Assembly: GCA_016874005.1 (NCBI GenBank)
Contig: VGVQ01000010.1
Coordinates: 1-64,000, forward strand
Reading direction: 5' to 3'
DNA from: Gemmatimonadota bacterium
GTDB taxonomy: Bacteria > Gemmatimonadota > Gemmatimonadetes > Gemmatimonadales > GWC2-71-9
DNA length: 64,000 nucleotides
The stretch's first letter is position 1. Every line of letters begins with the position of its first letter. The notes beneath the pieces are model-generated. The model did not search any database, was not told where the DNA came from, and was given only the letters and a program-made list of their open reading frames with translations. Shown here piece by piece: positions 1-64,000 of this stretch. A program made the position numbers and the translations under genes.

Positions 1-88
1 GCGGGACCGCAAGCTCGAAACGGCTCGCGACCGCCGCCGCGCGGCGCGGGCGATGCTGGCGCTGGCCGAACCACCCGGGGTGCGTTAA
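1..88 (+). CDS. C-terminal end of an unidentified protein (partial)
   Basis: Read from base 2, the frame is open for 28 codons and ends in TAA at 86-88. The peptide is very rich in Arg and Ala and ends AEPPGVR, so it looks like the charged or helical tail of a larger protein that begins upstream of the window. No domain can be named from so short a piece. The next frame downstream (119-385) looks coding but has no start, so this end may belong to the same damaged gene. Confidence 0.3.
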   Translation, partial: RDRKLETARDRRRAARAMLALAEPPGVR

Positions 89-118
89 TTCACAGCCACC
101 GAGTCACATTTCCGCTGA

Positions 119-385
119 ACCAGGACAGCCAAGCGGTACCTCGTCCGGGGCTACGGCTTCAACGATCCCCTGCAATACGGGAAGAAGTTCTCGTTCATCG
201 CCACGGCGCCGCTTCCCACTCACGTTCCCTGCAGTGGGGCCGGCTGGGGTATCAATGGGGTGCTCGGCAACGGGTATCGGCACCTCCTCACCGGTCTCTC
301 GTTCGATGCCGCCAACCCAGCCAACACTGGGCAGATGACGGCTCGTTTCGCCGGACTCGTCATCGAGGTGGAGGTCGAGTATTGA
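119..385 (+). pseudogene. Broken ORF remnant, coding-like but without a start
   Basis: This is an open frame of 88 codons ending in TGA at 383-385, directly preceded by an in-frame TGA at 116-118. It has no ATG near its beginning and no ribosome binding site. The composition looks like real protein: aromatic and Gly/Asn-rich, with RYLVRGYGFND near the start and VIEVEVEY at the end. The adjacent frame just upstream can be read as VTFPLNQDS, so one indel near base 115 would join the two readings. I interpret it as the 3' end of a degraded or frameshifted gene; an unusual start cannot be excluded. No family was recognised. Confidence 0.35.
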
Positions 386-404
386 GTCCGGCCGGACGGC
401 TCGG

Positions 405-1481
405 TCACCGCGACCGGGCCGCCACCATCCCCACCGGCTCGCCTCGGTTCATCGCCGGGGTGCCGATCACGTACATCACCTCGCCGTCGAATGGCGCCCG
501 CACCTCCGCCAGCTGATGCCCGGCGAAATCCGTCAGCACCCCGATCACCGCGCCGGCAGCCACGGTGTGCCCCGGCTCGACCCATGCCTGCCAGACACCG
601 GTCTCCGGACTCCGGAGCACCTCCAACCGATCGAGGTACACCGGGGCGGTGACCATCGTCAGGGGCCCTCCTAACATTTTCAAGTATCTGAGCAGTCGAA
701 TTGCCCCCTCGTAGTTCTTCTGGACCATCGCCTCGGCCGGCATCCCGAGCGCCCCAGTCTCGGTGGTGATCGACGGCTTCCGGCGCAGCTGCGCGGTGTT
801 CTGGGTGTAGAGGCTCCGGGCCGGATCGGTGGGCCGCTCCCGATCCACCACGATGTGGTCGTGGCCGAAGGCCAGGGCCAGCTCCCGCGCCACCGAGTCG
901 GTCCGGGCGTCGAGGCCGAGCGGACTCCAGTAGGTGTAGGGACGGAGCCACTCGTTGCCGTCGCCGGCATGCATGTCGACGACGAAGTCGGATCGCTCGA
1001 TGATCTCGTTGGTGATGGCAAAGGCGATCCGCTCCGAAACCGTGCCATCCCGCTTGCCTGGATAGACTCGATTGAGGTTCTTGCCGTCGACCGGGCTGTA
1101 GTACACCGTGCGGCCCAGAAACGAGGGCAGGTTGGCGACATGGACCAGCACCAGGGTCCCCGCCAAGTCGTTGGCTTGGACCCGCTCGCGAACCCGCTGG
1201 AGGCCGACGATCGGCGCGACTTCGGAGCCATGGGTACCGGCGATCAGCGCCAGGGTCGGTCCCGGCCGGCTCCCCCGAACGATGGTGATCGGGATTTCGG
1301 TCCCGGCATCGCTGCCGGCCGGGATCGCGATCGCCCCCGATCGCGACTCGCCCGGGCGGGCGGTGACGTTGCCGATCGTCAGCGGACCCTGCGCGAAAGC
1401 GACGGGTATCACTCCGGGGGCGATGACCGAGGCGACGACCGTTGCAAGGACCGTGGCGACAAAGCACTGGAGCGGCTTCAT
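405..1481 (-). CDS. Exported succinylglutamate desuccinylase/aspartoacylase-like zinc hydrolase
   Basis: This 358-aa protein has an N-terminal Sec signal (about residues 1-31, ending VAFAQ) and a zinc carboxypeptidase-like AstE/AspA domain. The zinc ligand pattern is visible: GTHGSE (His84, Glu87) and a downstream His in VDMHAGD (His171). A later TTETG supplies a candidate catalytic Glu. Family members remove acyl groups from amino acids; the substrate here is unknown, and export suggests peptides or acylated amino acids in the periplasm. The C-terminal part (VEPGHTVAAGAVIGVLTDF) resembles the beta-barrel half typical of this family. The start at 1481 is chosen because AGGAG lies 8 bases upstream; an in-frame extension further upstream has no binding site or signal. 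It is separated by about 100 bases from the next minus-strand gene. Confidence 0.75.
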   Translation of the reverse strand: MKPLQCFVATVLATVVASVIAPGVIPVAFAQGPLTIGNVTARPGESRSGAIAIPAGSDAGTEIPITIVRGSRPGPTLALIAGTHGSEVAPIVGLQRVRERVQANDLAGTLVLVHVANLPSFLGRTVYYSPVDGKNLNRVYPGKRDGTVSERIAFAITNEIIERSDFVVDMHAGDGNEWLRPYTYWSPLGLDARTDSVARELALAFGHDHIVVDRERPTDPARSLYTQNTAQLRRKPSITTETGALGMPAEAMVQKNYEGAIRLLRYLKMLGGPLTMVTAPVYLDRLEVLRSPETGVWQAWVEPGHTVAAGAVIGVLTDFAGHQLAEVRAPFDGEVMYVIGTPAMNRGEPVGMVAARSR

Positions 1482-1578
1482 GGGATTGGCTCCTCGATAG
1501 AGGTGGCGGGCCGCCCCGCCAATATAGGGCGGCGACTCGACGGCCGGGCGTCCCTCGCTGTGGTGGTCACGGCGAGGG

Positions 1579-2016
1579 CTAATTCCGCGATCCAAGCGAA
1601 CTGTGCACCAGGTCGATGAACCACGTCTGTCCGAGCCGGGAGAGGACGACCGATTCCACCTCCGTGCCCTGGATGGCCGCCGGGTTTGCGCTCGCCTCCA
1701 CTTGGGCCGCGGAATACACGAAGGCCGCCCAGCCGAGCACCCGGACCGTCACTTGGATCGGCCGGCGGGTGATCGCGCGGGCCCAGCGGATTTCCGCCTG
1801 GAGCGCGTCTCCTTGGAGTCGACTCGCCTCCCCGCGTTTGAGGACGACCGCGCCCGGAGCGAGCAGGCCGCGCAGGGCGAGGGTATCTCCGCTCTCGAGG
1901 GCGGCATGAAAGCGGGCGACGGTTTGAACGACGGCGAGTGAGTCCGCCGGGCGGAGCTGGGCGGCGACGGGCGCCGCGATCGTGACGCAGAGCAGTACCG
2001 GGAGAGCGCGGGACAC
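1579..2016 (-). CDS. Secreted NTF2-like (SnoaL/DUF4440-type) protein
   Basis: This 145-aa protein carries a short signal peptide (LPVLLCVTIAAPVAAQ) followed by one cystatin/NTF2-like fold. The pattern typical of this superfamily is visible: a helix-rich start (SLAVVQTVARFHAALESGD), the DTLALRGLLAPGAVVLKRG strand pair, and a closing strand QTWFIDLVHSSLG. Such domains bind small ligands or act as isomerases; no catalytic residues can be assigned. GTG at 2016 is preferred because GGAGG lies 5 bases before it; a GTG two codons earlier would abut the same Shine-Dalgarno sequence. It probably shares transcription with the deacylase gene downstream on the same strand. Confidence 0.6.
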   Translation of the reverse strand: MSRALPVLLCVTIAAPVAAQLRPADSLAVVQTVARFHAALESGDTLALRGLLAPGAVVLKRGEASRLQGDALQAEIRWARAITRRPIQVTVRVLGWAAFVYSAAQVEASANPAAIQGTEVESVVLSRLGQTWFIDLVHSSLGSRN

Positions 2017-2143
2017 GATCACCTCCGTCCGAGGTTAGCGGCGAACGATTTGCATGGCACCAGTGAGGCTCCCCGGCGGCGGTCGCCCTTCGGCTCCGCC
2101 GATGACGACGGGATCGGCTCCGCGGGCCGGTCTTCGGTAGCTG

Positions 2144-3037
2144 CTACCAGGCATCGGCCCGGCGGTACGCGTCGATGACCGCCCGCTCGCCGTCTTTTCC
2201 GGGGAGGGAGTTTCCGTGTTCCATGCCGAGGATGCCCTGGTATCCCTTCGAGGCAATGTGGCGGAACACGTTGCGGTAGTTGATCTCGCCGGTTCCCGGT
2301 TCGTCGCGGCCCGGATTGTCGCCGATTTGGAAGTAGGCGATTTCGTCCCACGCCGCATCGATGTTGGGAATCAGATTGCCCTCGGTGATCTGCTGGTGGT
2401 AGGCATCGAAGAGGATCTTGCAGGCCGGGCTCGCGACCGCTTTGCAGAGGGCGTAGGCCTGGGGTGTCCCGGTCAGGATCATGCCAGGGTGATCGCGCAG
2501 GGTATTGAGCGGTTCGAGGACCATCGTCAGGCCATGCGGCTCGAGGATCGCGGCCGCGCGCTTGAGCGATTCGATCAGATGGGCGGTCTGGTACTGGAGG
2601 TCGAGCCGGGCGTCGACGTGGCCCGGTACGACGGTCATCCACCGGGCGCGGACTCGTTTGGCCACCTCGACCGACTGTTGGATTTCGGTGAGGAACCGAG
2701 TCCGGTGCGCCGCTTCGCCGCTGGCGAGGGTGGGTTTGCTCCAGTCGATGGTGTGGGCGACGAACACGCCCATCCGGATGTCGAGCCGCGCCATCGCCGC
2801 CGCGATCTTTTCTTGGTCGGCGACCGAGCGTTGCCGCATCCCGTTGTCCTCGAGCGCCCGGAAACCTTCGGCGGCCATGAACTCGAGCTGGGCGACCGGG
2901 TCGGGGCCGGCGTGGGCCTGGAACATCCCGAAATGGGGCGCGTAGGCCAGGCGGAACGGTTGGGTCTGGGGCCGTCCGTTAGGCAGGCGGGGCAAGGAGA
3001 CCGCGCTGGCGGCGGCCAGGAAGAGTCGGCGATCCAT
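2144..3037 (-). CDS. Exported hydroxypyruvate isomerase-like TIM-barrel protein
   Basis: This 297-aa protein starts with a Tat-like leader (MDRRLFLAAASAV) followed by a xylose-isomerase-like TIM barrel. Family motifs are clear: VLEPLNTL (metal-binding Glu), ILFDAYHQQ (Asp/His) and FQIGDNPGRDEPGTGEINY near the C-terminus, the Hyi-type signature. Hyi-like enzymes isomerise or epimerise small sugar acids at a divalent metal. The start is set by GGAGAGGG upstream and by coupling: the stop of the preceding Gfo/Idh gene lies one base before this ATG. The two probably act together on a sugar or inositol-type substrate outside the cytoplasm. A second Hyi-like protein at 17334-18134 is cytoplasmic. 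Confidence 0.75.
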   Translation of the reverse strand: MDRRLFLAAASAVSLPRLPNGRPQTQPFRLAYAPHFGMFQAHAGPDPVAQLEFMAAEGFRALEDNGMRQRSVADQEKIAAAMARLDIRMGVFVAHTIDWSKPTLASGEAAHRTRFLTEIQQSVEVAKRVRARWMTVVPGHVDARLDLQYQTAHLIESLKRAAAILEPHGLTMVLEPLNTLRDHPGMILTGTPQAYALCKAVASPACKILFDAYHQQITEGNLIPNIDAAWDEIAYFQIGDNPGRDEPGTGEINYRNVFRHIASKGYQGILGMEHGNSLPGKDGERAVIDAYRRADAW

Positions 3038-3038
3038 T

Positions 3039-4343
3039 TCATCCCTCTCCAAATCGGCGGTCGACCTTGGTTCGGCCGGGCATCGGTACCGGTGGAACCG
3101 CAAGCGGTCCGAGTTGACCGACCCCGGGTGGGGTCAAGTCCTGAGGCGAGTTCACCAAGTCGGCCCAGGAAATCATCTGGCCGGTGTAGGCGGCCTCGCG
3201 AACCATGATCGCGGTGAGAGTGCTTTCGGCGACCTGCCGGCCCTCGTTGAGCGGGGTGCCGGCCCGAATGCTGGCGATCAGGTCGATATGTTCCTGAAGG
3301 TACGGATTGGGTTTGGCGCCCTGATAGGTAAAGGGCGAGACACCGGTGATCGACCCCGACGGATCGGTGGCCCCTTTGGTGCCCTGAAACCGCTCCGCGA
3401 CCAGATCTTCGCAGCCATCGATCTGGCGGCACATGCTGGCCACCCGCCCGCCGTTGGGATACTCCAGGTGAACGCTGAAATGGTCGAAGATGTGACCAAA
3501 CTCGGGTCCGGTACGCCATTGGCGGCCTCCCGTGCCAACCGCCTTGACCGGATGGCCGCCCATGACCCAGTTGGCGACATCCAAGTTGTGAATGTGCTGC
3601 TCGACCACATGATCACCGGACAACCAAGCGAAGTAGAGCCAGTTGCGAATCTGCCACTCCATGTCCGACCATTCCGGCTTGCGGGCCGCATGCCAGAGGC
3701 CGCCTTGGTTCCAGTAGACTTGGCCACCGACGACCTCGCCGATCGCGCCCTGGCGGATCCGTTCGATGGTCGCCCGATAGGCCGGGTCGTGGCGTCGTTG
3801 CGTTCCGGCGACGATGGCGAGCCCTTTCTTCTGGGCCAAGTCGGCCGAGGCCATCACGGACCGCACCCCGGTGGGGTCAACGGCGACCGGCTTTTCCATG
3901 AATACGTGCTTACCGCTCGCGATCGCGGCCTCGAGATGGCGGGGCCGGAAGCCAGGGGCGGTGGCCAAGATCACCACGTCGACGCCGGAGTCGATCACCC
4001 GCTGATACGCGTCGAACCCGACGAACGTGTGTCCCTCATCGAGCGAGATCTTGGCGGCTATTGCCGGGTCCTCGGCCGCCACCTTGGCGAGATTCTCGCG
4101 ACATGACGCGACCCGATCGGCGAAAATGTCGCCGATCGCCACCAGACGAACACCTTCGTTGCCACGAAGACAGTCGTGGGCCGCCCCGGTGCCGCGCCCC
4201 CCGCAACCGATCAACCCAATCCGCAGGGTGGCCGAGGATGCCCACGGCAAGGCCGCCGCTGGCTTGGCGCGCGACAACGCCGCGGCGGCCCCGACGGAGG
4301 CTTTGACGAAATTGCGTCGGTTCGGATCGAAGAAATTGGTCAT
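3039..4343 (-). CDS. Tat-exported Gfo/Idh/MocA-family oxidoreductase
   Basis: This 434-aa protein has a twin-arginine leader (RRNFVKASVGAAAALS) followed by a Rossmann domain with GLIGCGGRGTG (about residues 43-53). The family EKP signature is present in HVFMEKPVAVDP, and WLSGDHVVEQHIHNLD carries the conserved His of the C-terminal domain. These enzymes are NAD(P)-dependent sugar or inositol dehydrogenases, and Tat members travel folded with tightly bound cofactor, as in glucose-fructose oxidoreductase. It is the middle gene of a minus-strand operon: 21 bases after the SUMF1-fold gene and one base before the Hyi-like gene. The substrate is unknown; the partner TIM barrel suggests a keto-sugar or sugar acid. 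Confidence 0.85.
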   Translation of the reverse strand: MTNFFDPNRRNFVKASVGAAAALSRAKPAAALPWASSATLRIGLIGCGGRGTGAAHDCLRGNEGVRLVAIGDIFADRVASCRENLAKVAAEDPAIAAKISLDEGHTFVGFDAYQRVIDSGVDVVILATAPGFRPRHLEAAIASGKHVFMEKPVAVDPTGVRSVMASADLAQKKGLAIVAGTQRRHDPAYRATIERIRQGAIGEVVGGQVYWNQGGLWHAARKPEWSDMEWQIRNWLYFAWLSGDHVVEQHIHNLDVANWVMGGHPVKAVGTGGRQWRTGPEFGHIFDHFSVHLEYPNGGRVASMCRQIDGCEDLVAERFQGTKGATDPSGSITGVSPFTYQGAKPNPYLQEHIDLIASIRAGTPLNEGRQVAESTLTAIMVREAAYTGQMISWADLVNSPQDLTPPGVGQLGPLAVPPVPMPGRTKVDRRFGEG

Positions 4344-4364
4344 CTGGAGTGTCTCGGTACCTGA

Positions 4365-5183
4365 TTAGGGTTCTCGGACTATTCGGAAGCCGACGAAGGG
4401 CCCATCGCTGAGCCACCAATTGCTCTTGGGGATTTGCGGGTCGCGTTCGTTCCAACTGGATTGCTGCTTGCGTCGGGAGGCCGGCCCGACCTGCTCGATC
4501 GGGTCGCGCCACGATCCGCCCCTCACCACCAACTGACCGTCTCCGGTGGTGACCCATTCGGCCACGTTGCCGAAGAGATCGGAGGTCCCGAGACGATCGG
4601 CGCCGCGGGAACCGCCAGGACGGGTGGTCCCATTTGCGTTGCCGGCGTGCCAGGCAAACTCGTCGATCGGTACCGGCGGCGAAGCGGTGGCGGCGAGATC
4701 GGCGGCCCGCTGCCACTCGGCGTCAGTGGGTAATCGATACCGTTTCCCGGTGACCGCGGAGAGCCAGGCACAGAAGGCCTCCGCCGCCGCGCGGGTCACA
4801 CTGATGACCGGGAAGCCCCGGTGGCCGAAGCCGTAGTCCGGGTTACCATAGGGTTTCGACGGGCCGGCCACCGCGTCGGCGCCCGCGGGCGAATAGCGGG
4901 GTGACGGCTTCCGGCTCAGGGTGAATGCGTCGTAGGCGTCCCATAGGACTTCCGTACGGCCAACCCAGAACGACTTGACCGCGACCGAGTCGGTCTGGCC
5001 GGGCAGCCGTACCGCCCCCCCCGGCACGTGCACCAGTTCGAATCGGACTAACGTACCAGGGATGCTGTCGACGGTCACGGTTTGACCGTGTGCCGTGGTG
5101 GCGACGAGCATCCCGACGCCGACGAGCCAGGACGCCGCGAGGCGGCAGCCGCTCGTGGCCGATGTTACCTTGGACACGCCCAT
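4365..5183 (-). CDS. Secreted SUMF1/EgtB/PvdO-fold protein, without FGE cysteines
   Basis: This is a 272-aa protein with a signal-like N-terminus (LVGVGMLVATTAHGQ) and one FGE-sulfatase (C-type-lectin-like) domain. Diagnostic motifs occur in order: FWVGRTEVLWDAYDAF, YRLPTDAEWQRAA, LFGNVAEWV, VVRGGSW and GFRIVREP. True formylglycine-generating enzymes have a cysteine pair shortly after the GGS motif; here the stretch after GGSW to the end has no Cys, so sulfatase activation is unlikely. A structural or ligand-binding role, or an unknown oxygenase role, remains possible. It heads the operon with the Gfo/Idh and Hyi-like genes. The ATG at 5183 lies in a CATG shared with the divergent ApbE start; an in-frame GTG lies two codons further out. 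Confidence 0.75.
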   Translation of the reverse strand: MGVSKVTSATSGCRLAASWLVGVGMLVATTAHGQTVTVDSIPGTLVRFELVHVPGGAVRLPGQTDSVAVKSFWVGRTEVLWDAYDAFTLSRKPSPRYSPAGADAVAGPSKPYGNPDYGFGHRGFPVISVTRAAAEAFCAWLSAVTGKRYRLPTDAEWQRAADLAATASPPVPIDEFAWHAGNANGTTRPGGSRGADRLGTSDLFGNVAEWVTTGDGQLVVRGGSWRDPIEQVGPASRRKQQSSWNERDPQIPKSNWWLSDGPFVGFRIVREP

Positions 5184-6123
5184 GCCCACCGTTGTGTCAC
5201 TGTTGTTGTCGATCGCCGGGGTCGCGCAGGCGCCGGCCCGCTTCGTCTACTCAGAAGTGCACCTCGGTGTCGAGGTGAGGATCACCGGATACGCCAAGGA
5301 CGATAGCACCGCGCGATCCGCGGCGCGAGCCGCCTTCGCCGAGGTGGCTCGGCTCGATTCGATGATGTCCGACTACCGGCCCTCGAGCGACCTGGGCGAG
5401 ATCGCGAAGGGCGCGCCCGGTTGGGTCGTGGTGGGCAAGGAAACGATCGAGGTCGTCAAGGTCGCCCTTCGGATCGCGGCCCGCTCCCGGGGCGGGTTCG
5501 ATCCCACCATAGGACCGCTGGTGGCCCTGTGGCGAGAGAGTCGGACGACCGGACGACTTCCCTCATCCGAAGCGATCCGACAGGCCAAGGCGTTGACCGG
5601 GTGGCGGGCGATCGATGTCGATGAGGAGCGCGGTGTCATTCGGTTGCGGCGTCCTGGAATGCGGTTGGACCTGGGTGGGGTGGCCAAGGGGTACATCATT
5701 CAATCGGCGCTGGGTATTCTCGCCGATCTGGGCGTGGCGTCCGCCATGATCGAGGCGGGCGGAGACCTCGTGGTTTCCGCGGCGCCGCCCGGTACCACCG
5801 GCTGGCGAATCGACCTGGCCACCAGCGACGAGCGTCTTCGGCGTCGGGCCGGTGCTCTGGCTCACGCAGCCGTCGCGACCTCCGGAACGGGTAACCAGTT
5901 CGTCGAGATCGGGGGGCGCCGGTACGCCCACCTGATCGATCCCTTGACCGGTCTCGGGCTGACCGATCAGGTGACCACGACGGTGATCGGCGCGGACGCC
6001 GCCTTGGCCGACGCGGTGGCGACGGCGGCGAGCGTCCTGGGCACTCGTCGAGGACTCGATCTCATCCGCCGGTTCCCCGCCGTGACGGGGTCTATCGAGC
6101 CGCGCTCGGAGGGGCGCCATTAA
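5182..6123 (+). CDS. apbE: FAD:protein FMN transferase (ApbE family)
   Basis: This 313-aa protein transfers FMN from FAD to a Thr/Ser of target proteins in or at the periplasm, typically subunits of NQR/RNF or other flavoproteins. Motifs seen: RLDSMMSDYRPSSDL, MRLDLGGVAKGYII, MIEAGGDLVVS, TSGTGNQF and HLIDPLTG, with the C-terminal ADAVATAASVLG, all typical of ApbE. The N-terminus MPTVVSLLLSIAGVAQAPA reads as a signal peptide, which supports the start at 5182. That ATG overlaps the opposite-strand start of the SUMF1-fold gene in one CATG. No flavinylation target or NQR/RNF gene is present in the window. Confidence 0.85.
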   Translation: MPTVVSLLLSIAGVAQAPARFVYSEVHLGVEVRITGYAKDDSTARSAARAAFAEVARLDSMMSDYRPSSDLGEIAKGAPGWVVVGKETIEVVKVALRIAARSRGGFDPTIGPLVALWRESRTTGRLPSSEAIRQAKALTGWRAIDVDEERGVIRLRRPGMRLDLGGVAKGYIIQSALGILADLGVASAMIEAGGDLVVSAAPPGTTGWRIDLATSDERLRRRAGALAHAAVATSGTGNQFVEIGGRRYAHLIDPLTGLGLTDQVTTTVIGADAALADAVATAASVLGTRRGLDLIRRFPAVTGSIEPRSEGRH

Positions 6124-6206
6124 AGCGCCGCCCAGGCCCAGTTTCGCCGAACCCGGTCCACCGGTATCTTCTCCGCTCCTCCAACTCCCGACTCGACCTG
6201 ACCACG

Positions 6207-8423
6207 ATGACCTCCACGGGCCCACGAACTCGGTACGCCCGCGGGTGGTACCTCGTAGCGGGGTTGGCGCTCTGGAGCACCGGGCCGGCCGGGGCCCAGG
6301 AGCACAACCCGCCCACACTCACGGTGGCGCGGTTGCCGCGCGGCACCACGGTACGAATCGACGGTCAGCTCAGCGAGGAATTCTGGCGGACGGCACCCAC
6401 GACCGGCGGCTTTCGCCAGCGCGAACCGGTCGTTGGAGACCCGGCCCGGGAAGAAACCGTGGTCCAAGTCGCCTTGGACGACCACACGGTCTACGTCGGC
6501 ATCACCGCCCGCGACTCCCGGCCCGACGCCATCGTGGCGCGCAAGCTCCAACGCGACCAAGCGGTCCGGGTCAGCGGGTTCGAGCCGGGCCTCCGCTACG
6601 GGGGCGACGACATCGTGGCCATCTTGCTCGACCCGTTCCACGACCGTCGCTCGGCCTACGTGTTTGCCGCCAACGCCAACGGCGCCGAGTTCGATGCCCT
6701 GGTCAGCAACGACGGCAACGAGATGAACGCCGACTGGCGGGGCGTGTTTTCGGTCGCGGCGCATCGCTCGGGCGACGGCTGGTCGGTCGAATTCGCGATC
6801 CCCCTTCGCTCGATCCGCTATCCGTCCGACTCGACCGCGATCTGGGGCTTCAACGTGGTGCGCTACCACGCCCGGCTCAACGAGGAGAGCCTCTGGACCT
6901 CGTGGGGGCGAGACCCCGAGGGCTTTCACCGGGTGAGCAACGCGGGCCACCTGATCGGGATCGGCGCCCTGCCCCGGGCCGGCCTCAATCTCGAAGTCAA
7001 GCCATACCTGCTCGGCGGCGGAACTCGCGAGGTCGAGGGCGCCGCGGTGACCACCGATGGGCGCCTCGAAGCGGGCCTCGACCTCAAGACCGAAGTCACC
7101 CCCGGGCTGTTGCTCGACCTCACCGCCAACACCGACTTCGCCCAAGCGGAGGTGGACGACGAGCGGATCAATCTGACTCGCTTCAGCCTCTTCTTTCCCG
7201 AGAAGCGGGACTTCTTTCTCGAGAACGCCGGGATCTTCGAGTTCGGCTATCGGAGCAGCTTCGAGCCGCCCCCGTTCCTGATGTTCTTCTCGCGGCGTAT
7301 CGGCGTCGCGGATGACGGGCCGGTTCCGCTCTTGGGCGGGCTTCGCCTAACCGGGCGCGCCGGTCGCCACTCGGTCGGCGTGCTCAACGTCGTCACCGAA
7401 CCCGCCTTCGGAGTCCCCCGACAAAACCACGCCGTCGCCCGGGTCAAGCGCGATCTGTCGACCGGCGGCTATGTCGGCGCCATGGTGACCGACCAGCGAT
7501 CGGGCGCCGACTGGAACACCGCCGGCGGGGTCGATTTTCTGGTGCGGCCGAAGCCCACCCTGCTGTTCCAGGGCTATGCCGCCCGGACCGACGCCAAGGG
7601 AACTCAGGGCGGGTTCTCGGGCCGGTTGGCCGGCCAGTACCAGACCGACGCTGTCGGCGCCGAGTTCGCTCATCTCATCGTCGACTCGCACGCCCGAGCC
7701 GATCTCGGATTCGTCACCAGAAACGACATCCGCCGAACCGACGGCAACGTCCGATACTCGGTCCGTCCCAAGCTTCTCGGGCTCCGCCGACTCGACTTCT
7801 TCATGTTCGGGCAATTGGTCACCGACGGCGGGGGCCGGACCCTGGAGCGGACGATCTCGCCGAACTTGAACCCGGAGTGGAACTCGGGGGAGTCCATCTT
7901 CTCCTGGTACACCGACGGCTTTACCCGCCTGGAGGAGGGCTTCGTCTTGTCCGACAGCGTGCCGGTGCCCGCGGGCGACTATCACACCTGGTCGTTCAAC
8001 TGGTTCGCCAACACCAGCCCGCGGCGGCCGATCGTGCTCCGGTTCAACGGCTCGCTCCAAGGCCTCTACCATGGCCGGATCGACAGCTACGGACTGGAGC
8101 TGAGCGCCACGCCCTCTCCCAACGTATCGCTGACGGTGGGAGCCAACCGGAGCCTCGTCGACCTCCCGGGGGGGAGCTTTACCGCGGATCTGGCCTCGGT
8201 TCGCCTCACCGTGGCCGCGTCGACGAAGCTGGTCGCGAATGTCCTGGCGCAGTACAACGCCTTCGAGCGCGACCTGGGCATGAACATCCGGATCGGCTAC
8301 ACCTTCCGGCCCGGGAGCGACCTGTTTCTGGTGTTCAATGAGCGCCGCGGCGACCAGTTCCGCCTCTGGGCGCCGCGCGAGCGCGCCGGCCTGCTCAAGC
8401 TCACCTACCTGTCTCGGCTGTAG
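6207..8423 (+). CDS. CBM9-like/DUF5916 outer-membrane beta-barrel protein
   Basis: This 738-aa protein has a signal peptide (ends PAGAQE), an N-terminal carbohydrate-binding-module-9-like sandwich (about residues 30-230; TVRIDGQLSEEFWRTAP and YVGITARDSRPDA are typical), then a DUF5916 region predicted to form an outer-membrane barrel. Its hallmark LTANTDFAQAEVDDERINL followed by LFFPEKRDFFLENAGIF is present. The last segment shows alternating strands and ends in LLKLTYLSRL, a plausible barrel C-terminus. Function is unknown; such proteins may bind or export glycans or peptides. A paralogue lies at 47807-50026. The start has no strong binding site, and 83 bases separate it from apbE. Confidence 0.8.
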   Translation: MTSTGPRTRYARGWYLVAGLALWSTGPAGAQEHNPPTLTVARLPRGTTVRIDGQLSEEFWRTAPTTGGFRQREPVVGDPAREETVVQVALDDHTVYVGITARDSRPDAIVARKLQRDQAVRVSGFEPGLRYGGDDIVAILLDPFHDRRSAYVFAANANGAEFDALVSNDGNEMNADWRGVFSVAAHRSGDGWSVEFAIPLRSIRYPSDSTAIWGFNVVRYHARLNEESLWTSWGRDPEGFHRVSNAGHLIGIGALPRAGLNLEVKPYLLGGGTREVEGAAVTTDGRLEAGLDLKTEVTPGLLLDLTANTDFAQAEVDDERINLTRFSLFFPEKRDFFLENAGIFEFGYRSSFEPPPFLMFFSRRIGVADDGPVPLLGGLRLTGRAGRHSVGVLNVVTEPAFGVPRQNHAVARVKRDLSTGGYVGAMVTDQRSGADWNTAGGVDFLVRPKPTLLFQGYAARTDAKGTQGGFSGRLAGQYQTDAVGAEFAHLIVDSHARADLGFVTRNDIRRTDGNVRYSVRPKLLGLRRLDFFMFGQLVTDGGGRTLERTISPNLNPEWNSGESIFSWYTDGFTRLEEGFVLSDSVPVPAGDYHTWSFNWFANTSPRRPIVLRFNGSLQGLYHGRIDSYGLELSATPSPNVSLTVGANRSLVDLPGGSFTADLASVRLTVAASTKLVANVLAQYNAFERDLGMNIRIGYTFRPGSDLFLVFNERRGDQFRLWAPRERAGLLKLTYLSRL

Positions 8424-8465
8424 GGCTTGCCCGAGCCACTCGGCGGATCCTCGCCGAGGTCCTGC

Positions 8466-8471
8466 TATCCT
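8466..8471 (+). promoter_or_regulatory. Candidate -10 element (TATCCT) placing +1 at the start codon
   Basis: TATCCT lies 7 bases upstream of the ATG at 8479, and there is no Shine-Dalgarno sequence before that ATG. If used, the transcript would begin at or next to the A of ATG (leaderless). No convincing -35 box was found at 16-18 bases. Similar spacing occurs before the starts at 9988, 14242, 61302 and, for an alternative start, 50017. Confidence 0.3.
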
Positions 8472-8478
8472 TAGGTTG

Positions 8479-9852
8479 ATGCGACGGACCCTCGGCCTCC
8501 TGGTCATTGCCCTCGCGGCCTGCGGCGACCCGACCGCGACCGTGCCACCTCCGCCTGCGGCGGCGACGTCCATTCGGCTTTCGGCGTGGCACGCGGTGCT
8601 TGCCCCGCTCGAGCGGATCGCGGTCGCCGCGGAACCGCGAAACCCCCAGGGACCGGTCGGGGCCGAGGTCGTTTGGCGCTCCGATGCGCCAGGGGTGGCG
8701 TCGGTAACGCAAAGCGGGCTGGTCGAGGCGGTCGGGATCGGCTCCGCCACCATCAGCGCCACGGCGGGTTCGGCGTCCGCGTCCCTCGTGGTCGAGGTGG
8801 CCGCTCCCGGGCTGCGCCGCCTGGTCGACTCGGTCCGGCGGGCGGCGGGCCTGCCCGCGATGGGCGGCGCGATCGTCACCGATACCGGGGTCGTCGCCGT
8901 TGCCGTGGCGGGCACTCGCCGGGCCAGCGGCGGACCCCTGGCGACCGTGACGGACAAGTGGCACATCGGATCGAATCTCAAGGCGGTCACCGCGGCGCTC
9001 GCGGCCGTGGCCGTGCAGGACCGGGCGCTGGCCTGGACCAGCACCCTGGCCGATCTCTTCCCGGAGCACGCCGGGACCATGCGTCCCGAGTATCGCACCG
9101 TCACCCTTGCCGACCTGTTGAGCCACGTCGGCGGGATCCGCAACGACCCTCCGCTGGTCGCGTTCGCGGGGACCACGGCCTACGAGCAGCGGCAGGCCCT
9201 CGCCGCCTGGACCCTCGCCGCGGCCCCGGTCGGCCCCCCGGGGGACTATTCCTACAGCAATCCGGGCTACGTCCTGGCGGGCGCGATGATCGAGCGGGCC
9301 TGGACCGGGCGCTACGAGGACCTCCTCGACGTCAGGCTACTGCAACCGTTAGGCGCGGTCGGCTTGGGCTGGGGGGCGGCGGCCGCGGCCGGCGGGTCCG
9401 ATCAACCGGTCGCGCACCAGGCCACCTCGAGCGGCTGGGCGGCCTGCGAGGCCTGCGACAACCCGCCGGGCCTCGGCCCCGCCGGCCGGGCCCACCTTCC
9501 GCTCGGAAGCTGGGCTCGGCTGATCGTCGAGTTCCTTCGAGCCGACCAGGGCCGCTCGACCGTGATCCCCGCCGCCCTGGGCCGCGATCTCTTCACGCCT
9601 CGGGTCGCCATCCCGGGGACCGACGGCTACGCCCTTGGCTGGGTCATGGTAACCCGCGGGTGGGCCGGCGGTCGCGCCGCCGCTCATGAAGGCTCCAATA
9701 CGGTCAACCACTCGGTGGCCTGGCTGGGGCTGGGCCGCGGGATCGGGTTCATCGCGGTGACCAACGCCGCCGATCTCGCCGGCGGCCTCACCGGCCGAGC
9801 GCTCGACGGGTTGGTGGGCCGGATGATCAGGTTCCACGACTCGGGACAGTGA
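8479..9852 (+). CDS. Lipoprotein with Ig-like (Big_2) domain and beta-lactamase-type serine hydrolase
   Basis: This 457-aa protein begins with a lipoprotein signal (LLVIALAAC, lipidated Cys at residue 15), then a bacterial Ig-like domain (about residues 28-107; VVWRSDAPGVASV and VEAVGIGSATISATAG are classic), then a class C beta-lactamase/DD-peptidase fold. The SxxK nucleophile motif is S165-NLK168, the second motif is YSN in YSYSNPGYV, and HEGSN may serve as the third. Such proteins act as esterases or peptidases on the cell surface; the Ig module suggests surface attachment or exposure. It is one of four proteins of this hydrolase fold in the window. ATG 8479 is chosen because the signal peptide starts there. 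Confidence 0.8.
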   Translation: MRRTLGLLVIALAACGDPTATVPPPPAAATSIRLSAWHAVLAPLERIAVAAEPRNPQGPVGAEVVWRSDAPGVASVTQSGLVEAVGIGSATISATAGSASASLVVEVAAPGLRRLVDSVRRAAGLPAMGGAIVTDTGVVAVAVAGTRRASGGPLATVTDKWHIGSNLKAVTAALAAVAVQDRALAWTSTLADLFPEHAGTMRPEYRTVTLADLLSHVGGIRNDPPLVAFAGTTAYEQRQALAAWTLAAAPVGPPGDYSYSNPGYVLAGAMIERAWTGRYEDLLDVRLLQPLGAVGLGWGAAAAAGGSDQPVAHQATSSGWAACEACDNPPGLGPAGRAHLPLGSWARLIVEFLRADQGRSTVIPAALGRDLFTPRVAIPGTDGYALGWVMVTRGWAGGRAAAHEGSNTVNHSVAWLGLGRGIGFIAVTNAADLAGGLTGRALDGLVGRMIRFHDSGQ

Positions 9853-9914
9853 CCCGGTGGCTCGCCCTCCGGGACGTTGGGTCGACGGGGGCCACCTCGT
9901 TGATGCCGGGTATC

Positions 9915-9942
9915 GCAGCCCGGGTACCGCAGCCCGGGAACC
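9915..9942 (+). repeat. Two-copy 14-bp direct repeat upstream of the SDR promoter
   Basis: GCAGCCCGGGTACC is followed immediately by GCAGCCCGGGAACC, one mismatch apart. The pair lies 8 bases upstream of the -35 box of the promoter at 9951-9979, where an activator site would be expected. Tandem 14-bp copies place two protein-binding sites a little more than one helical turn apart. No regulator gene lies nearby, so the binding protein is unknown. Confidence 0.4.
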
Positions 9943-9950
9943 GAGCGATC

Positions 9951-9979
9951 TCGACAGCGATCGTCGACCAGCCTATCAT
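9951..9979 (+). promoter_or_regulatory. Sigma70-type promoter, TCGACA-17 bp-TATCAT
   Basis: The -35 TCGACA (9951-9956) and -10 TATCAT (9974-9979) each match the consensus at five of six positions and are 17 bases apart. The ATG of the SDR gene lies only 8 bases after the -10 box, so transcription would start at about 9986-9988. The mRNA would be leaderless or nearly so, consistent with the absence of a Shine-Dalgarno sequence. Confidence 0.5.
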
Positions 9980-9987
9980 CACGGACC

Positions 9988-10935
9988 ATGTCATCCAACC
10001 GGTTCGCGCCAGCCCGCCCGTTTCGAACGGGAACCGTCGCCCTGGCGTTAGGCAGCCTCCTCTGGAGCGCCGCCTCCGCCGCGGCCCAGGACCCCGCCCG
10101 GGAATATCCCAAGGCCCCGCCGCTCCCCGACTTGTCCGGGAAGGTGGCCCTGATCACCGGCTCCACCGACGGGCTCGGCCGCGACGTGGCCCGCCGCCTC
10201 GCCGCCGCCGGGGCCAGGGTGCTCATCACCGGCCGGAGCGCCGAGCGGGGCGACTCGCTGGTGGCCGAGATCGCCAGGAGCGGAAAAGGAAGCGCCAAGT
10301 TCTACCAGGCCGACCTCGCCTCGCTCGCCGAAGCGCGCCGACTCGCCGACCTGGTGACCCGCGATACCAGGCGACTCGATCTCCTGATCAACAACGCCGG
10401 CATCGGCTGGGTCTTCGACAGCACCAGGAAGCTGAGCCCCGACGGATTCGAGATGCATTTCGCGGTGAACTACCTGTCCCACTACCTCCTCACCAAGCGG
10501 CTCCTCCCGCTGGTCGTGGCCAGCGCGCCGGCTCGGATCATCAACGTCTCCTCGGGCTCCCAGACCGCGATCGACTTCGACGACCCGCAGATGGAGAAGG
10601 GCTACAACGGCGGGCGCGGCTACGCCCAGAGCAAACTGGCCCAGGTGATGATGACGATCGACATGGCCCCGGCCCTGGAGAAGCAGGGCGTCCTGACCTA
10701 CTCGCTCCATCCGGCGACCACCATGGCCACGACCATGGCGCGCCTCCTCAACGTCAAGCCGCGCTCGACCATCGCCGAGGGCGTCGAATCGGTCATCAAC
10801 GCGATCGTGACCACCGAGCCGACCGGGACCTTCTTCAACCAGCTCAAGCCCTGGAAGGCCAACGCCCAGGCCTATGACGCCGCGGCGCGTGAGAAGCTCA
10901 GGGCCTTGAGCGATCGACTGATCGGCGAGCCCTGA
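9988..10935 (+). CDS. Short-chain dehydrogenase/reductase with N-terminal export signal
   Basis: This 315-aa classical SDR of the retinol-dehydrogenase/WW-oxidoreductase type shows TGSTDGLG cofactor loop (about residues 57-64), NNAG, NVSSGS with the catalytic Ser, and the YAQSK active site. It should use NAD(P)(H) on an alcohol or ketone, probably lipophilic. The odd feature is the first 35 residues: a basic stretch, a hydrophobic run (TVALALGSLLWSAASAAAQ) and a possible AxA cleavage site, which predict export or membrane anchoring. Free NAD(P) is not expected in the periplasm, so the leader may act as an anchor with the domain facing the cytoplasm, or the protein may carry bound cofactor. 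Confidence 0.8.
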   Translation: MSSNRFAPARPFRTGTVALALGSLLWSAASAAAQDPAREYPKAPPLPDLSGKVALITGSTDGLGRDVARRLAAAGARVLITGRSAERGDSLVAEIARSGKGSAKFYQADLASLAEARRLADLVTRDTRRLDLLINNAGIGWVFDSTRKLSPDGFEMHFAVNYLSHYLLTKRLLPLVVASAPARIINVSSGSQTAIDFDDPQMEKGYNGGRGYAQSKLAQVMMTIDMAPALEKQGVLTYSLHPATTMATTMARLLNVKPRSTIAEGVESVINAIVTTEPTGTFFNQLKPWKANAQAYDAAAREKLRALSDRLIGEP

Positions 10936-11000
10936 CCGGGCGGACGGCCAAGTGGGCTCGGCCGCGCCGCCGGCATGCTCGCGACGGCGGTACCCCGCGA

Positions 11001-11010
11001 TTGGTACCAA
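11001..11010. promoter_or_regulatory. TTGGTACCAA palindrome upstream of the M28 peptidase
   Basis: A perfect 10-bp palindrome lies 68 bases before the start at 11078. The same TGGTACCA core occurs twice more, at 21447-21454 and 21461-21468, before the aminotransferase/BKACE operon, and nowhere else that I found in the window. In both places a TATCC hexamer-like element follows at a similar distance (19-20 bases after TTGGTA). A GntR-family-type operator is one possibility (inference). Confidence 0.35.
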
Positions 11011-11077
11011 CCCGCGCTTGGCCCGTTATCCGATCGGGGTGAGCCTGTCAGCCCACTCGGCCCCGAGACCGCCTTTC

Positions 11078-13240
11078 ATGAAACCATTCCTCACCCTCTC
11101 GCTTGCCGCGCTCGCGACTTCCGCCACCGGTCAGTCCGAGCCGGGCCCTGTCCGGGGATTCCCGGCCGACCGGCTTCCCGAGTTGGCTCGGCTCGAGCGC
11201 ATCGTTCGGTCGACGCCGGACACGGCCAGCATTCGCCGCTTCCTGCGGGAGATCACCCGGACGCCTCATTTGGCCGGCACCCCGGGATCTCGGCGGGTGG
11301 CCGAATGGGCTCTCCGCCAGTTCCGGTCGTACGGACTCGACGCCGAAATCGTCGAGTACCGGACCCTGCTCCCGATGCCGATCGTGCAACGGCTCGAGCT
11401 GCTCGCGCCGGTTCGATATCGGGCCCGCTTCGAGGAACCCCCGATCCCCGAAGACCGCGACAGCTACGCTCGAGGCGTGCTGCCGTCATATATCAGCTAC
11501 GGAGCTGACGGCGACGTCACCGGCGAGGTGGTCTACGCCAACTACGGGCTCCCGGACGACTACGATCGACTCGCCCGGCTGGGGATCGACGTCAAGGGCA
11601 AGATCGTCTTCGTCCGGACCGGGCCTCATCTGCGGGCCATCAAGGGAACCGAAGCGCAGGCACGCGGCGCGGCCGGGGTGGTGATGTACCACGATCCCAT
11701 CGAGGATGGCTACTGGGTCGGTCCGATGTACCCCAAGGGGCCGATGCGGCCTCCCTTCGCCTCGGAGCGGGGCGGGGCGGCGGACAGCCGGTTCTTCACC
11801 GGAGACCCGCTCACGCCGGGCTGGGCCGCGACGCCTAACGCTCGACGGCTCGCCCGGGAAGAGTCTCCCCTGCTGCTCCAGATCCCGATGATGACCCTCG
11901 GTTACGGCGAAGCGCTCCGGTTCCTGGAGCGCCTCGAGGGCCCGGTCGCCCCGAACGACTGGAAGGGTGCCTTCCCGATCACCTACCGGCTGGGACCGGG
12001 TCCGGCCCGAGCCCGCATGGTGGTCAAGTCCGACTGGAGCCTCAAGCCCATCTACAACGTGGTGGCCAGAATCGCGGGCGAGCGGCACCCGGACCAGTGG
12101 GTCATCGTGGGGTGCCATCACGATGCCTGGGTCTTCGGCGCCGACGACCCGTCCGCGGCCGCCGCCGCGATCGTCGAGACCGCCCGAACCTTCGGCCAGA
12201 TGGTGCGCTCCGGCTGGAGGCCCGCCCGGACCCTGGTCTTCGCGCTCTGGGATGCCGAAGAACAGGGACACCACGGCTCGGTGGAGTGGGTCGAGCAACA
12301 CGCCGACGAACTCCGGGCCAAGACGGTGGCCTACCTGAACGCCGACAACTACCGGCAGGGCATCTTCACCGCGAGCGGGTCGCACACCTTGGAGTCGTTC
12401 ATGCGGGAGGTCGCCCGGGACACCCCCGACCCCGGAACCGGCGGCAGCGTCCTCGAGACCTTGATCGCCCGAGCGCTGGGCGGAGCCGGTACCGGCGCGG
12501 ATTCGGCCCGAGCCAGGGACCGGGCCTTCCTCCTCACTCCGGTCGGATCCGGTACCGACTACGTCGGATTCCTCCACCACCTGGGGATCCCGTCCCTCCA
12601 CATCGCCTACCGCAACGTGGGCCGGGGAACCTACCACTCGCTCTACGACAGCTACCGTTACTTCGTCCGGTTTCTGGACCCTACCTTGAGCTACGGCAAG
12701 TCGATGGCCGGCGCGTTCGGGGCGGCCGTCCTCAGGCTGAGCGAGGCGCCACTGCTCCCGTTCTCGTTTGCCGACGCCGCCCGCACCTACCGCGAGTACC
12801 TGGCCGATCTCGAGCGCCACCCCGACGCCGCCGCGGTCGATCTCGGCCCGATCCGCTCGGCGCTGGGGCGGCTGGTCGCCGCGGGGGCTCGATTCGAGGG
12901 GACCTTCGGGGCGGCGGTCGGACTGGGCGGCGGAGCGCTCGCGCGCCGACAGGTATTGGTCGATTCCATCAACACGATGATCTACCAGAGCGAACGCGAC
13001 CTCCTGCACCCGGACGGCCTGCCCCGCCGGCCCTGGTATCGACACACGATCTACTCGCAGGGATACTATGGTGGCACGCCGGTCGTGGTCTTCCCGGCGG
13101 TTCGGGAGGCCATCGAGCAGCGCGACCTCGGGGAGGCCGGTGCCGAAATCCCCAAGTTGGCGGCGGCGCTCGATCGCCTCGCCGCGCGGGTCCGTTCGAT
13201 CGCCGATGGGCTGGTGCGGCTTCGGGAGCCCCCGCCCTGA
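11078..13240 (+). CDS. Secreted M28 peptidase of the glutamate carboxypeptidase II/transferrin-receptor type
   Basis: This 720-aa protein has a signal peptide (LSLAALATSATGQ), a protease-associated insert domain (VVYANYGLPDDYDRL, VKGKIVFVRTG, ARGAAGVVMYHDP), the M28 catalytic domain and a C-terminal TFR-like dimerisation domain. Zinc-site residues expected in this family are visible: GCHHDAWVFGADDPS (His, Asp), DAEEQGHHGS (catalytic and ligand Glu), YLNADNY (Asp) and TYHSLYDSYRYF (His). GCPII-type enzymes release C-terminal acidic residues from peptides or folyl-polyglutamate. The start at 11078 gives the signal peptide directly. It stands alone on the plus strand, with the gene at 13250 convergent. 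Confidence 0.88.
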   Translation: MKPFLTLSLAALATSATGQSEPGPVRGFPADRLPELARLERIVRSTPDTASIRRFLREITRTPHLAGTPGSRRVAEWALRQFRSYGLDAEIVEYRTLLPMPIVQRLELLAPVRYRARFEEPPIPEDRDSYARGVLPSYISYGADGDVTGEVVYANYGLPDDYDRLARLGIDVKGKIVFVRTGPHLRAIKGTEAQARGAAGVVMYHDPIEDGYWVGPMYPKGPMRPPFASERGGAADSRFFTGDPLTPGWAATPNARRLAREESPLLLQIPMMTLGYGEALRFLERLEGPVAPNDWKGAFPITYRLGPGPARARMVVKSDWSLKPIYNVVARIAGERHPDQWVIVGCHHDAWVFGADDPSAAAAAIVETARTFGQMVRSGWRPARTLVFALWDAEEQGHHGSVEWVEQHADELRAKTVAYLNADNYRQGIFTASGSHTLESFMREVARDTPDPGTGGSVLETLIARALGGAGTGADSARARDRAFLLTPVGSGTDYVGFLHHLGIPSLHIAYRNVGRGTYHSLYDSYRYFVRFLDPTLSYGKSMAGAFGAAVLRLSEAPLLPFSFADAARTYREYLADLERHPDAAAVDLGPIRSALGRLVAAGARFEGTFGAAVGLGGGALARRQVLVDSINTMIYQSERDLLHPDGLPRRPWYRHTIYSQGYYGGTPVVVFPAVREAIEQRDLGEAGAEIPKLAAALDRLAARVRSIADGLVRLREPPP

Positions 13241-13249
13241 CCTCGGGCG

Positions 13250-14242
13250 TCAGTCGAGTTGACCGGCGAGCCAGTGAAGGATGTTCAAGATGAAGCGCTG
13301 ATTCCCCGCCGAGCGGGGGTGGTTGAGCCCCATCGGGCGGCGGTCGGCGCCGATCCACTGGGCGGTGAACGCCCCGGCCTCGCCGACGATGACGACCCGG
13401 CCCAGGCCGACCCGTTTGGCGACGGCGTGGGGCCAGCCGCCAGAATGGACGCGAGCCGTTAGGCTGTCGAAGCCGCCCCCGGTATTGGCTCGGGCCGGCA
13501 GCCAGGTGAAGGCCCGGGGCCCGAACCGAAGCAGCACTTGGGCGGGCTCGGTCAGCTGGAAGCCCTGCCCCGTGAAGGTGGCCACCGAGTCGACCCGCTC
13601 GGCGGGCGTCCGCCCCCGGGTGACCGGGTGGTCGAGCAGGGTGCTGTCGGCTCGGAGAAAGAGGTCGCCGATGCCGGGACTGGCTCGGGGGTCGACGGTG
13701 TAGCCATTGGTGAACTCGACGCCGAACCGGCGCCCCAGCCGGCCGGCGGCGCCGCCGGCCGGGAGGTGGTCGACGATCAGGAGCAGCGACCCGCCGCCGC
13801 CCACCCACTCGGCCACCGCCTCGATCTCGGTGTCGGTGAAGGCGGATCGTTCCGGGAGAGTCCAGGGAGCGCTGCCTCCGAGCCCCGCGTTGGCGATCAC
13901 CAGGACTCGGGCATCGCCGAAGACGCCGTCGGCGAACTGCCGGTCGGAGTCGCGGACCCGAAACCCGTCCGCCTCGAGCAGGGTGGCGAAGGCGCGGTAT
14001 CGGCCGGCCTTGGTGTGGAAATTCGCGTGGGCCGCGTCGATCAGCACCAGTGGGCCCGCCCCCGGCGCAAACCGCGGCGTGGCGACGATGGGTCGGAATA
14101 CGGTGTCGATCACCTGCTGCCCGACGGCCTCACGGATCGACAACGACGCCACCGAGGCCGCGGCGAGGGCGATGCCCAGGAGAAGGCGGGTGGGGCGACG
14201 GCGTCGACCCGGCGGGGCGGCGCGAGACGCGGAAGTGTCCAT
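13250..14242 (-). CDS. Membrane-anchored or secreted DUF4350/glutamine-amidotransferase-like protein
   Basis: This 330-aa protein has a basic N-terminus (RRRRPTRLLLGIALAAASVAS), a signal peptide or anchor, and then a flavodoxin-like class I glutamine-amidotransferase-type fold. Features: PLVLIDAAHANFHTKAGRYR, ARVLVIANAG, EIEAVAEWVGGGGSLLLIVDH and RVVIVGEAGAFTAQW. DUF4350 domains of this kind lack the amidotransferase Cys triad and may bind small ligands or proteins. The function is unknown. ATG 14242 is preferred because the signal sequence begins there; a TACTCT element lies 8 bases upstream. A longer in-frame extension upstream is antisense to the enoyl-CoA hydratase gene and is judged non-coding. 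Confidence 0.65.
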   Translation of the reverse strand: MDTSASRAAPPGRRRRPTRLLLGIALAAASVASLSIREAVGQQVIDTVFRPIVATPRFAPGAGPLVLIDAAHANFHTKAGRYRAFATLLEADGFRVRDSDRQFADGVFGDARVLVIANAGLGGSAPWTLPERSAFTDTEIEAVAEWVGGGGSLLLIVDHLPAGGAAGRLGRRFGVEFTNGYTVDPRASPGIGDLFLRADSTLLDHPVTRGRTPAERVDSVATFTGQGFQLTEPAQVLLRFGPRAFTWLPARANTGGGFDSLTARVHSGGWPHAVAKRVGLGRVVIVGEAGAFTAQWIGADRRPMGLNHPRSAGNQRFILNILHWLAGQLD

Positions 14243-14365
14243 CGAGTGGGAGAGTATCCGCTCTCGTCGCTCGGCGCCAGCGGGACCGTCGGCCCGCCCC
14301 GGTCGAGCGGGACGGCACCCGGGGCCGGGACCCGGGAAACCACGGCAACTGCCTAACGGGTGACC

Positions 14366-15121
14366 ATGACCATCAGAACTTCCGTCGAACGCGGCATCCA
14401 GGTGATCGGCATCGATCGCCCCGAACGCAAGAACGCCTTGACCATCGAAATGTACCAGGCGATCGCGTCGGCCATTGGCCAGGCGGTCGCCGATCCGTCG
14501 GTGCGGGCCCTCCTGATCCACGGACTCCCGGGAATCTTCTGCTCCGGCAACGACATCGGCGACTTCCTCCAGCGGGTCGACGAGCGCCCCTCCGAGCCGG
14601 TCCCGCCGTTCATGGAGGCGTTTCTCGACTGCGACAAACCGATCGTCGCCGCGGTCACCGGCCATGCCATCGGCGTCGGCGCGACCATGCTGCTCCACTG
14701 CGACCTGGTGTATCTCGCCGAAGACGCCCGGATCGGGATGCCGTTCGTGTCGCTCGGGGTGGTGCCGGAGTTCGCATCGAGTGTGCTGCTGCCCCGGCTG
14801 ATGGGAACCGCCCGGGCCGCCGAGGTGCTCCTGCTCGGCGAGCCGCTCTCCGCGGCCGAGGCGGTGGCCGCCGGCCTCGCCAATGCCGCGCTGCCGCCCG
14901 ATCAGGTACTGCCCCACGCCAGGGCTGCGGCCGAGCGATTCCTCCAACTGCCCCCGGGGGCCACCAGGGACACCAAGCGGTTGTTGCGCGCTGGCATCCG
15001 GACAGCGACCCGGGAGGCGATCGCCAGAGAGATGGAGCTGTTCCGGCCGCGGTTGCGGAGCGCCGAGGCCAAGGAGGCCTTCCAGGCGTTCATCGAAAAG
15101 CGGCCGCCCCGCTTCAGTTAG
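14366..15121 (+). CDS. Enoyl-CoA hydratase/isomerase (crotonase family)
   Basis: This 251-aa crotonase-fold protein has IDRPERKNAL, the oxyanion-hole segment FCSGNDIGDF, GHAIGVGATMLLHCDLVY and the second active-site region MPFVSLGVVPEFASSVLLP. One Glu of the active site (VVPEF) is present, while the other hydratase Glu position is not obvious, so isomerase or hydratase activity cannot be separated. It acts on acyl-CoA in the cytoplasm. GTG 14360 two codons upstream is an alternative start. Its end overlaps the convergent alpha/beta hydrolase gene by 8 bases. It may process CoA esters from the catabolic operons that follow (inference). Confidence 0.85.
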   Translation: MTIRTSVERGIQVIGIDRPERKNALTIEMYQAIASAIGQAVADPSVRALLIHGLPGIFCSGNDIGDFLQRVDERPSEPVPPFMEAFLDCDKPIVAAVTGHAIGVGATMLLHCDLVYLAEDARIGMPFVSLGVVPEFASSVLLPRLMGTARAAEVLLLGEPLSAAEAVAAGLANAALPPDQVLPHARAAAERFLQLPPGATRDTKRLLRAGIRTATREAIAREMELFRPRLRSAEAKEAFQAFIEKRPPRFS

Positions 15122-15836
15122 GCAATGACCCGAGAAACTCGGCCACGAGGGCGGCGAATTCGGCTGGCCTCCGGAGGCTCACCCCGTGGCCGACCTGCGG
15201 CATCACCACCAGCCGCGCCCGCGGGGCGGCCGCGAGAGAACGAGCCTCCCCGGAGCGATGGGGACGGTCCGAGACGCCGTTGACGAAGAGGAGTGGCGCC
15301 CGGATTTCCCGGAGCAGCCGAGTGAAATCGATCGCCCGAAGCTCACGAACCGCCTCTTGGAATGCCTCAGTCCTGATCCCCCCGGCCACCGCCGCGCGAC
15401 CGGCCTGGAAATCGTTCGCCACCTTGTCCTCGAGCCAGGGCCGGAAGAACCGGGAGCCGAACAACGAGATCAGGGCGCCTCGCAGCACCTGGCCAAACGG
15501 GATCACGCCGTGAAACCGAGCCGTCGCGCCACCCAGCACCGCGCCCTTGAACCGGGCCCCGAGCCGTGACGCCGTCGCGATGGCGACATAGCTCCCCAGA
15601 GAATCGCCGATCAGGACCACGCCGGACACCTCGAGGTCGGCGACGGTGGCCTCCACCGTCGCGACCGCGGTCGCCATGGCGAAGGGCTCGGCGGCCCGGC
15701 GGCCGTGGCCCGGCAGGTCCGGAACCGCGACCGGATAGTCCCGGCGGAATTTGGCCGCAACCGGTTCCCACATCCCGGCGTTCAGGGTCGCGCCGTGAAG
15801 AAACACCAGGCCGGGGCGGTCCATCGCTCGGTTCAT
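15114..15836 (-). CDS. Alpha/beta hydrolase (esterase/lipase-like)
   Basis: This 240-aa protein is a single alpha/beta-hydrolase domain without signal peptide. It has the oxyanion HGATLNAGMW, PDLPGHGRR, nucleophile elbow GDSLGS, a late Asp region (LLFVNGVSDRP) and the catalytic His in MPQVGHGVSLRRP. It could hydrolyse esters, lactones or C-C bonds. The start at 15836 gives a compact domain (MNRAMDRPGLVFLHG); a second ATG lies four codons later. It is divergent from the aminotransferase operon across about 200 bases and convergent with the enoyl-CoA hydratase, and may take part in the same catabolic island (inference). Confidence 0.78.
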   Translation of the reverse strand: MNRAMDRPGLVFLHGATLNAGMWEPVAAKFRRDYPVAVPDLPGHGRRAAEPFAMATAVATVEATVADLEVSGVVLIGDSLGSYVAIATASRLGARFKGAVLGGATARFHGVIPFGQVLRGALISLFGSRFFRPWLEDKVANDFQAGRAAVAGGIRTEAFQEAVRELRAIDFTRLLREIRAPLLFVNGVSDRPHRSGEARSLAAAPRARLVVMPQVGHGVSLRRPAEFAALVAEFLGSLPN

Positions 15837-15968
15837 CGGGAGAGTATGCCGCTCGGCGCGGACCTCGGCAACTCGGCAACGCCGCCAGCCGTTGCCGGGA
15901 GCGACGAGTAGCTCCCCCGGCACCGACGAACGGGTCCCGACCGGCAGGGGCACCGACCTCAGCGAGGC

Positions 15969-15997
15969 TTGTCAACCTGACCCGCCGGTCATATTCT
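15969..15997 (+). promoter_or_regulatory. Sigma70-type promoter, TTGTCA-17 bp-TATTCT
   Basis: TTGTCA (15969-15974) and TATTCT (15992-15997) are separated by 17 bases in the region between the divergent hydrolase and aminotransferase genes. The predicted start of transcription near 16004 leaves a 5' leader of about 30 bases containing GAGGA just before the ATG at 16034. This probably drives the aminotransferase-TIM-barrel-dehydrogenase operon. Confidence 0.5.
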
Positions 15998-16033
15998 CTG
16001 GCGTTGCCGCCCACCCCGCCCCTCGAGGACTCC

Positions 16034-17341
16034 ATGACGGCCACCGCCGCATCGGCAGGTCTCTTCGCCCGAGCCCAGACCGTCCTGCCCTCTGGCTACA
16101 CTCGCCACCTCGCGGTCACCAAGCCGCACCCCCAGTACGCCGCCCATGGCGAAGGCTGCTGGATTACCGACGTCGACGGCAACCGGCGGATCGATTTCAT
16201 CAACAACTTCGCGGCCTTGATCCACGGGCACGCTCACCCGGCCATTACCCAACTGATCGCCGAGCAATCCAGTCGGCTCCTTTGCTCCATCCTCCCCTCC
16301 GAGTGGGAAGTCAAACTCGCCGAGTTGCTGGTGGAGCGGATCCCGAGCGTCGAGCAGGTCCGTTTCATGAACACCGGGACCGAGGCGGTGATGCTGGCCG
16401 TCAAGGTGGCTCGGGCCCACACCGGACGCAGCAAGATCGCCAAGATGGAGGGCGGCTATCACGGTCAGTTCGACCTCATCGAAGCGAGTTTCCAGCCGCC
16501 GCCGGATCGTTGGGGCGATCCGGCCCGGCCGACGCCGGTGGCCCACAGCGTGGGAACGCCGCAGAGTCTCCTCGACGAGTTGATCCTGCTCCCCTTGAAC
16601 GACCTCGAGCACAGCCGAGCCCGCCTCCGAGCGGAAGCCTCCCAGCTCGCCGCGGTGATCATCGACCCCTATCGGCTCCAGCTCGGGCTGGTCGAGCCCA
16701 CCCGGGAGTACCTGACGATGCTTCGGGAAGAGACGGCCCGGCTCGGCATCGTGTTGATCTTCGACGAGGTGTTCTGCCTCCGCACCAGCTACCATGGCAC
16801 CCAGGGAGCGGTCGGCGTCACCCCGGACCTCACCACCATGGGCAAGATCATCGGGGGCGGTCTGCCGATCGGCGCCGTGGGCGGCAAGCGGGAGCTGATG
16901 ACGGTGTTCGACGTCGACCGGGGCGATCCCAAGGTCAAGCAGAGCGGGACGTTCACCGCGAACCCGCTCTCGACCGCGGTCGGGTACCTCGGGATGTCGC
17001 TCTTGACCCCGGCGGCGTTCGACGACCTGGCGGCCAAGGGGGAGCGGCTCAGGGAGGGCCTGGAACGGGTCCGCAAGGACCTCGGGATCGTGGGCCGGGT
17101 CGAAGGGAGAGCCTCGTTCTCGTCGCTGGTGATGACCGATCTGCCGACCCGCAACTACCGTGAATTGGCCATCGCCATGGCCGGCCTCGGCGAGAAGCTG
17201 GTGACCTATCAGAAACTCCTGGCCGCCGAGGGGGTCCTCACCATGCGGGGCGGTTTCATCGGCTCGACCCCGATGACCGACGACGACATCGATTTCACGA
17301 TCGCGGCGGTGCGTCGAGCCCTCGTGAAGCTCCATGCCTGA
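16034..17341 (+). CDS. Class III aminotransferase, glutamate-1-semialdehyde-aminomutase-like (AT1)
   Basis: This 435-aa PLP enzyme of fold type I has FMNTGTEAVM (phosphate cup), IFDEV (Asp244, pyridine N) and TTMGKIIGGGLPIGAVGG with the Schiff-base Lys271. An Arg in the GYTR segment (Arg24) sits where related beta-transaminases bind the substrate carboxylate. It is GSAM-like in overall sequence but is not placed with haem genes; it leads a three-gene catabolic operon, overlapping the next gene by 8 bases. Beta-amino-acid transaminases of the beta-phenylalanine type belong to this subgroup, so a beta- or omega-amino substrate is plausible (inference). GAGGA precedes the start. Confidence 0.8.
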   Translation: MTATAASAGLFARAQTVLPSGYTRHLAVTKPHPQYAAHGEGCWITDVDGNRRIDFINNFAALIHGHAHPAITQLIAEQSSRLLCSILPSEWEVKLAELLVERIPSVEQVRFMNTGTEAVMLAVKVARAHTGRSKIAKMEGGYHGQFDLIEASFQPPPDRWGDPARPTPVAHSVGTPQSLLDELILLPLNDLEHSRARLRAEASQLAAVIIDPYRLQLGLVEPTREYLTMLREETARLGIVLIFDEVFCLRTSYHGTQGAVGVTPDLTTMGKIIGGGLPIGAVGGKRELMTVFDVDRGDPKVKQSGTFTANPLSTAVGYLGMSLLTPAAFDDLAAKGERLREGLERVRKDLGIVGRVEGRASFSSLVMTDLPTRNYRELAIAMAGLGEKLVTYQKLLAAEGVLTMRGGFIGSTPMTDDDIDFTIAAVRRALVKLHA

Positions 17342-18134
17342 GGCCGCCATTCGGCTGTCCGCGAGCATCTCGCTGATGTTCCGCGAGATACCCTTCGCGG
17401 AGCGGTTTGCCGCGGCGCGGCAGGCGGGCTTCGAGGGGGTGGAAATCCAGGTCATCGAGGAAGCCGATCCCGCCACCGCCCCGGACCTGGCCCGAGCCGC
17501 CGGGATCGAGGTGGTGCTCCTCAACGTGTCGTTAGGCGACTTCCGGACCGGCGGCCCCGGCCTCTCCGGGGTGCCGGAACGGGAGCCGGCCTTCCGGGCC
17601 GCCCTCCTGACGGCGGCGGACCTGGCCGATCGGCTGGGGGCCCGCTTTCTCCATCTGGGGCCGTCTCGCGTCCCGGCCGGCGAGTCGCGGGAGCGCTGCC
17701 TCGCGGTCTACCGCGACAATCTTCGCTTCGCCGCCGAGCGCTCGAGGGATTGGCGGGACAGGCCGGTGATCGAGCCGCTCAACGTGGTCGAGACGCCCGA
17801 CATCCTGCTTTCGTCGCTGGACGACGCCGGGGCCCTGATCGAGGCGGCAGGAAGCGCGATCGGCCTCCAGTACGATCTCTATCACGCGGTCCTCAACGGC
17901 GTCGATCTCGCCGCCACCTTCGACCGACACCGGCGCCGGATCGCCCACATCCAGTTCGCGGACGCCCCCGGTCGCCATGAGCCCGGTAGCGGCACGGTCG
18001 ATTTCGCCCGGTTCCTGTCGCATCTGAAGGCCGGCGGCTATCGCGGCTGGTTAGGGGCCGAGTACTTCCCGACCGGCGCCACGACCGCTTCGTTGGCCTG
18101 GCTCCCCGACTTCCACGCATCGGTTCAGTCATGA
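17334..18134 (+). CDS. Hydroxypyruvate isomerase-like TIM-barrel enzyme, cytoplasmic
   Basis: This 266-aa xylose-isomerase-like barrel has no signal peptide. It carries the Hyi/OtnI signature residues: VIEPLNVVE, LQYDLYHAVLNG and HIQFADAPGRHEPGSGTVDF. Members isomerise or epimerise short 2-keto or hydroxy sugar acids (hydroxypyruvate, 2-oxo-tetronate) with a metal ion. It overlaps AT1 by 8 bases and the dehydrogenase by 4 (ATGA), so the three proteins are made together and probably act in one pathway. It is a distant relative of the exported barrel at 2144-3037. Confidence 0.8.
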   Translation: MPEAAIRLSASISLMFREIPFAERFAAARQAGFEGVEIQVIEEADPATAPDLARAAGIEVVLLNVSLGDFRTGGPGLSGVPEREPAFRAALLTAADLADRLGARFLHLGPSRVPAGESRERCLAVYRDNLRFAAERSRDWRDRPVIEPLNVVETPDILLSSLDDAGALIEAAGSAIGLQYDLYHAVLNGVDLAATFDRHRRRIAHIQFADAPGRHEPGSGTVDFARFLSHLKAGGYRGWLGAEYFPTGATTASLAWLPDFHASVQS

Positions 18135-19189
18135 AGAACTATCGGATCGCGCTGATCCCCGGCGACGGCATCGGCAAAGAGGTCGTTCCCGAGGGAGTCC
18201 GCGTGCTCGACGCCGTGGGCCGGAAGCTCGGCATCGGCTTCCAGTGGACCCCGTTCGACTGGAGCTGCGAGACCTATCACCGGTCCGGGCGGATGATGCC
18301 GGCCGATGGGCTCGACCGGCTCCGCGATTTCGACGCGATCTACCTCGGCGCGGTGGGCTACCCCGGCGTCCCGGACCATGTCTCGCTCTGGGGGCTCTTG
18401 ATCCCGATCCGGCGGACCTTCGATCAATACGTCAACCTCCGCCCCTGCCGGATCATGCCGGGGCTCCGGTCGCCGCTCGCCGACACCGAGGGACGAAAGA
18501 TCGACTTCTGGATCGTCCGCGAAAATGTCGAGGGCGAGTACTCGGAGATCGGGGGCCGGATCTTCCAGGGGACCGACCGGGAGACGGTGGTCCAGGAATC
18601 GGTGTTCACCAGGCAGGGCGTCGATCGGATCCTCCACTACGCCTTTCGACTGGCCCGCGCCAAGGGACTCAAAAAGGTGACCAGCGCCACCAAGTCCAAC
18701 GGCATTTCGATCAGCATGCCCTTCTGGGACGAGCGGTTCGTCGAGGTCGCGGCCCACTACCCCGATCTCGCCAACGACAAGTTCCACATCGACATCCTCT
18801 GCGCCCACTTCGTGGCGCATCCCGACTGGTTCGACGTGGTGGTCGGCTCGAATCTGTTCGGGGACATCCTCTCCGATCTGGGACCGGCCGTCTGTGGCAG
18901 CATCGGCATCGCGCCCTCGGCCAACATCAACCCGGAGCGCCGCTACCCCTCGATGTTCGAGCCGGTGCACGGATCGGCGCCGGACATCGCCGGCAAGGGC
19001 ATCGCCAATCCGATCGGGCAGATCTGGGCCGGGGCGATGATGCTGGAACATCTCGGCGAGGTCGAGGGACACGACGCCATCGTCCGGGCCATCGAGAGCG
19101 TCTTAAGCGGGGGCGGCCCGAAGACGCCCGACTTGGGCGGGCGGGCCACCACGGCCGATCTGGGTCGGGCGATCGCGGAGGCGCTCTAG
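18131..19189 (+). CDS. Tartrate/D-malate/isopropylmalate-type NAD-dependent dehydrogenase
   Basis: This 352-aa beta-decarboxylating dehydrogenase has ALIPGDGIGKEVVPEG at the N-terminus, WGLLIPIRRTFDQYVNLRP, ENVEGEYSEIGG, the Lys/Asp metal and substrate region SNLFGDILSDLGP, and the NAD-loop FEPVHGSAPDIAGKG. The length and the segment YVNLRPCRIMPGL fit the tartrate/D-malate dehydrogenase branch rather than LeuB. It oxidises a 2-hydroxy acid with a neighbouring carboxylate, often with decarboxylation. Its TAG stop shares a CTAG with the stop of the convergent BKACE gene. An oxidation product with a beta-keto group would be a natural feed for BKACE (inference). Confidence 0.85.
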   Translation: MKNYRIALIPGDGIGKEVVPEGVRVLDAVGRKLGIGFQWTPFDWSCETYHRSGRMMPADGLDRLRDFDAIYLGAVGYPGVPDHVSLWGLLIPIRRTFDQYVNLRPCRIMPGLRSPLADTEGRKIDFWIVRENVEGEYSEIGGRIFQGTDRETVVQESVFTRQGVDRILHYAFRLARAKGLKKVTSATKSNGISISMPFWDERFVEVAAHYPDLANDKFHIDILCAHFVAHPDWFDVVVGSNLFGDILSDLGPAVCGSIGIAPSANINPERRYPSMFEPVHGSAPDIAGKGIANPIGQIWAGAMMLEHLGEVEGHDAIVRAIESVLSGGGPKTPDLGGRATTADLGRAIAEAL

Positions 19190-20085
19190 CCGCGGGGCGC
19201 GAGCCCGAGGATGGCGCGGGCCTCCGCCGGGGTAGCCAGCGACCCACCTAACGATTCGACGATGTCCACCGCCCGTTCCACCAGCGCCGCGTTGGAGGGC
19301 GCCAGCACCCCGCGTTCGAGGTAGAGGTTGTCCTCGAGCCCTACCCGGACGTGGCCGCCGGCGGCGGCCGCCATCGCCACCATCGGGAACTGCCGCGGCC
19401 CGATCCCGAACGCGGCCCATTGGCAGTCGGGCGGCGCGAGGCTCCGCATCAGGCCAAGGGCCTCCGGACTGTCGGGCGCGCCCCACTCGATTCCGAGACA
19501 GAACTGGAAGAATCCGGGCGGCGCGATCAAACCGGTCTCGATCATGTGGCGGGCCAGCCGGACATGCCCGGTGTCGAACACCTCGAGCTCGGGCATCACC
19601 CCGGCGTCGCGGATCGCGGTGGCCATGATCGCGAGGGTCTTGACGGTGTTGAGCATGACGGTGCTGCCGAACGCGTCGCCCGAGGCCATCGTGGCGACGT
19701 CGAGACTGCAGATCTCCGGGCGGAGCGCCTCGACGTGCTGGACCCGGATCTTGGGGTGGGTGAGGTTGGTGCCGGGCCCGGGAATCCGAGGGTCGTCGTC
19801 ACCGGGGGCGAACCGCTGACCAGGGCCGGTGGTCAGGTTGATGATCATGTCGATCGGCGCGCTCCGAAGCCGATCGACCACCTCGCGATAGAGCGCCAGG
19901 TCCATGCTGGCGAGTCCGCTGTCCGGGTCGCGGACATGGACATGCACGATCGCGGCCCCCGCTTTGACCGCCTCGATGCAGGAATCGGCAATCTGCCGAG
20001 GGGTGACCGGGACGGCCGGGTTCTTCTTGGCCGTCGGGGGCGAGCCGGTCACGGCGCAGGTGAGGATGGTCTTGCGTGGTGCCAT
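19186..20085 (-). CDS. Beta-keto acid cleavage enzyme (BKACE, DUF849 family)
   Basis: This 299-aa Zn-dependent TIM barrel catalyses a reverse-Claisen exchange: beta-keto acid plus acetyl-CoA to acetoacetate plus a new acyl-CoA. Family motifs: ILTCAVTGSPPTAKKNPAVP, IVHVHVRDPDSG (zinc His48 and His50), INLTTGPG and VRVGLEDNLYL with the conserved Glu. Known members act in lysine fermentation (Kce) and carnitine breakdown; specificity cannot be read from sequence. It lies 10 bases downstream of AT2 on the same strand, so the pair probably forms one operon in which AT2 makes the keto acid that BKACE cleaves (inference). Confidence 0.88.
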   Translation of the reverse strand: MAPRKTILTCAVTGSPPTAKKNPAVPVTPRQIADSCIEAVKAGAAIVHVHVRDPDSGLASMDLALYREVVDRLRSAPIDMIINLTTGPGQRFAPGDDDPRIPGPGTNLTHPKIRVQHVEALRPEICSLDVATMASGDAFGSTVMLNTVKTLAIMATAIRDAGVMPELEVFDTGHVRLARHMIETGLIAPPGFFQFCLGIEWGAPDSPEALGLMRSLAPPDCQWAAFGIGPRQFPMVAMAAAAGGHVRVGLEDNLYLERGVLAPSNAALVERAVDIVESLGGSLATPAEARAILGLAPRG

Positions 20086-20095
20086 GGAGCCCCCG

Positions 20096-21394
20096 TTACG
20101 AAGATGCCAGCGCCCGGGCCAAGGCCGTCGTGAACCGGTCGACCTCGGCCTCGGTCATCGGGGTCGACAAGCAACCGAGACCGGTCTTGCCGACGATGAT
20201 GCCCTCGCGAAGCAGGTTGGCGTGGAGCGCGAGCATCGCGGCCGTCGGCGCGGCCCGCCGGACCGAGCTGCGATAGTTGGTGACCGGTTCGTCGGTCAGG
20301 AGAATCCGAAAGAGCGACCCGTCACCGGTGATCTGCCCCGTCACGCCCGCCGCCCTGAACGCCGCGTTACCGGCCGTCCGAAGCCGGTCCCCGAGCCGGT
20401 TGAGGCGCTCGACCGCGGCGGCATCGTAGCGATCGAGCGCGGCCTTGCCGGCGACCATGGTCAGCGGATTGGCACTGAAGGTACCACCGGAGAGCACTTT
20501 GGTGTCGACCCGATCCGGATCGAGCAGGCTCATGATCTCGCGCCGACCGCCCACCGCTCCCACCGGCAGCCCTCCGCCTATCACCTTGCCGAAGGTCGTC
20601 AGGTCCGGCACCCCGCCGTAACGACTCTGGGCCCCGCCGAACCCGACCCGGAAGCTGATGACTTCGTCGTAGATCAGCACGATCCCGTGGCGGCAGGTGA
20701 CCTCGGTCAGGTACTCGAGGAAGCCGGGCGCCGGTCGAGGAGCTCCCATCCGCACCGAGAGCGGATCGACGATCAAGGCGGCGAGATCGTTCCCGCGCCG
20801 AGCGACGAGGCGATCGACCTGACCCGGGTCGTTGTACTGGATCACCGCGACCTGGTCGAGGATCGACGGGGGCAGCCCCGCCGTCGTCGGCACGCTGGCC
20901 GGTGCCTCCTCCGGACCCCAGTTGGCGGGGGTTCCCCCGAAGCTGACCTGGACGTAATCGTAGTACCCGTGGTAAGCGCCCTCGAACTTGGCAATGGTAT
21001 TCCGACCGGTGAACGCCCGGGCCATTTTCACCGCGAGCATCACCGCCTCCGTCCCCGAGTTGGCGAATCGAATCTGCTCGACGGACCCGACCCGTTCGAC
21101 CATGGCACGGGCCAAGGCGACTTCGGCCGCGCCCGGCTCCGACCAGACGGTGCCGGCGGCCAGCTGATCGGAAATGGCCGCGACGATGGCCGGATCGGCG
21201 TGACCATGGATCAGCGCCGTCATATTGTTGAGGAAGTCGAGCCGCTCGACGCCGTCGTGGTCGACCAAGCGGCACCCCGAGGCCGATCGGGCGTAGATCG
21301 GATATGGCGCGAAGTGATAGTGGAGCCGAGAGGTGCCGCCAGGGATGTAGCGAAGCGCCTCGTGGTACAGTGCTTCGTTGGAGTGAGCCGGCAT
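20096..21394 (-). CDS. Class III aminotransferase, GSAM/beta-transaminase-like (AT2)
   Basis: This 432-aa PLP enzyme is related to AT1 at 16034-17341. It shows IPGGTSRLHYHFAPYP with Arg23 at the position used by beta-phenylalanine aminotransferases to hold the carboxylate, FANSGTEAVM, IYDEV (Asp243) and TTFGKVIGGGLPVGAVGG with the PLP Lys270. Its direct pairing with BKACE argues against a role in 5-aminolevulinate synthesis and for deamination of a beta-amino acid to a beta-keto acid. ATG 21394 follows from homology to AT1; a longer in-frame N-terminal extension crosses the repeat at 21446-21473 and is not coding-like. Confidence 0.8.
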   Translation of the reverse strand: MPAHSNEALYHEALRYIPGGTSRLHYHFAPYPIYARSASGCRLVDHDGVERLDFLNNMTALIHGHADPAIVAAISDQLAAGTVWSEPGAAEVALARAMVERVGSVEQIRFANSGTEAVMLAVKMARAFTGRNTIAKFEGAYHGYYDYVQVSFGGTPANWGPEEAPASVPTTAGLPPSILDQVAVIQYNDPGQVDRLVARRGNDLAALIVDPLSVRMGAPRPAPGFLEYLTEVTCRHGIVLIYDEVISFRVGFGGAQSRYGGVPDLTTFGKVIGGGLPVGAVGGRREIMSLLDPDRVDTKVLSGGTFSANPLTMVAGKAALDRYDAAAVERLNRLGDRLRTAGNAAFRAAGVTGQITGDGSLFRILLTDEPVTNYRSSVRRAAPTAAMLALHANLLREGIIVGKTGLGCLSTPMTEAEVDRFTTALARALASS

Positions 21395-21445
21395 GACTGG
21401 GTCTCGAAAGACGCGGATGTGCTTGGGATACGCTCCGCGGCAGCC

Positions 21446-21473
21446 CTGGTACCAACAGACTGGTACCAACAGA
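21446..21473. promoter_or_regulatory. Tandem 14-bp operator-like repeat CTGGTACCAACAGA x2
   Basis: Two perfect head-to-tail copies of CTGGTACCAACAGA, each containing the palindrome TGGTACCA, lie in the 165-base region between the divergent AT2 and esterase genes. The copies are 52 bases upstream of the AT2 start. On the minus strand a TATCCC element follows 19 bases after the TTGGTA of the proximal copy. The same core occurs at 11001-11010. The arrangement suggests cooperative binding of a dimeric regulator controlling AT2-BKACE, perhaps also the esterase. Confidence 0.45.
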
Positions 21474-21536
21474 GTTGACCAGGAGGCCGCGCGGGCCTGG
21501 CTTCCCGGCTGGCATGGCGATATGCTCGGAAGCAAC

Positions 21537-21550
21537 CCTCAGCGCTGAGG
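21537..21550. promoter_or_regulatory. 14-bp perfect palindrome CCTCAGCGCTGAGG
   Basis: This perfect palindrome has no loop, so it is a dimer-binding site candidate rather than a hairpin. It lies 9 bases before the GTG start at 21560, downstream of a TATGCT (21521-21526) that could be a -10 box. In that position a bound protein would block transcription or early elongation of the esterase gene. Confidence 0.3.
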
Positions 21551-21559
21551 TCGTCAATC

Positions 21560-23293
21560 GTGTCCAACCGGTCGCCCCGCTCCCTCCTCACGATCGCCGC
21601 CGTCCTCGGCGCCGCCTGGCCCTCGGGCGCCCAGGCACAATCCCCGAGGTTCCACGTCAGCTTCCCGGCGGCCCGGTCGGCCGGGCCGATCGACGGCAGG
21701 ATCATCCTCCTGATCTCCGCCGACTCCACCGCCGAGCCTCGGTTCCAGATGGCGGACGGCCTGACGACCCAACTGGCCTTCGGGATCGACGTGCAGGGGC
21801 TTACGCCGGGGCGTCCCGCGGTGGTGGATGCCCGGGCGTGGGGCTACCCGATCCGGAGCCTGCGCGAGGTGCCGGCGGGCCGCTATCGAGTCCAGGCGGT
21901 CTTGAACCGCTACCAGACCTTCCGGCGCGCCGATGGGCATACGGTCAGCCTGCCGCCGGATCGAGGCGAGGGCCAGCAGTGGAACCGGAAACCCGGCAAC
22001 CTCTACAGCGAGCCCGGCTGGATTCGCTTCGACCCCAGACGCCCGGCACCGATCGCGATCAGCGTCGACCGAGAGATCGGCCCGCCGGCTCCTCCCAAGG
22101 AAACCAAGTACATCAAGTACGAGCGGATTCAGAGCGACCTGCTCACCGCGTTCTGGGGTACCCCGATGTTCCTGGCGGCCTGGGTGCTGCTGCCCGAGGG
22201 TTTCGATAGCCACCCTGCCGCCCGGTATCCGCTGGTGATCAATCATGGTCACTTCCCGGCCAGCTTCGACGGGTTCCGTCCCGAGCCCCCCGATCCGAAC
22301 CTGGCGCCCGACTACAGCGCCCGGTTCAAGCTGACCGGGTACAATCGGATCCAGCAGGAGCACGCCCACCAGTTCTACCGCGACTGGACCGGCCCCAACT
22401 TCCCTCGGGTGCTGCTGATCGAGATCCAGCACCCGACCCCGTTCTACGACGACTCGTACGCGGTCAACTCGGCCAACAACGGACCCTACGGCGACGCGAT
22501 CATGCGGGAACTGGTGCCCCATATCGAGCGCAAATACCGTGGCATCGGGCAAGGCTACGCTCGGATCACCTATGGCGGTTCGACTGGCGGGTGGGAGGCG
22601 ATGGCCGTCCAGATGTTCTATCCCGACGAATTCAACGGGGCCTTCGTGGCCTGCCCCGACCCGATCGACTTCCGCCAATACACCAACTTCTCGATCTACG
22701 ACGAGGAGAATGCCTACTGGCCCAAGAGTGCCTGGAAGAAGACGCTCCGTCCCGGGCATCGCAACTACCTCGGCCAGGTCGACGCGACGGTACAGGACAT
22801 GAATCACCACGAGCTGGCGATCGCCTCCAAGGGGCGCAGCGGCGGCCAGTGGGATGTCTGGCAATCGGTGTTCTCGCCGGTCGGACCCGACGGATACCCC
22901 AAGCCGATCTTCGACAAGGTGACCGGGGCGATCGACAAGTCGGTCGCCGCCCACTGGCGAGACCGCTACGACCTCTCCCACATCCTCCGGCGCGATTGGA
23001 AGGTTCTGGGCCCCAAGCTGAGGGGCAAGCTCCATATCTACGTGGGCGAGATGGATAACTACTACCTCAACAACGCCGTCTACCTGGTCGAGGACTTCCT
23101 CGCGACGGCCGACCCGCCGGCGGACGCGGTGGTCGACTACGGCGCCCGGGACGAGCACTGCTGGAACGGCGATCACACCAGGCCGAACGCCCTGTCCCGG
23201 CTCCGCTACCACCAGATGTTCATCCCGAGGATCATCGAACAGATCCGCAAGAACGGTCCCAGCGGAGCTGACACGCTGAGCTGGCGTTATTAG
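21560..23293 (+). CDS. Secreted esterase-like alpha/beta hydrolase
   Basis: This 577-aa protein has a signal peptide (LLTIAAVLGAAWPSGAQAQ), an N-terminal beta-rich region of about 180 residues and an esterase-D-like alpha/beta-hydrolase domain. Catalytic triad candidates: Ser in TYGGSTGGWEA, Asp in YVGEMDNYY and His in ARDEHCWNGDH. The domain also has PLVINHGHFPASF around the oxyanion hole. Proteins of this build cleave ester bonds of polymers or antibiotics; the substrate is unknown. The start codon is GTG, 11 bases after the end of the 14-bp palindrome. The small gene 23308 follows 14 bases after its stop and may be co-transcribed. Confidence 0.75.
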   Translation: MSNRSPRSLLTIAAVLGAAWPSGAQAQSPRFHVSFPAARSAGPIDGRIILLISADSTAEPRFQMADGLTTQLAFGIDVQGLTPGRPAVVDARAWGYPIRSLREVPAGRYRVQAVLNRYQTFRRADGHTVSLPPDRGEGQQWNRKPGNLYSEPGWIRFDPRRPAPIAISVDREIGPPAPPKETKYIKYERIQSDLLTAFWGTPMFLAAWVLLPEGFDSHPAARYPLVINHGHFPASFDGFRPEPPDPNLAPDYSARFKLTGYNRIQQEHAHQFYRDWTGPNFPRVLLIEIQHPTPFYDDSYAVNSANNGPYGDAIMRELVPHIERKYRGIGQGYARITYGGSTGGWEAMAVQMFYPDEFNGAFVACPDPIDFRQYTNFSIYDEENAYWPKSAWKKTLRPGHRNYLGQVDATVQDMNHHELAIASKGRSGGQWDVWQSVFSPVGPDGYPKPIFDKVTGAIDKSVAAHWRDRYDLSHILRRDWKVLGPKLRGKLHIYVGEMDNYYLNNAVYLVEDFLATADPPADAVVDYGARDEHCWNGDHTRPNALSRLRYHQMFIPRIIEQIRKNGPSGADTLSWRY

Positions 23294-23307
23294 CGCGAGG
23301 TACCGTC

Positions 23308-23541
23308 ATGTCATTTCGGAAATTCACCGATCGAGACGGCCACGAATGGGAAATCCGTCCCCGAACCCGATCCGAATGGGACTTCGAGCCGGCCGGGAGC
23401 AACCCCGGCCGAACCCGGAGCACTCCCTCGCCCGGGTACGAGAAGGACCCCTACGAGTTGAGCAAGGAAGAGCTCCAGCAGCTCCTCGACCGGGCCCCCG
23501 CTCCGAAGGCCCGGCAGAGCAAGTCGCCATTCCTGGACTGA
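23308..23541 (+). CDS. Small acidic/basic hypothetical protein
   Basis: This is a 77-aa protein without signal or membrane segment. It starts MSFRKFTDRDGHEWEIRPR and has a Pro/Ser/Gly-rich middle and a helical tail (YELSKEELQQLLDRAP). The FTDRDGHEWEIR start resembles short stand-alone beta-hairpin proteins of unknown function. The composition and codon use agree with a real gene, and it fits tightly between two plus-strand genes (14 bases after the esterase, 14 bases before the M28 gene), each preceded by purine-rich sites. I do not recognise a function. Confidence 0.6.
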   Translation: MSFRKFTDRDGHEWEIRPRTRSEWDFEPAGSNPGRTRSTPSPGYEKDPYELSKEELQQLLDRAPAPKARQSKSPFLD

Positions 23542-23555
23542 GAAAGGACCTGCGC

Positions 23556-25103
23556 ATGTTGGGCCGGACCATGTTCGTGGCGGCGCTCGCGATCGGTGCC
23601 GCGGCCACCGCCCAGGGCCAGGAGCGGGTCGATCTCGATGTCGTGGCCCGGATTCGGGAGGAAGGGTTTCAGCGGTCCCGGGTCATGGACTGGGCCTGGT
23701 ACATGACCGACGTCCTCGGTCCCAGGTTGACCGGCTCGCCGGGGATGCGCCGGGCCCAGCGCTGGGCCCAAACCGCCATGACCGAGCTCGGGTTGGCCAA
23801 GGTGACGATCGAGCCGTTCGGCGAGCATGGGGTCGGATGGACCAACGAGTACACCTCGCTCCACCTGATCGAGCCGAGCTACCAGCCCCTGATCGGCTAT
23901 CCCCAGGCGTTCACGCCAGGCACCGCGGGCAAGATCGTCGGAGCGGCGCGGATCGTCAGGCTCCGTTCGCCGGCGGACTTCGCGTCCTATCGCGGCCAGC
24001 TCGAGGGCGCGATCGTGCTCTCGGGCGAACCGATTCCCGTCGGGCCTCGGTTTCGGGCCGACGCCGAACGTTTTGGGCCGGATACGCTGGCCGCCCTGTC
24101 GCGGGTCGCCATCGCCTCCGAGTTCGAGACCGGCGGCCGACCGCACTATTGGAACGACGTCGTGCGCACCTTCCTCCCGATCGGTCAGAACCCGACCGTG
24201 CCGGGCTTCGCCGAAGAGGCGCTCCGGTTCTTCAAGTCGGAAAAGGTGGCGGTGGTGTTGGAGCCGGGGCCCGGCGGCGACGGCACGGTGTTCCTCACCG
24301 GGCGGGCCGGTAATCGACAGGATCGGTCGCGAGCCGGCGTCGAAGCGGCGCCCCCTGTCGTGACGCTCGCGGCGGAGCACTACAACCGGCTCCACCGCCT
24401 CGCGACTCGAGGCATCCCCACCAGGCTCGAGATCGAGGTGCGCAATACCCTGGACGACGGTGACACCAGGGAGTCCAACGTGCTCGGCGACTGGCCTGGG
24501 ACCGACCTCCGGGATCAGCTGGTCATGGTGGGCGGGCACTACGACTCCTGGCATGCCGCGACCGGTGCCACCGACGACGCATCGGGGTGCGCGGTCGCCC
24601 TGGAGGCGGTCCGGATCCTCAAGGCCATCGGCGTCACCCCGCGCCGAACCATCCGGGTGGCCTTCTGGAGTTGGGAGGAGGGTGGTGTCAACGGATCCCG
24701 GGCCTACGTTCGCAACCACCCGGAATTGGCTCGATCCCTGGCTGGCTATTTCAATCTCGACAACGGGGCCGGTGCGGCTCGCGGGGTCTATCTCCAGGGC
24801 AACGAGGCGGTCAGGCCGATCTTCGCGCGCTGGATGGAGCCGCTTCGGGATCTCGGCGTCACGACGCTCACGAGCGAGAATCAGTTCGGGGTCGACGCCA
24901 TCGCGTTCGACTTGGCGGGCCTGCCGGGTTTCCAGTTCATCCAGGACCCGATGGACTACGAGACCCGAACCCACCACTCCAACATGGACGTCTTCGACAA
25001 ACTGGTTCCGGCCGACCTTCGCCACAACGCCGTCGTGATGGCGACCTTCCTCTATCACGCCGCCATGCGGGATGAGCCCCTGCCCCGGGAGCGGAGGCGG
25101 TAG
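23556..25103 (+). CDS. Secreted M28 metallopeptidase (carboxypeptidase Q-like)
   Basis: This 515-aa protein has a signal peptide (MFVAALAIGAAATAQGQ), an N-terminal PA-type insertion (FASYRGQLEGAIVLSGEP) and an M28 catalytic domain. Zinc-site motifs: GGHYDSWHAATGATDDASG (His, Asp), SWEEGGVNGS (Glu pair), NLDNGAGA (Asp) and THHSNMDVFDK (His). The arrangement matches plasma glutamate carboxypeptidase/carboxypeptidase Q rather than GCPII, since there is no TFR dimerisation domain. It would remove residues from peptides outside the cytoplasm. AAAGGA lies about 8 bases upstream of ATG 23556, fixing the start. Confidence 0.88.
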   Translation: MLGRTMFVAALAIGAAATAQGQERVDLDVVARIREEGFQRSRVMDWAWYMTDVLGPRLTGSPGMRRAQRWAQTAMTELGLAKVTIEPFGEHGVGWTNEYTSLHLIEPSYQPLIGYPQAFTPGTAGKIVGAARIVRLRSPADFASYRGQLEGAIVLSGEPIPVGPRFRADAERFGPDTLAALSRVAIASEFETGGRPHYWNDVVRTFLPIGQNPTVPGFAEEALRFFKSEKVAVVLEPGPGGDGTVFLTGRAGNRQDRSRAGVEAAPPVVTLAAEHYNRLHRLATRGIPTRLEIEVRNTLDDGDTRESNVLGDWPGTDLRDQLVMVGGHYDSWHAATGATDDASGCAVALEAVRILKAIGVTPRRTIRVAFWSWEEGGVNGSRAYVRNHPELARSLAGYFNLDNGAGAARGVYLQGNEAVRPIFARWMEPLRDLGVTTLTSENQFGVDAIAFDLAGLPGFQFIQDPMDYETRTHHSNMDVFDKLVPADLRHNAVVMATFLYHAAMRDEPLPRERRR

Positions 25104-25138
25104 CCGCCCAACCGACCGAGCCACGGTAGATTGTAGCC

Positions 25139-26380
25139 ATGCCGCTCACCGAGGCGTTCCGGATGGCGCTGGAGACCATCCGGACCCAGAAGCTCAAGAC
25201 CTTCTTCTCGCTGCTGGGGGTCCTGATCGGGGTCACCTTCCTGATCGCGGTCGTCTCGATCATCCAGGGCATGAACGTCTACATGGAAGACGAGTTCGCG
25301 ACCGCGTTCGTCGGCGTGAACACCGTCGTGGTCCGGCAGCGTCCGTCCGCCTCGTTCACCCAGAGCGCGACCCAGCGGCGGGAGTGGAACCGGCGGCCCC
25401 CGCTCAAGGAGGCCGATGCTCGCTACCTGACCGCGTGGCTGGGCCCCGCGACCCTCCGGATCGCCCGGACCTGCGAGACGAACCTGGCGGTGACCGCCGG
25501 ACGTCGAACCGCGCGGGACATCTCGATCGTCGGGTCCGACGAAGGCTACTTCGACATCAAGCGCCAGACCATCGCCTTGGGCCGGGCCTTCGCCGCCCCG
25601 GAAGTGCGCGCCGGGAGCGCGGTGGCGGTGCTGGGCGCCTCGGTCGCCGAACGGCTGTTGCCGGGCGCCGAGCCGATCGGGAAGACCGTGCGGATCATGG
25701 GGGTCCCCCACCGCGTCGTGGGAGTGGTCGAGGCCCAGGGCGACATGTTCGGTTCGCCGCTCGACAAGTTCGTGGTGGTGCCAATCACCGGACCGGCCCG
25801 CCGATTCCTCTGCACCGGCGACACGATCGACGCCATCAACCTCCAGGCCGGCGACGCGGTCACCCTGGCGGCGGTGGTCGACGAGGCCGAAGGTCTGCTT
25901 CGCCGCTCGCGGGGTCTCCGACCCAGCCAGGCCAGCAACTTCACCATCGAGACGTCCGATGGCGCGCTCGAGACTTGGGACAAGATCAGCGCGGTGCTGA
26001 TCGTGGCCTTGCCGGCCCTGGTGGCGGTGTCGCTCGTGGTGGGCGGGGTGGTGATCATGAACATCATGCTGATGGCGGTGAGCGAGCGGACCCGGGAGAT
26101 CGGGGTTCGCAAGGCCCTCGGGGCCCGGCGCCGAGACGTGGTGGCCCAGTTCCTGGTCGAGTCGGCCGCCTTGTCGACGTTAGGCGCCGTTCTCGGCATC
26201 GGGACGGGACTCGGGCTGGCCTACCTGGTCCGGTCGGTCTCGCCGCTGCCCGCCGCGGTGGCGCCTTGGTCGGTCGTGACCGCGGTCGGCCTCGGCATCG
26301 CGGTCGGCGTCGCGGCGGGCCTCTACCCGGCGATCCGCGCCTCGGCCCTCGACCCGATCGAGGCGCTTCGACACGAATGA
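25139..26380 (+). CDS. MacB-like ABC transporter permease (first of a pair)
   Basis: This 413-aa protein has one N-terminal TM helix (FFSLLGVLIGVTFLIAVVSII), a periplasmic MacB_PCD domain (about residues 45-270) and three C-terminal TM helices of the FtsX type. Signature segments: TIRTQKLKTFFSLLGVLIG, MLMAVSERTREIGVRKALGA and the closing GLYPAIRASALDPIEALRHE. Such proteins form dimers with a cytoplasmic ATPase and couple to outer-membrane or lipoprotein export. The next gene overlaps its stop by 4 bases (ATGA) and is a related permease, so a heterodimer is likely. No MacB-type ATPase gene is nearby. Confidence 0.85.
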   Translation: MPLTEAFRMALETIRTQKLKTFFSLLGVLIGVTFLIAVVSIIQGMNVYMEDEFATAFVGVNTVVVRQRPSASFTQSATQRREWNRRPPLKEADARYLTAWLGPATLRIARTCETNLAVTAGRRTARDISIVGSDEGYFDIKRQTIALGRAFAAPEVRAGSAVAVLGASVAERLLPGAEPIGKTVRIMGVPHRVVGVVEAQGDMFGSPLDKFVVVPITGPARRFLCTGDTIDAINLQAGDAVTLAAVVDEAEGLLRRSRGLRPSQASNFTIETSDGALETWDKISAVLIVALPALVAVSLVVGGVVIMNIMLMAVSERTREIGVRKALGARRRDVVAQFLVESAALSTLGAVLGIGTGLGLAYLVRSVSPLPAAVAPWSVVTAVGLGIAVGVAAGLYPAIRASALDPIEALRHE

Positions 26381-27639
26381 ACCTGGTCGCCCCGTCGTTC
26401 CCGACCCGAGTCTGGGAGGGCATCACCATGGCCCTCGACGCGATCCGGGCCAACAAGCTCCGGGCCTCGCTCACGATCCTCGGCGTGGCGATCGGGGCGA
26501 TGGTGGTCATCGCGATGGCCTCGACCATGACCGGCATCAGATCCACCGTCACCTCGCTGATCGAACAGGCGGGGCCCAAGACGCTGTTCGTGGTCCGGTT
26601 CTACCGGGAGGGCGTCCAGATCGACGGCGACGAAGTCGACCGGTCGAACTTCTGGGAGCGGTTTCCCCGGCTCTCGATCGACGACGCCGGGGTCCTCCGC
26701 AAGCTGCCGGGCGTGGCCGACGTGACCGTGCGGGAGGTCGGCTTCGGGACCGTCAGCGCCGGCAATCAGAACGTCGACGGCGTCGCGGTGGCGGGCCTCA
26801 ACCCGAGCTGGATCAAGGTCCTCGGCGGCGAGATGCAGGGCGGCCGCAACTTCACCGCCGTCGAAGAAGCGGCCCGGGCTCCGGTCGCGGTCATCAACCC
26901 CCGGACGGCGGCGCTTCTCTTCGGTCAGCTCGATCCGATCGGCCGGAAGATTCAAATCGACGGCAATCCCTTCCAGGTCATCGGGGTCTACCGGGATCCC
27001 GCGTCGATGTTCGGCAGCAGCGGCCCGCCGACGGTGTTCCTGCCCCACGCCGTCTTCGTCAAGACGGTGGACTACATGAAAGGATGGCTCACCATCGTGG
27101 TGATCCCGACCACCACCGCCACCGTCGGAGAGGTACAAGACAAGGTTATCTCGGCGCTCCGGTCGCACCGCGGACTCAAACCCGCCGAACCAAACAACTT
27201 CAGCATCCTGACCGGAAACAAACTGCTGACCGCGTTCGGCCAGGTGACCGCCGGCTTCGTCGTGGTGATGCTGGCGCTCTCGAGTGTCGGCCTTCTGGTG
27301 GGTGGGGTCGGCGTGGTCGCCATCATGATGATCTCGGTCACCGAGCGGACTCGGGAGATCGGGGTCCGCAAGGCGCTCGGCGCCACCCGCGGGGAGATTC
27401 AGTTCCAGTTCCTGGTCGAAGCCGCGACTCTGACCGTGCTCGGCGGTGGCCTCGGGGTCGCGGCGGGCGCGGTCATCGCGGGGGTCGTCGCCTGGACCAC
27501 GCCGATCCCGGCCTCGGTGCCGACTTGGGCGGTCGCCATCGCGCTCGGCTCCTCCCTCGTCACCGGGATCTTCTTCGGCCTCTACCCGGCCAGCCGAGCC
27601 GCTCGGCTCGATCCGGTCGAAGCCTTGCGCTACGAGTAG
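26377..27639 (+). CDS. MacB-like ABC transporter permease (second of a pair)
   Basis: This 420-aa protein has the same layout as its neighbour: TM1 (LRASLTILGVAIGAMVVIAMAS), a MacB_PCD periplasmic domain, then TM helices around FVVVMLALSSVGLLVGG, with MISVTERTREIGVRKALGAT and the ending GLYPASRAARLDPVEALRYE. The start at 26377 is set by the ATGA overlap with the preceding stop. A longer in-frame reading upstream is a shadow of the first permease. Its end overlaps the convergent symporter gene by 10 bases. The substrate and ATPase partner are unknown. Confidence 0.85.
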   Translation: MNLVAPSFPTRVWEGITMALDAIRANKLRASLTILGVAIGAMVVIAMASTMTGIRSTVTSLIEQAGPKTLFVVRFYREGVQIDGDEVDRSNFWERFPRLSIDDAGVLRKLPGVADVTVREVGFGTVSAGNQNVDGVAVAGLNPSWIKVLGGEMQGGRNFTAVEEAARAPVAVINPRTAALLFGQLDPIGRKIQIDGNPFQVIGVYRDPASMFGSSGPPTVFLPHAVFVKTVDYMKGWLTIVVIPTTTATVGEVQDKVISALRSHRGLKPAEPNNFSILTGNKLLTAFGQVTAGFVVVMLALSSVGLLVGGVGVVAIMMISVTERTREIGVRKALGATRGEIQFQFLVEAATLTVLGGGLGVAAGAVIAGVVAWTTPIPASVPTWAVAIALGSSLVTGIFFGLYPASRAARLDPVEALRYE

Positions 27640-29084
27640 TCGGGACCTCGGCTGCCGGTACCGAGGCTCACCAGCCACGCCACGGTCACATTGATCAGCA
27701 AGGCCGCGAAGCCGACGTTCAGGTCCTGGATCGCGCTGGGAGCCCACGGCATCAGCGTCGCGAAGTTGGAGCCTCCCAGGGTCACGGCGGCCACGGTGGC
27801 GACCCCGGCCAGCAGCCCGGCGATCGCCCCGGTCGCGGTGAGCGGGTTCCTGGGTAGCAGTGAGAAGAGCAGCGCCGGAGCCAATTGGGTCACCAGCGAG
27901 TAGCCCATCAGGAGCAGCGCCACGATCGAGTCGCCCCCGCGCAGCGTGAACCAGAGCGCCACGGCGGCCACGACCGGCACCAGCAACTTGGCCAGGCGGG
28001 CGACGGCCGGATCGGCCGGCGAGCGGCCCGAGCGCCAGACGTTCTTCGCCACGATCGTGCCGGCCGCCATCAGGATCATCGACCCGGGAACCAGGGCGGT
28101 GAGCACGCCGGCCGCGCCGATCAGCCCCACCAGCCACGGGTCGAAGGTCGCGACGCTGACCCTAAGCAACGCCAGATCGGCGTCGGTTCCCTCGAGGCCC
28201 GGCACCGCCAACTTCGCCGCGAACCCGACGAAGAAGACGAACAACATCACCAGTTGATAGAGCGGCATCACGACCGCGTTCTTCCGGAAGGCGTCGCCGC
28301 TCTTCGCGGAGTAGATCGACCCGAAGGTGTGGGGCCACAAGTAGAAACCGAGCGCGGTGAGCAGCACCGTGCTGGCGAACCACGAGGCGCTCTGGCCCCG
28401 GGCCGGGAGGGTGAGAAAGCCGGGCGCGGCCGCTTCGATCCGGGCGAACATCGGTCCGAATCCGCCGTGGAGCTTGGCCGGCAGGTAGAGCCCGAGAAAG
28501 ATCGCCACGCCGAGGATCAGAATGTCCTTGATCACGGCCGTCCAGGCGGAGCCGTGGATCCCCGAGATCATGACGTAGCCGACCACCCCGGCCACCCCGA
28601 TCCAGATCGCCATCGTGGGCGAGACCGCCCCGAAGGAGGCCTCGCTGACGATGATGCCGAGGCCCTTGAGCTGGAGCACCAGATAGGGGATCAGGGCCAC
28701 GACCCCGACCAGGGCCACCAGCGTACCTAACGCTCGACTTCGGTATTTCTGGACGAAGAAGTCCGGCTGGGACACGAGGTCGTGATCCCGGGCATAGCGC
28801 CAGATCGCGGGGGCGAGCCAGTAGCTCATGATGTAGGCGACGGCGCCGTAGCAAAGGATGTAGAAGGCCGGCGCCCCGCGGCCGTAGGCCCACCCGCTCG
28901 CTCCCAGGAACGTGAAGGTGGTGTAGATCTCGCCGACCAGCAGCAGAAACACCAGGATCGCCCCGAACCGGCGGCCACCGACCGCCCATTCGGCCAGGTT
29001 CATCTGGCGGCCGGACCGGGCCCGAATCCCGAGCAGCAGCGCGACCGCGAAGGTCGCGCCGATCACCGCCAGCGCGGCGTTCAC
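27630..29084 (-). CDS. Sodium:solute symporter (SSS family)
   Basis: This 484-aa, about 13-TM transporter has FAVGG-type start region (AEWAVGGRRFGAILVFLLLVGEIYTT), GASGWAYGRGAPAFYI, DLVSQPDFFVQKYRSR and the Na-site region GISGIHGSAWTA-like (MISGIHGSAWTAVIKD). It belongs to the PutP/pantothenate-type SSS branch that pairs with DUF3311 proteins. The start is GTG 29084, overlapping the DUF3311 stop (GTGA). It should import an organic acid or amino-acid derivative with Na+; the co-encoded M20 amidohydrolase suggests an N-acylated or amidated compound (inference). Confidence 0.88.
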   Translation of the reverse strand: MNAALAVIGATFAVALLLGIRARSGRQMNLAEWAVGGRRFGAILVFLLLVGEIYTTFTFLGASGWAYGRGAPAFYILCYGAVAYIMSYWLAPAIWRYARDHDLVSQPDFFVQKYRSRALGTLVALVGVVALIPYLVLQLKGLGIIVSEASFGAVSPTMAIWIGVAGVVGYVMISGIHGSAWTAVIKDILILGVAIFLGLYLPAKLHGGFGPMFARIEAAAPGFLTLPARGQSASWFASTVLLTALGFYLWPHTFGSIYSAKSGDAFRKNAVVMPLYQLVMLFVFFVGFAAKLAVPGLEGTDADLALLRVSVATFDPWLVGLIGAAGVLTALVPGSMILMAAGTIVAKNVWRSGRSPADPAVARLAKLLVPVVAAVALWFTLRGGDSIVALLLMGYSLVTQLAPALLFSLLPRNPLTATGAIAGLLAGVATVAAVTLGGSNFATLMPWAPSAIQDLNVGFAALLINVTVAWLVSLGTGSRGPDYS

Positions 29085-29272
29085 GAATCAGGCTGCCGGC
29101 GGTCGAGCCGGTAGACGATCCACATCGAGAGACTGGTGCCCAACACCCAGGCGACGATCCAGGCCAGCAGGAACGGCAGGCCGAGCACCGAGGGCTCGAG
29201 CCGGTTGGCGAACCAGCCCGCGCCAATCAGGGCCACGGCCGGAACGGCCGGAAGGGCCCGATAGAGTTTCAC
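29081..29272 (-). CDS. DUF3311 small membrane protein
   Basis: This 63-aa protein has two predicted TM helices (ALPAVPAVALIGAGWFAN and LGLPFLLAWIVAWVLG) and a charged C-terminus (YRLDRRQPDS). DUF3311 proteins are regularly found next to SSS symporters and are thought to be small accessory subunits. It overlaps the M20 amidohydrolase gene upstream and the symporter gene downstream by 4 bases each, so all three are translationally coupled. Confidence 0.8.
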   Translation of the reverse strand: MKLYRALPAVPAVALIGAGWFANRLEPSVLGLPFLLAWIVAWVLGTSLSMWIVYRLDRRQPDS

Positions 29273-30456
29273 GAACGGTCCGGGCCGAGCACGTCGAGCG
29301 CCACCGCGACGAACAGCTTGAGCGACATGTCGAGGCTGGTCTCGTCGATGTCGAACTTGGGGTGGTGGTGCGGGTAGGTGATCCCGCGCGCCGCGGCACC
29401 GGCCCCGGTGTAGAAGAAAGTGCCTGGAGCCTTCTCGAGGTAGGCCGAGAAATCCTCTCCGCCCATGGTGGGCTCGAGGGTCACGACCCGTTCGTCGCCG
29501 AACAAGGTCCGAGCGACGGCCGCGACCCGAGCCGTGACACCGGCATCGTTGATGACCGGCCGATAGCCGTCCTGCCAGGCGAACTCGTACTCCGCTCCAT
29601 GCGCCTCGGTAATCCCCTTGACGATCCGTTCCATGTCCTTGGGAATCCTGGCCCGGAGCGCCTTGTCGAAGGTGCGGACGGTGCCGACCAGTTTGGCTTC
29701 CTCGGGAATCACGTTGTGGGTCGTGCCGGCGTGGAACTGGGTCACGCTGAGCACGGCCGGCTCGATCGGATCGACCGTGCGGGAGACGATCGTCTGCAGC
29801 GCCATGACGACCTGGGCCGCGACCGGAATGGGGTCGACGGTTTCGTCCGGCTCGGCTGCATGACCGCCCCTGCCCCTCACCGTGATGAAGAAGGTGTCCG
29901 GCGCGGCCATCATCGCCCCCTCCTTGACACCGATCCGCCCGTGCTCGAGGGTCGACCAGACGTGTTGACCCACGATCAGATCGACCCCTTCCATCACCCC
30001 GGCGTCGACCAGGGCCTGGGCCCCGCCCGGCAGCACTTCTTCGGCGTGCTGAAAGATGAACCGCAACTCGCCGACGAGAATGTCACGGCGCTCGGTGAGG
30101 GCGCGGGCGACGCCGAGGAGCACCGCGGTGTGGCCGTCGTGGCCACAGGCGTGCATCACCCCGGGAGCGGTCGAGACGAAGTCGTGGCTGTTCTCTTCCT
30201 GGATCGGGAGGGCGTCGATGTCGGCCCGGAAGGCGAGGGTCGGGCCGGGCCGCCCGGTGATCAGCCGGGCCAGGACGCTCGTCGGTGTCGGTCGGGAGAG
30301 CTCGAGCCCGCCGAAGGTGGCCAGGGTGGCCTCGACGAAACGGGCGGTTTCGTGCTCGTGAAACGAGAGTTCGGGGTGCCGGTGAAGGTGCCGGCGCCAG
30401 GCAACGACTTGATCGCGCAGAGCGGCGGCCGCGGTGTCGAGAGTCGGGGTCGTCAT
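29269..30456 (-). CDS. M20 family amidohydrolase (N-acyl amino acid/hippurate hydrolase type)
   Basis: This 395-aa cytoplasmic metallohydrolase of the M20D group has RHLHRHPELSFHEHET, FRADIDALPI, MHACGHDGHTAV (metal His/Asp), FIFQHAEEVLPGG with the catalytic Glu, and TMGGEDFSAYLEKAPG at the C-terminus. It cleaves amide bonds of N-acyl amino acids, aromatic conjugates or related compounds. It is the first gene of the tightly coupled operon with DUF3311 and SSS symporter, which points to uptake followed by hydrolysis of one substrate. The start at 30456 agrees with family length; there is no strong binding site. Confidence 0.88.
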   Translation of the reverse strand: MTTPTLDTAAAALRDQVVAWRRHLHRHPELSFHEHETARFVEATLATFGGLELSRPTPTSVLARLITGRPGPTLAFRADIDALPIQEENSHDFVSTAPGVMHACGHDGHTAVLLGVARALTERRDILVGELRFIFQHAEEVLPGGAQALVDAGVMEGVDLIVGQHVWSTLEHGRIGVKEGAMMAAPDTFFITVRGRGGHAAEPDETVDPIPVAAQVVMALQTIVSRTVDPIEPAVLSVTQFHAGTTHNVIPEEAKLVGTVRTFDKALRARIPKDMERIVKGITEAHGAEYEFAWQDGYRPVINDAGVTARVAAVARTLFGDERVVTLEPTMGGEDFSAYLEKAPGTFFYTGAGAAARGITYPHHHPKFDIDETSLDMSLKLFVAVALDVLGPDRS

Positions 30457-30527
30457 CGAGAGATTCCAAGCGGGGACCCGCCAACAGTAGCGCCCGTCGG
30501 CGGGTCACGGAAGTCGGCTGCCGCGGC

Positions 30528-32066
30528 TTACTGTCGGGTCAACTCGACGTACGAGGCCAGCGCGAAGTAGATCGGATCGGTAGTCGACAGCGCGGCGGCT
30601 TGTCCCCGCAACTTGCCGCCGACCAGGCGCAGCTCCAGTCCGATCTGGTGATCGATCGGGCTCGCATCCGGCGTGGGAATGGTCCCGAGGAACGTTCCGG
30701 TCAGGACGCCGGACCGCCAGGCGGCCCCATTCAGCAAGGTCCGTAGGGTCGCCGGAGCGCCGGGAGGGGGAGTCGTCGGTCCGAGAGTCACTTTCACGTC
30801 GCCGTCGGCTTCGAAGGCCATTTCGAGCGGGACACTATGCTCCCAGGTCTTCAGGGTTCCGCGCCAGGTCCCGGCCAACTCCGCCGGCACCGTGAACGGC
30901 GTTGGCGTGGGCGCCATTTGCCGGGCCCGGGCGACCCGGAGCGAATCGCCGTAGCGAGGCAGCACGACGGCGGCGATCTCCTCGGCCATCCGGCTCGCCC
31001 CGCCCCCGCCGTTGGTGAGCACGGTGACCACCAGATTCTCGGTCGGGAACAAGTTGAGCGCGGTGTTCACCCCCGGCATCCCGCCGGTGTGCTCGATCAC
31101 CCGGTACCCCAATTGGTTTTCGTGAACCACCCAGCCCAACGAGTAGCCGGCAGCGCCGAACGCCCGGGGGGCCTCGAGCTGCCGCATCAGGTCGATCGTC
31201 GCCTCGGTGAGGATGGCCCGCTGTTCCGGCAGCCGATTCTTGAGATGGAACATCCCGAACCGAACCAGGTCGTGGGCACTCGAGTACACCGCGGAACCGC
31301 CGTTGTGGTCGAAGGTATAGAACGGAATCGGGCGCCCGCGGCGATCGTACCGCTCGGCGACGAACGGTTCGAGCCCCGGCGCGATGTCCACCGAGGTTCG
31401 GGTCATTCCGAGCGGGAGGAAGACCTCGGTTCGCATGAAATCCCGATAGCTGCGGCCGGCGGTCCGGGCGACGATGTGATCGATGATGCCGTAGCCGAGG
31501 TTGGAGTAGCGAAAGGTCTCGCCCGGTGCCGAGACGAGATTGCCGTACCGGGCGATCGTCTCGTCCATCGTCGCCGGCCGGGTTCCGTCGTCCTGGTAGA
31601 AAAACCGGTAGTGAAGCGGCAACCCGGCGGTGTGTCCGAGGACCTTGCGGACGGTGGCGCCGGCGGCATCACCCGCGAGCCCTTGGATCTTGCCAAGCCC
31701 GAGGTACTCGTTGGCCGGCCGATCCAAGGAGACCTGCCCGCGTTCCACCAAAATCATCAATCCGGTCGCGGTGATCGGCTTGGAGATCGAGGCAAGGGAG
31801 AACGCGGTGTGCTCGGTGGCGGGAACCCGCTTCTCCCGATTGGCCCAACCGAAACCCTCTTCCCAGACGATTTTCCCGTCCTTGGCCACGGCCACCGACA
31901 CCGCGGCACCGCCGGAGCGCAGCAATTGGGCATGGATGGTATCCCGGACCGACTGCCAACGATCGGCCGGCGCCTCGGCGCGAGTCCGTGTCGCGGTTGG
32001 CCGGGCTTGGCCTTCGAGACCGGAGGCGGCGAGGACGAGCGCAATGAGAATCGGGCGCGACGGCAT
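30528..32066 (-). CDS. Secreted beta-lactamase-fold serine hydrolase
   Basis: This 512-aa protein has a signal peptide (ILIALVLAASGLEGQ), a class C beta-lactamase-type domain (about residues 38-370) and a C-terminal beta-barrel-like region of about 130 residues. Motifs: SISK (Ser93-Lys96), YSN in FRYSNLGYG and HTGG in VIEHTGGMPG. Such proteins are D-aminopeptidases or esterases rather than beta-lactamases in most cases. AAGG precedes ATG 32066. It is divergent from the MBL-fold gene at 32237, about 170 bases away. Confidence 0.82.
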   Translation of the reverse strand: MPSRPILIALVLAASGLEGQARPTATRTRAEAPADRWQSVRDTIHAQLLRSGGAAVSVAVAKDGKIVWEEGFGWANREKRVPATEHTAFSLASISKPITATGLMILVERGQVSLDRPANEYLGLGKIQGLAGDAAGATVRKVLGHTAGLPLHYRFFYQDDGTRPATMDETIARYGNLVSAPGETFRYSNLGYGIIDHIVARTAGRSYRDFMRTEVFLPLGMTRTSVDIAPGLEPFVAERYDRRGRPIPFYTFDHNGGSAVYSSAHDLVRFGMFHLKNRLPEQRAILTEATIDLMRQLEAPRAFGAAGYSLGWVVHENQLGYRVIEHTGGMPGVNTALNLFPTENLVVTVLTNGGGGASRMAEEIAAVVLPRYGDSLRVARARQMAPTPTPFTVPAELAGTWRGTLKTWEHSVPLEMAFEADGDVKVTLGPTTPPPGAPATLRTLLNGAAWRSGVLTGTFLGTIPTPDASPIDHQIGLELRLVGGKLRGQAAALSTTDPIYFALASYVELTRQ

Positions 32067-32236
32067 TTGAAGTACCTTGGGAGCGGGCGTTCCGCCAATG
32101 TTACTCGCCCACGGGACTCCGCGCGATCTCGCGGCCCACCGCCACCGCCGGGCGACCCGAGAAGCCGCGTGGCCGGCCCCTGTCGCCAACGGACCCGACG
32201 CGATAACATCTGCCACGCTTTCACCAGGACTGTCTC

Positions 32237-33127
32237 ATGCGCATGGCCGCTCGATTCGCGGTGTTCGTCGCCTCGGTGCTTCCCGGGGGGCTTTTTGCCC
32301 AGCAGGGCTTGGACACGGTTCAGATCAGAACCCAGACACTCGCTCCGGGTGTCCACGTGCTCTTCGGCGCCGGCGGCAACATCGGCCTGTCGGTGGGCGA
32401 GGACGCCGTCTTCGTGATCGACGACCAGTTCGCGCCGCTCACCCCGAAGATCCTGGCGGCGATCGCGGCGTTGACTCCCAAGCCGGTCAAGTTCGTCGTC
32501 AACACCCACTGGCACTTCGACCATACCGGCGGCAACGAGAACCTCGGCAAAGCGGGCGCCCTGATCGTGGCGCACGACAACGTCCGGACCCGAATGTCGA
32601 GCGAGCAGTTCATCCAGGCGTTCAACCGGCGAGAGCCCCCGGCGCCGAAGGACGCGCTCCCGGTCGTCACGTTCGCCGAAGGGGTGACCTTCCACCTCAA
32701 CGGCGACCGGATCGCGGTCAGCCACCTTCCCGCCGCCCACACCGACGGCGACGCGCTGATCTACTTCTCCAAGGCGAACGTGCTCCACATGGGCGACGTG
32801 TTCAACATGTCGGGTCTCCCGTTCGTCGATCGTTCCAGTGGGGGGTCGATCCACGGGGTCATCGCCGCCGCCGAACGGGCCATCGGCATGAGCAACGCCT
32901 CGACCCAGATCATCCCCGGGCATGGCCGAGTGGTTCGACGGGGGGAACTGCAAGCCTGGCGCGACATGCTGGTGGCGTTGCGGGATCGAATGCGGGCGGA
33001 GATCGCGGCGGGCCGGTCCGTGGACGAGGTACTCGCGGCGAAGATCACCGAGCCGTACGCCAAGGACTGGCCCGGCGGCCATGAGCGGTTCGTCCGGACG
33101 CTCCACCAAGAACTGTCCTCCCGGTAA
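32237..33127 (+). CDS. Secreted metallo-beta-lactamase-fold hydrolase
   Basis: This 296-aa protein has a signal peptide (FAVFVASVLPGGLFAQ) and an MBL domain with NTHWHFDHTGG (HxHxDH), AAHTDGDALIYF, MGDVFN and IIPGHGRV, so all dizinc ligands are present. Relatives are quinoprotein-associated or subclass B-like hydrolases of unknown substrate. It is followed 12 bases later by the AtoE-type transporter and then by a metallophosphoesterase, forming a plausible operon. A TAACAT element about 30 bases upstream could be its -10 box. Whether it hydrolyses beta-lactams cannot be judged from sequence. Confidence 0.85.
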   Translation: MRMAARFAVFVASVLPGGLFAQQGLDTVQIRTQTLAPGVHVLFGAGGNIGLSVGEDAVFVIDDQFAPLTPKILAAIAALTPKPVKFVVNTHWHFDHTGGNENLGKAGALIVAHDNVRTRMSSEQFIQAFNRREPPAPKDALPVVTFAEGVTFHLNGDRIAVSHLPAAHTDGDALIYFSKANVLHMGDVFNMSGLPFVDRSSGGSIHGVIAAAERAIGMSNASTQIIPGHGRVVRRGELQAWRDMLVALRDRMRAEIAAGRSVDEVLAAKITEPYAKDWPGGHERFVRTLHQELSSR

Positions 33128-33138
33128 CCGGCCCAGGG

Positions 33139-34503
33139 ATGACGACCGACGCCGACCGTCTCACCCGTTTCGCGACCAGGCTCGGCAGCCTGATTCCCGA
33201 TGCCATGTCGACGGCGGTGGCGATGGTGCTGCTGGTCGGCCTCGCCGCCGTGGCGCTCGGCAACCCGATCGCCACCGTGGGCGAGGCCTACTACCGGGGC
33301 CTCTGGATGCTGTTGCCGTTCACCATGCAGATGACTCTGATCCTGGTGTTGAGCTCGGCCATGGGGTCATCCCCGTTCTTCAAGCGGACCGTCGTGCTCC
33401 TGTCCCGGTTTCCCCGGTCGGAGTTCGCCGTCTACGCGCTGTCGGTGGCGCTCACCGCGGGGCTGTCGTACCTCTATTGGGGCCTCGGGTTGGCGCTGGG
33501 GCCGCTGATCGCGGTGTACTTCGCGCGGCAGGCGGAGGAGCGCGGGATCGCGGTGGACTTCCCGTTCTTCCTCGCGACCACGCTGGCGGCCACCTCGGTG
33601 TGGCAGTTCGGCCTCTCCTCGACGGCGCCGCTGCAGATGAACACCCCGGGCCATTTTCTCGAGAAGACCACCGGGCTGATGCCGCTCTCCACCACGATCT
33701 GGGCGCCGTCCTCGGTGCTCTTCATCGTGGCGTTCCTCTTCGCCATCCTGGTGGCCGCTCGGCTTCTCAAACCGGCCACGCCCCAGCAGATCTCGACGTT
33801 CCCGGACGCCCATGCCCAGGCGGCGCCATTGTCGGTTGCCGAGGCCGAGCCGATCGGCCGTCCAGCCACGAGCGAGGGTCCGTCCGAGCGGCTGGAACGA
33901 AACTCGGTGTTGACCCTGTTGTTGGCGGCCTGCCTGGTGATCTGGCTCTACTATCACTTCGCGGTCAAGGACCTGGGCCTCGATCTGTTCTCGATGAACA
34001 CCTTCCTGCTCCTCGGGGCGCTCTTGGTCCACCGGAACGTCCGGAACTTCTCCAAGGCTCTCCAAGTCAGCGTGACCACGGCGTGGCCGATCATCGTCCT
34101 CTATCACATCTACGCCGCGGTGGCCGGATTGCTCCAGTTCACCACCGTCGGCCAGGAGTTCGCCGGGGCGATGGCCGCGATCTCGAACCGGTACACCTTC
34201 CCGTTCTTCACCGCGGCCGCTTCCGCCGTCGTGTCGCTGTTCGTGCCGTCGAGCGGGGGCCAGTGGGCCATCCAGGGGTTCGTGACCGCCACCGCGGCCG
34301 AAGCGGTGGGCGTCTCGGCCCAGCGCGGGCTGCTCGCGCTGTCGGTCGGCGACCAGATCGGCAACTTGACGACCCCGTTCTGGGCCGTCATCGGGGCCGG
34401 GATCGCCCGGATCGACTTTCGCAAGTACATCGGCTACTCGTTCGTCTTCGCCACCATCTGGTTCGTGCTCGGCGTCGTGATCTTCACGTTCATGCCTGCC
34501 TAA
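33139..34503 (+). CDS. Short-chain fatty acid transporter (AtoE family)
   Basis: This 454-aa, about 12-TM protein has family segments RFATRLGSLIPDAMSTAV, FGLSSTAPLQMNTPGHFLE, SVTTAWPIIVLYHIYAAVAG, PSSGGQWAIQG and NLTTPFWAVIGAG. AtoE-type proteins take up acetoacetate and short-chain fatty acids. The BKACE enzyme in this window yields acetoacetate, but the two loci are 13 kb apart, so any link is speculative. It lies 12 bases after the MBL gene. Its stop codon is formed within a GTTAGGC-type motif (reverse strand) at 34498-34504. Confidence 0.85.
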   Translation: MTTDADRLTRFATRLGSLIPDAMSTAVAMVLLVGLAAVALGNPIATVGEAYYRGLWMLLPFTMQMTLILVLSSAMGSSPFFKRTVVLLSRFPRSEFAVYALSVALTAGLSYLYWGLGLALGPLIAVYFARQAEERGIAVDFPFFLATTLAATSVWQFGLSSTAPLQMNTPGHFLEKTTGLMPLSTTIWAPSSVLFIVAFLFAILVAARLLKPATPQQISTFPDAHAQAAPLSVAEAEPIGRPATSEGPSERLERNSVLTLLLAACLVIWLYYHFAVKDLGLDLFSMNTFLLLGALLVHRNVRNFSKALQVSVTTAWPIIVLYHIYAAVAGLLQFTTVGQEFAGAMAAISNRYTFPFFTAAASAVVSLFVPSSGGQWAIQGFVTATAAEAVGVSAQRGLLALSVGDQIGNLTTPFWAVIGAGIARIDFRKYIGYSFVFATIWFVLGVVIFTFMPA

Positions 34504-34523
34504 CCGGCTAGATTGGGGTGGCC

Positions 34524-35363
34524 ATGCCCACCCGCCGACAGTTCCTCAGGTTCGCCGCGGGCGCCGCCGCCGCGGCGACCGCCACCGGTCTCTATGCCTG
34601 GCGAGTCGAGCCCAACTGGCTCGAGATCGTGGAGCGACCGCTCCCCATCGCCAACCTCCCGCGGGCGCTGTCGGGGAGAACCCTGGCCCAGTTGTCGGAT
34701 CTCCACGTCGGACCGCTGGTCGACGATCGCTACCTGATCCGGTCCCTGGAACGCCTCGGCAGACTGAACCCCGATCTGGTCGCCCTCACCGGCGATCTGA
34801 TCACCTACCGGTCTCCCGCCACCTTCGACCAGCTGGGCGAGGTGCTCCGGGCCCTCCCGCCGGGGCGGATCGGCTCGGTTGCCATCCTCGGTAATCACGA
34901 TTACGGGCCGAGGTGGCGGAACATCGAGGTCGCCAACCGGGTGGTCGCCTCGCTCGAGGGCGCGGGGGTGACCGTGTTGCGCAATCAGATGACGACCATC
35001 GCCGGACTCGACATCGTGGGGATCGACGACCTGTGGGCTCGCCGGGTCGATTTGTCGGTCCTGGCTCGGCGGGACTCCGCGGCTCCCGGCATCGTCCTGG
35101 CGCACAATCCCGACTGCGTCGATCGTCCCGACTGGCACGGCTACCGGGGGTGGATCTTGGCGGGGCACACCCATGGAGGGCAGTGTAAGCCGCCGTTCTT
35201 CCGACCACCCTTGCTTCCGGTCGCCAACAAGCGTTACTCTGCCGGGGAGATCGCGCTCGCGGGGGAACGCACCCTCTACGTCAACCGCGGGTTGGGCCAC
35301 CATCTTCGGGTCCGGTTCAATTGCCGGCCGGAGATCACCCTCTTCCGGCTGACCGAGGCCTGA
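34524..35363 (+). CDS. Tat-exported metallophosphoesterase
   Basis: This 279-aa calcineurin-like phosphoesterase has a twin-arginine leader (TRRQFLRFAAGAAAAA). The metal-binding motifs are complete: LSDLHVGPL (DxH), LTGDLITY (GD), ILGNHDYG (GNHD), LAHNPD and LAGHTHGGQ (GHTH). It resembles YkuE/PhoD-like small phosphodiesterases that act on membrane phospholipids or UDP-linked intermediates. ATG 34524 is chosen so that the Tat motif lies near the N-terminus; GTG two codons earlier is possible. It is 20 bases downstream of the AtoE-type gene and likely co-transcribed. Confidence 0.85.
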   Translation: MPTRRQFLRFAAGAAAAATATGLYAWRVEPNWLEIVERPLPIANLPRALSGRTLAQLSDLHVGPLVDDRYLIRSLERLGRLNPDLVALTGDLITYRSPATFDQLGEVLRALPPGRIGSVAILGNHDYGPRWRNIEVANRVVASLEGAGVTVLRNQMTTIAGLDIVGIDDLWARRVDLSVLARRDSAAPGIVLAHNPDCVDRPDWHGYRGWILAGHTHGGQCKPPFFRPPLLPVANKRYSAGEIALAGERTLYVNRGLGHHLRVRFNCRPEITLFRLTEA

Positions 35364-35458
35364 GCTGGCAGGCGAGATCTCGCGAACCCCGGAACCGCAC
35401 GGCTCCCGCCTGCGTTCACCATGGTCACCCCGGCCCCCAACGGCGGAGCACCGCATCC

Positions 35459-36358
35459 ATGGCCACTCAGTCCGACCTCGAGTTCACCTACTCGCTGATC
35501 GACCGGATCTTTCGCCTCAGCCTCGGCGAGATGGCGGATTTCAGCGGCGCCAAGTACGACGGCGACTTTTCGCTCAGCCTCGAGACCGCCCAGCGGCGGA
35601 AGCACCAATACGTGGTCGAGTCGACCCGGATCGCTCCCAGCCAGCGGGTGCTCGATCTCGGCTGCGGCTGGGGACCGATGTTAGGCTACCTTCGTTCGAT
35701 CGGGGCCACGGGGCTGGGCATCACCCTGTCCAGCGCCCAAGCGGCGGCGTGCCGACGCCATGGACTCGATGCCAGAATCCACGACGCGAGAAAACTGGCC
35801 CCGGACACCTTCGGCTCCTTCGACGCGGTCGTGAGCCTTGGCGCCTGGGAGCACTTCTCTTCCCTCGATGAGTATCGGGCCGGCAGACAAGAGGCCATCT
35901 ACGGCGACATCTTTCGACGGGTCGCGAGCCTGATCCCAAGCGGCGGCCGGTTCTTCCTCCAAACGATGGTATTCGGACCCAACATGATCCCGGCCGACCA
36001 GGTATCGGTCGAGGCCCCACCGCATTCGGATGCCTGGTACCTCGGGCTGATGAGCAAGCAGTTCCCGGGGTCGTGGCTGCCGTATGGCCAGGAACAGCTG
36101 GTTCGCTGCGCCGAGCCGCACCTTCGCCTGGTGACCGCGACGAGCGGCAGGCTCGACTACATCGAGGCCATCCGCCAATGGCGGATCCGGTTCGCCCAGC
36201 CCAGCCTGAAGAAGTGGCTCCTCAAGACGCGGCTGTTGCCCCGCTACTTGACCAGCCCCGATTTCCGGCTGGCCTTCACGTCGGGAGTGAGCCCCAACAC
36301 GGTGTGTTTCGAGCGCCTCTTGATGGACCACTTCCGGCTGGTGTTCGAGAAACCTTAG
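35459..36358 (+). CDS. Cyclopropane-fatty-acid-synthase-like SAM methyltransferase
   Basis: This 299-aa class I methyltransferase resembles the CFA synthase/mycolic acid methyltransferase family: SGAKYDGDFSLSLETAQRRK, the SAM-binding VLDLGCGWGPMLGYL, GITLSSAQ and VVSLGAWEHFSSLDEY. It lacks the long N-terminal domain of E. coli Cfa. Members methylate or cyclopropanate unsaturated lipid chains, or small molecules. The catalytic Cys of true CFA synthases is not obvious in this protein, so the reaction is uncertain. The start follows the family; its end overlaps the convergent GNAT gene by 4 bases. Confidence 0.75.
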   Translation: MATQSDLEFTYSLIDRIFRLSLGEMADFSGAKYDGDFSLSLETAQRRKHQYVVESTRIAPSQRVLDLGCGWGPMLGYLRSIGATGLGITLSSAQAAACRRHGLDARIHDARKLAPDTFGSFDAVVSLGAWEHFSSLDEYRAGRQEAIYGDIFRRVASLIPSGGRFFLQTMVFGPNMIPADQVSVEAPPHSDAWYLGLMSKQFPGSWLPYGQEQLVRCAEPHLRLVTATSGRLDYIEAIRQWRIRFAQPSLKKWLLKTRLLPRYLTSPDFRLAFTSGVSPNTVCFERLLMDHFRLVFEKP

Positions 36359-36936
36359 AGGGCCAGACGCACCACCGGGCGAGTCGGTTTCGGCCTGGCC
36401 ACCTCGACGAAACCGGCCCGATCGAACATCGTCTTGGCGCCGAACCAGAAAAACTCGTCGTGGCTGCGGCTGGGTTTGTCGATCGGATACGCCTCGAGCA
36501 TCCCGATCCGCTTCCGCCGGGCGAACCGAATGGCACCCTCGAGCAGCGCGGTGGCGATCCCCTGGCCGCGGAGCGGACCGGGAACCACGAAGCACACCAG
36601 CGACCACACCGGGGTGTCGTCGACCGGCTTCATCACCGGCGACCTCGCGAGCTTGAGATAACTAGTTCTTGGCCCTACGGAAACCCACCCTACCGGCGTT
36701 CGACCCCGATAGCCGAGGAGACCCACGAACTCGCCCCGCCGGACCGCCGCGTGGAGGGCGGCGCGGTTCCGCTGCGACGGGGTCCGACCTCGGGTCGGAG
36801 GCGGCGGCGCGCCGGTGGTCCGGTAGAACATGCACCAGCACCCCCTCGCGATCGAACAGCCCCGGGAGGCGAACACCGCGTCGAGATCGGCCCAGCGCCC
36901 GAGCGTTAGGGGCCGCATGGTCAGTCGCGGGCTCAT
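36355..36936 (-). CDS. GNAT family N-acetyltransferase
   Basis: This 193-aa protein has the acetyl-CoA pyrophosphate loop in VVPGPLRGQGIATALLEGAI (pattern R/Q-x-x-G-x-G/A), preceded by the beta4 strand WSLVCFVVP, and ends in FDRAGFVEVARP, a common GNAT closing motif. The N-terminal half has a Cys/Trp-rich segment (GCSIARGCWCMF) seen in a small-molecule acetyltransferase subgroup. The acceptor is unknown. It is divergent from the large amidohydrolase gene; the 42-base region between them is AT-rich for this genome (GGTAAACTTATCC) and may hold overlapping promoters. Confidence 0.75.
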   Translation of the reverse strand: MSPRLTMRPLTLGRWADLDAVFASRGCSIARGCWCMFYRTTGAPPPPTRGRTPSQRNRAALHAAVRRGEFVGLLGYRGRTPVGWVSVGPRTSYLKLARSPVMKPVDDTPVWSLVCFVVPGPLRGQGIATALLEGAIRFARRKRIGMLEAYPIDKPSRSHDEFFWFGAKTMFDRAGFVEVARPKPTRPVVRLAL

Positions 36937-36978
36937 CTGGTAAACTTATCCCTCGCGTCCTTCACCGACGAGTCCCGC

Positions 36979-39900
36979 ATGCCGTCGTCCTTGGTCCGAT
37001 TGGTCCCCGTGTTCGGGGTCGCCCTGGTCACCGCCGCCGTGGCCCAAACTCCCGCGGCGAGCGACAGCGCCGCCACCGCGGCCGCGCGCGCCAAGTCGCT
37101 CCCGCTGATCGCCACCCGCAACCTGGCGTTCACCGCGACCGAAGGGACCTGGATCTCGCTCGACCTGTCCCCCGACGGCCGGACCATCGTCTTCGAGCTG
37201 CTCGGCGACCTCTACACCATGCCGGTCGGGGGCGGAGCGGCAACCCGGATCACCTCGGGCCAACCGTACGATATGCAGCCTCGCTTCTCGCCGGACGGCC
37301 GGTCGCTCGTCTTCGTGAGCGATCGCGACGGCTCCGAGAACCTCTGGCTCGCCGACGCCGATGGCGGCAATCCCCGCCCGCTCACCACCGGCGAGCGGGA
37401 GAACTACGTCTCGCCGGCCTGGACCCCGGACGGCCGCTACATCTTCGCGACCAAGGGAACCCAGCTGTGGCTCTGGCACACCGACGGCGGATCCGGAATC
37501 CAGATTTCGCCCAAGCCGGCCGCCACCGGACCCCAGACGTCGAGCTACCTCGGTCCCGCGTTCGGTCCGGACCCGCGCTACCTCTGGCTCAACATCCGGG
37601 GACTGCCGACCCTCCCCCTGGCCGCTGCCGACCACGACGAGGCCGAGGACACCAGCCCCCGCTCGGCCCGAAGCTCCCCGCGGCTGCTTGGCGCCTACCA
37701 GGTCGGCCAGCTCGACCGGGAAACCGGCCGGGTGATGGTCCGGACTCATGAACTCGAGGGAGCGTTCCGGCCAGTCGCGAGCCCCGATGGACGGTGGTTG
37801 GTCTATGCCACTCGATTCGATGCCCGGCCCGCCCTCAAGCTCCTCGACCTCACCACTGGCGACGACCGCTGGCTGGTGATGGATGTGGCTCGCGACGACC
37901 ACCAGGGCGGCGGCTCCCGCGATCGCGACCTCTACCCCGGCTCGGCATTCACGCCAGATTCGCGGGCCCTGATCACCAGCTTCGGGGGCAAGATCCGGCG
38001 AGTCGAAATCCCGAGCGGCGCGGCGATCGAGATCCCATTCAGCGCCCGAGTCGACCTGCCGATGGGGCCGCTGGTCAAGTTCGACTATCCGATCGACGAC
38101 ACCACCCTCCTCGTCTCTCAGATTCGGGGTGCCCGACCATCTCCCGATGGCCGCCGACTGGCGTTCATCGCGCTCGATCGCCTTTGGATCGCCGACCTGC
38201 CGCCCGGATCCGGCGGAGCCACCCAACCGACCCCCGCGGTGATCCGAAGCGCCCGGCGGCTGACGACGGCAACGATCGTGGAGCACGGACCGACCTGGTC
38301 GCCGGACGGACGGTACCTCGCCTACGTGACCTGGTCCGATTCCTCCGGGGGCGATATCTACCGCGTCGCCGCCGACGGGTCGGCTCGGCCCGAGCGGCTC
38401 TCCCCCGCGAGTGCGTTCTTCGACAAGCTGGCCTACTCGCGGGACGGCCAGCGCCTGCTCGCGGTCCGCGGCTCGCGACTCCATCGTTTGAAGACGCTGG
38501 AGGACTTCGGGAGCCACAGCGGCGCCTCGGAGCTGGAATACGTCTGGTTACCCGCCGCGGGGGGCCCGATCCACCGGATCGCCTTCGTCGGCGCGGGAAC
38601 CACCCAAGAAGGACGCAACGTTCCCCACATCGGCCCGGACCCGAACCGGTTCTACGTCTGGGCCGGGGCCGAAGGGTTGATTTCGATGCGGTTCGACGGA
38701 TCCGACTCCAAGCCGGTGGTGAAGGTCACCGGGCCAAACCGCCCCGGCTTCTTCCCCGGCGCCCCGCCGACGCCGGCCGTTCCGGACGAGGTGATCCTCA
38801 GTCCGGACGGGCGGCGGGCGATCGCCCGGGTCAGCCGCAATGTGTGGTTAGTGACCGTTCCCCAGGGCGGCGGGGGTGAGGCGCCGGTGGTGTCCGTGAT
38901 GTCTCCGTCCGCCATGCCGGCGCAGCGGCTCACCACGGTCGGCGGCGACTTCGTCGGCTGGCGGCTCGACGGCCGGGTGGCCCACTACGCCATCGGGCGC
39001 TCCTACTTCCAGCACGAGGTGGCCCTGGCCGATTCGCTCTGGCAGGACTCGGTCCGGGTCGCCCGGGCCCGCGAGGCCGGTGGTGGGGCGCCCCGAGCCG
39101 ACTCGACCAGTCGCGCCACGATCGGCTATCACCCCCACCGGGTCGTGGTCGAGATCACGGCGAGGAAGGACCGGCCCGGCGGCACGGTGGCCCTGACGAA
39201 CGCGCGGCTGCTCACCATGCGCGGCAACGAGGTCATCGAGCGCGGCGACGTGGTGGTTCGGGACAACCGGATCGTGGCCGTGGGCCAAAGCGGCCAGGTG
39301 GGAATTCCGGCCGACGCCCGCCGGGTCGACCTCGCCGGCAAGACCATCCTGCCCGGGTACGTCGACATCCACGCCCACACCTGGGTGGCGTGGGGCGTCC
39401 ACCGGCAACAGGTCTCTCAATTCCTCGCCCAGCTGGCATACGGGGTAACGACCCAACGGGACCCCCAGACCTCGTCGGAAGACGTCGTCAGCTACAGCGA
39501 CTTGATGGAAACCGGCGCGATGATCGGACCGCGGCTCTATTCGACCGGCCCCGGCATTTTCGCCGACGACCTGATCAAGAGTCTCGACGACGCCCGGGAC
39601 GTGCTCCGCCGCTACGCCGACCACTACCACACCAAGACGATCAAGCAGTATCTCGCCGGCGACCGCAAAGTCCGCCAGTGGGTGATCACCGCCGCCCGGG
39701 AACTCGGCCTAACGCCGACCACCGAGGGCGGGGCGAATTTCACCATGAACCTCACCCTGATGCAGGATGGCTATGCCGGTCTCGAGCACGCCCTGCCGAT
39801 CAGCCCCTTGTTCGAGGACGTGGTGCAGTTGCATCGGGCCAGCGGTCTCACCTACACCCCAACGTTGATCGTCGCCTACGGCGGCCCGATCGGACGGGAC

Positions 39901-40410
39901 TACTACCTCTCGCGGACCAACGTCGAGCAGGACTCCCGGCTCCGCTTCTTCACGCCGCACGACGAGTTGGACAAGTGGAAGTCGGTCACCTGGCACCGCG
40001 ACGACCAGTACGTCCACACCCTCCACGCCGGGCACCTGGCCCGGATGTACGCGGCCGGAGGGCGCCTGGGGCTCGGCTCCCACGGCGAGGTCCAGGGACT
40101 GGGCGTGCACTGGGAACTCTGGATGATGGCCAGCGGAGGACTCCAGCCCCTCGACGCCCTCAAGATGGCGACGCTGCACAGCGCCGATGCGGTCGGCCTG
40201 GCCGGTGACATCGGATCGATCGAGCCCGGCAAACTGGCCGACCTCCAGGTCCTCGATCAAAACCCGCTCGTCCGGTTGGAGAACTCGACCACGATCCGGT
40301 ACGTGATGAAGAACGGGCGCCTCTATGATGCCAGCAACTTGACCGAGATCTGGCCGCGACAGCGCCCCCTCGAGCCGCGCTGGTGGGCCCGGCTCGAACC
40401 GGAACGCTGA
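36979..40410 (+). CDS. Secreted beta-propeller (PD40/TolB-like)-amidohydrolase fusion
   Basis: This 1143-aa protein has a signal peptide (VPVFGVALVTAAVAQ), a WD40-like beta-propeller built from PD40 repeats (about residues 45-680: LSPDGRTIVFELLGDLYTMP, FSPDGRSLVFVSDRDG, WSPDGRYLAYV and others), and a C-terminal amidohydrolase domain (about 730-1120). In the latter, VDIHAHTW gives the HxH metal site, TKTIKQYL the possible carboxylated Lys, GLEHAL a further His and LGLGSHGEVQGLG replaces the usual GTD motif, as is usual in this fusion family. It probably acts on peptides or modified amino acids outside the cytoplasm. It ends inside the hairpin at 40405-40436. Confidence 0.85.
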   Translation: MPSSLVRLVPVFGVALVTAAVAQTPAASDSAATAAARAKSLPLIATRNLAFTATEGTWISLDLSPDGRTIVFELLGDLYTMPVGGGAATRITSGQPYDMQPRFSPDGRSLVFVSDRDGSENLWLADADGGNPRPLTTGERENYVSPAWTPDGRYIFATKGTQLWLWHTDGGSGIQISPKPAATGPQTSSYLGPAFGPDPRYLWLNIRGLPTLPLAAADHDEAEDTSPRSARSSPRLLGAYQVGQLDRETGRVMVRTHELEGAFRPVASPDGRWLVYATRFDARPALKLLDLTTGDDRWLVMDVARDDHQGGGSRDRDLYPGSAFTPDSRALITSFGGKIRRVEIPSGAAIEIPFSARVDLPMGPLVKFDYPIDDTTLLVSQIRGARPSPDGRRLAFIALDRLWIADLPPGSGGATQPTPAVIRSARRLTTATIVEHGPTWSPDGRYLAYVTWSDSSGGDIYRVAADGSARPERLSPASAFFDKLAYSRDGQRLLAVRGSRLHRLKTLEDFGSHSGASELEYVWLPAAGGPIHRIAFVGAGTTQEGRNVPHIGPDPNRFYVWAGAEGLISMRFDGSDSKPVVKVTGPNRPGFFPGAPPTPAVPDEVILSPDGRRAIARVSRNVWLVTVPQGGGGEAPVVSVMSPSAMPAQRLTTVGGDFVGWRLDGRVAHYAIGRSYFQHEVALADSLWQDSVRVARAREAGGGAPRADSTSRATIGYHPHRVVVEITARKDRPGGTVALTNARLLTMRGNEVIERGDVVVRDNRIVAVGQSGQVGIPADARRVDLAGKTILPGYVDIHAHTWVAWGVHRQQVSQFLAQLAYGVTTQRDPQTSSEDVVSYSDLMETGAMIGPRLYSTGPGIFADDLIKSLDDARDVLRRYADHYHTKTIKQYLAGDRKVRQWVITAARELGLTPTTEGGANFTMNLTLMQDGYAGLEHALPISPLFEDVVQLHRASGLTYTPTLIVAYGGPIGRDYYLSRTNVEQDSRLRFFTPHDELDKWKSVTWHRDDQYVHTLHAGHLARMYAAGGRLGLGSHGEVQGLGVHWELWMMASGGLQPLDALKMATLHSADAVGLAGDIGSIEPGKLADLQVLDQNPLVRLENSTTIRYVMKNGRLYDASNLTEIWPRQRPLEPRWWARLEPER

Positions 40411-40436
40411 GGACCGCTCGACCGGCGTCCTCAGCG
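40405..40436. terminator. Bidirectional hairpin between convergent genes
   Basis: CGCTGAGGAC (40405-40414) and GTCCTCAGCG (40427-40436) form a perfect 10-bp stem with a 12-base loop. The stop codons of both convergent genes (TGA at 40408-40410 plus strand; TGA at 40431-40433 minus strand) sit in the two arms. There is no T-tract on either side, so it may be a rho-independent-like or stalling element rather than a classical terminator. Confidence 0.5.
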
Positions 40437-41167
40437 AGCCGGCAGGCGACTGATCACCTTGCCGGCCTCGTCGAGAAACTCCAAGCTTGGAGCCCCGGTC
40501 GAATCGACCTGGATGACCACCCGTGGCCGGCCCTCCCCGTCGCTCAAGCGGAGCAAGGCCGCTTTGGCCACGTTGCGACCAACGTAGACCCGCTCGGCGA
40601 ACAGCGGGGCCCCGTTCACCCGGGTGGCCTGGAGTTGCTGCATCGCGGTCTGCTTGGCCGGACCGTCGGGCATCGCCCGGACGGAGTCCATCTTGGCCAC
40701 CAGGTCCATGATCGGGACATCCGCCCGATCCGCCACGGTCAGCCCCATTCGGCGGCGGCCGTTGTCGTCGTTGTAGGTGAGATAGAGCACCTGGTCTGAT
40801 TGTACTGGTCGAACGAGAGGTGCCCGCTACCCTGGAACCGCCCGTTTTCGGTCTTGCCGCCGAAGGTCAGGCCGCCGGTTTCGGTCCCCTCGTCGTTGAA
40901 GAAGATGATCCCTGGCCGAGTCCCCCCGGGATAGCCGAACGGCTTGCCGTAAGCGATCGGCCCGATCGAGCGGGATCGGTTGGAAAGCACCATCCGGTAG
41001 TGCCCGTTGGGCTCGACGATGTTGATCCGTTCGACATCGATCTCGGAGAACTTCGCTTTCTGCGGTGGCTGCCGGAAAGCGCTCACGGTGAACACCGCCA
41101 GCAGCAAGGTCGTCGCCAGCCCATAGACCCGGAGAATCCGTAGCTCGCCCCGCTCACCCGTCGTCAT
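40431..41167 (-). pseudogene. Frameshifted gene for a membrane-anchored protein of unknown function
   Basis: Two overlapping minus-strand frames read as one protein of about 245 residues. The first (from ATG 41167, with GGAG upstream) has a TM anchor (LATTLLLAVFTVSAF), then SEIDVERINIVEPNGHYRM and ends in a good frame at HLSFDQYNQ. The second frame continues with DQVLYLTYNDDNGRRRMGL and runs to the TGA at 40431. Inserting one base near 40796 (CAGAC to CAGGAC) restores a continuous protein. The gene is either inactivated, uses a programmed shift, or contains a sequencing error. The product is a periplasm-facing anchored protein of unknown function. Confidence 0.7.
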
Positions 41168-41239
41168 CGCCGATCTCCCGTGTTGGGGCCCCATGACGTA
41201 GCTTTCCGATCGGAGTTTCACCGCCCGGAGCCGTCCCTG

Positions 41240-42904
41240 ATGCGTTCTCGTCTGCTGTGCGCGACCTTGTTCGCGGCCGCGACCCCCGGCTTTGCCCAAC
41301 CCCTGCCGGGGAACCTAACGACGCGGATCGACAGCATCTTCGCGCCGTTCGACCGGACCGACCGCCCTGGTTGCGCGGTCGCGGTGAGCCAAGGCGGCAT
41401 CGTGGGCTACCAGCGGGGCTACGGCATGGCCGATCTCCAATCCGGCCTGGCCATCACCCCCCGGTCGGTCTTCCACGTCGCCTCGGTCTCCAAACAGTTT
41501 GCCGCCGTCGCCGTGGCGCTCCTCGCCGAGGACGGGAAGTTGTCGCTCGACGATCCGGTTCGGAAGTACATCGCCGAGCTGCCGGATTATGGCAAGCCGA
41601 TCACCATCAGGCACCTGATCTACCATACCAGCGGGATTCGGGACCAGTGGGAGCTGCTTGGCATGGCCGGTTGGCGCTACGGGCACGATCTGTTCACCCA
41701 ACAGGACGTCCTCGACATCGTGGCTCGCCAGCGCCGACTCAACTTCGACCCGGGCGAGGAATGGGTCTACAGCAACTCGGGCTATACCCTGTTGGCCGAA
41801 ATCGTCAAACGGGTCACCGGCCAGTCGCTCCGGACTTTCTCCGACCAACGGATATTCCGGCCGCTCGGCATGGCCACCACCCACGTCCATGACGACCATC
41901 AGATGGTGGTGAAGGACAAGACGTCGGCCTATCAGCAGGGGCCCGGCGGCGAGTGGAAGATCAGCCTCCCCACGTTCGACACCCACGGCGCCACCAGCCT
42001 CAACGCCACCGCGAGCGATCTGCTCCGCTGGGCCGACAACTTCTCGACCGCCACCGTCGGCAGCCGCGCCTTGCTCGCCGAGGCGCAGCGAAGCGCGGCG
42101 CTCAACGACGGCAAGCCGATCCATTACGGCTTCGGGATTCAAACGGAGACCTACCGTGGCACCCAGGCCCGCGGCCATGGTGGGGCCGACGCCGGGTTCC
42201 GAGCCGACCTGGTCTGGTTTCCGGACCACGGCCTCGCGGTCGCCGCTCTCTGCAACTTCGCCGAGGCCGTCCCGAGCCGCTATACCCGCGCGATCGCGGA
42301 CCTGGTGTTGGGCGACAAGCTGAGTCCCCGGCCGGCGAAGTCCGCCACGGCCGGCGCGAAGCTTCCGAGCTCGGAGTTGGCGCTGCTCGCGGGCATCTAT
42401 CGCAAACCCGGCACCGATGCCGCCTGGCCCGTGGCCGTTCAGGGCGACCGGGTGGTGCTCGAGGCGTTTGGCGTTCCCCTGGAGCACCTCGATGGACGGC
42501 GGTTCACCGCGTTCGGGCTCGACTTCGAGTTCCTCGGGCCGATGGGCCAACCGGCCACCGGGCTCCGGGCGACGATGGGCGATCAGCTGTTCGACTCGGT
42601 GACGCGGGTGGCGCCATTCACTCCGACCTCGGCCCAGCTGGCGCGTTTCGCCGGCCGGTTCTATAGCGACGAGCTGGATGTGGTCTACACCTTGACCGCG
42701 ACCGATTCCACCCTCGTCCTCACCCGGCTCAAGCAGGAACGTCCCGAAGTCCTCCGACCCGCGTATCAGGACGGATTCATCGGGGCGGCGGGCGCGATTC
42801 GCTTCGAAATGGTCAAGGGTCGGCCCGACCTGTTCTTCTTGACCGGGGGCCGGGTCCGAGGGGTGGAGTTCCGTCGGGGCGATCCCCGGCCACCCAGACG
42901 TTGA
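41240..42904 (+). CDS. Secreted beta-lactamase-fold serine hydrolase with C-terminal extension
   Basis: This 554-aa protein has a signal peptide (LCATLFAAATPGFAQ), a class C beta-lactamase/DD-peptidase domain and about 180 C-terminal residues resembling the lipocalin-like DUF3471/D-aminopeptidase tail (ELALLAGIYRKPG, LARFAGRFYSDELDVVYTL). Motifs: SVSK (Ser82-Lys85), YSN in WVYSNSGYT and HGGADAGFR as the third motif. It may be a D-amino-acid-specific peptidase or esterase. It is divergent from the frameshifted gene and followed 45 bases later by the prolyl oligopeptidase gene. Confidence 0.83.
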   Translation: MRSRLLCATLFAAATPGFAQPLPGNLTTRIDSIFAPFDRTDRPGCAVAVSQGGIVGYQRGYGMADLQSGLAITPRSVFHVASVSKQFAAVAVALLAEDGKLSLDDPVRKYIAELPDYGKPITIRHLIYHTSGIRDQWELLGMAGWRYGHDLFTQQDVLDIVARQRRLNFDPGEEWVYSNSGYTLLAEIVKRVTGQSLRTFSDQRIFRPLGMATTHVHDDHQMVVKDKTSAYQQGPGGEWKISLPTFDTHGATSLNATASDLLRWADNFSTATVGSRALLAEAQRSAALNDGKPIHYGFGIQTETYRGTQARGHGGADAGFRADLVWFPDHGLAVAALCNFAEAVPSRYTRAIADLVLGDKLSPRPAKSATAGAKLPSSELALLAGIYRKPGTDAAWPVAVQGDRVVLEAFGVPLEHLDGRRFTAFGLDFEFLGPMGQPATGLRATMGDQLFDSVTRVAPFTPTSAQLARFAGRFYSDELDVVYTLTATDSTLVLTRLKQERPEVLRPAYQDGFIGAAGAIRFEMVKGRPDLFFLTGGRVRGVEFRRGDPRPPRR

Positions 42905-42949
42905 TCGCCCTGGTGCTGCTGGACGGCAGGGCCCCACGCCATCGTTTCG

Positions 42950-45043
42950 ATGCCTGACCAACCGCTCCGACGGCCGCCGCCCACCCGCGCCGGTGATCAG
43001 GTCGACGACTACCACGGCACCGCGATCGGCGATCCCTACCGCTGGCTCGAGGATCCCGATTCGCCCGAGACCCAGGCCTGGGTGACCGCCCAGAACGAGG
43101 TGACCTTCGGTTACCTGGCCTCGCTGCCGGAGCGGGAGTCCTTTCGGCGGCGGCTCACCGAGCTTCAGGACTACGAGCGATTCTCGGTCCCGTACTTCCG
43201 CGGCGGGCGCTACTTCTTCGCCCGCAACAGCGGGCTCGAGAATCAAGCGGTCCTCTTCGTCCAAAACGGCCTCGACGGCGTCCCGCGGGTGCTCCTCGAC
43301 CCCAACCTCCTCTCCCCGGACGGGACCGTTGCCCTGACCCTGGTGGAGCCAAGTCCGGACGGTCGGCTCCTGCTCTACGGCACCTCGACGAGCGGCTCGG
43401 ACTGGCAGGAGTTTCGAATCCGCCGGGTCGACGACGGCGTCGACCTCCCGGACCGACTCCGGTGGATCAAGTTCTCGGGCGGTACCTGGACAAGAGATGG
43501 GGCTGGCTTCTTCTACGGCCGCTACCCGGAGCCCAGCGGCGCCGCTCTCACCGCCGCCAATCGGGACATGAAGGTGTACTACCATCGGCTCGGGGCGGAG
43601 CAAGCCGACGACACCCTGATCTACCAGCGGCCCGACCAGCCCGACTGGGGTTTCGGGCTCGAGGTGAGCCACGACGGCCGGTATCTCATCGTGGCGATCT
43701 GGGTCGGCACCGATACCCGGACCAGGATCCACTACCTCGACCTGATCGATCCGACCGATCCTCGCCTGAGCGGGCCCGTGACCCCGATGCTCGACCGGTT
43801 CGACGCGGCCTACGCGTTTCTCGGCAACCGCGGCCCGACCTGCTACTTCCGGACCGACCTCGACGCTCCCCGCGGGAGGATCGTGTCCGTGGAGGCGACC
43901 GCTCCGGAAGTCATCCGATCGATCGTGGCGGAGCGCCCCGATGCCCTCGAATCGGTGGCCCATGTCGGCGGCCGGCTGGTCGCGTCGTATCTCGTCGACG
44001 CCAAGTCGGCGCTCGAAGTATTCGACGAGGCCGGCACCCACCTGGGCGCCCTCCAGTTGCCGGGCATCGGGACCGGCACCGGGATCACCGGCGAGCCCGA
44101 CCGCGCCGAGGCGTTCTTCGCGTTCACCTCGTTTCTGGCGCCGGCGACGATCTACCGCGCCGACGTCGTCGCCCGAACGGTCGAGGTGTTTCGCGCCCCG
44201 GTCCTCAAGTTCGACCCGACGGCCTTCACCACCGAGCAGGTCTTCTATCGCAGCAAGGACGGCACCCGGATCCCGATGTTCCTCGTCCACCGCGCCGACC
44301 TGAAACGCGACGGGACCAACCCCACCCTGCTCTACGGGTATGGCGGGTTCGACGTGAGCCTCACCCCCGCCTTCAGCCCCGGGACCATCGCCTGGATCGA
44401 GCGAGGCGGGATCTACGCCTCGGCCAACCTTCGAGGCGGGGGCGAATACGGCAAGGCCTGGCACGAAGCGGGGCAGCGGGGATCCAAGCAGAACGTCTTC
44501 GACGACTTCATCGCCGCCGCCGAGCATCTCATTGCCGAGGGCTACACCAGCTCGGCTCACCTCGCGGTGGAAGGCGGCTCGAACGGGGGGCTGCTGGTCG
44601 GTGCCACGGTCAATCAACGACCCGACCTGGCGGCGGTCGCGATCCCCGAGGTCGGCGTTCTCGACATGCTGCGCTATCATCACTTCACGATCGGGTGGGC
44701 CTGGGTGCCCGAATATGGATCGGCCGAAGACCGCAACGACTTCCCGGTGCTCAGAGGGTACTCGCCATTGCACAATCTTGTTCCTGGGACCGATTACCCC
44801 GCGACGCTGATCGTCACCGCCGATCATGACGACCGGGTGGTCCCGGCTCATTCGTTCAAGTACGCCGCGGCGCTCCAGGCCGCGACCGCCTGGCAGCGGC
44901 CGGCCTATATCCGGATCGAGACCAAGGCCGGTCACGGCGCCGGCAAGCCGCTCTCGAAGTCGATCGAGGAGCGGGCCGACGTGTTGGCGTTCGCGTGGGC
45001 CCACCTCGACCGCCGCGAGCCTTGCGGAGGCAACCCATCATGA
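42950..45043 (+). CDS. Prolyl oligopeptidase family serine peptidase (S9A)
   Basis: This 697-aa protein has no signal peptide, so it is probably cytoplasmic. It has the N-terminal IGDPYRWLEDPDSPETQAWV typical of S9A, a seven-bladed propeller (about residues 75-420), and a catalytic domain with GGSNGGLLVG (Ser544), TADHDDRVVP (Asp about 627) and KAGHGAGKP (His662). It cleaves short peptides after proline. It is translationally coupled (ATGA) to the aldo/keto reductase-RidA gene downstream, an unusual partner. The start at 42950 is the first ATG before the conserved N-terminus; no strong Shine-Dalgarno sequence is seen. Confidence 0.9.
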   Translation: MPDQPLRRPPPTRAGDQVDDYHGTAIGDPYRWLEDPDSPETQAWVTAQNEVTFGYLASLPERESFRRRLTELQDYERFSVPYFRGGRYFFARNSGLENQAVLFVQNGLDGVPRVLLDPNLLSPDGTVALTLVEPSPDGRLLLYGTSTSGSDWQEFRIRRVDDGVDLPDRLRWIKFSGGTWTRDGAGFFYGRYPEPSGAALTAANRDMKVYYHRLGAEQADDTLIYQRPDQPDWGFGLEVSHDGRYLIVAIWVGTDTRTRIHYLDLIDPTDPRLSGPVTPMLDRFDAAYAFLGNRGPTCYFRTDLDAPRGRIVSVEATAPEVIRSIVAERPDALESVAHVGGRLVASYLVDAKSALEVFDEAGTHLGALQLPGIGTGTGITGEPDRAEAFFAFTSFLAPATIYRADVVARTVEVFRAPVLKFDPTAFTTEQVFYRSKDGTRIPMFLVHRADLKRDGTNPTLLYGYGGFDVSLTPAFSPGTIAWIERGGIYASANLRGGGEYGKAWHEAGQRGSKQNVFDDFIAAAEHLIAEGYTSSAHLAVEGGSNGGLLVGATVNQRPDLAAVAIPEVGVLDMLRYHHFTIGWAWVPEYGSAEDRNDFPVLRGYSPLHNLVPGTDYPATLIVTADHDDRVVPAHSFKYAAALQAATAWQRPAYIRIETKAGHGAGKPLSKSIEERADVLAFAWAHLDRREPCGGNPS

Positions 45044-46494
45044 GCATTCCACGGTACCCCCTGGCACCGGACTGCTCGGTGAGCCGGATCGTCACCGGGC
45101 TGTGGCAGATCGCCGACCTCGAACGCGGCGGCACCCCGCTCGACCCGGCTGCTGGCGCACTCGCCATGGCGCCGTACCACGCCGCCGGGTTCACCTCTTT
45201 CGACCTGGCCGACCACTACGGCTCGGCCGAACTGGTTGCCGGCCGATTCCGAGCCGGTCTCGGCCCCGCCGCCAAAGCGGAACTTCTCACCAAATGGGTC
45301 CCGAGGCCGGGACCGCTCGACCGCCCGGCGGTCCGACAGGCCGTCGATCGAGCCCGGCAGCGACTCGGGGTCGAGGTCATCGACTTGATGCAGTTCCACG
45401 CCTGGCGTTATCCCGATCCCAGCTGGCTCGACGGACTGTTCTGGCTCGCCGAACTTCGCGACGAGGGCCTGATCAGGCACCTCGGGGTGACCAACTTCGA
45501 CGCGGTCCACCTCGACATCGCGTTGTCGTCGGGGATCCCGCTGGTCTCCAACCAGGTCTGTTACTCATTGCTGGATCGGCGGCCGGCCGGAGCGCTGACC
45601 GACGTCTGTCGCAAACACGGCGTGGCCCTGCTCTGTTACGGGACGGTGGCGGGTGGCTTCCTCACCGAGCGCTGGCTCGAGAAACCGGAGCCCGATTGGG
45701 CCGCCCTCGGCACCTGGTCGGAGATGAAGTACGGGCGGTTCATCGCCGCGGCGGGCGGCTGGACGGCGCTCCAGCGGGTACTCGGCTGCACCGCGCGGAT
45801 CGCGGCCAAGCACAAGGTCTCGATGGCCAACGTCGCGTGCCGCTGGGTGCTCGACCAGCCCGCCGCCGCCGCGATCATCGTCGGCGCGCGGCTCGGCGCG
45901 AGCACCCACCTCGAGGACAACGCCCGAGTCTTTCGGTTCTCGCTCGACGACGAGGACCGGGCCGCGCTGGCCGAGACGGTCGCCACCCTCGAGCCGATCC
46001 CGGGCGACTCGGGCGACGAGTACCGGCGAGCGCCGTACCTGACGGCCTCGGGCGACCTGAGCCATCACCTCGAGTCGTTCCCGTCACCATACCCGGTGAC
46101 CACGCTCGGTCCCGCTCGTCAGATCGCCCGAAGCGGCACCATCTGGGAGCCCCTCGCCGGGTTCTGCCGAGCCACCCGGATCGGCGATCGGATCCTGGTC
46201 TCCGGCACCACGGCCACCCACGGAGACCGGGTCATCGGCGGCAGCGATCCGGCCGCCCAGACCCATTTCGTGATCGACAAGATCCAAGGCGCCCTCGAGT
46301 CGCTGGGCGGGTCGCTCGAACAGGTGATCCGGACCAGGATTTTCGTTCGCGACATCAGCCAGTGGGAACCGGTGGCCCGAGCCCATGGGCAACGGTTCGG
46401 GGCCGTCCTCCCCGCCAACACCCTGGTCCAGGCAAATTTGGTCGGCGACGGCTATTTGGTGGAAATCGAAGCAGAGGCCATAGTAACCCAGTGA
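45040..46494 (+). CDS. Aldo/keto reductase-RidA domain fusion
   Basis: This 484-aa protein has two domains. Residues about 1-335 are an aldo/keto reductase: FDLADHYGSAE gives the catalytic Asp and Tyr, LLTKW the Lys, and LMQFHAWRY the His, followed by IRHLGVTNF and an NADPH-site region IIVGARLGAS. Residues about 365-484 are a RidA/YjgF-like domain (RIGDRILVSGTTATHG, LGGSLEQVIRTRIFV, GYLVEIEAEAIV). The Arg that active RidA enzymes carry before the last strand (PARS motif) is Asn460 here (LPANTLVQ), so imine hydrolysis is doubtful. The start overlaps the peptidase stop by 4 bases. One reading: reduction of a carbonyl metabolite, with the Rid half sensing or trimerising. Confidence 0.85.
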   Translation: MSIPRYPLAPDCSVSRIVTGLWQIADLERGGTPLDPAAGALAMAPYHAAGFTSFDLADHYGSAELVAGRFRAGLGPAAKAELLTKWVPRPGPLDRPAVRQAVDRARQRLGVEVIDLMQFHAWRYPDPSWLDGLFWLAELRDEGLIRHLGVTNFDAVHLDIALSSGIPLVSNQVCYSLLDRRPAGALTDVCRKHGVALLCYGTVAGGFLTERWLEKPEPDWAALGTWSEMKYGRFIAAAGGWTALQRVLGCTARIAAKHKVSMANVACRWVLDQPAAAAIIVGARLGASTHLEDNARVFRFSLDDEDRAALAETVATLEPIPGDSGDEYRRAPYLTASGDLSHHLESFPSPYPVTTLGPARQIARSGTIWEPLAGFCRATRIGDRILVSGTTATHGDRVIGGSDPAAQTHFVIDKIQGALESLGGSLEQVIRTRIFVRDISQWEPVARAHGQRFGAVLPANTLVQANLVGDGYLVEIEAEAIVTQ

Positions 46495-46513
46495 CCCTGA
46501 ACGGAGAGACCCG

Positions 46514-47779
46514 ATGACGTTGTCCCGCTCCTTGACCGCGGCCGTGCTGGTCGCGGCACCGCTGTCGGCCCAACAGAATCCGCCCCAGCCGCCGCCCGTG
46601 ACCGTGGTGCGCGCGGCCCGGATGTTCGACGCGAACGCGGGGCGGATCGTTCCCAACGCCGTGGTGGCGGTGCAAGGCGACAAGATCCTGAGCGTCGGGG
46701 GGACCAATCTCCCCAAGGATGCCGCGGTGGTCGACCTCGGCAACGTGACCCTGCTCCCGGGCTTCATCGACCTGCACACCCACCTGGTCTCGGAGATCTC
46801 GGCCGCGTCGTTCACGGCCGCCGTCACCAACACGATGGCGGACGGGGCCTTTTCCGCTACCGCCAACGCCCGCAAGACACTGCTGGCGGGCTTCACCACG
46901 GTGCGCGACTTCGGCGGCGACATCACGGTGGCCCTGGGCAAGGCGGTCGACCGCGGAACGGTGCTGGGCCCGCGGGTCATCCCTTCGCGGGAATCGATCG
47001 GCATCACGGGAGGTCATTGCGACGCCACCGGCTACGCCCCCGGCGTCCTCGAACAGGGCACCAAGGACGGAGTCGCGGACGGCCCCTGGGAGGTGGTTCA
47101 GGCGGTCCGCTACCAGATCAAGCACGGCGCCCAAGTAATCAAGACGTGCGCCACCGCGGGTGTCCTCTCGCTCGAGGGCCCGGTCGGGGCCCAGCAGTAC
47201 AGCTATGACGAACTCAAGGCGATGGTCGAGGAGGCGGCCCGCCACGACATCCGGGTCGCGGCCCACGCCCACGGCACCGAGGGCATCAAGGCGGCGATCC
47301 GGGCTGGGGTCACCAGCATCGAACACGGCTCGATGCTGGATGACGAGGCCATCGCGTTGATGAGGCAGCACGGCACCTGGCTCGTGCCAACGAGCTACCT
47401 CGCCGACCGAATCAACCTGGCGGTCCTCCCGCCGCTCGTCCGCCGGAAGGCGGAGACCATCATTCCGAAGGCGAGGGAGAGCCTCCGCAAGGCCATTGGT
47501 GCCGGGGTCCGGATCGCCTTCGGTACCGATGCCGGCGTCTATCCCCATGGCGAAAACGCCAAGGAGTTCGCGGTCTACGTCAAGCTCGGGATGAGCCCGA
47601 TCGAGGCGCTCAAGGCGGCGACGGTCTACGCGGCGGAAGCGTTGGGGAAGACCGACCGAGGGGCGATCGTGCCTGGTTCGCTGGCGGACCTCGTGGCGGT
47701 CCCCGGCGATCCGACCGCCGACATCACCGCCACCGAGCGGGTCAGTTGGGTGATGGCGGCCGGGAAGGTCGTGAAATGA
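46514..47779 (+). CDS. Secreted amidohydrolase (Xaa-Pro dipeptidase/carboxypeptidase-like)
   Basis: This 421-aa protein has a signal peptide (LTAAVLVAAPLSAQQ) and a complete amidohydrolase-superfamily metal site: FIDLHTHL, QVIKTCATAG (Lys for carboxylation), VAAHAHGTEG, IEHGSM and FGTDAGVYPHG. The sequence resembles the binuclear-zinc prolidases and Xaa-Arg/Lys dipeptidases in which the carboxylated Lys lies in strand 4. Together with the S9 peptidase upstream it fits utilisation of proline-rich or small peptides. GGAGA lies 8 bases before the ATG. It ends near the hairpin at 47794-47819. Confidence 0.88.
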   Translation: MTLSRSLTAAVLVAAPLSAQQNPPQPPPVTVVRAARMFDANAGRIVPNAVVAVQGDKILSVGGTNLPKDAAVVDLGNVTLLPGFIDLHTHLVSEISAASFTAAVTNTMADGAFSATANARKTLLAGFTTVRDFGGDITVALGKAVDRGTVLGPRVIPSRESIGITGGHCDATGYAPGVLEQGTKDGVADGPWEVVQAVRYQIKHGAQVIKTCATAGVLSLEGPVGAQQYSYDELKAMVEEAARHDIRVAAHAHGTEGIKAAIRAGVTSIEHGSMLDDEAIALMRQHGTWLVPTSYLADRINLAVLPPLVRRKAETIIPKARESLRKAIGAGVRIAFGTDAGVYPHGENAKEFAVYVKLGMSPIEALKAATVYAAEALGKTDRGAIVPGSLADLVAVPGDPTADITATERVSWVMAAGKVVK

Positions 47780-47793
47780 TCGGCGCGATCGTC

Positions 47794-47819
47794 AACCGGT
47801 GGCCGTTCAGCCACCGGTT
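47794..47819. terminator. Bidirectional hairpin between convergent genes
   Basis: AACCGGTGGC (47794-47803) and GCCACCGGTT (47810-47819) form a perfect 10-bp stem with a 6-base loop CGTTCA. The loop contains the stop codon of the minus-strand DUF5916 gene (47807-47809), and the plus-strand amidohydrolase ends 14 bases before. Like the hairpin at 40405-40436 it lacks a T-tract. Confidence 0.55.
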
Positions 47820-50026
47820 CCGAACTGCCGGGTGAACTTCACCACGAACGACCGAGTGATCGAGCGGTCCCAGGCGAACAGCCCGGTCGCATTCTCGGCG
47901 AGGTTGAGCACCACGAACAGACCGGTCCCCGCGGTGTTGAGCCAGCCGAACCGTATGTTGGCCGAGAACACCCTGGCTTGGTTGTTGTACTGGACCAGCG
48001 ACTGGGTGAAGATCCGCGGGGTGAAGAAGTAACCGATTCGTACCCCCACCAACGACCGGACGAATTCGCCCTCGTCGAGATTGACGTCGTTGTAGTCCAG
48101 CAGCAGCGACGAGGTCAGCGACGATCCTTGCCGAACCGTCAAGGTGGCACTTCCGCCGTACCGGGTCCCGTTGTAGAACGGACCCGCCTCGAGCCGGGTG
48201 GTGAACGACAGGGGAGCGCTCGGGTTGGTCGAGAAGTCGAAGGCGAGGTTGGTCCAACGGTACTCGCCGGCCGGCAGGGTCACCCCACGGGCGATCGCGA
48301 ACGGGCTGGTGAGGCCTTCCCGGAACACGTTGATCTCGGGGCCGATCCGGCCGCCGTTGGCGAATTCCATCTCGCCGGCGTCGAGGTGGATCATTTCGGA
48401 CTGGATCTTCCCGTCGAACCCGAAGAAGCCGCGATAGTTCACGTGCGGGAGCCAATACCGGAGTCGCGAGTGGTTGAGCGGCATGGTGTGAAAGATCGAT
48501 CCCTCGTAGTAGCGATAGCCGCTCCGGCTCAAGAAGCCGACCTCGGGGTTGAAGTCCTCCCCCACCTGGGTGTAACGGAAGACGTTGTTCCACCGTCGGG
48601 TCCGGTACTCGAGCCGACCGCTGAAGGCGCCATCGCGGCCATCGAGCCCCGGGGTGGCGGTCTTCGCGGCCCACCAGTCGAAGGTGAATGGCTCGCTCAG
48701 CGCGAAGCGTCCGTCCAGGCCGATGGTCGAGTTACGATCGTCGCCATCGCTGGTCGCCACCCGATGCACTCCCATCAGCCCGAGCCGGGAACGACCCCAT
48801 TCACGCGAGACCCGCGCCACCGAATACGAGTTGGCCGGCTGGCGCTGGGCCTTCTCGGTGAACAGTTGCATCCCGCCGACGGTCAAACCGGCCACCCGGC
48901 CGGTGAGCCTCCCGCCCCCGACGATGGGGACCGGGTTCCCCTCGGAGTCGATTCCGATCCGGCGCGAGAAGAACAGCTCGACGGCCTGCGGGGTGCCGGA
49001 CGAGAACACCCCGGCGTTTTCGAGGAAGAAGGGCCGCTTTTCGGGAAAGAACAGCGGGAATCTCGTCAGGTTGGTTCGCTGTTCGTCGACCTCGACCTGG
49101 GCGAAGTCGGTGTTGTAGGTCGCGTCGAGCGTTAGGCTCGGCGTAATGCCGAGTTTGGCGTCCACCCCGAATTCGGTCGGGTAGCGGGTGGAGTCCCACG
49201 GCAGCGTGACGGTCAGCGGGGAGTAGAGTTTCTGGGCCGAGCTCAAGATGTAGGGCGTCACCGTGGCGATCCGCTGACTCGGCACCGCGAGTTCCACCAA
49301 GGTGCCGGCTCGTGAGAGCCGGTAGAGATTGTGCTGCCGCTCGACCGGTGCCCAGAGCGACTCCTCGTTTCGCCGCCGGATGCTCCGAGCGAAGTTGAGG
49401 CCCCAGGTCTGCTCCCGGGCCCCGCCGTAACGCAAAGTCGAAAACGGGATCCGGAACTCGGCGTACCACCCGAGGCTGTCCACGTGGGTCCGCACCGTCC
49501 AGCTGGCATCCCAGTTCAAATTGAAGCCGCCGGCCGATCCGGCCTGGGCTCGGGTCTGACCCTGCTGAAAGACCCCGCCGCCCTCACCCTCCTTGACCAC
49601 CTGTCCGTCGTGCTCGACCCCGGCGGGCGTGGTGGCGAACACGAAGCCGTTCTGCCGATCGTGGTAGGTATCGAAGATGACCGAGAAGTAGTCGCTGTTG
49701 CTCAAGGTGACGTCGCGGATCCGCTCGCCGGCGACGATACCGGCGGGATCGCGGTCGAACATCCAGGCCCCGATGTAAAGGGCCTTGCCGTCCGACAGCA
49801 ATCGCACCTCGGTGCGCTCGGTCGCCGGGGCGCCTTCCGATGGGTCGCGCTGGATGAAATCGGTGATCGGTCGGGCCTCGCGCCAGACCGGATCATCGAG
49901 CCGCCCGTCGATCTGGGGCGGGGTGGCGATCCGGGCGGTCCGGGCGACCCGGGAGGTCGAGTCTTGGGCAAAAACACTCACCGGCGTCGCGACGACGACG
50001 CCGAGACAAACGATCATGGTTTTCAT
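47807..50026 (-). CDS. CBM9-like/DUF5916 outer-membrane beta-barrel protein (second copy)
   Basis: This 739-aa protein has a signal peptide (MIVCLGVVVATPVSVFAQ), a CBM9-like N-terminal sandwich (PPQIDGRLDDPVWREARP, ALYIGAWMFDRDPAG) and a DUF5916 barrel with DATYNTDFAQVEVDEQRTNL and LFFPEKRPFFLENAGVF. It has the same architecture as the protein at 6207-8423 but is clearly divergent. The C-terminus (SFVVKFTRQF) ends in aromatic Phe before a short tail, typical of barrel recognition by BAM. ATG 50026 is used because Lys2 gives a normal signal peptide; ATG 50017 three codons later is possible. A TTGTATACAA palindrome overlaps the start. Confidence 0.82.
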   Translation of the reverse strand: MKTMIVCLGVVVATPVSVFAQDSTSRVARTARIATPPQIDGRLDDPVWREARPITDFIQRDPSEGAPATERTEVRLLSDGKALYIGAWMFDRDPAGIVAGERIRDVTLSNSDYFSVIFDTYHDRQNGFVFATTPAGVEHDGQVVKEGEGGGVFQQGQTRAQAGSAGGFNLNWDASWTVRTHVDSLGWYAEFRIPFSTLRYGGAREQTWGLNFARSIRRRNEESLWAPVERQHNLYRLSRAGTLVELAVPSQRIATVTPYILSSAQKLYSPLTVTLPWDSTRYPTEFGVDAKLGITPSLTLDATYNTDFAQVEVDEQRTNLTRFPLFFPEKRPFFLENAGVFSSGTPQAVELFFSRRIGIDSEGNPVPIVGGGRLTGRVAGLTVGGMQLFTEKAQRQPANSYSVARVSREWGRSRLGLMGVHRVATSDGDDRNSTIGLDGRFALSEPFTFDWWAAKTATPGLDGRDGAFSGRLEYRTRRWNNVFRYTQVGEDFNPEVGFLSRSGYRYYEGSIFHTMPLNHSRLRYWLPHVNYRGFFGFDGKIQSEMIHLDAGEMEFANGGRIGPEINVFREGLTSPFAIARGVTLPAGEYRWTNLAFDFSTNPSAPLSFTTRLEAGPFYNGTRYGGSATLTVRQGSSLTSSLLLDYNDVNLDEGEFVRSLVGVRIGYFFTPRIFTQSLVQYNNQARVFSANIRFGWLNTAGTGLFVVLNLAENATGLFAWDRSITRSFVVKFTRQFGTGG

Positions 50027-50035
50027 TGTATACAA
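50026..50035. promoter_or_regulatory. TTGTATACAA palindrome at the DUF5916 gene start
   Basis: A perfect 10-bp palindrome immediately upstream of, and by one base overlapping, the start codon of the minus-strand gene lies in an AT-rich patch. It also contains TACAAT on the minus strand, 7 bases before the alternative ATG at 50017. It could be an operator, a -10 element or both. Confidence 0.35.
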
Positions 50036-50144
50036 ACTTAGCAACCCGGGTGCGATCCCACCACTATTCGTCGCTCGTCGGCCGCCTCTCGCGCCCCGCC
50101 GGTTTTGGCGATACAATCGCCGACCGCATTCCCGGGATGCCAGG

Positions 50145-50516
50145 ATGTCGACCGCCGCCACCGTTGCCACCACCCTTCGTCAGCTGTCGGGAGTGACCCC
50201 GAAGACCGAGTTCGGCGGACTGGCCTTTTTCGTCGGGGGAACCCGGTTCGCCGCCCTCACGCCGGAGGCGGTCCTGCTCCACCTCCCTCCCGAGGCGCTC
50301 ACCGAGGCGCTGATGGGGGGCGCGGCGCGACCGTTCATCTCGGTTGGCGCGATGGGTAAGCATGGTTGGGTCGAGATTCGCTTCTCGAGCATCGGGCCCG
50401 ACGAGTTGTCTCGGTACTTGCTCGCGGCGCATAACGCCGCCCTGCACGGCCACCGCCGAACCGCCATGAAAAAACCCGGCCGAGCCCGCCACACTCGGAA
50501 GACCACTCCGAAATAG
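50145..50516 (+). CDS. Small TfoX N-terminal/YjbR-like protein
   Basis: This 123-aa soluble protein has a single alpha/beta domain: TPKTEFGGLAFFVGGTRFAALTPEAVLLHLP, then GARPFISVG-like (AARPFISVGAMGKHGWVEIRF) and a C-terminal helix, followed by a very basic tail (RRTAMKKPGRARHTRKT). The FGG-F-x-FA pattern is that of TfoX N-terminal domains, which occur as stand-alone DNA- or ligand-binding proteins of unclear function. The basic tail would suit nucleic-acid binding (inference). The start at 50145 is the first ATG before the conserved part. Confidence 0.55.
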   Translation: MSTAATVATTLRQLSGVTPKTEFGGLAFFVGGTRFAALTPEAVLLHLPPEALTEALMGGAARPFISVGAMGKHGWVEIRFSSIGPDELSRYLLAAHNAALHGHRRTAMKKPGRARHTRKTTPK

Positions 50517-50582
50517 GCGACGGGCGGGGTGGCCCCGCCAGGCGGTTGACTTCCGAGGAAAGGCGGTCGACACTTTTCGGCA

Positions 50583-52967
50583 GTGTGCTCGCTCGGGTCG
50601 TTCCTCCGCGGTTCCGCCGTCCTGCTCGGTATCGCGTCCACTCCCGTTGCCGCCCAGCCCGTGATTCGGCTGAGCGGCTACGTTCGCTCTTCGGCCAGCG
50701 GCGAAGTCATTCGCTACGCCCGGATCTCCGCCGATGGTCAGCCCAGCGTGGCGGAGTCGAACCAGGACGGTTTCTTCGTGTTGGCGCTGCCGCCGGGATC
50801 GCACCAAATTCGGATTCGGGCAGTCGGTTTCGCTCCCAAAGTCGAGCAGGTCACCCTGACAGCTTCGGTGATTCGCGACTTCCTCCTCGACCCGCGTCCC
50901 CTTCAGCTCGAGGAGATCACCGTGGCCGGCCGGCGCGACACCTCCGACGTCGATCCTGCCAGCGCCGAGATGAGCACGGCCCGGCTCGAGATGACGACCG
51001 TCAGGCTCGTTCCCGTCGTCCTCGGCGAAGTCGATCCGATCCGCGCCCTCACCCTGCTCCCTGGGGTGACCACGATCAGCGACTACTCGACCGGCTTCAG
51101 CGTCCGCGGCGGCACCACCGATCAGAATTTGATTCTCCTGGACGAGTCGACGATCTACAACCCGGCCCACGTCTTCGGCTTCTTCTCGGTCTTCAACGGC
51201 GACGCCATCGACGACGTCAAGCTCTACAAGGGTGCCATCCCCGCCCGGTACGGCGGCCGATTGTCCTCGGTGCTCGACGTCCGCCAGCGGGAAGGCAACG
51301 CCAAGCGCTTCGAAGGGGGCGCCACGATCGGGCTCCTGGCGAGCCGGATGTCGTTGGAGGGTCCGCTCCCGGACCGGATCGGCTCCTATCTGGTCGCCGC
51401 TCGGCGAACCTACGCCGATCTCTTCCTCAAGCTCTCGAGCGATCCCGATCTCAACCAGAACGTCGCCTATTTCTACGACGTCAACGCCAAGACCAATGTT
51501 CGGCTCGGGGCGAGCGGCGCCGTCATGGTCTCGGGATACTTTGGCCGCGACCGCTTCAAGGTGGCCGAGCGGTTCGCCGCGAGCTGGGGGAACCAGGCCG
51601 GCACCCTGCGGTGGAACCAGGCCTTCGGCAGCCGGCTCTTCTCGAAGCTCACCGCCACCGTGAGCGACTACGACTACGGTCTCGAGTTCTTGGGCATCGG
51701 ACGGGATCTGTCCTGGACGGCCCGGATCGGCGGGTACGACCTCAAGCTCGACCAGACTTACCACGTCGCCAACGGCAATCGGATCGAGTTCGGTGGTGCG
51801 CTCACCCGTCACAACATTCGCCCCGGGAGCATCCGACCGGTCGGCGACTCCCCGGTACGGCCGCTCGACCTCCAGCCCCGCTATGGCCTGGCTCCGGCGC
51901 TCCATGCCAGTCACGAGATCGAACTCGGACCCGCCGTTTCGCTGCGTTATGGGGTCCGCTACGCCGGGTTCCGGCGACTTGGCGCCGGAACCATCTACCG
52001 GTATGCCGGCGGTCCGCTCCGCTACGACGCCTCGCTCGGCCGCTATCAGAAGAACCCCGTCGCCGACAGCACCGAGTACCGGCCGGGCGAGACGATCGTC
52101 TCGCGATTCGGCCTGGAGCCGCGGCTGTCGTTGCGGGTCGGCCTCGCCAAGACCGCGAGTCTCAAGGCCGGCTATTCCCGGACCCGCCAGTTCCTTCACC
52201 TCGTCTCGAACACCAATTCGCCGACCCCGGTCGACATCTGGGAGCCGATCGGTCGCTATCTCGAACCGCAGCTGAGTGATCAACTCGCCCTGGGCTTCGC
52301 GAAGACCTGGGACGACGAGCGGTACGAGTTCTCGGCGGAGGCCTATTACAAGCGGCTGGCGAACGTCACCGACTTCATCGATGGTGCCGATATCGCGCTC
52401 AACGACCGACTCGAAACCGAGATGCTGCAGGGCACCGGTCGGTCCTACGGGCTCGAGTTGTACGCCCGGAAGCGGGCCGGGCGGCTCACCGGCTGGGTGA
52501 GCTATACGTTAGGCAGGGCGGAGCGACGCCTCCGGGGCATTGCCCCGGACGACCCCGGCATCAACGGCGGACGGTACTATCCGTCTCCCTACGACAAGAC
52601 CCACGACCTCTCGGTGGTCGGGTTCCATCCCCTCTCCCGCACCTGGACCGTGGCTGGGACCTTCGTCGCGGCCAGCGGTCTTCCGGCCACCTTTCCCGAG
52701 TCGCGCTACCGGTACAACGGACTCCTGGTGGTGGAGTACGGCCCTCGTAACGCGGCCAGGCTCCCCACCTACCACCGGCTCGACCTGACCTTCACCCGGA
52801 CCACCAACCGGAGCCAGTGGCAGTTCGGGCTCTTCAACCTGTACAACCGGTTCAACGCGCAGTCGATCGCCTTCCAGCAGGTCGAGAACAACCCGCTGGC
52901 GCTGGAAGCCGTGCAGACGTCGATATTCGGCATCGTGCCCAGCGTGAGCTTCTCATTCGCGTTCTGA
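50583..52967 (+). CDS. TonB-dependent receptor with carboxypeptidase-regulatory-like domain
   Basis: This 794-aa outer-membrane receptor has a signal peptide (FLRGSAVLLGIASTPVAAQ), a carboxypeptidase-D regulatory-like domain (about residues 22-100; LSGYVRSSASGEVIRYARI, LPPGSHQIRIRAVGF), a plug (about 115-215; LLPGVTTISDYSTGFSVRGG, DQNLILLDESTIYNPAHVFG) and a 22-strand barrel ending VPSVSFSFAF with terminal Phe. It imports a bulky ligand using TonB energy. The following DUF4249 lipoprotein gene starts within its stop codon (TGATG), which is the usual pairing for this receptor type. The start is GTG 50583. Confidence 0.88.
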   Translation: MCSLGSFLRGSAVLLGIASTPVAAQPVIRLSGYVRSSASGEVIRYARISADGQPSVAESNQDGFFVLALPPGSHQIRIRAVGFAPKVEQVTLTASVIRDFLLDPRPLQLEEITVAGRRDTSDVDPASAEMSTARLEMTTVRLVPVVLGEVDPIRALTLLPGVTTISDYSTGFSVRGGTTDQNLILLDESTIYNPAHVFGFFSVFNGDAIDDVKLYKGAIPARYGGRLSSVLDVRQREGNAKRFEGGATIGLLASRMSLEGPLPDRIGSYLVAARRTYADLFLKLSSDPDLNQNVAYFYDVNAKTNVRLGASGAVMVSGYFGRDRFKVAERFAASWGNQAGTLRWNQAFGSRLFSKLTATVSDYDYGLEFLGIGRDLSWTARIGGYDLKLDQTYHVANGNRIEFGGALTRHNIRPGSIRPVGDSPVRPLDLQPRYGLAPALHASHEIELGPAVSLRYGVRYAGFRRLGAGTIYRYAGGPLRYDASLGRYQKNPVADSTEYRPGETIVSRFGLEPRLSLRVGLAKTASLKAGYSRTRQFLHLVSNTNSPTPVDIWEPIGRYLEPQLSDQLALGFAKTWDDERYEFSAEAYYKRLANVTDFIDGADIALNDRLETEMLQGTGRSYGLELYARKRAGRLTGWVSYTLGRAERRLRGIAPDDPGINGGRYYPSPYDKTHDLSVVGFHPLSRTWTVAGTFVAASGLPATFPESRYRYNGLLVVEYGPRNAARLPTYHRLDLTFTRTTNRSQWQFGLFNLYNRFNAQSIAFQQVENNPLALEAVQTSIFGIVPSVSFSFAF

Positions 52968-53830
52968 TGCCGACGATGCGCCGCTGGATCCCGCTCCTCC
53001 CCGTCCTTGCCGGCTGCACCCGGGTGGTATCGCTCGAGGTCGACTCGGGACCGACACGGTTGGTCGTCGAAGGCCGCATCGAGCTGCGACCGGGCGATGG
53101 CGGCGGCCGCCAGACCATCCTGCTCACCACGACCGATCGGTTCGACGCGATCGGGCCGCTCCCGCCGGCGACCGGTGCCACGGTCGTGGTCCAGGACGAC
53201 CAGGGCCGGCAGTTCGTCTTCTCGCCGAGCCCCATCGCCGGGAACCCGGCCTACATCACGACCGGCCTGACACCCAGGGTGGGCGGGCGCTACCTCCTGA
53301 CCATCGACTACCAGGGCGAGCGCTATCGCGCCGAGCACCAGCTGCTGGCCCCGCCACCGCTCGACTCGCTCTATTTCCGGTACGAAGACGCCGGCCTGGC
53401 CCAAGGCGACTCGGGATTCCGAGCGGTCATCGACTACACCGACCCGGCTGGCGTCAAGAACTACTACCTCTGGGAACTCCTCGTCGACGGTGAGCGCCGC
53501 ATCGCCGTGGACCCGGGCAATCGGTTCCGAATCATCAGCGACGATCGGTTCTATGACGGCGGCGAGGTCAAAGGCTACCAGCCCTACGACGAAGAGGTGG
53601 TCGAGCCGGGCCAGGTCGTCACGATCCGCCAGTTGGCGCTCTCCGAGGCAGGATTTCGGTATCATTTCGTCCTGTTCGAGCAGACGACCGGCGGGGGAGG
53701 CCCCTTCTCGACGCCCCCGACGTCGGTCCGGGGCAACGTCGTCAACCTGACCGACCCCGCTCGTTACCCACTCGGCTTCTTCTTCGCCACCCAGGTGGCG
53801 GAGCGGTCGGCTGTGGTCCCTGCTCGCTGA
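52967..53830 (+). CDS. DUF4249 lipoprotein, TonB-receptor partner
   Basis: This 287-aa protein has a lipoprotein signal (MRRWIPLLPVLAGC, lipidated Cys) and a DUF4249 region: RLVVEGRIELRPGDGGGRQ, PATGATVVVQDDQG, GRYLLTIDYQGERYRAEHQL and KNYYLWELLVDG. DUF4249 proteins are encoded next to TonB receptors with a carboxypeptidase-regulatory domain and are probably surface or periplasmic ligand-binding partners. The start codon shares one base with the receptor stop. ATG 52967 gives a lipobox at the expected distance; a second ATG lies three codons later. Confidence 0.85.
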   Translation: MPTMRRWIPLLPVLAGCTRVVSLEVDSGPTRLVVEGRIELRPGDGGGRQTILLTTTDRFDAIGPLPPATGATVVVQDDQGRQFVFSPSPIAGNPAYITTGLTPRVGGRYLLTIDYQGERYRAEHQLLAPPPLDSLYFRYEDAGLAQGDSGFRAVIDYTDPAGVKNYYLWELLVDGERRIAVDPGNRFRIISDDRFYDGGEVKGYQPYDEEVVEPGQVVTIRQLALSEAGFRYHFVLFEQTTGGGGPFSTPPTSVRGNVVNLTDPARYPLGFFFATQVAERSAVVPAR

Positions 53831-53889
53831 GACCGGGTGGGAAGAGCGCGCGGCGCCGGTCCTGGACCCAAGGCATCAAGGAGGTGGCG

Positions 53890-55716
53890 ATGACCGCGAT
53901 TCGGCTGACCGTTGGAGTGATCGTCGCCGCGGGCTGTGGCCCCGCCCCGCTACCGCAAGCGCTACCTAACGAGCAACTCGCGACGGCTGGTACCGCCGCG
54001 GCGACCCGCTTGACCATCCAACTCGAAGCGCGTTTGGCCCTGTGGCGGCCGGCCGCGGCGGACGGACCCGCGCTCGAAGTCGCCGCGTTCGGCGTGGTGG
54101 GACAGCCGCCCTCGGTGCCAGGCCCCTTGATCCGGGCGCCAGTTGGCACCGAGGTCACCGTGACGCTGGCCAACCGGCTCGCCGATACGCTTCTGGTCAC
54201 CGGGCTGATCGATCCGCGGTCGACGGATACCATGGTGATCGCGCCGGGCCAGACCGGCGCGTCGACCTTTCGGGCCGACCGAGCCGGACTCTACGGGTAT
54301 GCCGGCCACGCTCGCCGCGGAGCGAGCGTCGACGAGCTCCCGCGAGGCGGACAACTCGTCGGAGTCGTCGCCATCGACTCGGCCGCAACCGGCCGAGATC
54401 GGATCTTCGCGATCACGGCGTGGAACGGACCGGTCCTGCCCGCGACCGGCGATTCCACCTTCCTTCTCGCAGTGAACGGGAAGATCTGGCCCCACACGCC
54501 GCGAATTCGCCTCGGGGTGGGCGATTCCGCGCATTGGCGGGTCATCAACTTTGCCCGAAGCACCCATCCGATGCACCTCCATGGCGCGTACTTCCGGGTC
54601 GACGCCCGAGGCGATTGGACGGGCGACACCGCATACAGCCTGTCGCGGAGGCGCCTCGCCGTCACCGAGGTCCTCCGACTTCGCGAGACCATGTCGATCT
54701 CGTGGAGCCCGCACCAGCCGGGAAACTGGCTGTTCCACTGCCACGACGCGTTTCACATCATCCACAACCAGTTGTCGGAACTGCCCGCGGCGGCCGCGCT
54801 GTGGTCGAGCCACCTCCGCGGCGACACCGTCCACGCCCAGGCGCTACCGCCCGTGCATAGCGAGGAGGGCCACGGGATGGCGGGCCTGGTGCTCGGGATC
54901 GAAGTATCGGGACCGACCCCGACTCGGTCCTCGCTGACCGAGCGCCGAATCGACCTCACCATCCAGCAACGGGCCCGGGTCTTCGGGGAGAGCGAGGGTA
55001 TCGGCGCCGTTCTGGCTCGGCCCGGTCAGTTGCCAGCCGACTCGATCCAGATCCCCAGCGCTCCGCTGATCGCCTGGAGAGGCCAGCCGACAGCGGTCAT
55101 GGTGCACAACCGCCTTCCGGCCGCCACGTCGATCCACTGGCACGGGCTCGAGCTGGAGAGCTATTTCGACGGGGTCGCGGGTTTCAGTGGACAGCGAGGC
55201 AGACTCGCCCCCGAGATTGCCCCCGGCGATTCGTTCATGGCCCGATTCACCCCGCCGCGAGCCGGGACCTTCATCTACCACTCGCATTTCAGCGAGGTCC
55301 GTCAACTGTCGCTCGGGCTGTTCGGCCCGTTGCTGGTTCTCGAACCCGGCACCCGGTGGGACCCCGACCATGACCGGGTGGTGATCTTCTCGGTGGCCGG
55401 CCTCGGCGACTCCGCGCTGGTGGTGGCGCACGATAGCCTGGCTCCGCTCCGCCGCGGGCGCCGATATCGGTTCCGCTTCATCAACATCACCCCAGCCGAC
55501 GATGTCGTCCTCGAGACCCTCCAGGCCGGGCAGCCCGTCGACTGGCTCGTCGTCGCCAAGGACGGGGCCGATCTGCCCGCGGGCCGGCCCGGGCCGGCGC
55601 GGCTTCGGTTCGGCCCGGGCGAAACGACCGACATCGAACTCGTCGTCGGAACCGGCCCACTCGCATTTCGGGTCAAGAGCTTCAACGACTTCGACACCGC
55701 GATTCCGGTCCGCTAG
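53890..55716 (+). CDS. Lipoprotein multicopper oxidase with permuted copper-motif order
   Basis: This 608-aa protein has a lipobox (VIVAAGC) and four cupredoxin-like segments. Copper motifs appear as HPMHLHG (226-232) and HCH-x3-H (283-289), then HWHG (416-419) and HSH (464-466). In ordinary laccase-type enzymes HWHG and HSH come first and HCH last. The first segment (PGPLIRAPVGTEVTVTLANRL) looks like a normal domain 1 that lost its His, and the last looks like a middle or final domain without copper ligands. Gln294 occupies the axial position after the type 1 Cys. AAGGAGG precedes ATG 53890. It lies 59 bases after the DUF4249 gene, so metal or phenolic oxidation linked to TonB uptake is conceivable (inference). 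Confidence 0.85.
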   Translation: MTAIRLTVGVIVAAGCGPAPLPQALPNEQLATAGTAAATRLTIQLEARLALWRPAAADGPALEVAAFGVVGQPPSVPGPLIRAPVGTEVTVTLANRLADTLLVTGLIDPRSTDTMVIAPGQTGASTFRADRAGLYGYAGHARRGASVDELPRGGQLVGVVAIDSAATGRDRIFAITAWNGPVLPATGDSTFLLAVNGKIWPHTPRIRLGVGDSAHWRVINFARSTHPMHLHGAYFRVDARGDWTGDTAYSLSRRRLAVTEVLRLRETMSISWSPHQPGNWLFHCHDAFHIIHNQLSELPAAAALWSSHLRGDTVHAQALPPVHSEEGHGMAGLVLGIEVSGPTPTRSSLTERRIDLTIQQRARVFGESEGIGAVLARPGQLPADSIQIPSAPLIAWRGQPTAVMVHNRLPAATSIHWHGLELESYFDGVAGFSGQRGRLAPEIAPGDSFMARFTPPRAGTFIYHSHFSEVRQLSLGLFGPLLVLEPGTRWDPDHDRVVIFSVAGLGDSALVVAHDSLAPLRRGRRYRFRFINITPADDVVLETLQAGQPVDWLVVAKDGADLPAGRPGPARLRFGPGETTDIELVVGTGPLAFRVKSFNDFDTAIPVR

Positions 55717-56050
55717 CCCGTTAGGCCGTGCCCCCGAGCTGGTCGAGGATCGCGTTCCCGCCGATCGGGTGGCCCTCGATCGCCGCGGATCCGGGTCCTC
55801 GTCCGCCACCTCTGGGCCGGTCGTCCCGCCGGCTTCCCGCTGCCCTGAGCCGCCCCGTCCCGACCTGGCGGCCGCGGGGGGCATCGCGACATCTTCCTTC
55901 CCGATGATCGCCGTCACCTTCCTGACCTGACGAGAACCATTTGGCGCCAAGACCCGGCCCCGGTGTCTCTCACCACGCCCCAGGCGGGCCCGGCCTCGGC
56001 TCGGGACATTCGTGGCCCGCCGTCATCGCCGAGCCGCCGGCGGTCGCGCC
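55717..56050. other. Intergenic stretch without a supported gene
   Basis: About 330 bases between the multicopper oxidase and the methyltransferase. It contains one CGTTAGGC motif (55719-55726). All frames are short, low in complexity and typical of non-coding high-GC DNA. No promoter, repeat or RNA gene could be recognised with confidence. Confidence 0.4.
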
Positions 56051-56884
56051 GTGAGGATTCCCCGGTTCCAACTGGTCGAGGTCGAGGACGAACCCTGGCT
56101 GCCGCCGCTGCTGCGGCGCGCCATGACGGATTTCCTGGCCGAGGTAACGGCCCGGACGGATCCGTACCGAAGCGCCGCGCCGATCGTGGCGGGCCTGATT
56201 GCGGAGGCGCCCAATCGAGAGGTGGTCGATCTGTGCTCCGGAGCTGGTGGTCCCTGGCCCGGCCTCCTGGAATCGCTGCCTCCGGATCGACGGCCAGCGA
56301 TGCTGACGTTGTCCGACGCCTACCCGAACGTGGCCGCGCTGGCACGGTTCCCGGCCGGTACCCGGGTACGCTATCGAGAAAAACCAACACCCGCCCACGA
56401 AACGCCCGCCGATTCAGGGGCCGCGCAAACGATCTTCTCGGCGTTTCATCATTTCCCGCCGCGAGCAGCCCGCCGGCTGCTGGCCGCCACCACGCGGACC
56501 GGTGCCCCGATCGCGGTCTTCGAGGCGACCGAGCGATCGCTCCGGGCTCTCGGACTCATGCTCACGGTCCCATTCCTGGTGTGGGCCCTCACCCCGCTGA
56601 TCCGGCCTCGGCGCTGGTGGCGTTGGGTGCTGACCTACCCGATTCCGATCGTCCCGTTGCTGGTCATGTGGGACGGCCTGGTGTCGTGTCTGCGGAGCTA
56701 TCGGCCAGAGGAGCTGCGCGAGCTCGCCGGGTCGAAGGAGTTGGCCCACATGCGCTGGGAAGTCGGCCAGGTGCACCGGCCTGGCACCCCGCTGCCGGTC
56801 ACTTACCTGATTGGGCGGCCCTTGGTCAGGACGGCGCGGGTTGGGGAGGTACCGCGGGATCGAGCGGTTGCCGAGCGCGGCTGA
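56051..56884 (+). CDS. SAM-dependent methyltransferase-like protein with a membrane segment
   Basis: This 277-aa protein starts RIPRFQLVEVEDEPWLPPLLRRAMTDFL, then a degenerate class I methyltransferase core: EVVDLCSGAGGPWPGLL as the SAM loop and AMLTLSDAYPN as the acidic-loop strand. A hydrophobic segment (ALGLMLTVPFLVWALTPLI) and a second one (IPIVPLLVMWDGLVS) follow, unusual for a soluble methyltransferase and suggesting membrane association. GTG 56051 is preferred because family-like sequence begins there; GTG 56012 is an alternative. Its last 59 bases overlap the convergent MFS gene. The substrate is unknown. Confidence 0.65.
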   Translation: MRIPRFQLVEVEDEPWLPPLLRRAMTDFLAEVTARTDPYRSAAPIVAGLIAEAPNREVVDLCSGAGGPWPGLLESLPPDRRPAMLTLSDAYPNVAALARFPAGTRVRYREKPTPAHETPADSGAAQTIFSAFHHFPPRAARRLLAATTRTGAPIAVFEATERSLRALGLMLTVPFLVWALTPLIRPRRWWRWVLTYPIPIVPLLVMWDGLVSCLRSYRPEELRELAGSKELAHMRWEVGQVHRPGTPLPVTYLIGRPLVRTARVGEVPRDRAVAERG

Positions 56885-58073
56885 GCCAGCGCCCGACGAC
56901 GAAGGGAATGAGTCCGGTGGCCGCGCAGACGACCCCCATCACCCCATAACCCACCGCCGAGAAGACCACCCCGGACACGACGCTGGCGCCCGCGGCCGTG
57001 GCGGTCACCAGCGAGTCGTTGAGCCCCTGAACTTTGGCTCGCTCCGCCGCGGCAAGTCGATCCGACAGCAGCGTCGACCCGCCGACATAGACGACGTTCC
57101 AGCCCAACCCGAGGAGCCACAACGCCGCGCCGAGCGGGATCACCGCGATGGCTCGGCTGGCCACGACGCCAGAGCAGATCAGCATGGCGCCGCCGAAGGC
57201 GATCAAGGGTCCGCGGCCCCAGCGATCGGCGAGCCGTCCCGAAATCAGAGAAAAGCCGAACATCCCGAGCACGTGGGCCGACATGACCCCCGAAATCGCC
57301 TCGAGGCCGTGATCCCGATGACTCATCTCGAGCGAGGTGATCACCATCAGCATCGTCATGACGGCCTGCGACGCGACCATCGCCGCGATGGTGACGGCCA
57401 CGGTCGAATCGGCGAGAATCGTCGCCAGCGGCCGGGCCGCCGGGGCGGGACCGGCCGGCTGGGCCAGCCGAAGGGCGAGGTCGCGGGGCTCCGGCCGCAG
57501 CAAGGCGGCGACGACCGCGCCGCCCAAGACGAAAAATGCCGCGCTCGCGGCGTAGGGCCCGGACAGCCCGGGACCGCCTAACGAAAGGGCCAGGGCCGAC
57601 ATCGGGGCCACCAGCACCGGCCCGAGTACCGCGCCGACCGTTCCCCCCATCACCACCGTGGCGATCGCCCGGCCGCGGGCCGCCGGCTGATGCACTTCGC
57701 CCGCGACGAAACGGCCCAGCTGCATGGCCGCGTTGGCGGCCCCCATCAGCAACAGCCCGGTCACGAAGCCCAGGAACGACCGGAGCGCGATCGCGCCCGC
57801 GGCCACCACCGCCCCCACCACCCCGGTGGAGAGTCCCAGAGTCATCGTCATCCGCCGCCCGAGCGGATCCATCAGCCGCCCCCACACCGTGGCGAAGAGC
57901 GCCCCACCGGCCCAATAACAGGCGGTCGGCACCCCAGCCCAGGAGGCTCGCCGAGCCAGGTCGGCACCGACGATCGGTGTCACGGTCGAAGCGACCAAGA
58001 ACCCGGCCGACCCGAAGGCCTGGGTGATGAAGAGGACCCATTTGATGTGGCGAGCGGCCGCCGCGATCGGCAT
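56826..58073 (-). CDS. MFS transporter
   Basis: This 415-aa transporter is predicted to have 12 TM helices. It has the motif A-like loop GRLMDPLGRRMTM between TM2 and TM3 and its second-half copy GRLADRWGRGPL, plus VMGGTVGAVLGPVLVAP as a motif-C-like antiporter segment. These suggest a drug- or metabolite-exporting antiporter. The N-terminus MPIAAAARHIKWVLFITQAF is normal for the family. Its 3' end overlaps the methyltransferase gene by 59 bases, and the next minus-strand gene (DUF6265) ends 9 bases upstream of its start, so the two may be co-transcribed. Confidence 0.82.
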   Translation of the reverse strand: MPIAAAARHIKWVLFITQAFGSAGFLVASTVTPIVGADLARRASWAGVPTACYWAGGALFATVWGRLMDPLGRRMTMTLGLSTGVVGAVVAAGAIALRSFLGFVTGLLLMGAANAAMQLGRFVAGEVHQPAARGRAIATVVMGGTVGAVLGPVLVAPMSALALSLGGPGLSGPYAASAAFFVLGGAVVAALLRPEPRDLALRLAQPAGPAPAARPLATILADSTVAVTIAAMVASQAVMTMLMVITSLEMSHRDHGLEAISGVMSAHVLGMFGFSLISGRLADRWGRGPLIAFGGAMLICSGVVASRAIAVIPLGAALWLLGLGWNVVYVGGSTLLSDRLAAAERAKVQGLNDSLVTATAAGASVVSGVVFSAVGYGVMGVVCAATGLIPFVVGRWLSRARQPLDPAVPPQPAPS

Positions 58074-58082
58074 CCGCCAATA

Positions 58083-58565
58083 CTAACGGGTCGCCTCCGA
58101 GCTCGGACAGGCGACCCGCTGGAATCGGAAATCAATGCCGCGGAGGCTGTCACGGACGGTGCCTTCGATCCGGGCATGGAGCGAGTCGGCCGCCTTCGGC
58201 CGATAGATGATGCGATCAGGAAAGTCGTGATCGAGGTTCTCGAACACGAGCAGCGTGTCCGACTCGACGATGGCGGGAAACGCGGTGGGCAGCTGACCCG
58301 CTGGAACGGCGTGATAGACCAACCGGTCGCGATTCCGCTCGATCCGCAGGAACTCCCACGAAACCGCCTGGTCCCCTCGAGCCGAGACGCTGACACCGAA
58401 GAGCATCCCGCCCCTTGCCGGGAGCCACCGCTCCTCGATCACCAGAGTTCCCCGCCGCTCCCAACACCCGACCAGCCAGGTTGGGAGCCGATCCGGGGGC
58501 GTTTGACTCGACCCCGGCTTCGGACTCAGGGCCAATAGCATCGCCACCACCACCGCTCGTGTCAT
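58083..58565 (-). CDS. Secreted DUF6265 family protein
   Basis: This 160-aa protein has a signal peptide (VVVAMLLALSPKPGSSQ) and a beta-barrel-like domain: WLVGCWERRGTLVIEERWLPARGGMLFG, LVYHAVPAGQ and LLVFENLDHDFPDRIIYRP, the typical pattern of DUF6265 (lipocalin-like, unknown function). ATG 58565 gives the best signal peptide; an in-frame extension upstream lacks features. It lies 9 bases before the MFS gene on the same strand. Confidence 0.7.
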   Translation of the reverse strand: MTRAVVVAMLLALSPKPGSSQTPPDRLPTWLVGCWERRGTLVIEERWLPARGGMLFGVSVSARGDQAVSWEFLRIERNRDRLVYHAVPAGQLPTAFPAIVESDTLLVFENLDHDFPDRIIYRPKAADSLHARIEGTVRDSLRGIDFRFQRVACPSSEATR

Positions 58566-58696
58566 GAGGCACCGCCGCTCTGGGACCCACGATGCTAATC
58601 GACGCCCAGCCATCTCGCTTGTAGGAATGCGTCACGACGGTTGCCCCGCGGTGCCCGATCGGGTAAGGTGCAGTAGCCCAACCCGCGACCCGACCG

Positions 58697-59032
58697 ATGC
58701 TGGCCTGGAAGCCGACCCGCGAGATGACTTCGAGTGAGTTCAAGAGCGGCGTCCTCACGGTCGCGATCGGGCTCGGCGCCAGTTTCTTCGTGGCCGGCCT
58801 CACCCAGGTTCCTGGACTGGTGGCATGCCTGATCTACCTCGCGGGGGTTCTCGGCTTGGCGGCGATCGGGACCCCGGACTGGTTGTCGCAAGTGATGCGT
58901 CGCGCGCCGACCCGCGGCGGCCCTCCCCAGCGTGACGGGATTGCGCGGGCGTTCCTGGTGACCGGGGCGCTGGCCGCGCTCACTTTCGCGGCCTGGGCAA
59001 TCGTCCGGCAGGCACTCCGAGGCGGGGCGTGA
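58697..59032 (+). CDS. Small three-TM membrane protein
   Basis: This 111-aa protein has three predicted TM helices: VLTVAIGLGASFFVAGL, VACLIYLAGVLGLAAIG and AFLVTGALAALTFAAWAIV, with a positively charged loop (RRAPTRGGPPQRDG). No family was recognised. It overlaps the following HExxH-protein gene by 4 bases (GTGA), so it may be an anchor or partner of that protein. ATG 58697 or, nine codons later, ATG 58724 (MTSSEFKSG) may be the start. Confidence 0.6.
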   Translation: MLAWKPTREMTSSEFKSGVLTVAIGLGASFFVAGLTQVPGLVACLIYLAGVLGLAAIGTPDWLSQVMRRAPTRGGPPQRDGIARAFLVTGALAALTFAAWAIVRQALRGGA

Positions 59033-59634
59033 GTTCGGACCGGCCAGCCACGTTCGAGCTTCGAGGCTTGTCGGTGACCGTGTCCAACAGCCGGCCCGAC
59101 ATCGCCACCGACCAGGTCATCGGTCGGCTGACGGCTGCCCTCGACCTGATTCGGGAGTTTGCCCCCCACCGCTGGCGACGCCTCCGGCGCGACCTCTCGG
59201 GTATCGTCGTGCAGCGCTTCCCCTGCCGGGCAGCGTACTTCCCGGATGCTCGGGCCTGCCTGATCGAGTTGACCTTCCTCGCTCACCCCCAAATCAACGC
59301 CGCCCAAGTCGCCGCGTCGATCATTCACGAATCGATCCATGCCCGAATCCACGCGGCTGGCGTCGTCCGAGCCGAAGCGCTGCACGCTCGCGAGGAACGG
59401 CTCTGCCGGGAAGCCGAGCTGGAGTTTGGTCGGGTTGTCCCGGGTGGGGAGCCGGTTGTGGCGCGGGCGCTCGAGTCGTTGTCGCTGGCCGACGACGATG
59501 TGGCCCCGACCATCGACTGGGGCGAGGCGGTTCGGCGAGTCGAAGCCGCCGACCAGATCGCCACCGAGGGTCTCGGCATCGAACCTGCAAATCGGCTCGA
59601 GGGCAACGAACCGGAATCGGCCGACCACCAATGA
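59029..59634 (+). CDS. Putative HExxH zinc metalloprotein coupled to a small membrane protein
   Basis: This 201-aa protein contains IIHESIHARIH (HExxH with a third His four residues on) near residue 103, followed by a Glu-rich helix (HAREERLCREAELEFG) that could supply the third zinc ligand, the gluzincin-like pattern. There is no signal peptide. The N-terminal part (FELRGLSVTVSNSRPDIAT) is beta-rich. The GTG start overlaps the stop of the three-TM protein, suggesting joint expression at the membrane. The family and substrate are unknown; peptidase activity is inferred only from the motif. Confidence 0.6.
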   Translation: MSSDRPATFELRGLSVTVSNSRPDIATDQVIGRLTAALDLIREFAPHRWRRLRRDLSGIVVQRFPCRAAYFPDARACLIELTFLAHPQINAAQVAASIIHESIHARIHAAGVVRAEALHAREERLCREAELEFGRVVPGGEPVVARALESLSLADDDVAPTIDWGEAVRRVEAADQIATEGLGIEPANRLEGNEPESADHQ

Positions 59635-59677
59635 CACCACCCCAGCAGAGCGGCCCGCCGGGCTGCGGTTGGGACCC

Positions 59678-60082
59678 GTGGTCTCGACCCGACACCTCGG
59701 GCCCACCTTGGTCGACCTGGCCAGAGTGCAGTCGGCAAGGGCCCTCTCCGGGTTATCGTTGCGGACCTTCTGGACGGACCCCTCGGCATTAGACACCGCA
59801 GTGGCCGGGGTCCACGAAGGGGTCAACGAAGTATCGGAGTCGCAAATCACCGGCGGCAACGCGATCGCCTCGATCGACACCGGGTATTACTACATCCGAA
59901 CCGGTCGGGGCCACGAGTTGCTCTTCCGGTTGTCCGATCTCGGCCAAGAACGGAACCTGGCAGCCGACTCCGGCACAGCGGACGTCACGGCTCGGATTCG
60001 CGCGGCCCTCGGTCGCTTCGGGCCGGATTGGACCCCGTTCGGGCCAAGCCAATCCGCACCGGCGGGAGCAAGGACCCCCTAG
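59678..60082 (+). CDS. Hypothetical protein
   Basis: This is an open frame of about 134 codons from GTG 59678, ending TAG, 3 bases before the convergent Nramp gene stop. The middle reads as real protein: SQITGGNAIASIDTGYYYIRTG and HELLFRLSDLG, then ARIRAALGRFGPDWTPFG. There is no signal, TM segment or known domain. The start is uncertain since no binding site is visible and TTG or GTG codons further in are possible. It follows the HExxH gene by 43 bases. Confidence 0.4.
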   Translation: MVSTRHLGPTLVDLARVQSARALSGLSLRTFWTDPSALDTAVAGVHEGVNEVSESQITGGNAIASIDTGYYYIRTGRGHELLFRLSDLGQERNLAADSGTADVTARIRAALGRFGPDWTPFGPSQSAPAGARTP

Positions 60083-60084
60083 GG

Positions 60085-61266
60085 TTACGGCGGCGAGAGA
60101 AGGCCGACGATGCTGCGTACACCCAAGCCGGCCATGGCAAGGGCCACGACCACCCCTCCGAGATGAAGCCAACGGGGAACCCGAGCTTGCTCCCGCCACG
60201 GCTCCCGGCGGGCCGCCACCAGCATCGCGCCGAGTCCCACCGGCAGAATCAGGCCGTTGATCGCTCCCACGAAGACCAGGATCTGCACCGGCCGTCCGAC
60301 GAGCAGGAATATCGCCGCCGAAAACGCGATGAACGACACCGTCAGGGCCGAGCGCCTCGTCTCCCATCCCGACCTGACCGTCTGGAGGAATGACACCGAG
60401 GTGTAGGCGGAGCCGACGATCGAGGTGACCGCGGCGGCCCACATGACCACCCCGAAGAACCGGTAACCGAGGTTGCCGGCCGCCGCCTGGAATACCGAGG
60501 CCGGTGGGTTCGCCGGATCGATCGCGGTGCCGCCGGCGACCACGCCGAGGGCGCCGAGAAACAGCACCACCCGCATCAGGCTGGCCACCCCGATTCCGAG
60601 GATCGCCGATCGGGTCGCTTGCCCGAGCGCGGCCGGACCGACCAAGCCGGCGTCGATGAGGCGATGGGCCCCCGCGAAGGTGATGTAGCCGCCCACCGTT
60701 CCGCCGACGATGGTCACGATCGCGAGAGGGTCGACCGCGGTCGGCGCGACGGTCCGGATGATCGCTTCGCCGACGGGCGGGGCGGCGGCGATGGCCACGT
60801 AGACCGCGACGATGACCATGACCGCACCGAGCACCTGGGCAAACCGATCCATAGCCCGGCCGGCGTCCCTGACGAGGAACACGCCCACCCCAACGACGGC
60901 GCTGACCCCCGCTCCGATACGGGCATCGAGGCCGAAGAGCACATTGAGCCCGAGCCCCGCGCCGGCAACGTTGCCGATATTGAACGCCAACCCCCCAATG
61001 GCCACCAGCCCGCTCAAGAGGTGGCCAAGTCCCGGGACGACCGCATTGGCAACCTGGCTGGCCCGCTGGCCGGAGCCCACCAGGACCCGCCAGATCAAGA
61101 GTTGGGCGCCAAGATCGAAGAGCACCGAGACCAGAATCGCGAAACCGAAGCTGGCGCCCAGCTGCGAGGTGAACACCGCGGTTTGGGTCAGGAAACCCGG
61201 GCCGATGGCTGAGGTAGCCATCAGGAACGCCGCGCCAACGAGCGCGCTTCCTCTGCCCTTACTCAT
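60085..61266 (-). CDS. Nramp-fold transporter lacking canonical metal ligands
   Basis: This 393-aa, about 11-TM protein of the Nramp (SLC11) superfamily begins FLMATSAIGPGFLTQTAVFTS, where the Mn/Fe transporter motif DPGN in TM1 is replaced by GPGF. In TM6 the usual A-x-x-MPH is not found (GGTVGGYITFAGAHRLI). Both ligand sets are thus missing, as in the YcsG-like branch, so a substrate other than Mn2+/Fe2+ is likely. Other segments (GGLAFNIGNVAGAGLGLNVLFG) are typical. It is divergent from the FNR gene with only 35 bases between starts. Confidence 0.8.
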   Translation of the reverse strand: MSKGRGSALVGAAFLMATSAIGPGFLTQTAVFTSQLGASFGFAILVSVLFDLGAQLLIWRVLVGSGQRASQVANAVVPGLGHLLSGLVAIGGLAFNIGNVAGAGLGLNVLFGLDARIGAGVSAVVGVGVFLVRDAGRAMDRFAQVLGAVMVIVAVYVAIAAAPPVGEAIIRTVAPTAVDPLAIVTIVGGTVGGYITFAGAHRLIDAGLVGPAALGQATRSAILGIGVASLMRVVLFLGALGVVAGGTAIDPANPPASVFQAAAGNLGYRFFGVVMWAAAVTSIVGSAYTSVSFLQTVRSGWETRRSALTVSFIAFSAAIFLLVGRPVQILVFVGAINGLILPVGLGAMLVAARREPWREQARVPRWLHLGGVVVALAMAGLGVRSIVGLLSPP

Positions 61267-61288
61267 GGCTCAAGAGAACCATCGGAAG

Positions 61289-61294
61289 TACCTT
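61289..61294 (+). promoter_or_regulatory. Candidate -10 element (TACCTT) 7 bases before the FNR start
   Basis: TACCTT is followed by 7 bases and then ATG 61302, with no Shine-Dalgarno sequence. The spacing would make the FNR transcript leaderless. The whole divergent region is 35 bases long, so the -35 region would have to lie at or inside the start of the Nramp-fold gene. Confidence 0.3.
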
Positions 61295-61301
61295 CCCGGT
61301 C

Positions 61302-62657
61302 ATGCCTGACATCTTGCGAGTCGCGGTGGTCGGCGCCGGTCCCGCCGGTTTCTTTCTCGCCGAGAAGCTCCTCGGCCAGGCGGAAACGCCCTGTGAAATC
61401 GACCTCTACGAACGGCTGCCGGCCCCGTACGGGTTGGTGCGTTTCGGCGTCGCCCCCGATCACGAGAAGATCAAAGCGGTGACCCGAAGTTTCGATAAAG
61501 TGGCGGCACGACCGGGGTTTCGCTACTTCGGCAACGTCGAGGTCGGCGAAACCGTGACCCTCGACGAGCTTCGGCAGCACTACCATGCCTTGGCGTTCGC
61601 CACCGGCGCCCAGTCGGATCGGCGAATGGGGATCCCGGGCGAAGACCTGGCCGGCAGCCATCCGGCCACCGAGTTCGTTGCCTGGTACAATGGCCACCCC
61701 GACTTCCGCGACCGACGGTTCAACCTCGCGGCATCGCGGGTCGCGGTCGTTGGGGTCGGCAACGTCGCCGTGGATGTCGCCCGAATCCTCGCCCGGACCC
61801 CCGCCGAGCTTGGCCGCACCGATGTCGCCGACCACGCCCTCGACGCGCTCGCCGCGAGTGGGGTGCGGGAGGTTTACCTGCTGGGCCGGCGCGGTCCGGC
61901 CCAGGCGGCGTTCACCACGCCCGAAGTCAAGGAACTCGGCGAGATGGAGCAGGCCGATGCCTGTACGATTCCGGCCGAGGTGACGCTCGACCCACTGTCG
62001 GCCGCCCAAGTCGAGCAAGACGACGACGCGACGGTCAAGCGAAAGATCGAGGTGCTTCAGGGCTTCGCGGCGGCTCCATCCGGCAAGCCGAAGCGTTTGA
62101 CGATTCGCTTCCTGGTCTCGCCGATCGCGCTGCTCGACGATGGCACCGGCGCGGTCGGCGGCATTCGGCTCGGCCACAACCGAATCGTGAGCGGCCCCCG
62201 GGGGCTCTCCGCCGAGCCGACCGGCACCACCGAGGACCTCCCGGTCGAGCTGGTATTCCGCTCGGTCGGATACAAGGGGCTTCCGATTGCCGGCCTACCG
62301 TTCGACGAGAAGAGCGGAGTGGTTCCGAACCAAGCGGGCCGAGTGGCCATCCCCGGCATCTATGTCACCGGCTGGATCAAGCGAGGCCCGAGCGGGGTCA
62401 TCGGCACCAACAAGCCGGACGCGGCCGAGACGGCACAGTGTATTCTCGACGACTTTCGAGCTGGCCGGCTCCTCCCGCCGCCCAGCAGCGCCGCCCAAAT
62501 CATCGAGACGACGCTCCGAACTCGCCAGGCCGACGTGGTGACCTGGGCCGATTGGACCGCGATCAATGCGACCGAAACAACTCGTGGCAAGGCCGCCGGC
62601 CGGCCCCGGGTGAAATGCACCTCGGTTTCCGAAATGCTCGCCGCGAGGACGCCATGA
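61302..62657 (+). CDS. Adrenodoxin-reductase-like ferredoxin-NADP+ reductase (FprA type)
   Basis: This 451-aa flavoprotein has an FAD site VAVVGAGPAGFFLAEKLL at the N-terminus, LPAPYGLVRFGVAPDHEKIK (the family hallmark), an NADPH site VAVVGVGNVAVDVARIL, YLLGRRGPAQAAFTTPEVKEL and GWIKRGPSGVIGTNKPDA near the C-terminus. It transfers electrons between NADPH and ferredoxins, for P450s or other ferredoxin-dependent enzymes; no ferredoxin or P450 gene is present in the window. It overlaps the serine hydrolase gene downstream by 4 bases (ATGA). Confidence 0.92.
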   Translation: MPDILRVAVVGAGPAGFFLAEKLLGQAETPCEIDLYERLPAPYGLVRFGVAPDHEKIKAVTRSFDKVAARPGFRYFGNVEVGETVTLDELRQHYHALAFATGAQSDRRMGIPGEDLAGSHPATEFVAWYNGHPDFRDRRFNLAASRVAVVGVGNVAVDVARILARTPAELGRTDVADHALDALAASGVREVYLLGRRGPAQAAFTTPEVKELGEMEQADACTIPAEVTLDPLSAAQVEQDDDATVKRKIEVLQGFAAAPSGKPKRLTIRFLVSPIALLDDGTGAVGGIRLGHNRIVSGPRGLSAEPTGTTEDLPVELVFRSVGYKGLPIAGLPFDEKSGVVPNQAGRVAIPGIYVTGWIKRGPSGVIGTNKPDAAETAQCILDDFRAGRLLPPPSSAAQIIETTLRTRQADVVTWADWTAINATETTRGKAAGRPRVKCTSVSEMLAARTP

Positions 62658-63928
62658 CCGGATCGACCAGATGGGCCCTTCCGCTGCTCGCCGTCGTTGC
62701 CGCCGGGACGCCGGTCGGGGCCCAGGAACCGTCCCTCACCTTCTCACCCCGGCGGCTGGCCCGGATCGATTCGGCGATGCAGGCCTACGTCGATCAGGGG
62801 CAGATCGCCGGCGCGGTGACGCTGGTGCTCCGCAACGGTCGGGTGGCCCATCGCGGCGTCTACGGCTGGGCCGACAAGACCACCGGCGCCCGAATGACGG
62901 CGGAGGCGATTTTTCGAATCGCCTCGCAGACCAAGGCAATCACCAGCGTGGCCGCGATGATCTTGGTCGAGGAGGGGCGCCTTGGCCTCGGCGACCCGAT
63001 CGCCCGGTGGCTTCCGAGCTATGCGGCCGCGACGGTCGCTACCCGGTCCGACACCGGCTGGGCCCTGGTGCCGGTTCGGCGGCCGATCACCGTCAGGGAC
63101 CTGCTGACCCACACGGCCGGGATCTCCTACGGCACCAGTCCCCAACTCGCCGAACGGTACCGGTCCCAGGGACTCGGCCCCGCCGCTGGCTTTGGCTGGT
63201 ACACCGCCGACAAGGACGAGCCGATCTGCGAAACCATGGATCGCCTGGGGACTTTGCCCTTCCAGGCCCAGCCGGGCGAAGGGTACGTCTATGGTTATGG
63301 CACCGACATCCTCGGCTGTCTGGTCGAACGGGTTTCCGGGCATCCCCTCGATCGGTTCGTCGCCGACCGGATCACCGGCCCGCTGGGGATGAGCGATACC
63401 CACTTCTTCCTCCCGCCCGAGAAGGCGGCCCGTCTCACCGCCGTCCATCGGCGCGACTCGGCCGGCGCGATCGTCAAGGCGCCCGACGGCGCCCGCGGGC
63501 AGGGCCATTACCTCGAGGGTCCCCGGAAGAGCTTTGCCGGCGGGGCCGGGCTGTTGTCGACCGCCAAAGACTACGCCCGCTTCCTGGAAATGCTCCGGCG
63601 AGGCGGCGAACTCGATGGCGTCAGGATTCTGTCGCCCACGACCGTGGAGTTGATGACCAGCAACCAGGTGGGGACGCTGTTCGGGACGGACGGGCTCGCT
63701 TTTGGACTCGGCTTCCAGGTGGCCTTGCGGCCGGGAGCGGGCGGGAGCCCGGAGTCGCTCGGGACGTTCGGGTGGGGTGGCGCGTACCAAACCGACTATG
63801 CCGTCGACCCCGGGGCGGGGCTGGTGATCGTGCTGATGACGCAGCACCTGCCTAACGTGCCACTGGACGTCCGAAGCCGGTTCACCAACCTCGTTTACCA
63901 GGCGTTGGTCCCGGGCCGAACCCCTTAA
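62654..63928 (+). CDS. Secreted beta-lactamase-fold serine hydrolase
   Basis: This 424-aa protein has a signal peptide (ALPLLAVVAAGTPVGAQ) and a class C beta-lactamase-type domain without long extension. SQTK (Ser91-Lys94) is the nucleophile motif, the second motif is a variant YGYGTD instead of YSN, and FGWGGAYQTDY is the HxG-like third motif, lacking the His. The family with YGT in this place includes esterases (EstB-like). It is translationally coupled to the FNR gene. It is convergent with a gene running off the right end (stop codons overlap at 63925-63928). Confidence 0.83.
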   Translation: MTGSTRWALPLLAVVAAGTPVGAQEPSLTFSPRRLARIDSAMQAYVDQGQIAGAVTLVLRNGRVAHRGVYGWADKTTGARMTAEAIFRIASQTKAITSVAAMILVEEGRLGLGDPIARWLPSYAAATVATRSDTGWALVPVRRPITVRDLLTHTAGISYGTSPQLAERYRSQGLGPAAGFGWYTADKDEPICETMDRLGTLPFQAQPGEGYVYGYGTDILGCLVERVSGHPLDRFVADRITGPLGMSDTHFFLPPEKAARLTAVHRRDSAGAIVKAPDGARGQGHYLEGPRKSFAGGAGLLSTAKDYARFLEMLRRGGELDGVRILSPTTVELMTSNQVGTLFGTDGLAFGLGFQVALRPGAGGSPESLGTFGWGGAYQTDYAVDPGAGLVIVLMTQHLPNVPLDVRSRFTNLVYQALVPGRTP

Positions 63929-64000
63929 TCGACTCTGGCCCGGGGCCGCTCGACCCACGACCGGACCTGCCAGTCCCGGCCCCGCTGGACCCAGACGATG
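63925..64000 (-). CDS. C-terminal end of an unidentified protein (partial)
   Basis: The minus-strand frame is open from the window edge and ends in TAA (63925-63927), which overlaps the TAA of the convergent serine hydrolase. The 24 visible codons read as protein with Trp and Arg (IVWVQRGRDW, QVRSWVERP), unlike random high-GC reading, so a real gene end is likely. No family can be assigned from so short a tail. Confidence 0.35.
   Translation of the reverse strand, partial: IVWVQRGRDWQVRSWVERPRARVD

Follow-up and report, generated by a model that had tools for sequence, protein, structure and literature searches.

Multicopper oxidases (MCOs) are sorted into two-, three- and six-domain classes in a 2020 review (PMC7036934) and in a 2026 paper (PMC13151041). 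The type B two-domain MCOs (SLAC-like enzymes and CjMCO) combine an N-type and a C-type cupredoxin; the latter holds the type 1 site, and a trinuclear site is shared by neighbouring units. They are homotrimers in which the trinuclear residues come from two protomers (PMC13151041). Three-domain MCOs (laccases, CueO, bilirubin oxidase) have the order N-M-C, with sites in the first and last domains and the HWHG motif before HCH. Among six-domain proteins, ceruloplasmin has its trinuclear site between domains 1 and 6. Vasin and colleagues described a trinuclear site between domains 2 and 3, with ligands from both, in the six-domain bacterial MnxG-like oxidases and algal ferroxidases (Fox1), the bacterial enzymes having a type 1 site in domain 2 only (PMC3600357). 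Their survey took only sequences longer than 800 residues (PMC3600357), and would therefore miss a four-domain family of ~610-650 residues; the bacterial search of Ausec and colleagues relied on two- and three-domain models alone (PMC3192119). In the open-access literature up to 2026, we could not find any description of a four-domain, permuted or tandem-duplicated MCO class.

The window analysed here, a stretch of 64,000 nucleotides from a Gemmatimonadota genome (contig VGVQ01000010.1), contains at 53890..55716 (+) a four-domain multicopper oxidase gene (P0001) with full-length homologues. Its translation of 608 aa has no internal stop, and a GTG at 53884 is the opening codon of the surrounding ORF. 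In the protein, the C-type motifs HPMHLHG (residues 226-232) and HCHDAFH (283-289) lie N-terminal to the N-type motifs HWHG (416-419) and HSH (464-466). This permuted order, pointed out in an earlier note on the same DNA, is confirmed by the translation and by 76 of 76 aligned full-length relatives. Such conservation, with invariant ligands, excludes chance, assembly error or a frameshift as its cause. Long antisense ORFs also run across the gene; they are without independent support and were set aside as shadow frames of a conserved GC-rich gene.

The protein starts with a putative signal sequence (53890..53937, +), read from the sequence and from a model helix at residues 2-13. This signal includes VAAGC (Cys16), which we take to be a lipobox-like pattern, and a Cys near the same place is also present in close relatives. 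The four-domain oxidase is probably an exported lipoprotein.

Of 288 genomes from the same order, 128 have matches with E <= 1e-60, and most of these matches cover the query end to end at ~37-46% identity; identity is 61-71% in the nearest subclade, with contig-end fragments included. Across the phylum, 96 of the 346 sampled genomes have matches, as do 13 of 250 genomes of an acidobacterial class. Named records extend the family to Acidobacteriota (Terriglobia, other Acidobacteria and Thermoanaerobaculia), Bacteroidota (Flavihumibacter profundi, whose genome holds two copies) and Proteobacteria (Steroidobacter, a Rhodospirillaceae and an alphaproteobacterial MAG). Since many of these records are MAGs, wrong binning might explain an individual assignment outside Gemmatimonadota and Acidobacteriota; Flavihumibacter, in contrast, is represented by the genome of a named strain. 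One member is carried on a plasmid (NZ_CP007129.1) of the cultured Gemmatirosa kalamazoonensis. Open frames of the family are mostly 600-800 aa long, and the 76 aligned full-length members share 33-68% identity. The order is kept in every aligned member of this family, which is found in several bacterial phyla, and the alignments indicate that it is a stable and widespread family trait and not an accident of the source genome. Two to four copies are present in many genomes (G078, G174, G202, G277 and others), which suggests lineage-specific expansion.

Both profiles and structural model find four cupredoxins in the chain, rather than the two of a two-domain MCO. Domain 1 (residues 36-165; 53995..54384, +) is a degenerate N-type cupredoxin without copper ligands, in which the stretch PGPLIRAPVGTEV begins at about residue 77. 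It matches Pfam Cu-oxidase_3 with 21.4 bits in the query protein (cut-off 21) and in 59 of 60 relatives (best E 2e-10), which bears out the suggestion of the earlier note that a histidine-less copy of the N-terminal domain stands ahead of the HCH domain. Domain 2 (~168-342; 54391..54915, +) is a C-type cupredoxin whose final strand lies at 334-340 in the model; it houses the type 1 site and one half of the trinuclear site, and domain 3 (348-488; 54931..55353, +) is an N-type cupredoxin with the other half. The corresponding Pfam models occur in the anticipated sequence, Cu-oxidase_2 at 191-289 ahead of Cu-oxidase_3 at 387-485. Domain 4 (489-600; 55354..55689, +) is a degenerate C-type cupredoxin without copper ligands, in line with the copper-free domain that the earlier note placed after HWHG; just 5 of the 76 members have a Cys or HxH there.

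Each of the four domains was turned into a profile and compared with two- and three-domain oxidases from related genomes, in small sets (10 two-domain and 34 three-domain sequences) drawn mostly from one phylum. With the domain 1 profile, N domains of two- and three-domain enzymes score 105 and C domains ~50; the profile of domain 3 is of N type (188-192) and that of domain 2 of C type (155-157). The domain 4 profile is closest to the C domain of two-domain MCOs (91.0), followed by the laccase middle domain (72.1), domain 2 (70.1) and the laccase C domain (40.9). Profiles and model together indicate that the chain is N'-C-N-C', domains 1 (N') and 3 being of N type and domains 2 and 4 (C') of C type. 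In contrast to three-domain MCOs, C is ahead of N in all aligned members, and a degenerate N domain leads the chain.

An alignment of the first half of the protein with the second extends over 193 columns (E 3.8e-19), and each half matches two-domain oxidases from end to end (E 2.2e-40 and 1.5e-44, respectively). We consider it probable that a type B two-domain oxidase was duplicated in tandem and in frame to give this exported N'-C-N-C' oxidase. Such a duplication, with complementary loss of the outer sites, was one of two origins put forward in the earlier note, and it is well supported by the profile comparisons, the vestigial residues and the structural model.

The second proposal was a circular permutation of a three-domain laccase (from N-M-C to C-N-M) with an extra N domain captured in front. 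Three-domain enzymes share the ligand motifs, and their domains 1-2 resemble domains 3-4 of our protein: the two pairs align contiguously in laccases (E 8e-37), and domains 1-2 of SufI superpose on model residues 349-608 (Z 22.7). Moreover, in 31 of 60 members domain 4 is recognised by the Pfam Cu-oxidase model, which represents the laccase middle domain. However, this model also matches the C domains of two-domain enzymes, and was discarded as proof of a laccase M domain, while the profile of domain 4 is nearer to the two-domain C domain than to laccase M. The first half is also at odds with a laccase source, as it aligns end to end with two-domain enzymes alone, only its N domain being alignable with three-domain ones, and domain 1 demands an additional event. 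A permuted laccase fits less well on these grounds, and we regard it as unlikely. The preference for two-domain over three-domain relatives is good but not final, because the comparison sets are small and mostly from a single phylum.

Domain 1 retains vestiges of a lost site. In the 76-member alignment, the old place of HWHG (residues 102-105, LVTG in the query; 54193..54204, +) reads x-V-H/x-G, with His at position 104 in 31 members and Gly105 in 75, and the old place of YHSH reads Y-W/x-A/G-x, with Tyr in 75. No intermediate with an intact HxHG site in domain 1 was seen among the aligned members. Under a duplication, the ancestor would have been a trimeric two-domain oxidase, in which each trinuclear cluster lay between the C domain of one subunit and the N domain of the next. 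Fusion would have made one of these interfaces internal, that of the first-half C domain with the second-half N domain, and this one would have been retained. Since a fused pair would need only this internal site, loss of the outer sites would be allowed, and the outward-facing N' and C' domains may then have lost their ligands. Whereas type B enzymes are homotrimers, we see here one four-domain chain with one complete ligand set, and the usual inter-subunit trinuclear sites are not expected from outer domains without ligands.

The ligand set is that of a full multicopper oxidase: eight trinuclear His, the type 1 Cys, two type 1 His and an axial residue. By the roles assigned in the MCO family, HPMHLHG (54565..54585, +) would provide type 1 His226 and trinuclear His229 and His231, HCHDAFH (54736..54756, +) trinuclear His283 and His285 together with type 1 Cys284 and His289, and HWHG (55135..55146, +) and HSH (55279..55287, +) the remaining trinuclear ligands. 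None of these 11 residues (His226, 229, 231, 283, 285, 289, 416, 418, 464 and 466, and Cys284) varies in any of the 76 members. Judged from these ligands, an oxidase function is very likely. The sequences and the model establish the ligand set, the types and order of the domains, their conservation in the family, the internal repeat and a predicted fold; copper loading, cluster geometry, catalysis, monomeric state and substrate are what we infer here. Loss of sites in two of four domains would also fit a copper protein that is catalytically dead or structural and retains only the fold. Decay, however, would not keep every trinuclear His, the Cys and both type 1 His invariant, and the axial Met330 in 75 members, at the identity levels of this family, which makes a dead protein highly improbable.

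Concerning the axial position, Gln294 had been proposed as a stellacyanin-like ligand. This position (Cys+10) is variable among the 76 members (Ala 19, Gln 10, Glu 7, others). Two- and three-domain enzymes carry the axial Met in a GM motif just ahead of the last strand (HCHILPHAESEHGMFGM, HCHIAEHLESGMMG), and the four-domain family has the same GM-x-G motif as HGMAGLV, behind an insertion, with Met330 (54877..54879, +) in the canonical place in 75 of 76 members. The assignment to Gln294 is very probably wrong.

The insertion (residues 290-329; 54757..54876, +) separates the type 1 His from the axial Met, is rich in His and occurs family-wide. The spacing between the two ligands is 13-47 residues (median 28) in the family, against ~5-7 in most two- and three-domain enzymes; the insertion varies in length, and across the family it is enriched in His (9.7% against 3.4%). 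The alignment marks it as a hallmark of the four-domain oxidases. It adjoins the type 1 ligands in sequence, and our guess is that it serves as a lid or a metal-binding element. A lengthened segment rich in His also separates the type 1 His from the Met (HHATNHDGADHGGM) in two two-domain oxidases of other genomes (L153 and L154), a possible pointer to the lineage from which the duplicated unit came.

An AlphaFold2 model of the full chain, built with 76 sequences, folds into four domains (pLDDT 89.7, pTM 0.91). Model residues 21-341 can be superposed on 3gdc and 7rab, single chains of two-domain MCOs, at 2.5-2.7 A for 255 residues (Z 24.5-24.8). When the whole model is searched with Foldseek, the best matches are six-domain proteins: MnxG (9bxa) has the highest TM-score among the matches listed (TMq 0.64), ceruloplasmin reaches ~0.62 across all four domains, and laccases are at ~0.33. 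Ceruloplasmin shares with our protein an alternating N-C chain, as do factors V and VIII, but differs in its six domains and in the location of its trinuclear site. In the prediction, the arrangement of the four domains closely resembles a run of four adjacent domains in a six-domain ring. A fragment of domains 2-3 modelled alone gave a weaker result (pTM 0.81), with a TMq of ~0.6 to ceruloplasmin and ~230 residues superposed at 4 A on domain pairs of bilirubin oxidase and CueO.

As ligands are lost from the outer domains, domains 2 and 3 should hold the trinuclear site between them. A reducing substrate would deliver electrons to the type 1 copper of domain 2 (His226, Cys284, His289, Met330), and the Cys-His path would carry them on to the trinuclear cluster, formed by eight His of the two domains, where O2 would be reduced to water.

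By motif positions against domain borders, the trinuclear ligands fall in the same two domains as in MnxG-like enzymes and Fox1, and the type 1 site is in domain 2 as in the bacterial ones (PMC3600357). Together with the top whole-model score, this shared layout would agree with an origin from a six-domain MnxG-like oxidase by loss of domains 5 and 6. Those proteins have six domains and exceed 1200 aa in the bacterial survey, against four domains and 608 aa here. MnxG is absent from the best 60 PDB sequence matches, whereas two- and three-domain enzymes do appear there, which argues weakly against a truncation; we hold this origin to be improbable. The motif order itself is not new: C before N has a precedent in six-domain enzymes (PMC3600357), and it is the four-domain form that apparently has none.

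Returning to the tandem duplication, a common four-domain class would represent a duplication state that schemes of MCO evolution skip, and makes the step from two to six domains directly testable. One tentative and rather doubtful extension is that the N'-C-N-C' class is a surviving intermediate, either on the way from a two-domain trimer to a six-domain chain or as the source of laccases, through permutation (N-C'-N'-C) and loss of N'. The class may also have ecological relevance. In a survey of straw-amended soil, Gemmatimonadales accounted for more of the laccase-like genes than any other order, and matches were sorted with two- and three-domain models only (PMC12045287); part of these Gemmatimonadales genes may therefore belong to the four-domain class.

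Finally, we examined the surroundings of the gene. No conserved neighbours were found across 80 loci, except for common Ser/Thr kinases; as neighbours vary, gene neighbourhood was ruled out as a clue to the substrate. In the window, the oxidase is preceded at 50583-53830 (+) by a co-directional TonB-dependent receptor with CarboxypepD_reg and Plug domains and by a DUF4249 protein, a pair that has no counterpart beside family members at the compared loci. Further downstream, 60085-61266 (-) encodes a putative membrane protein that by eye resembles an NRAMP-type divalent metal transporter.
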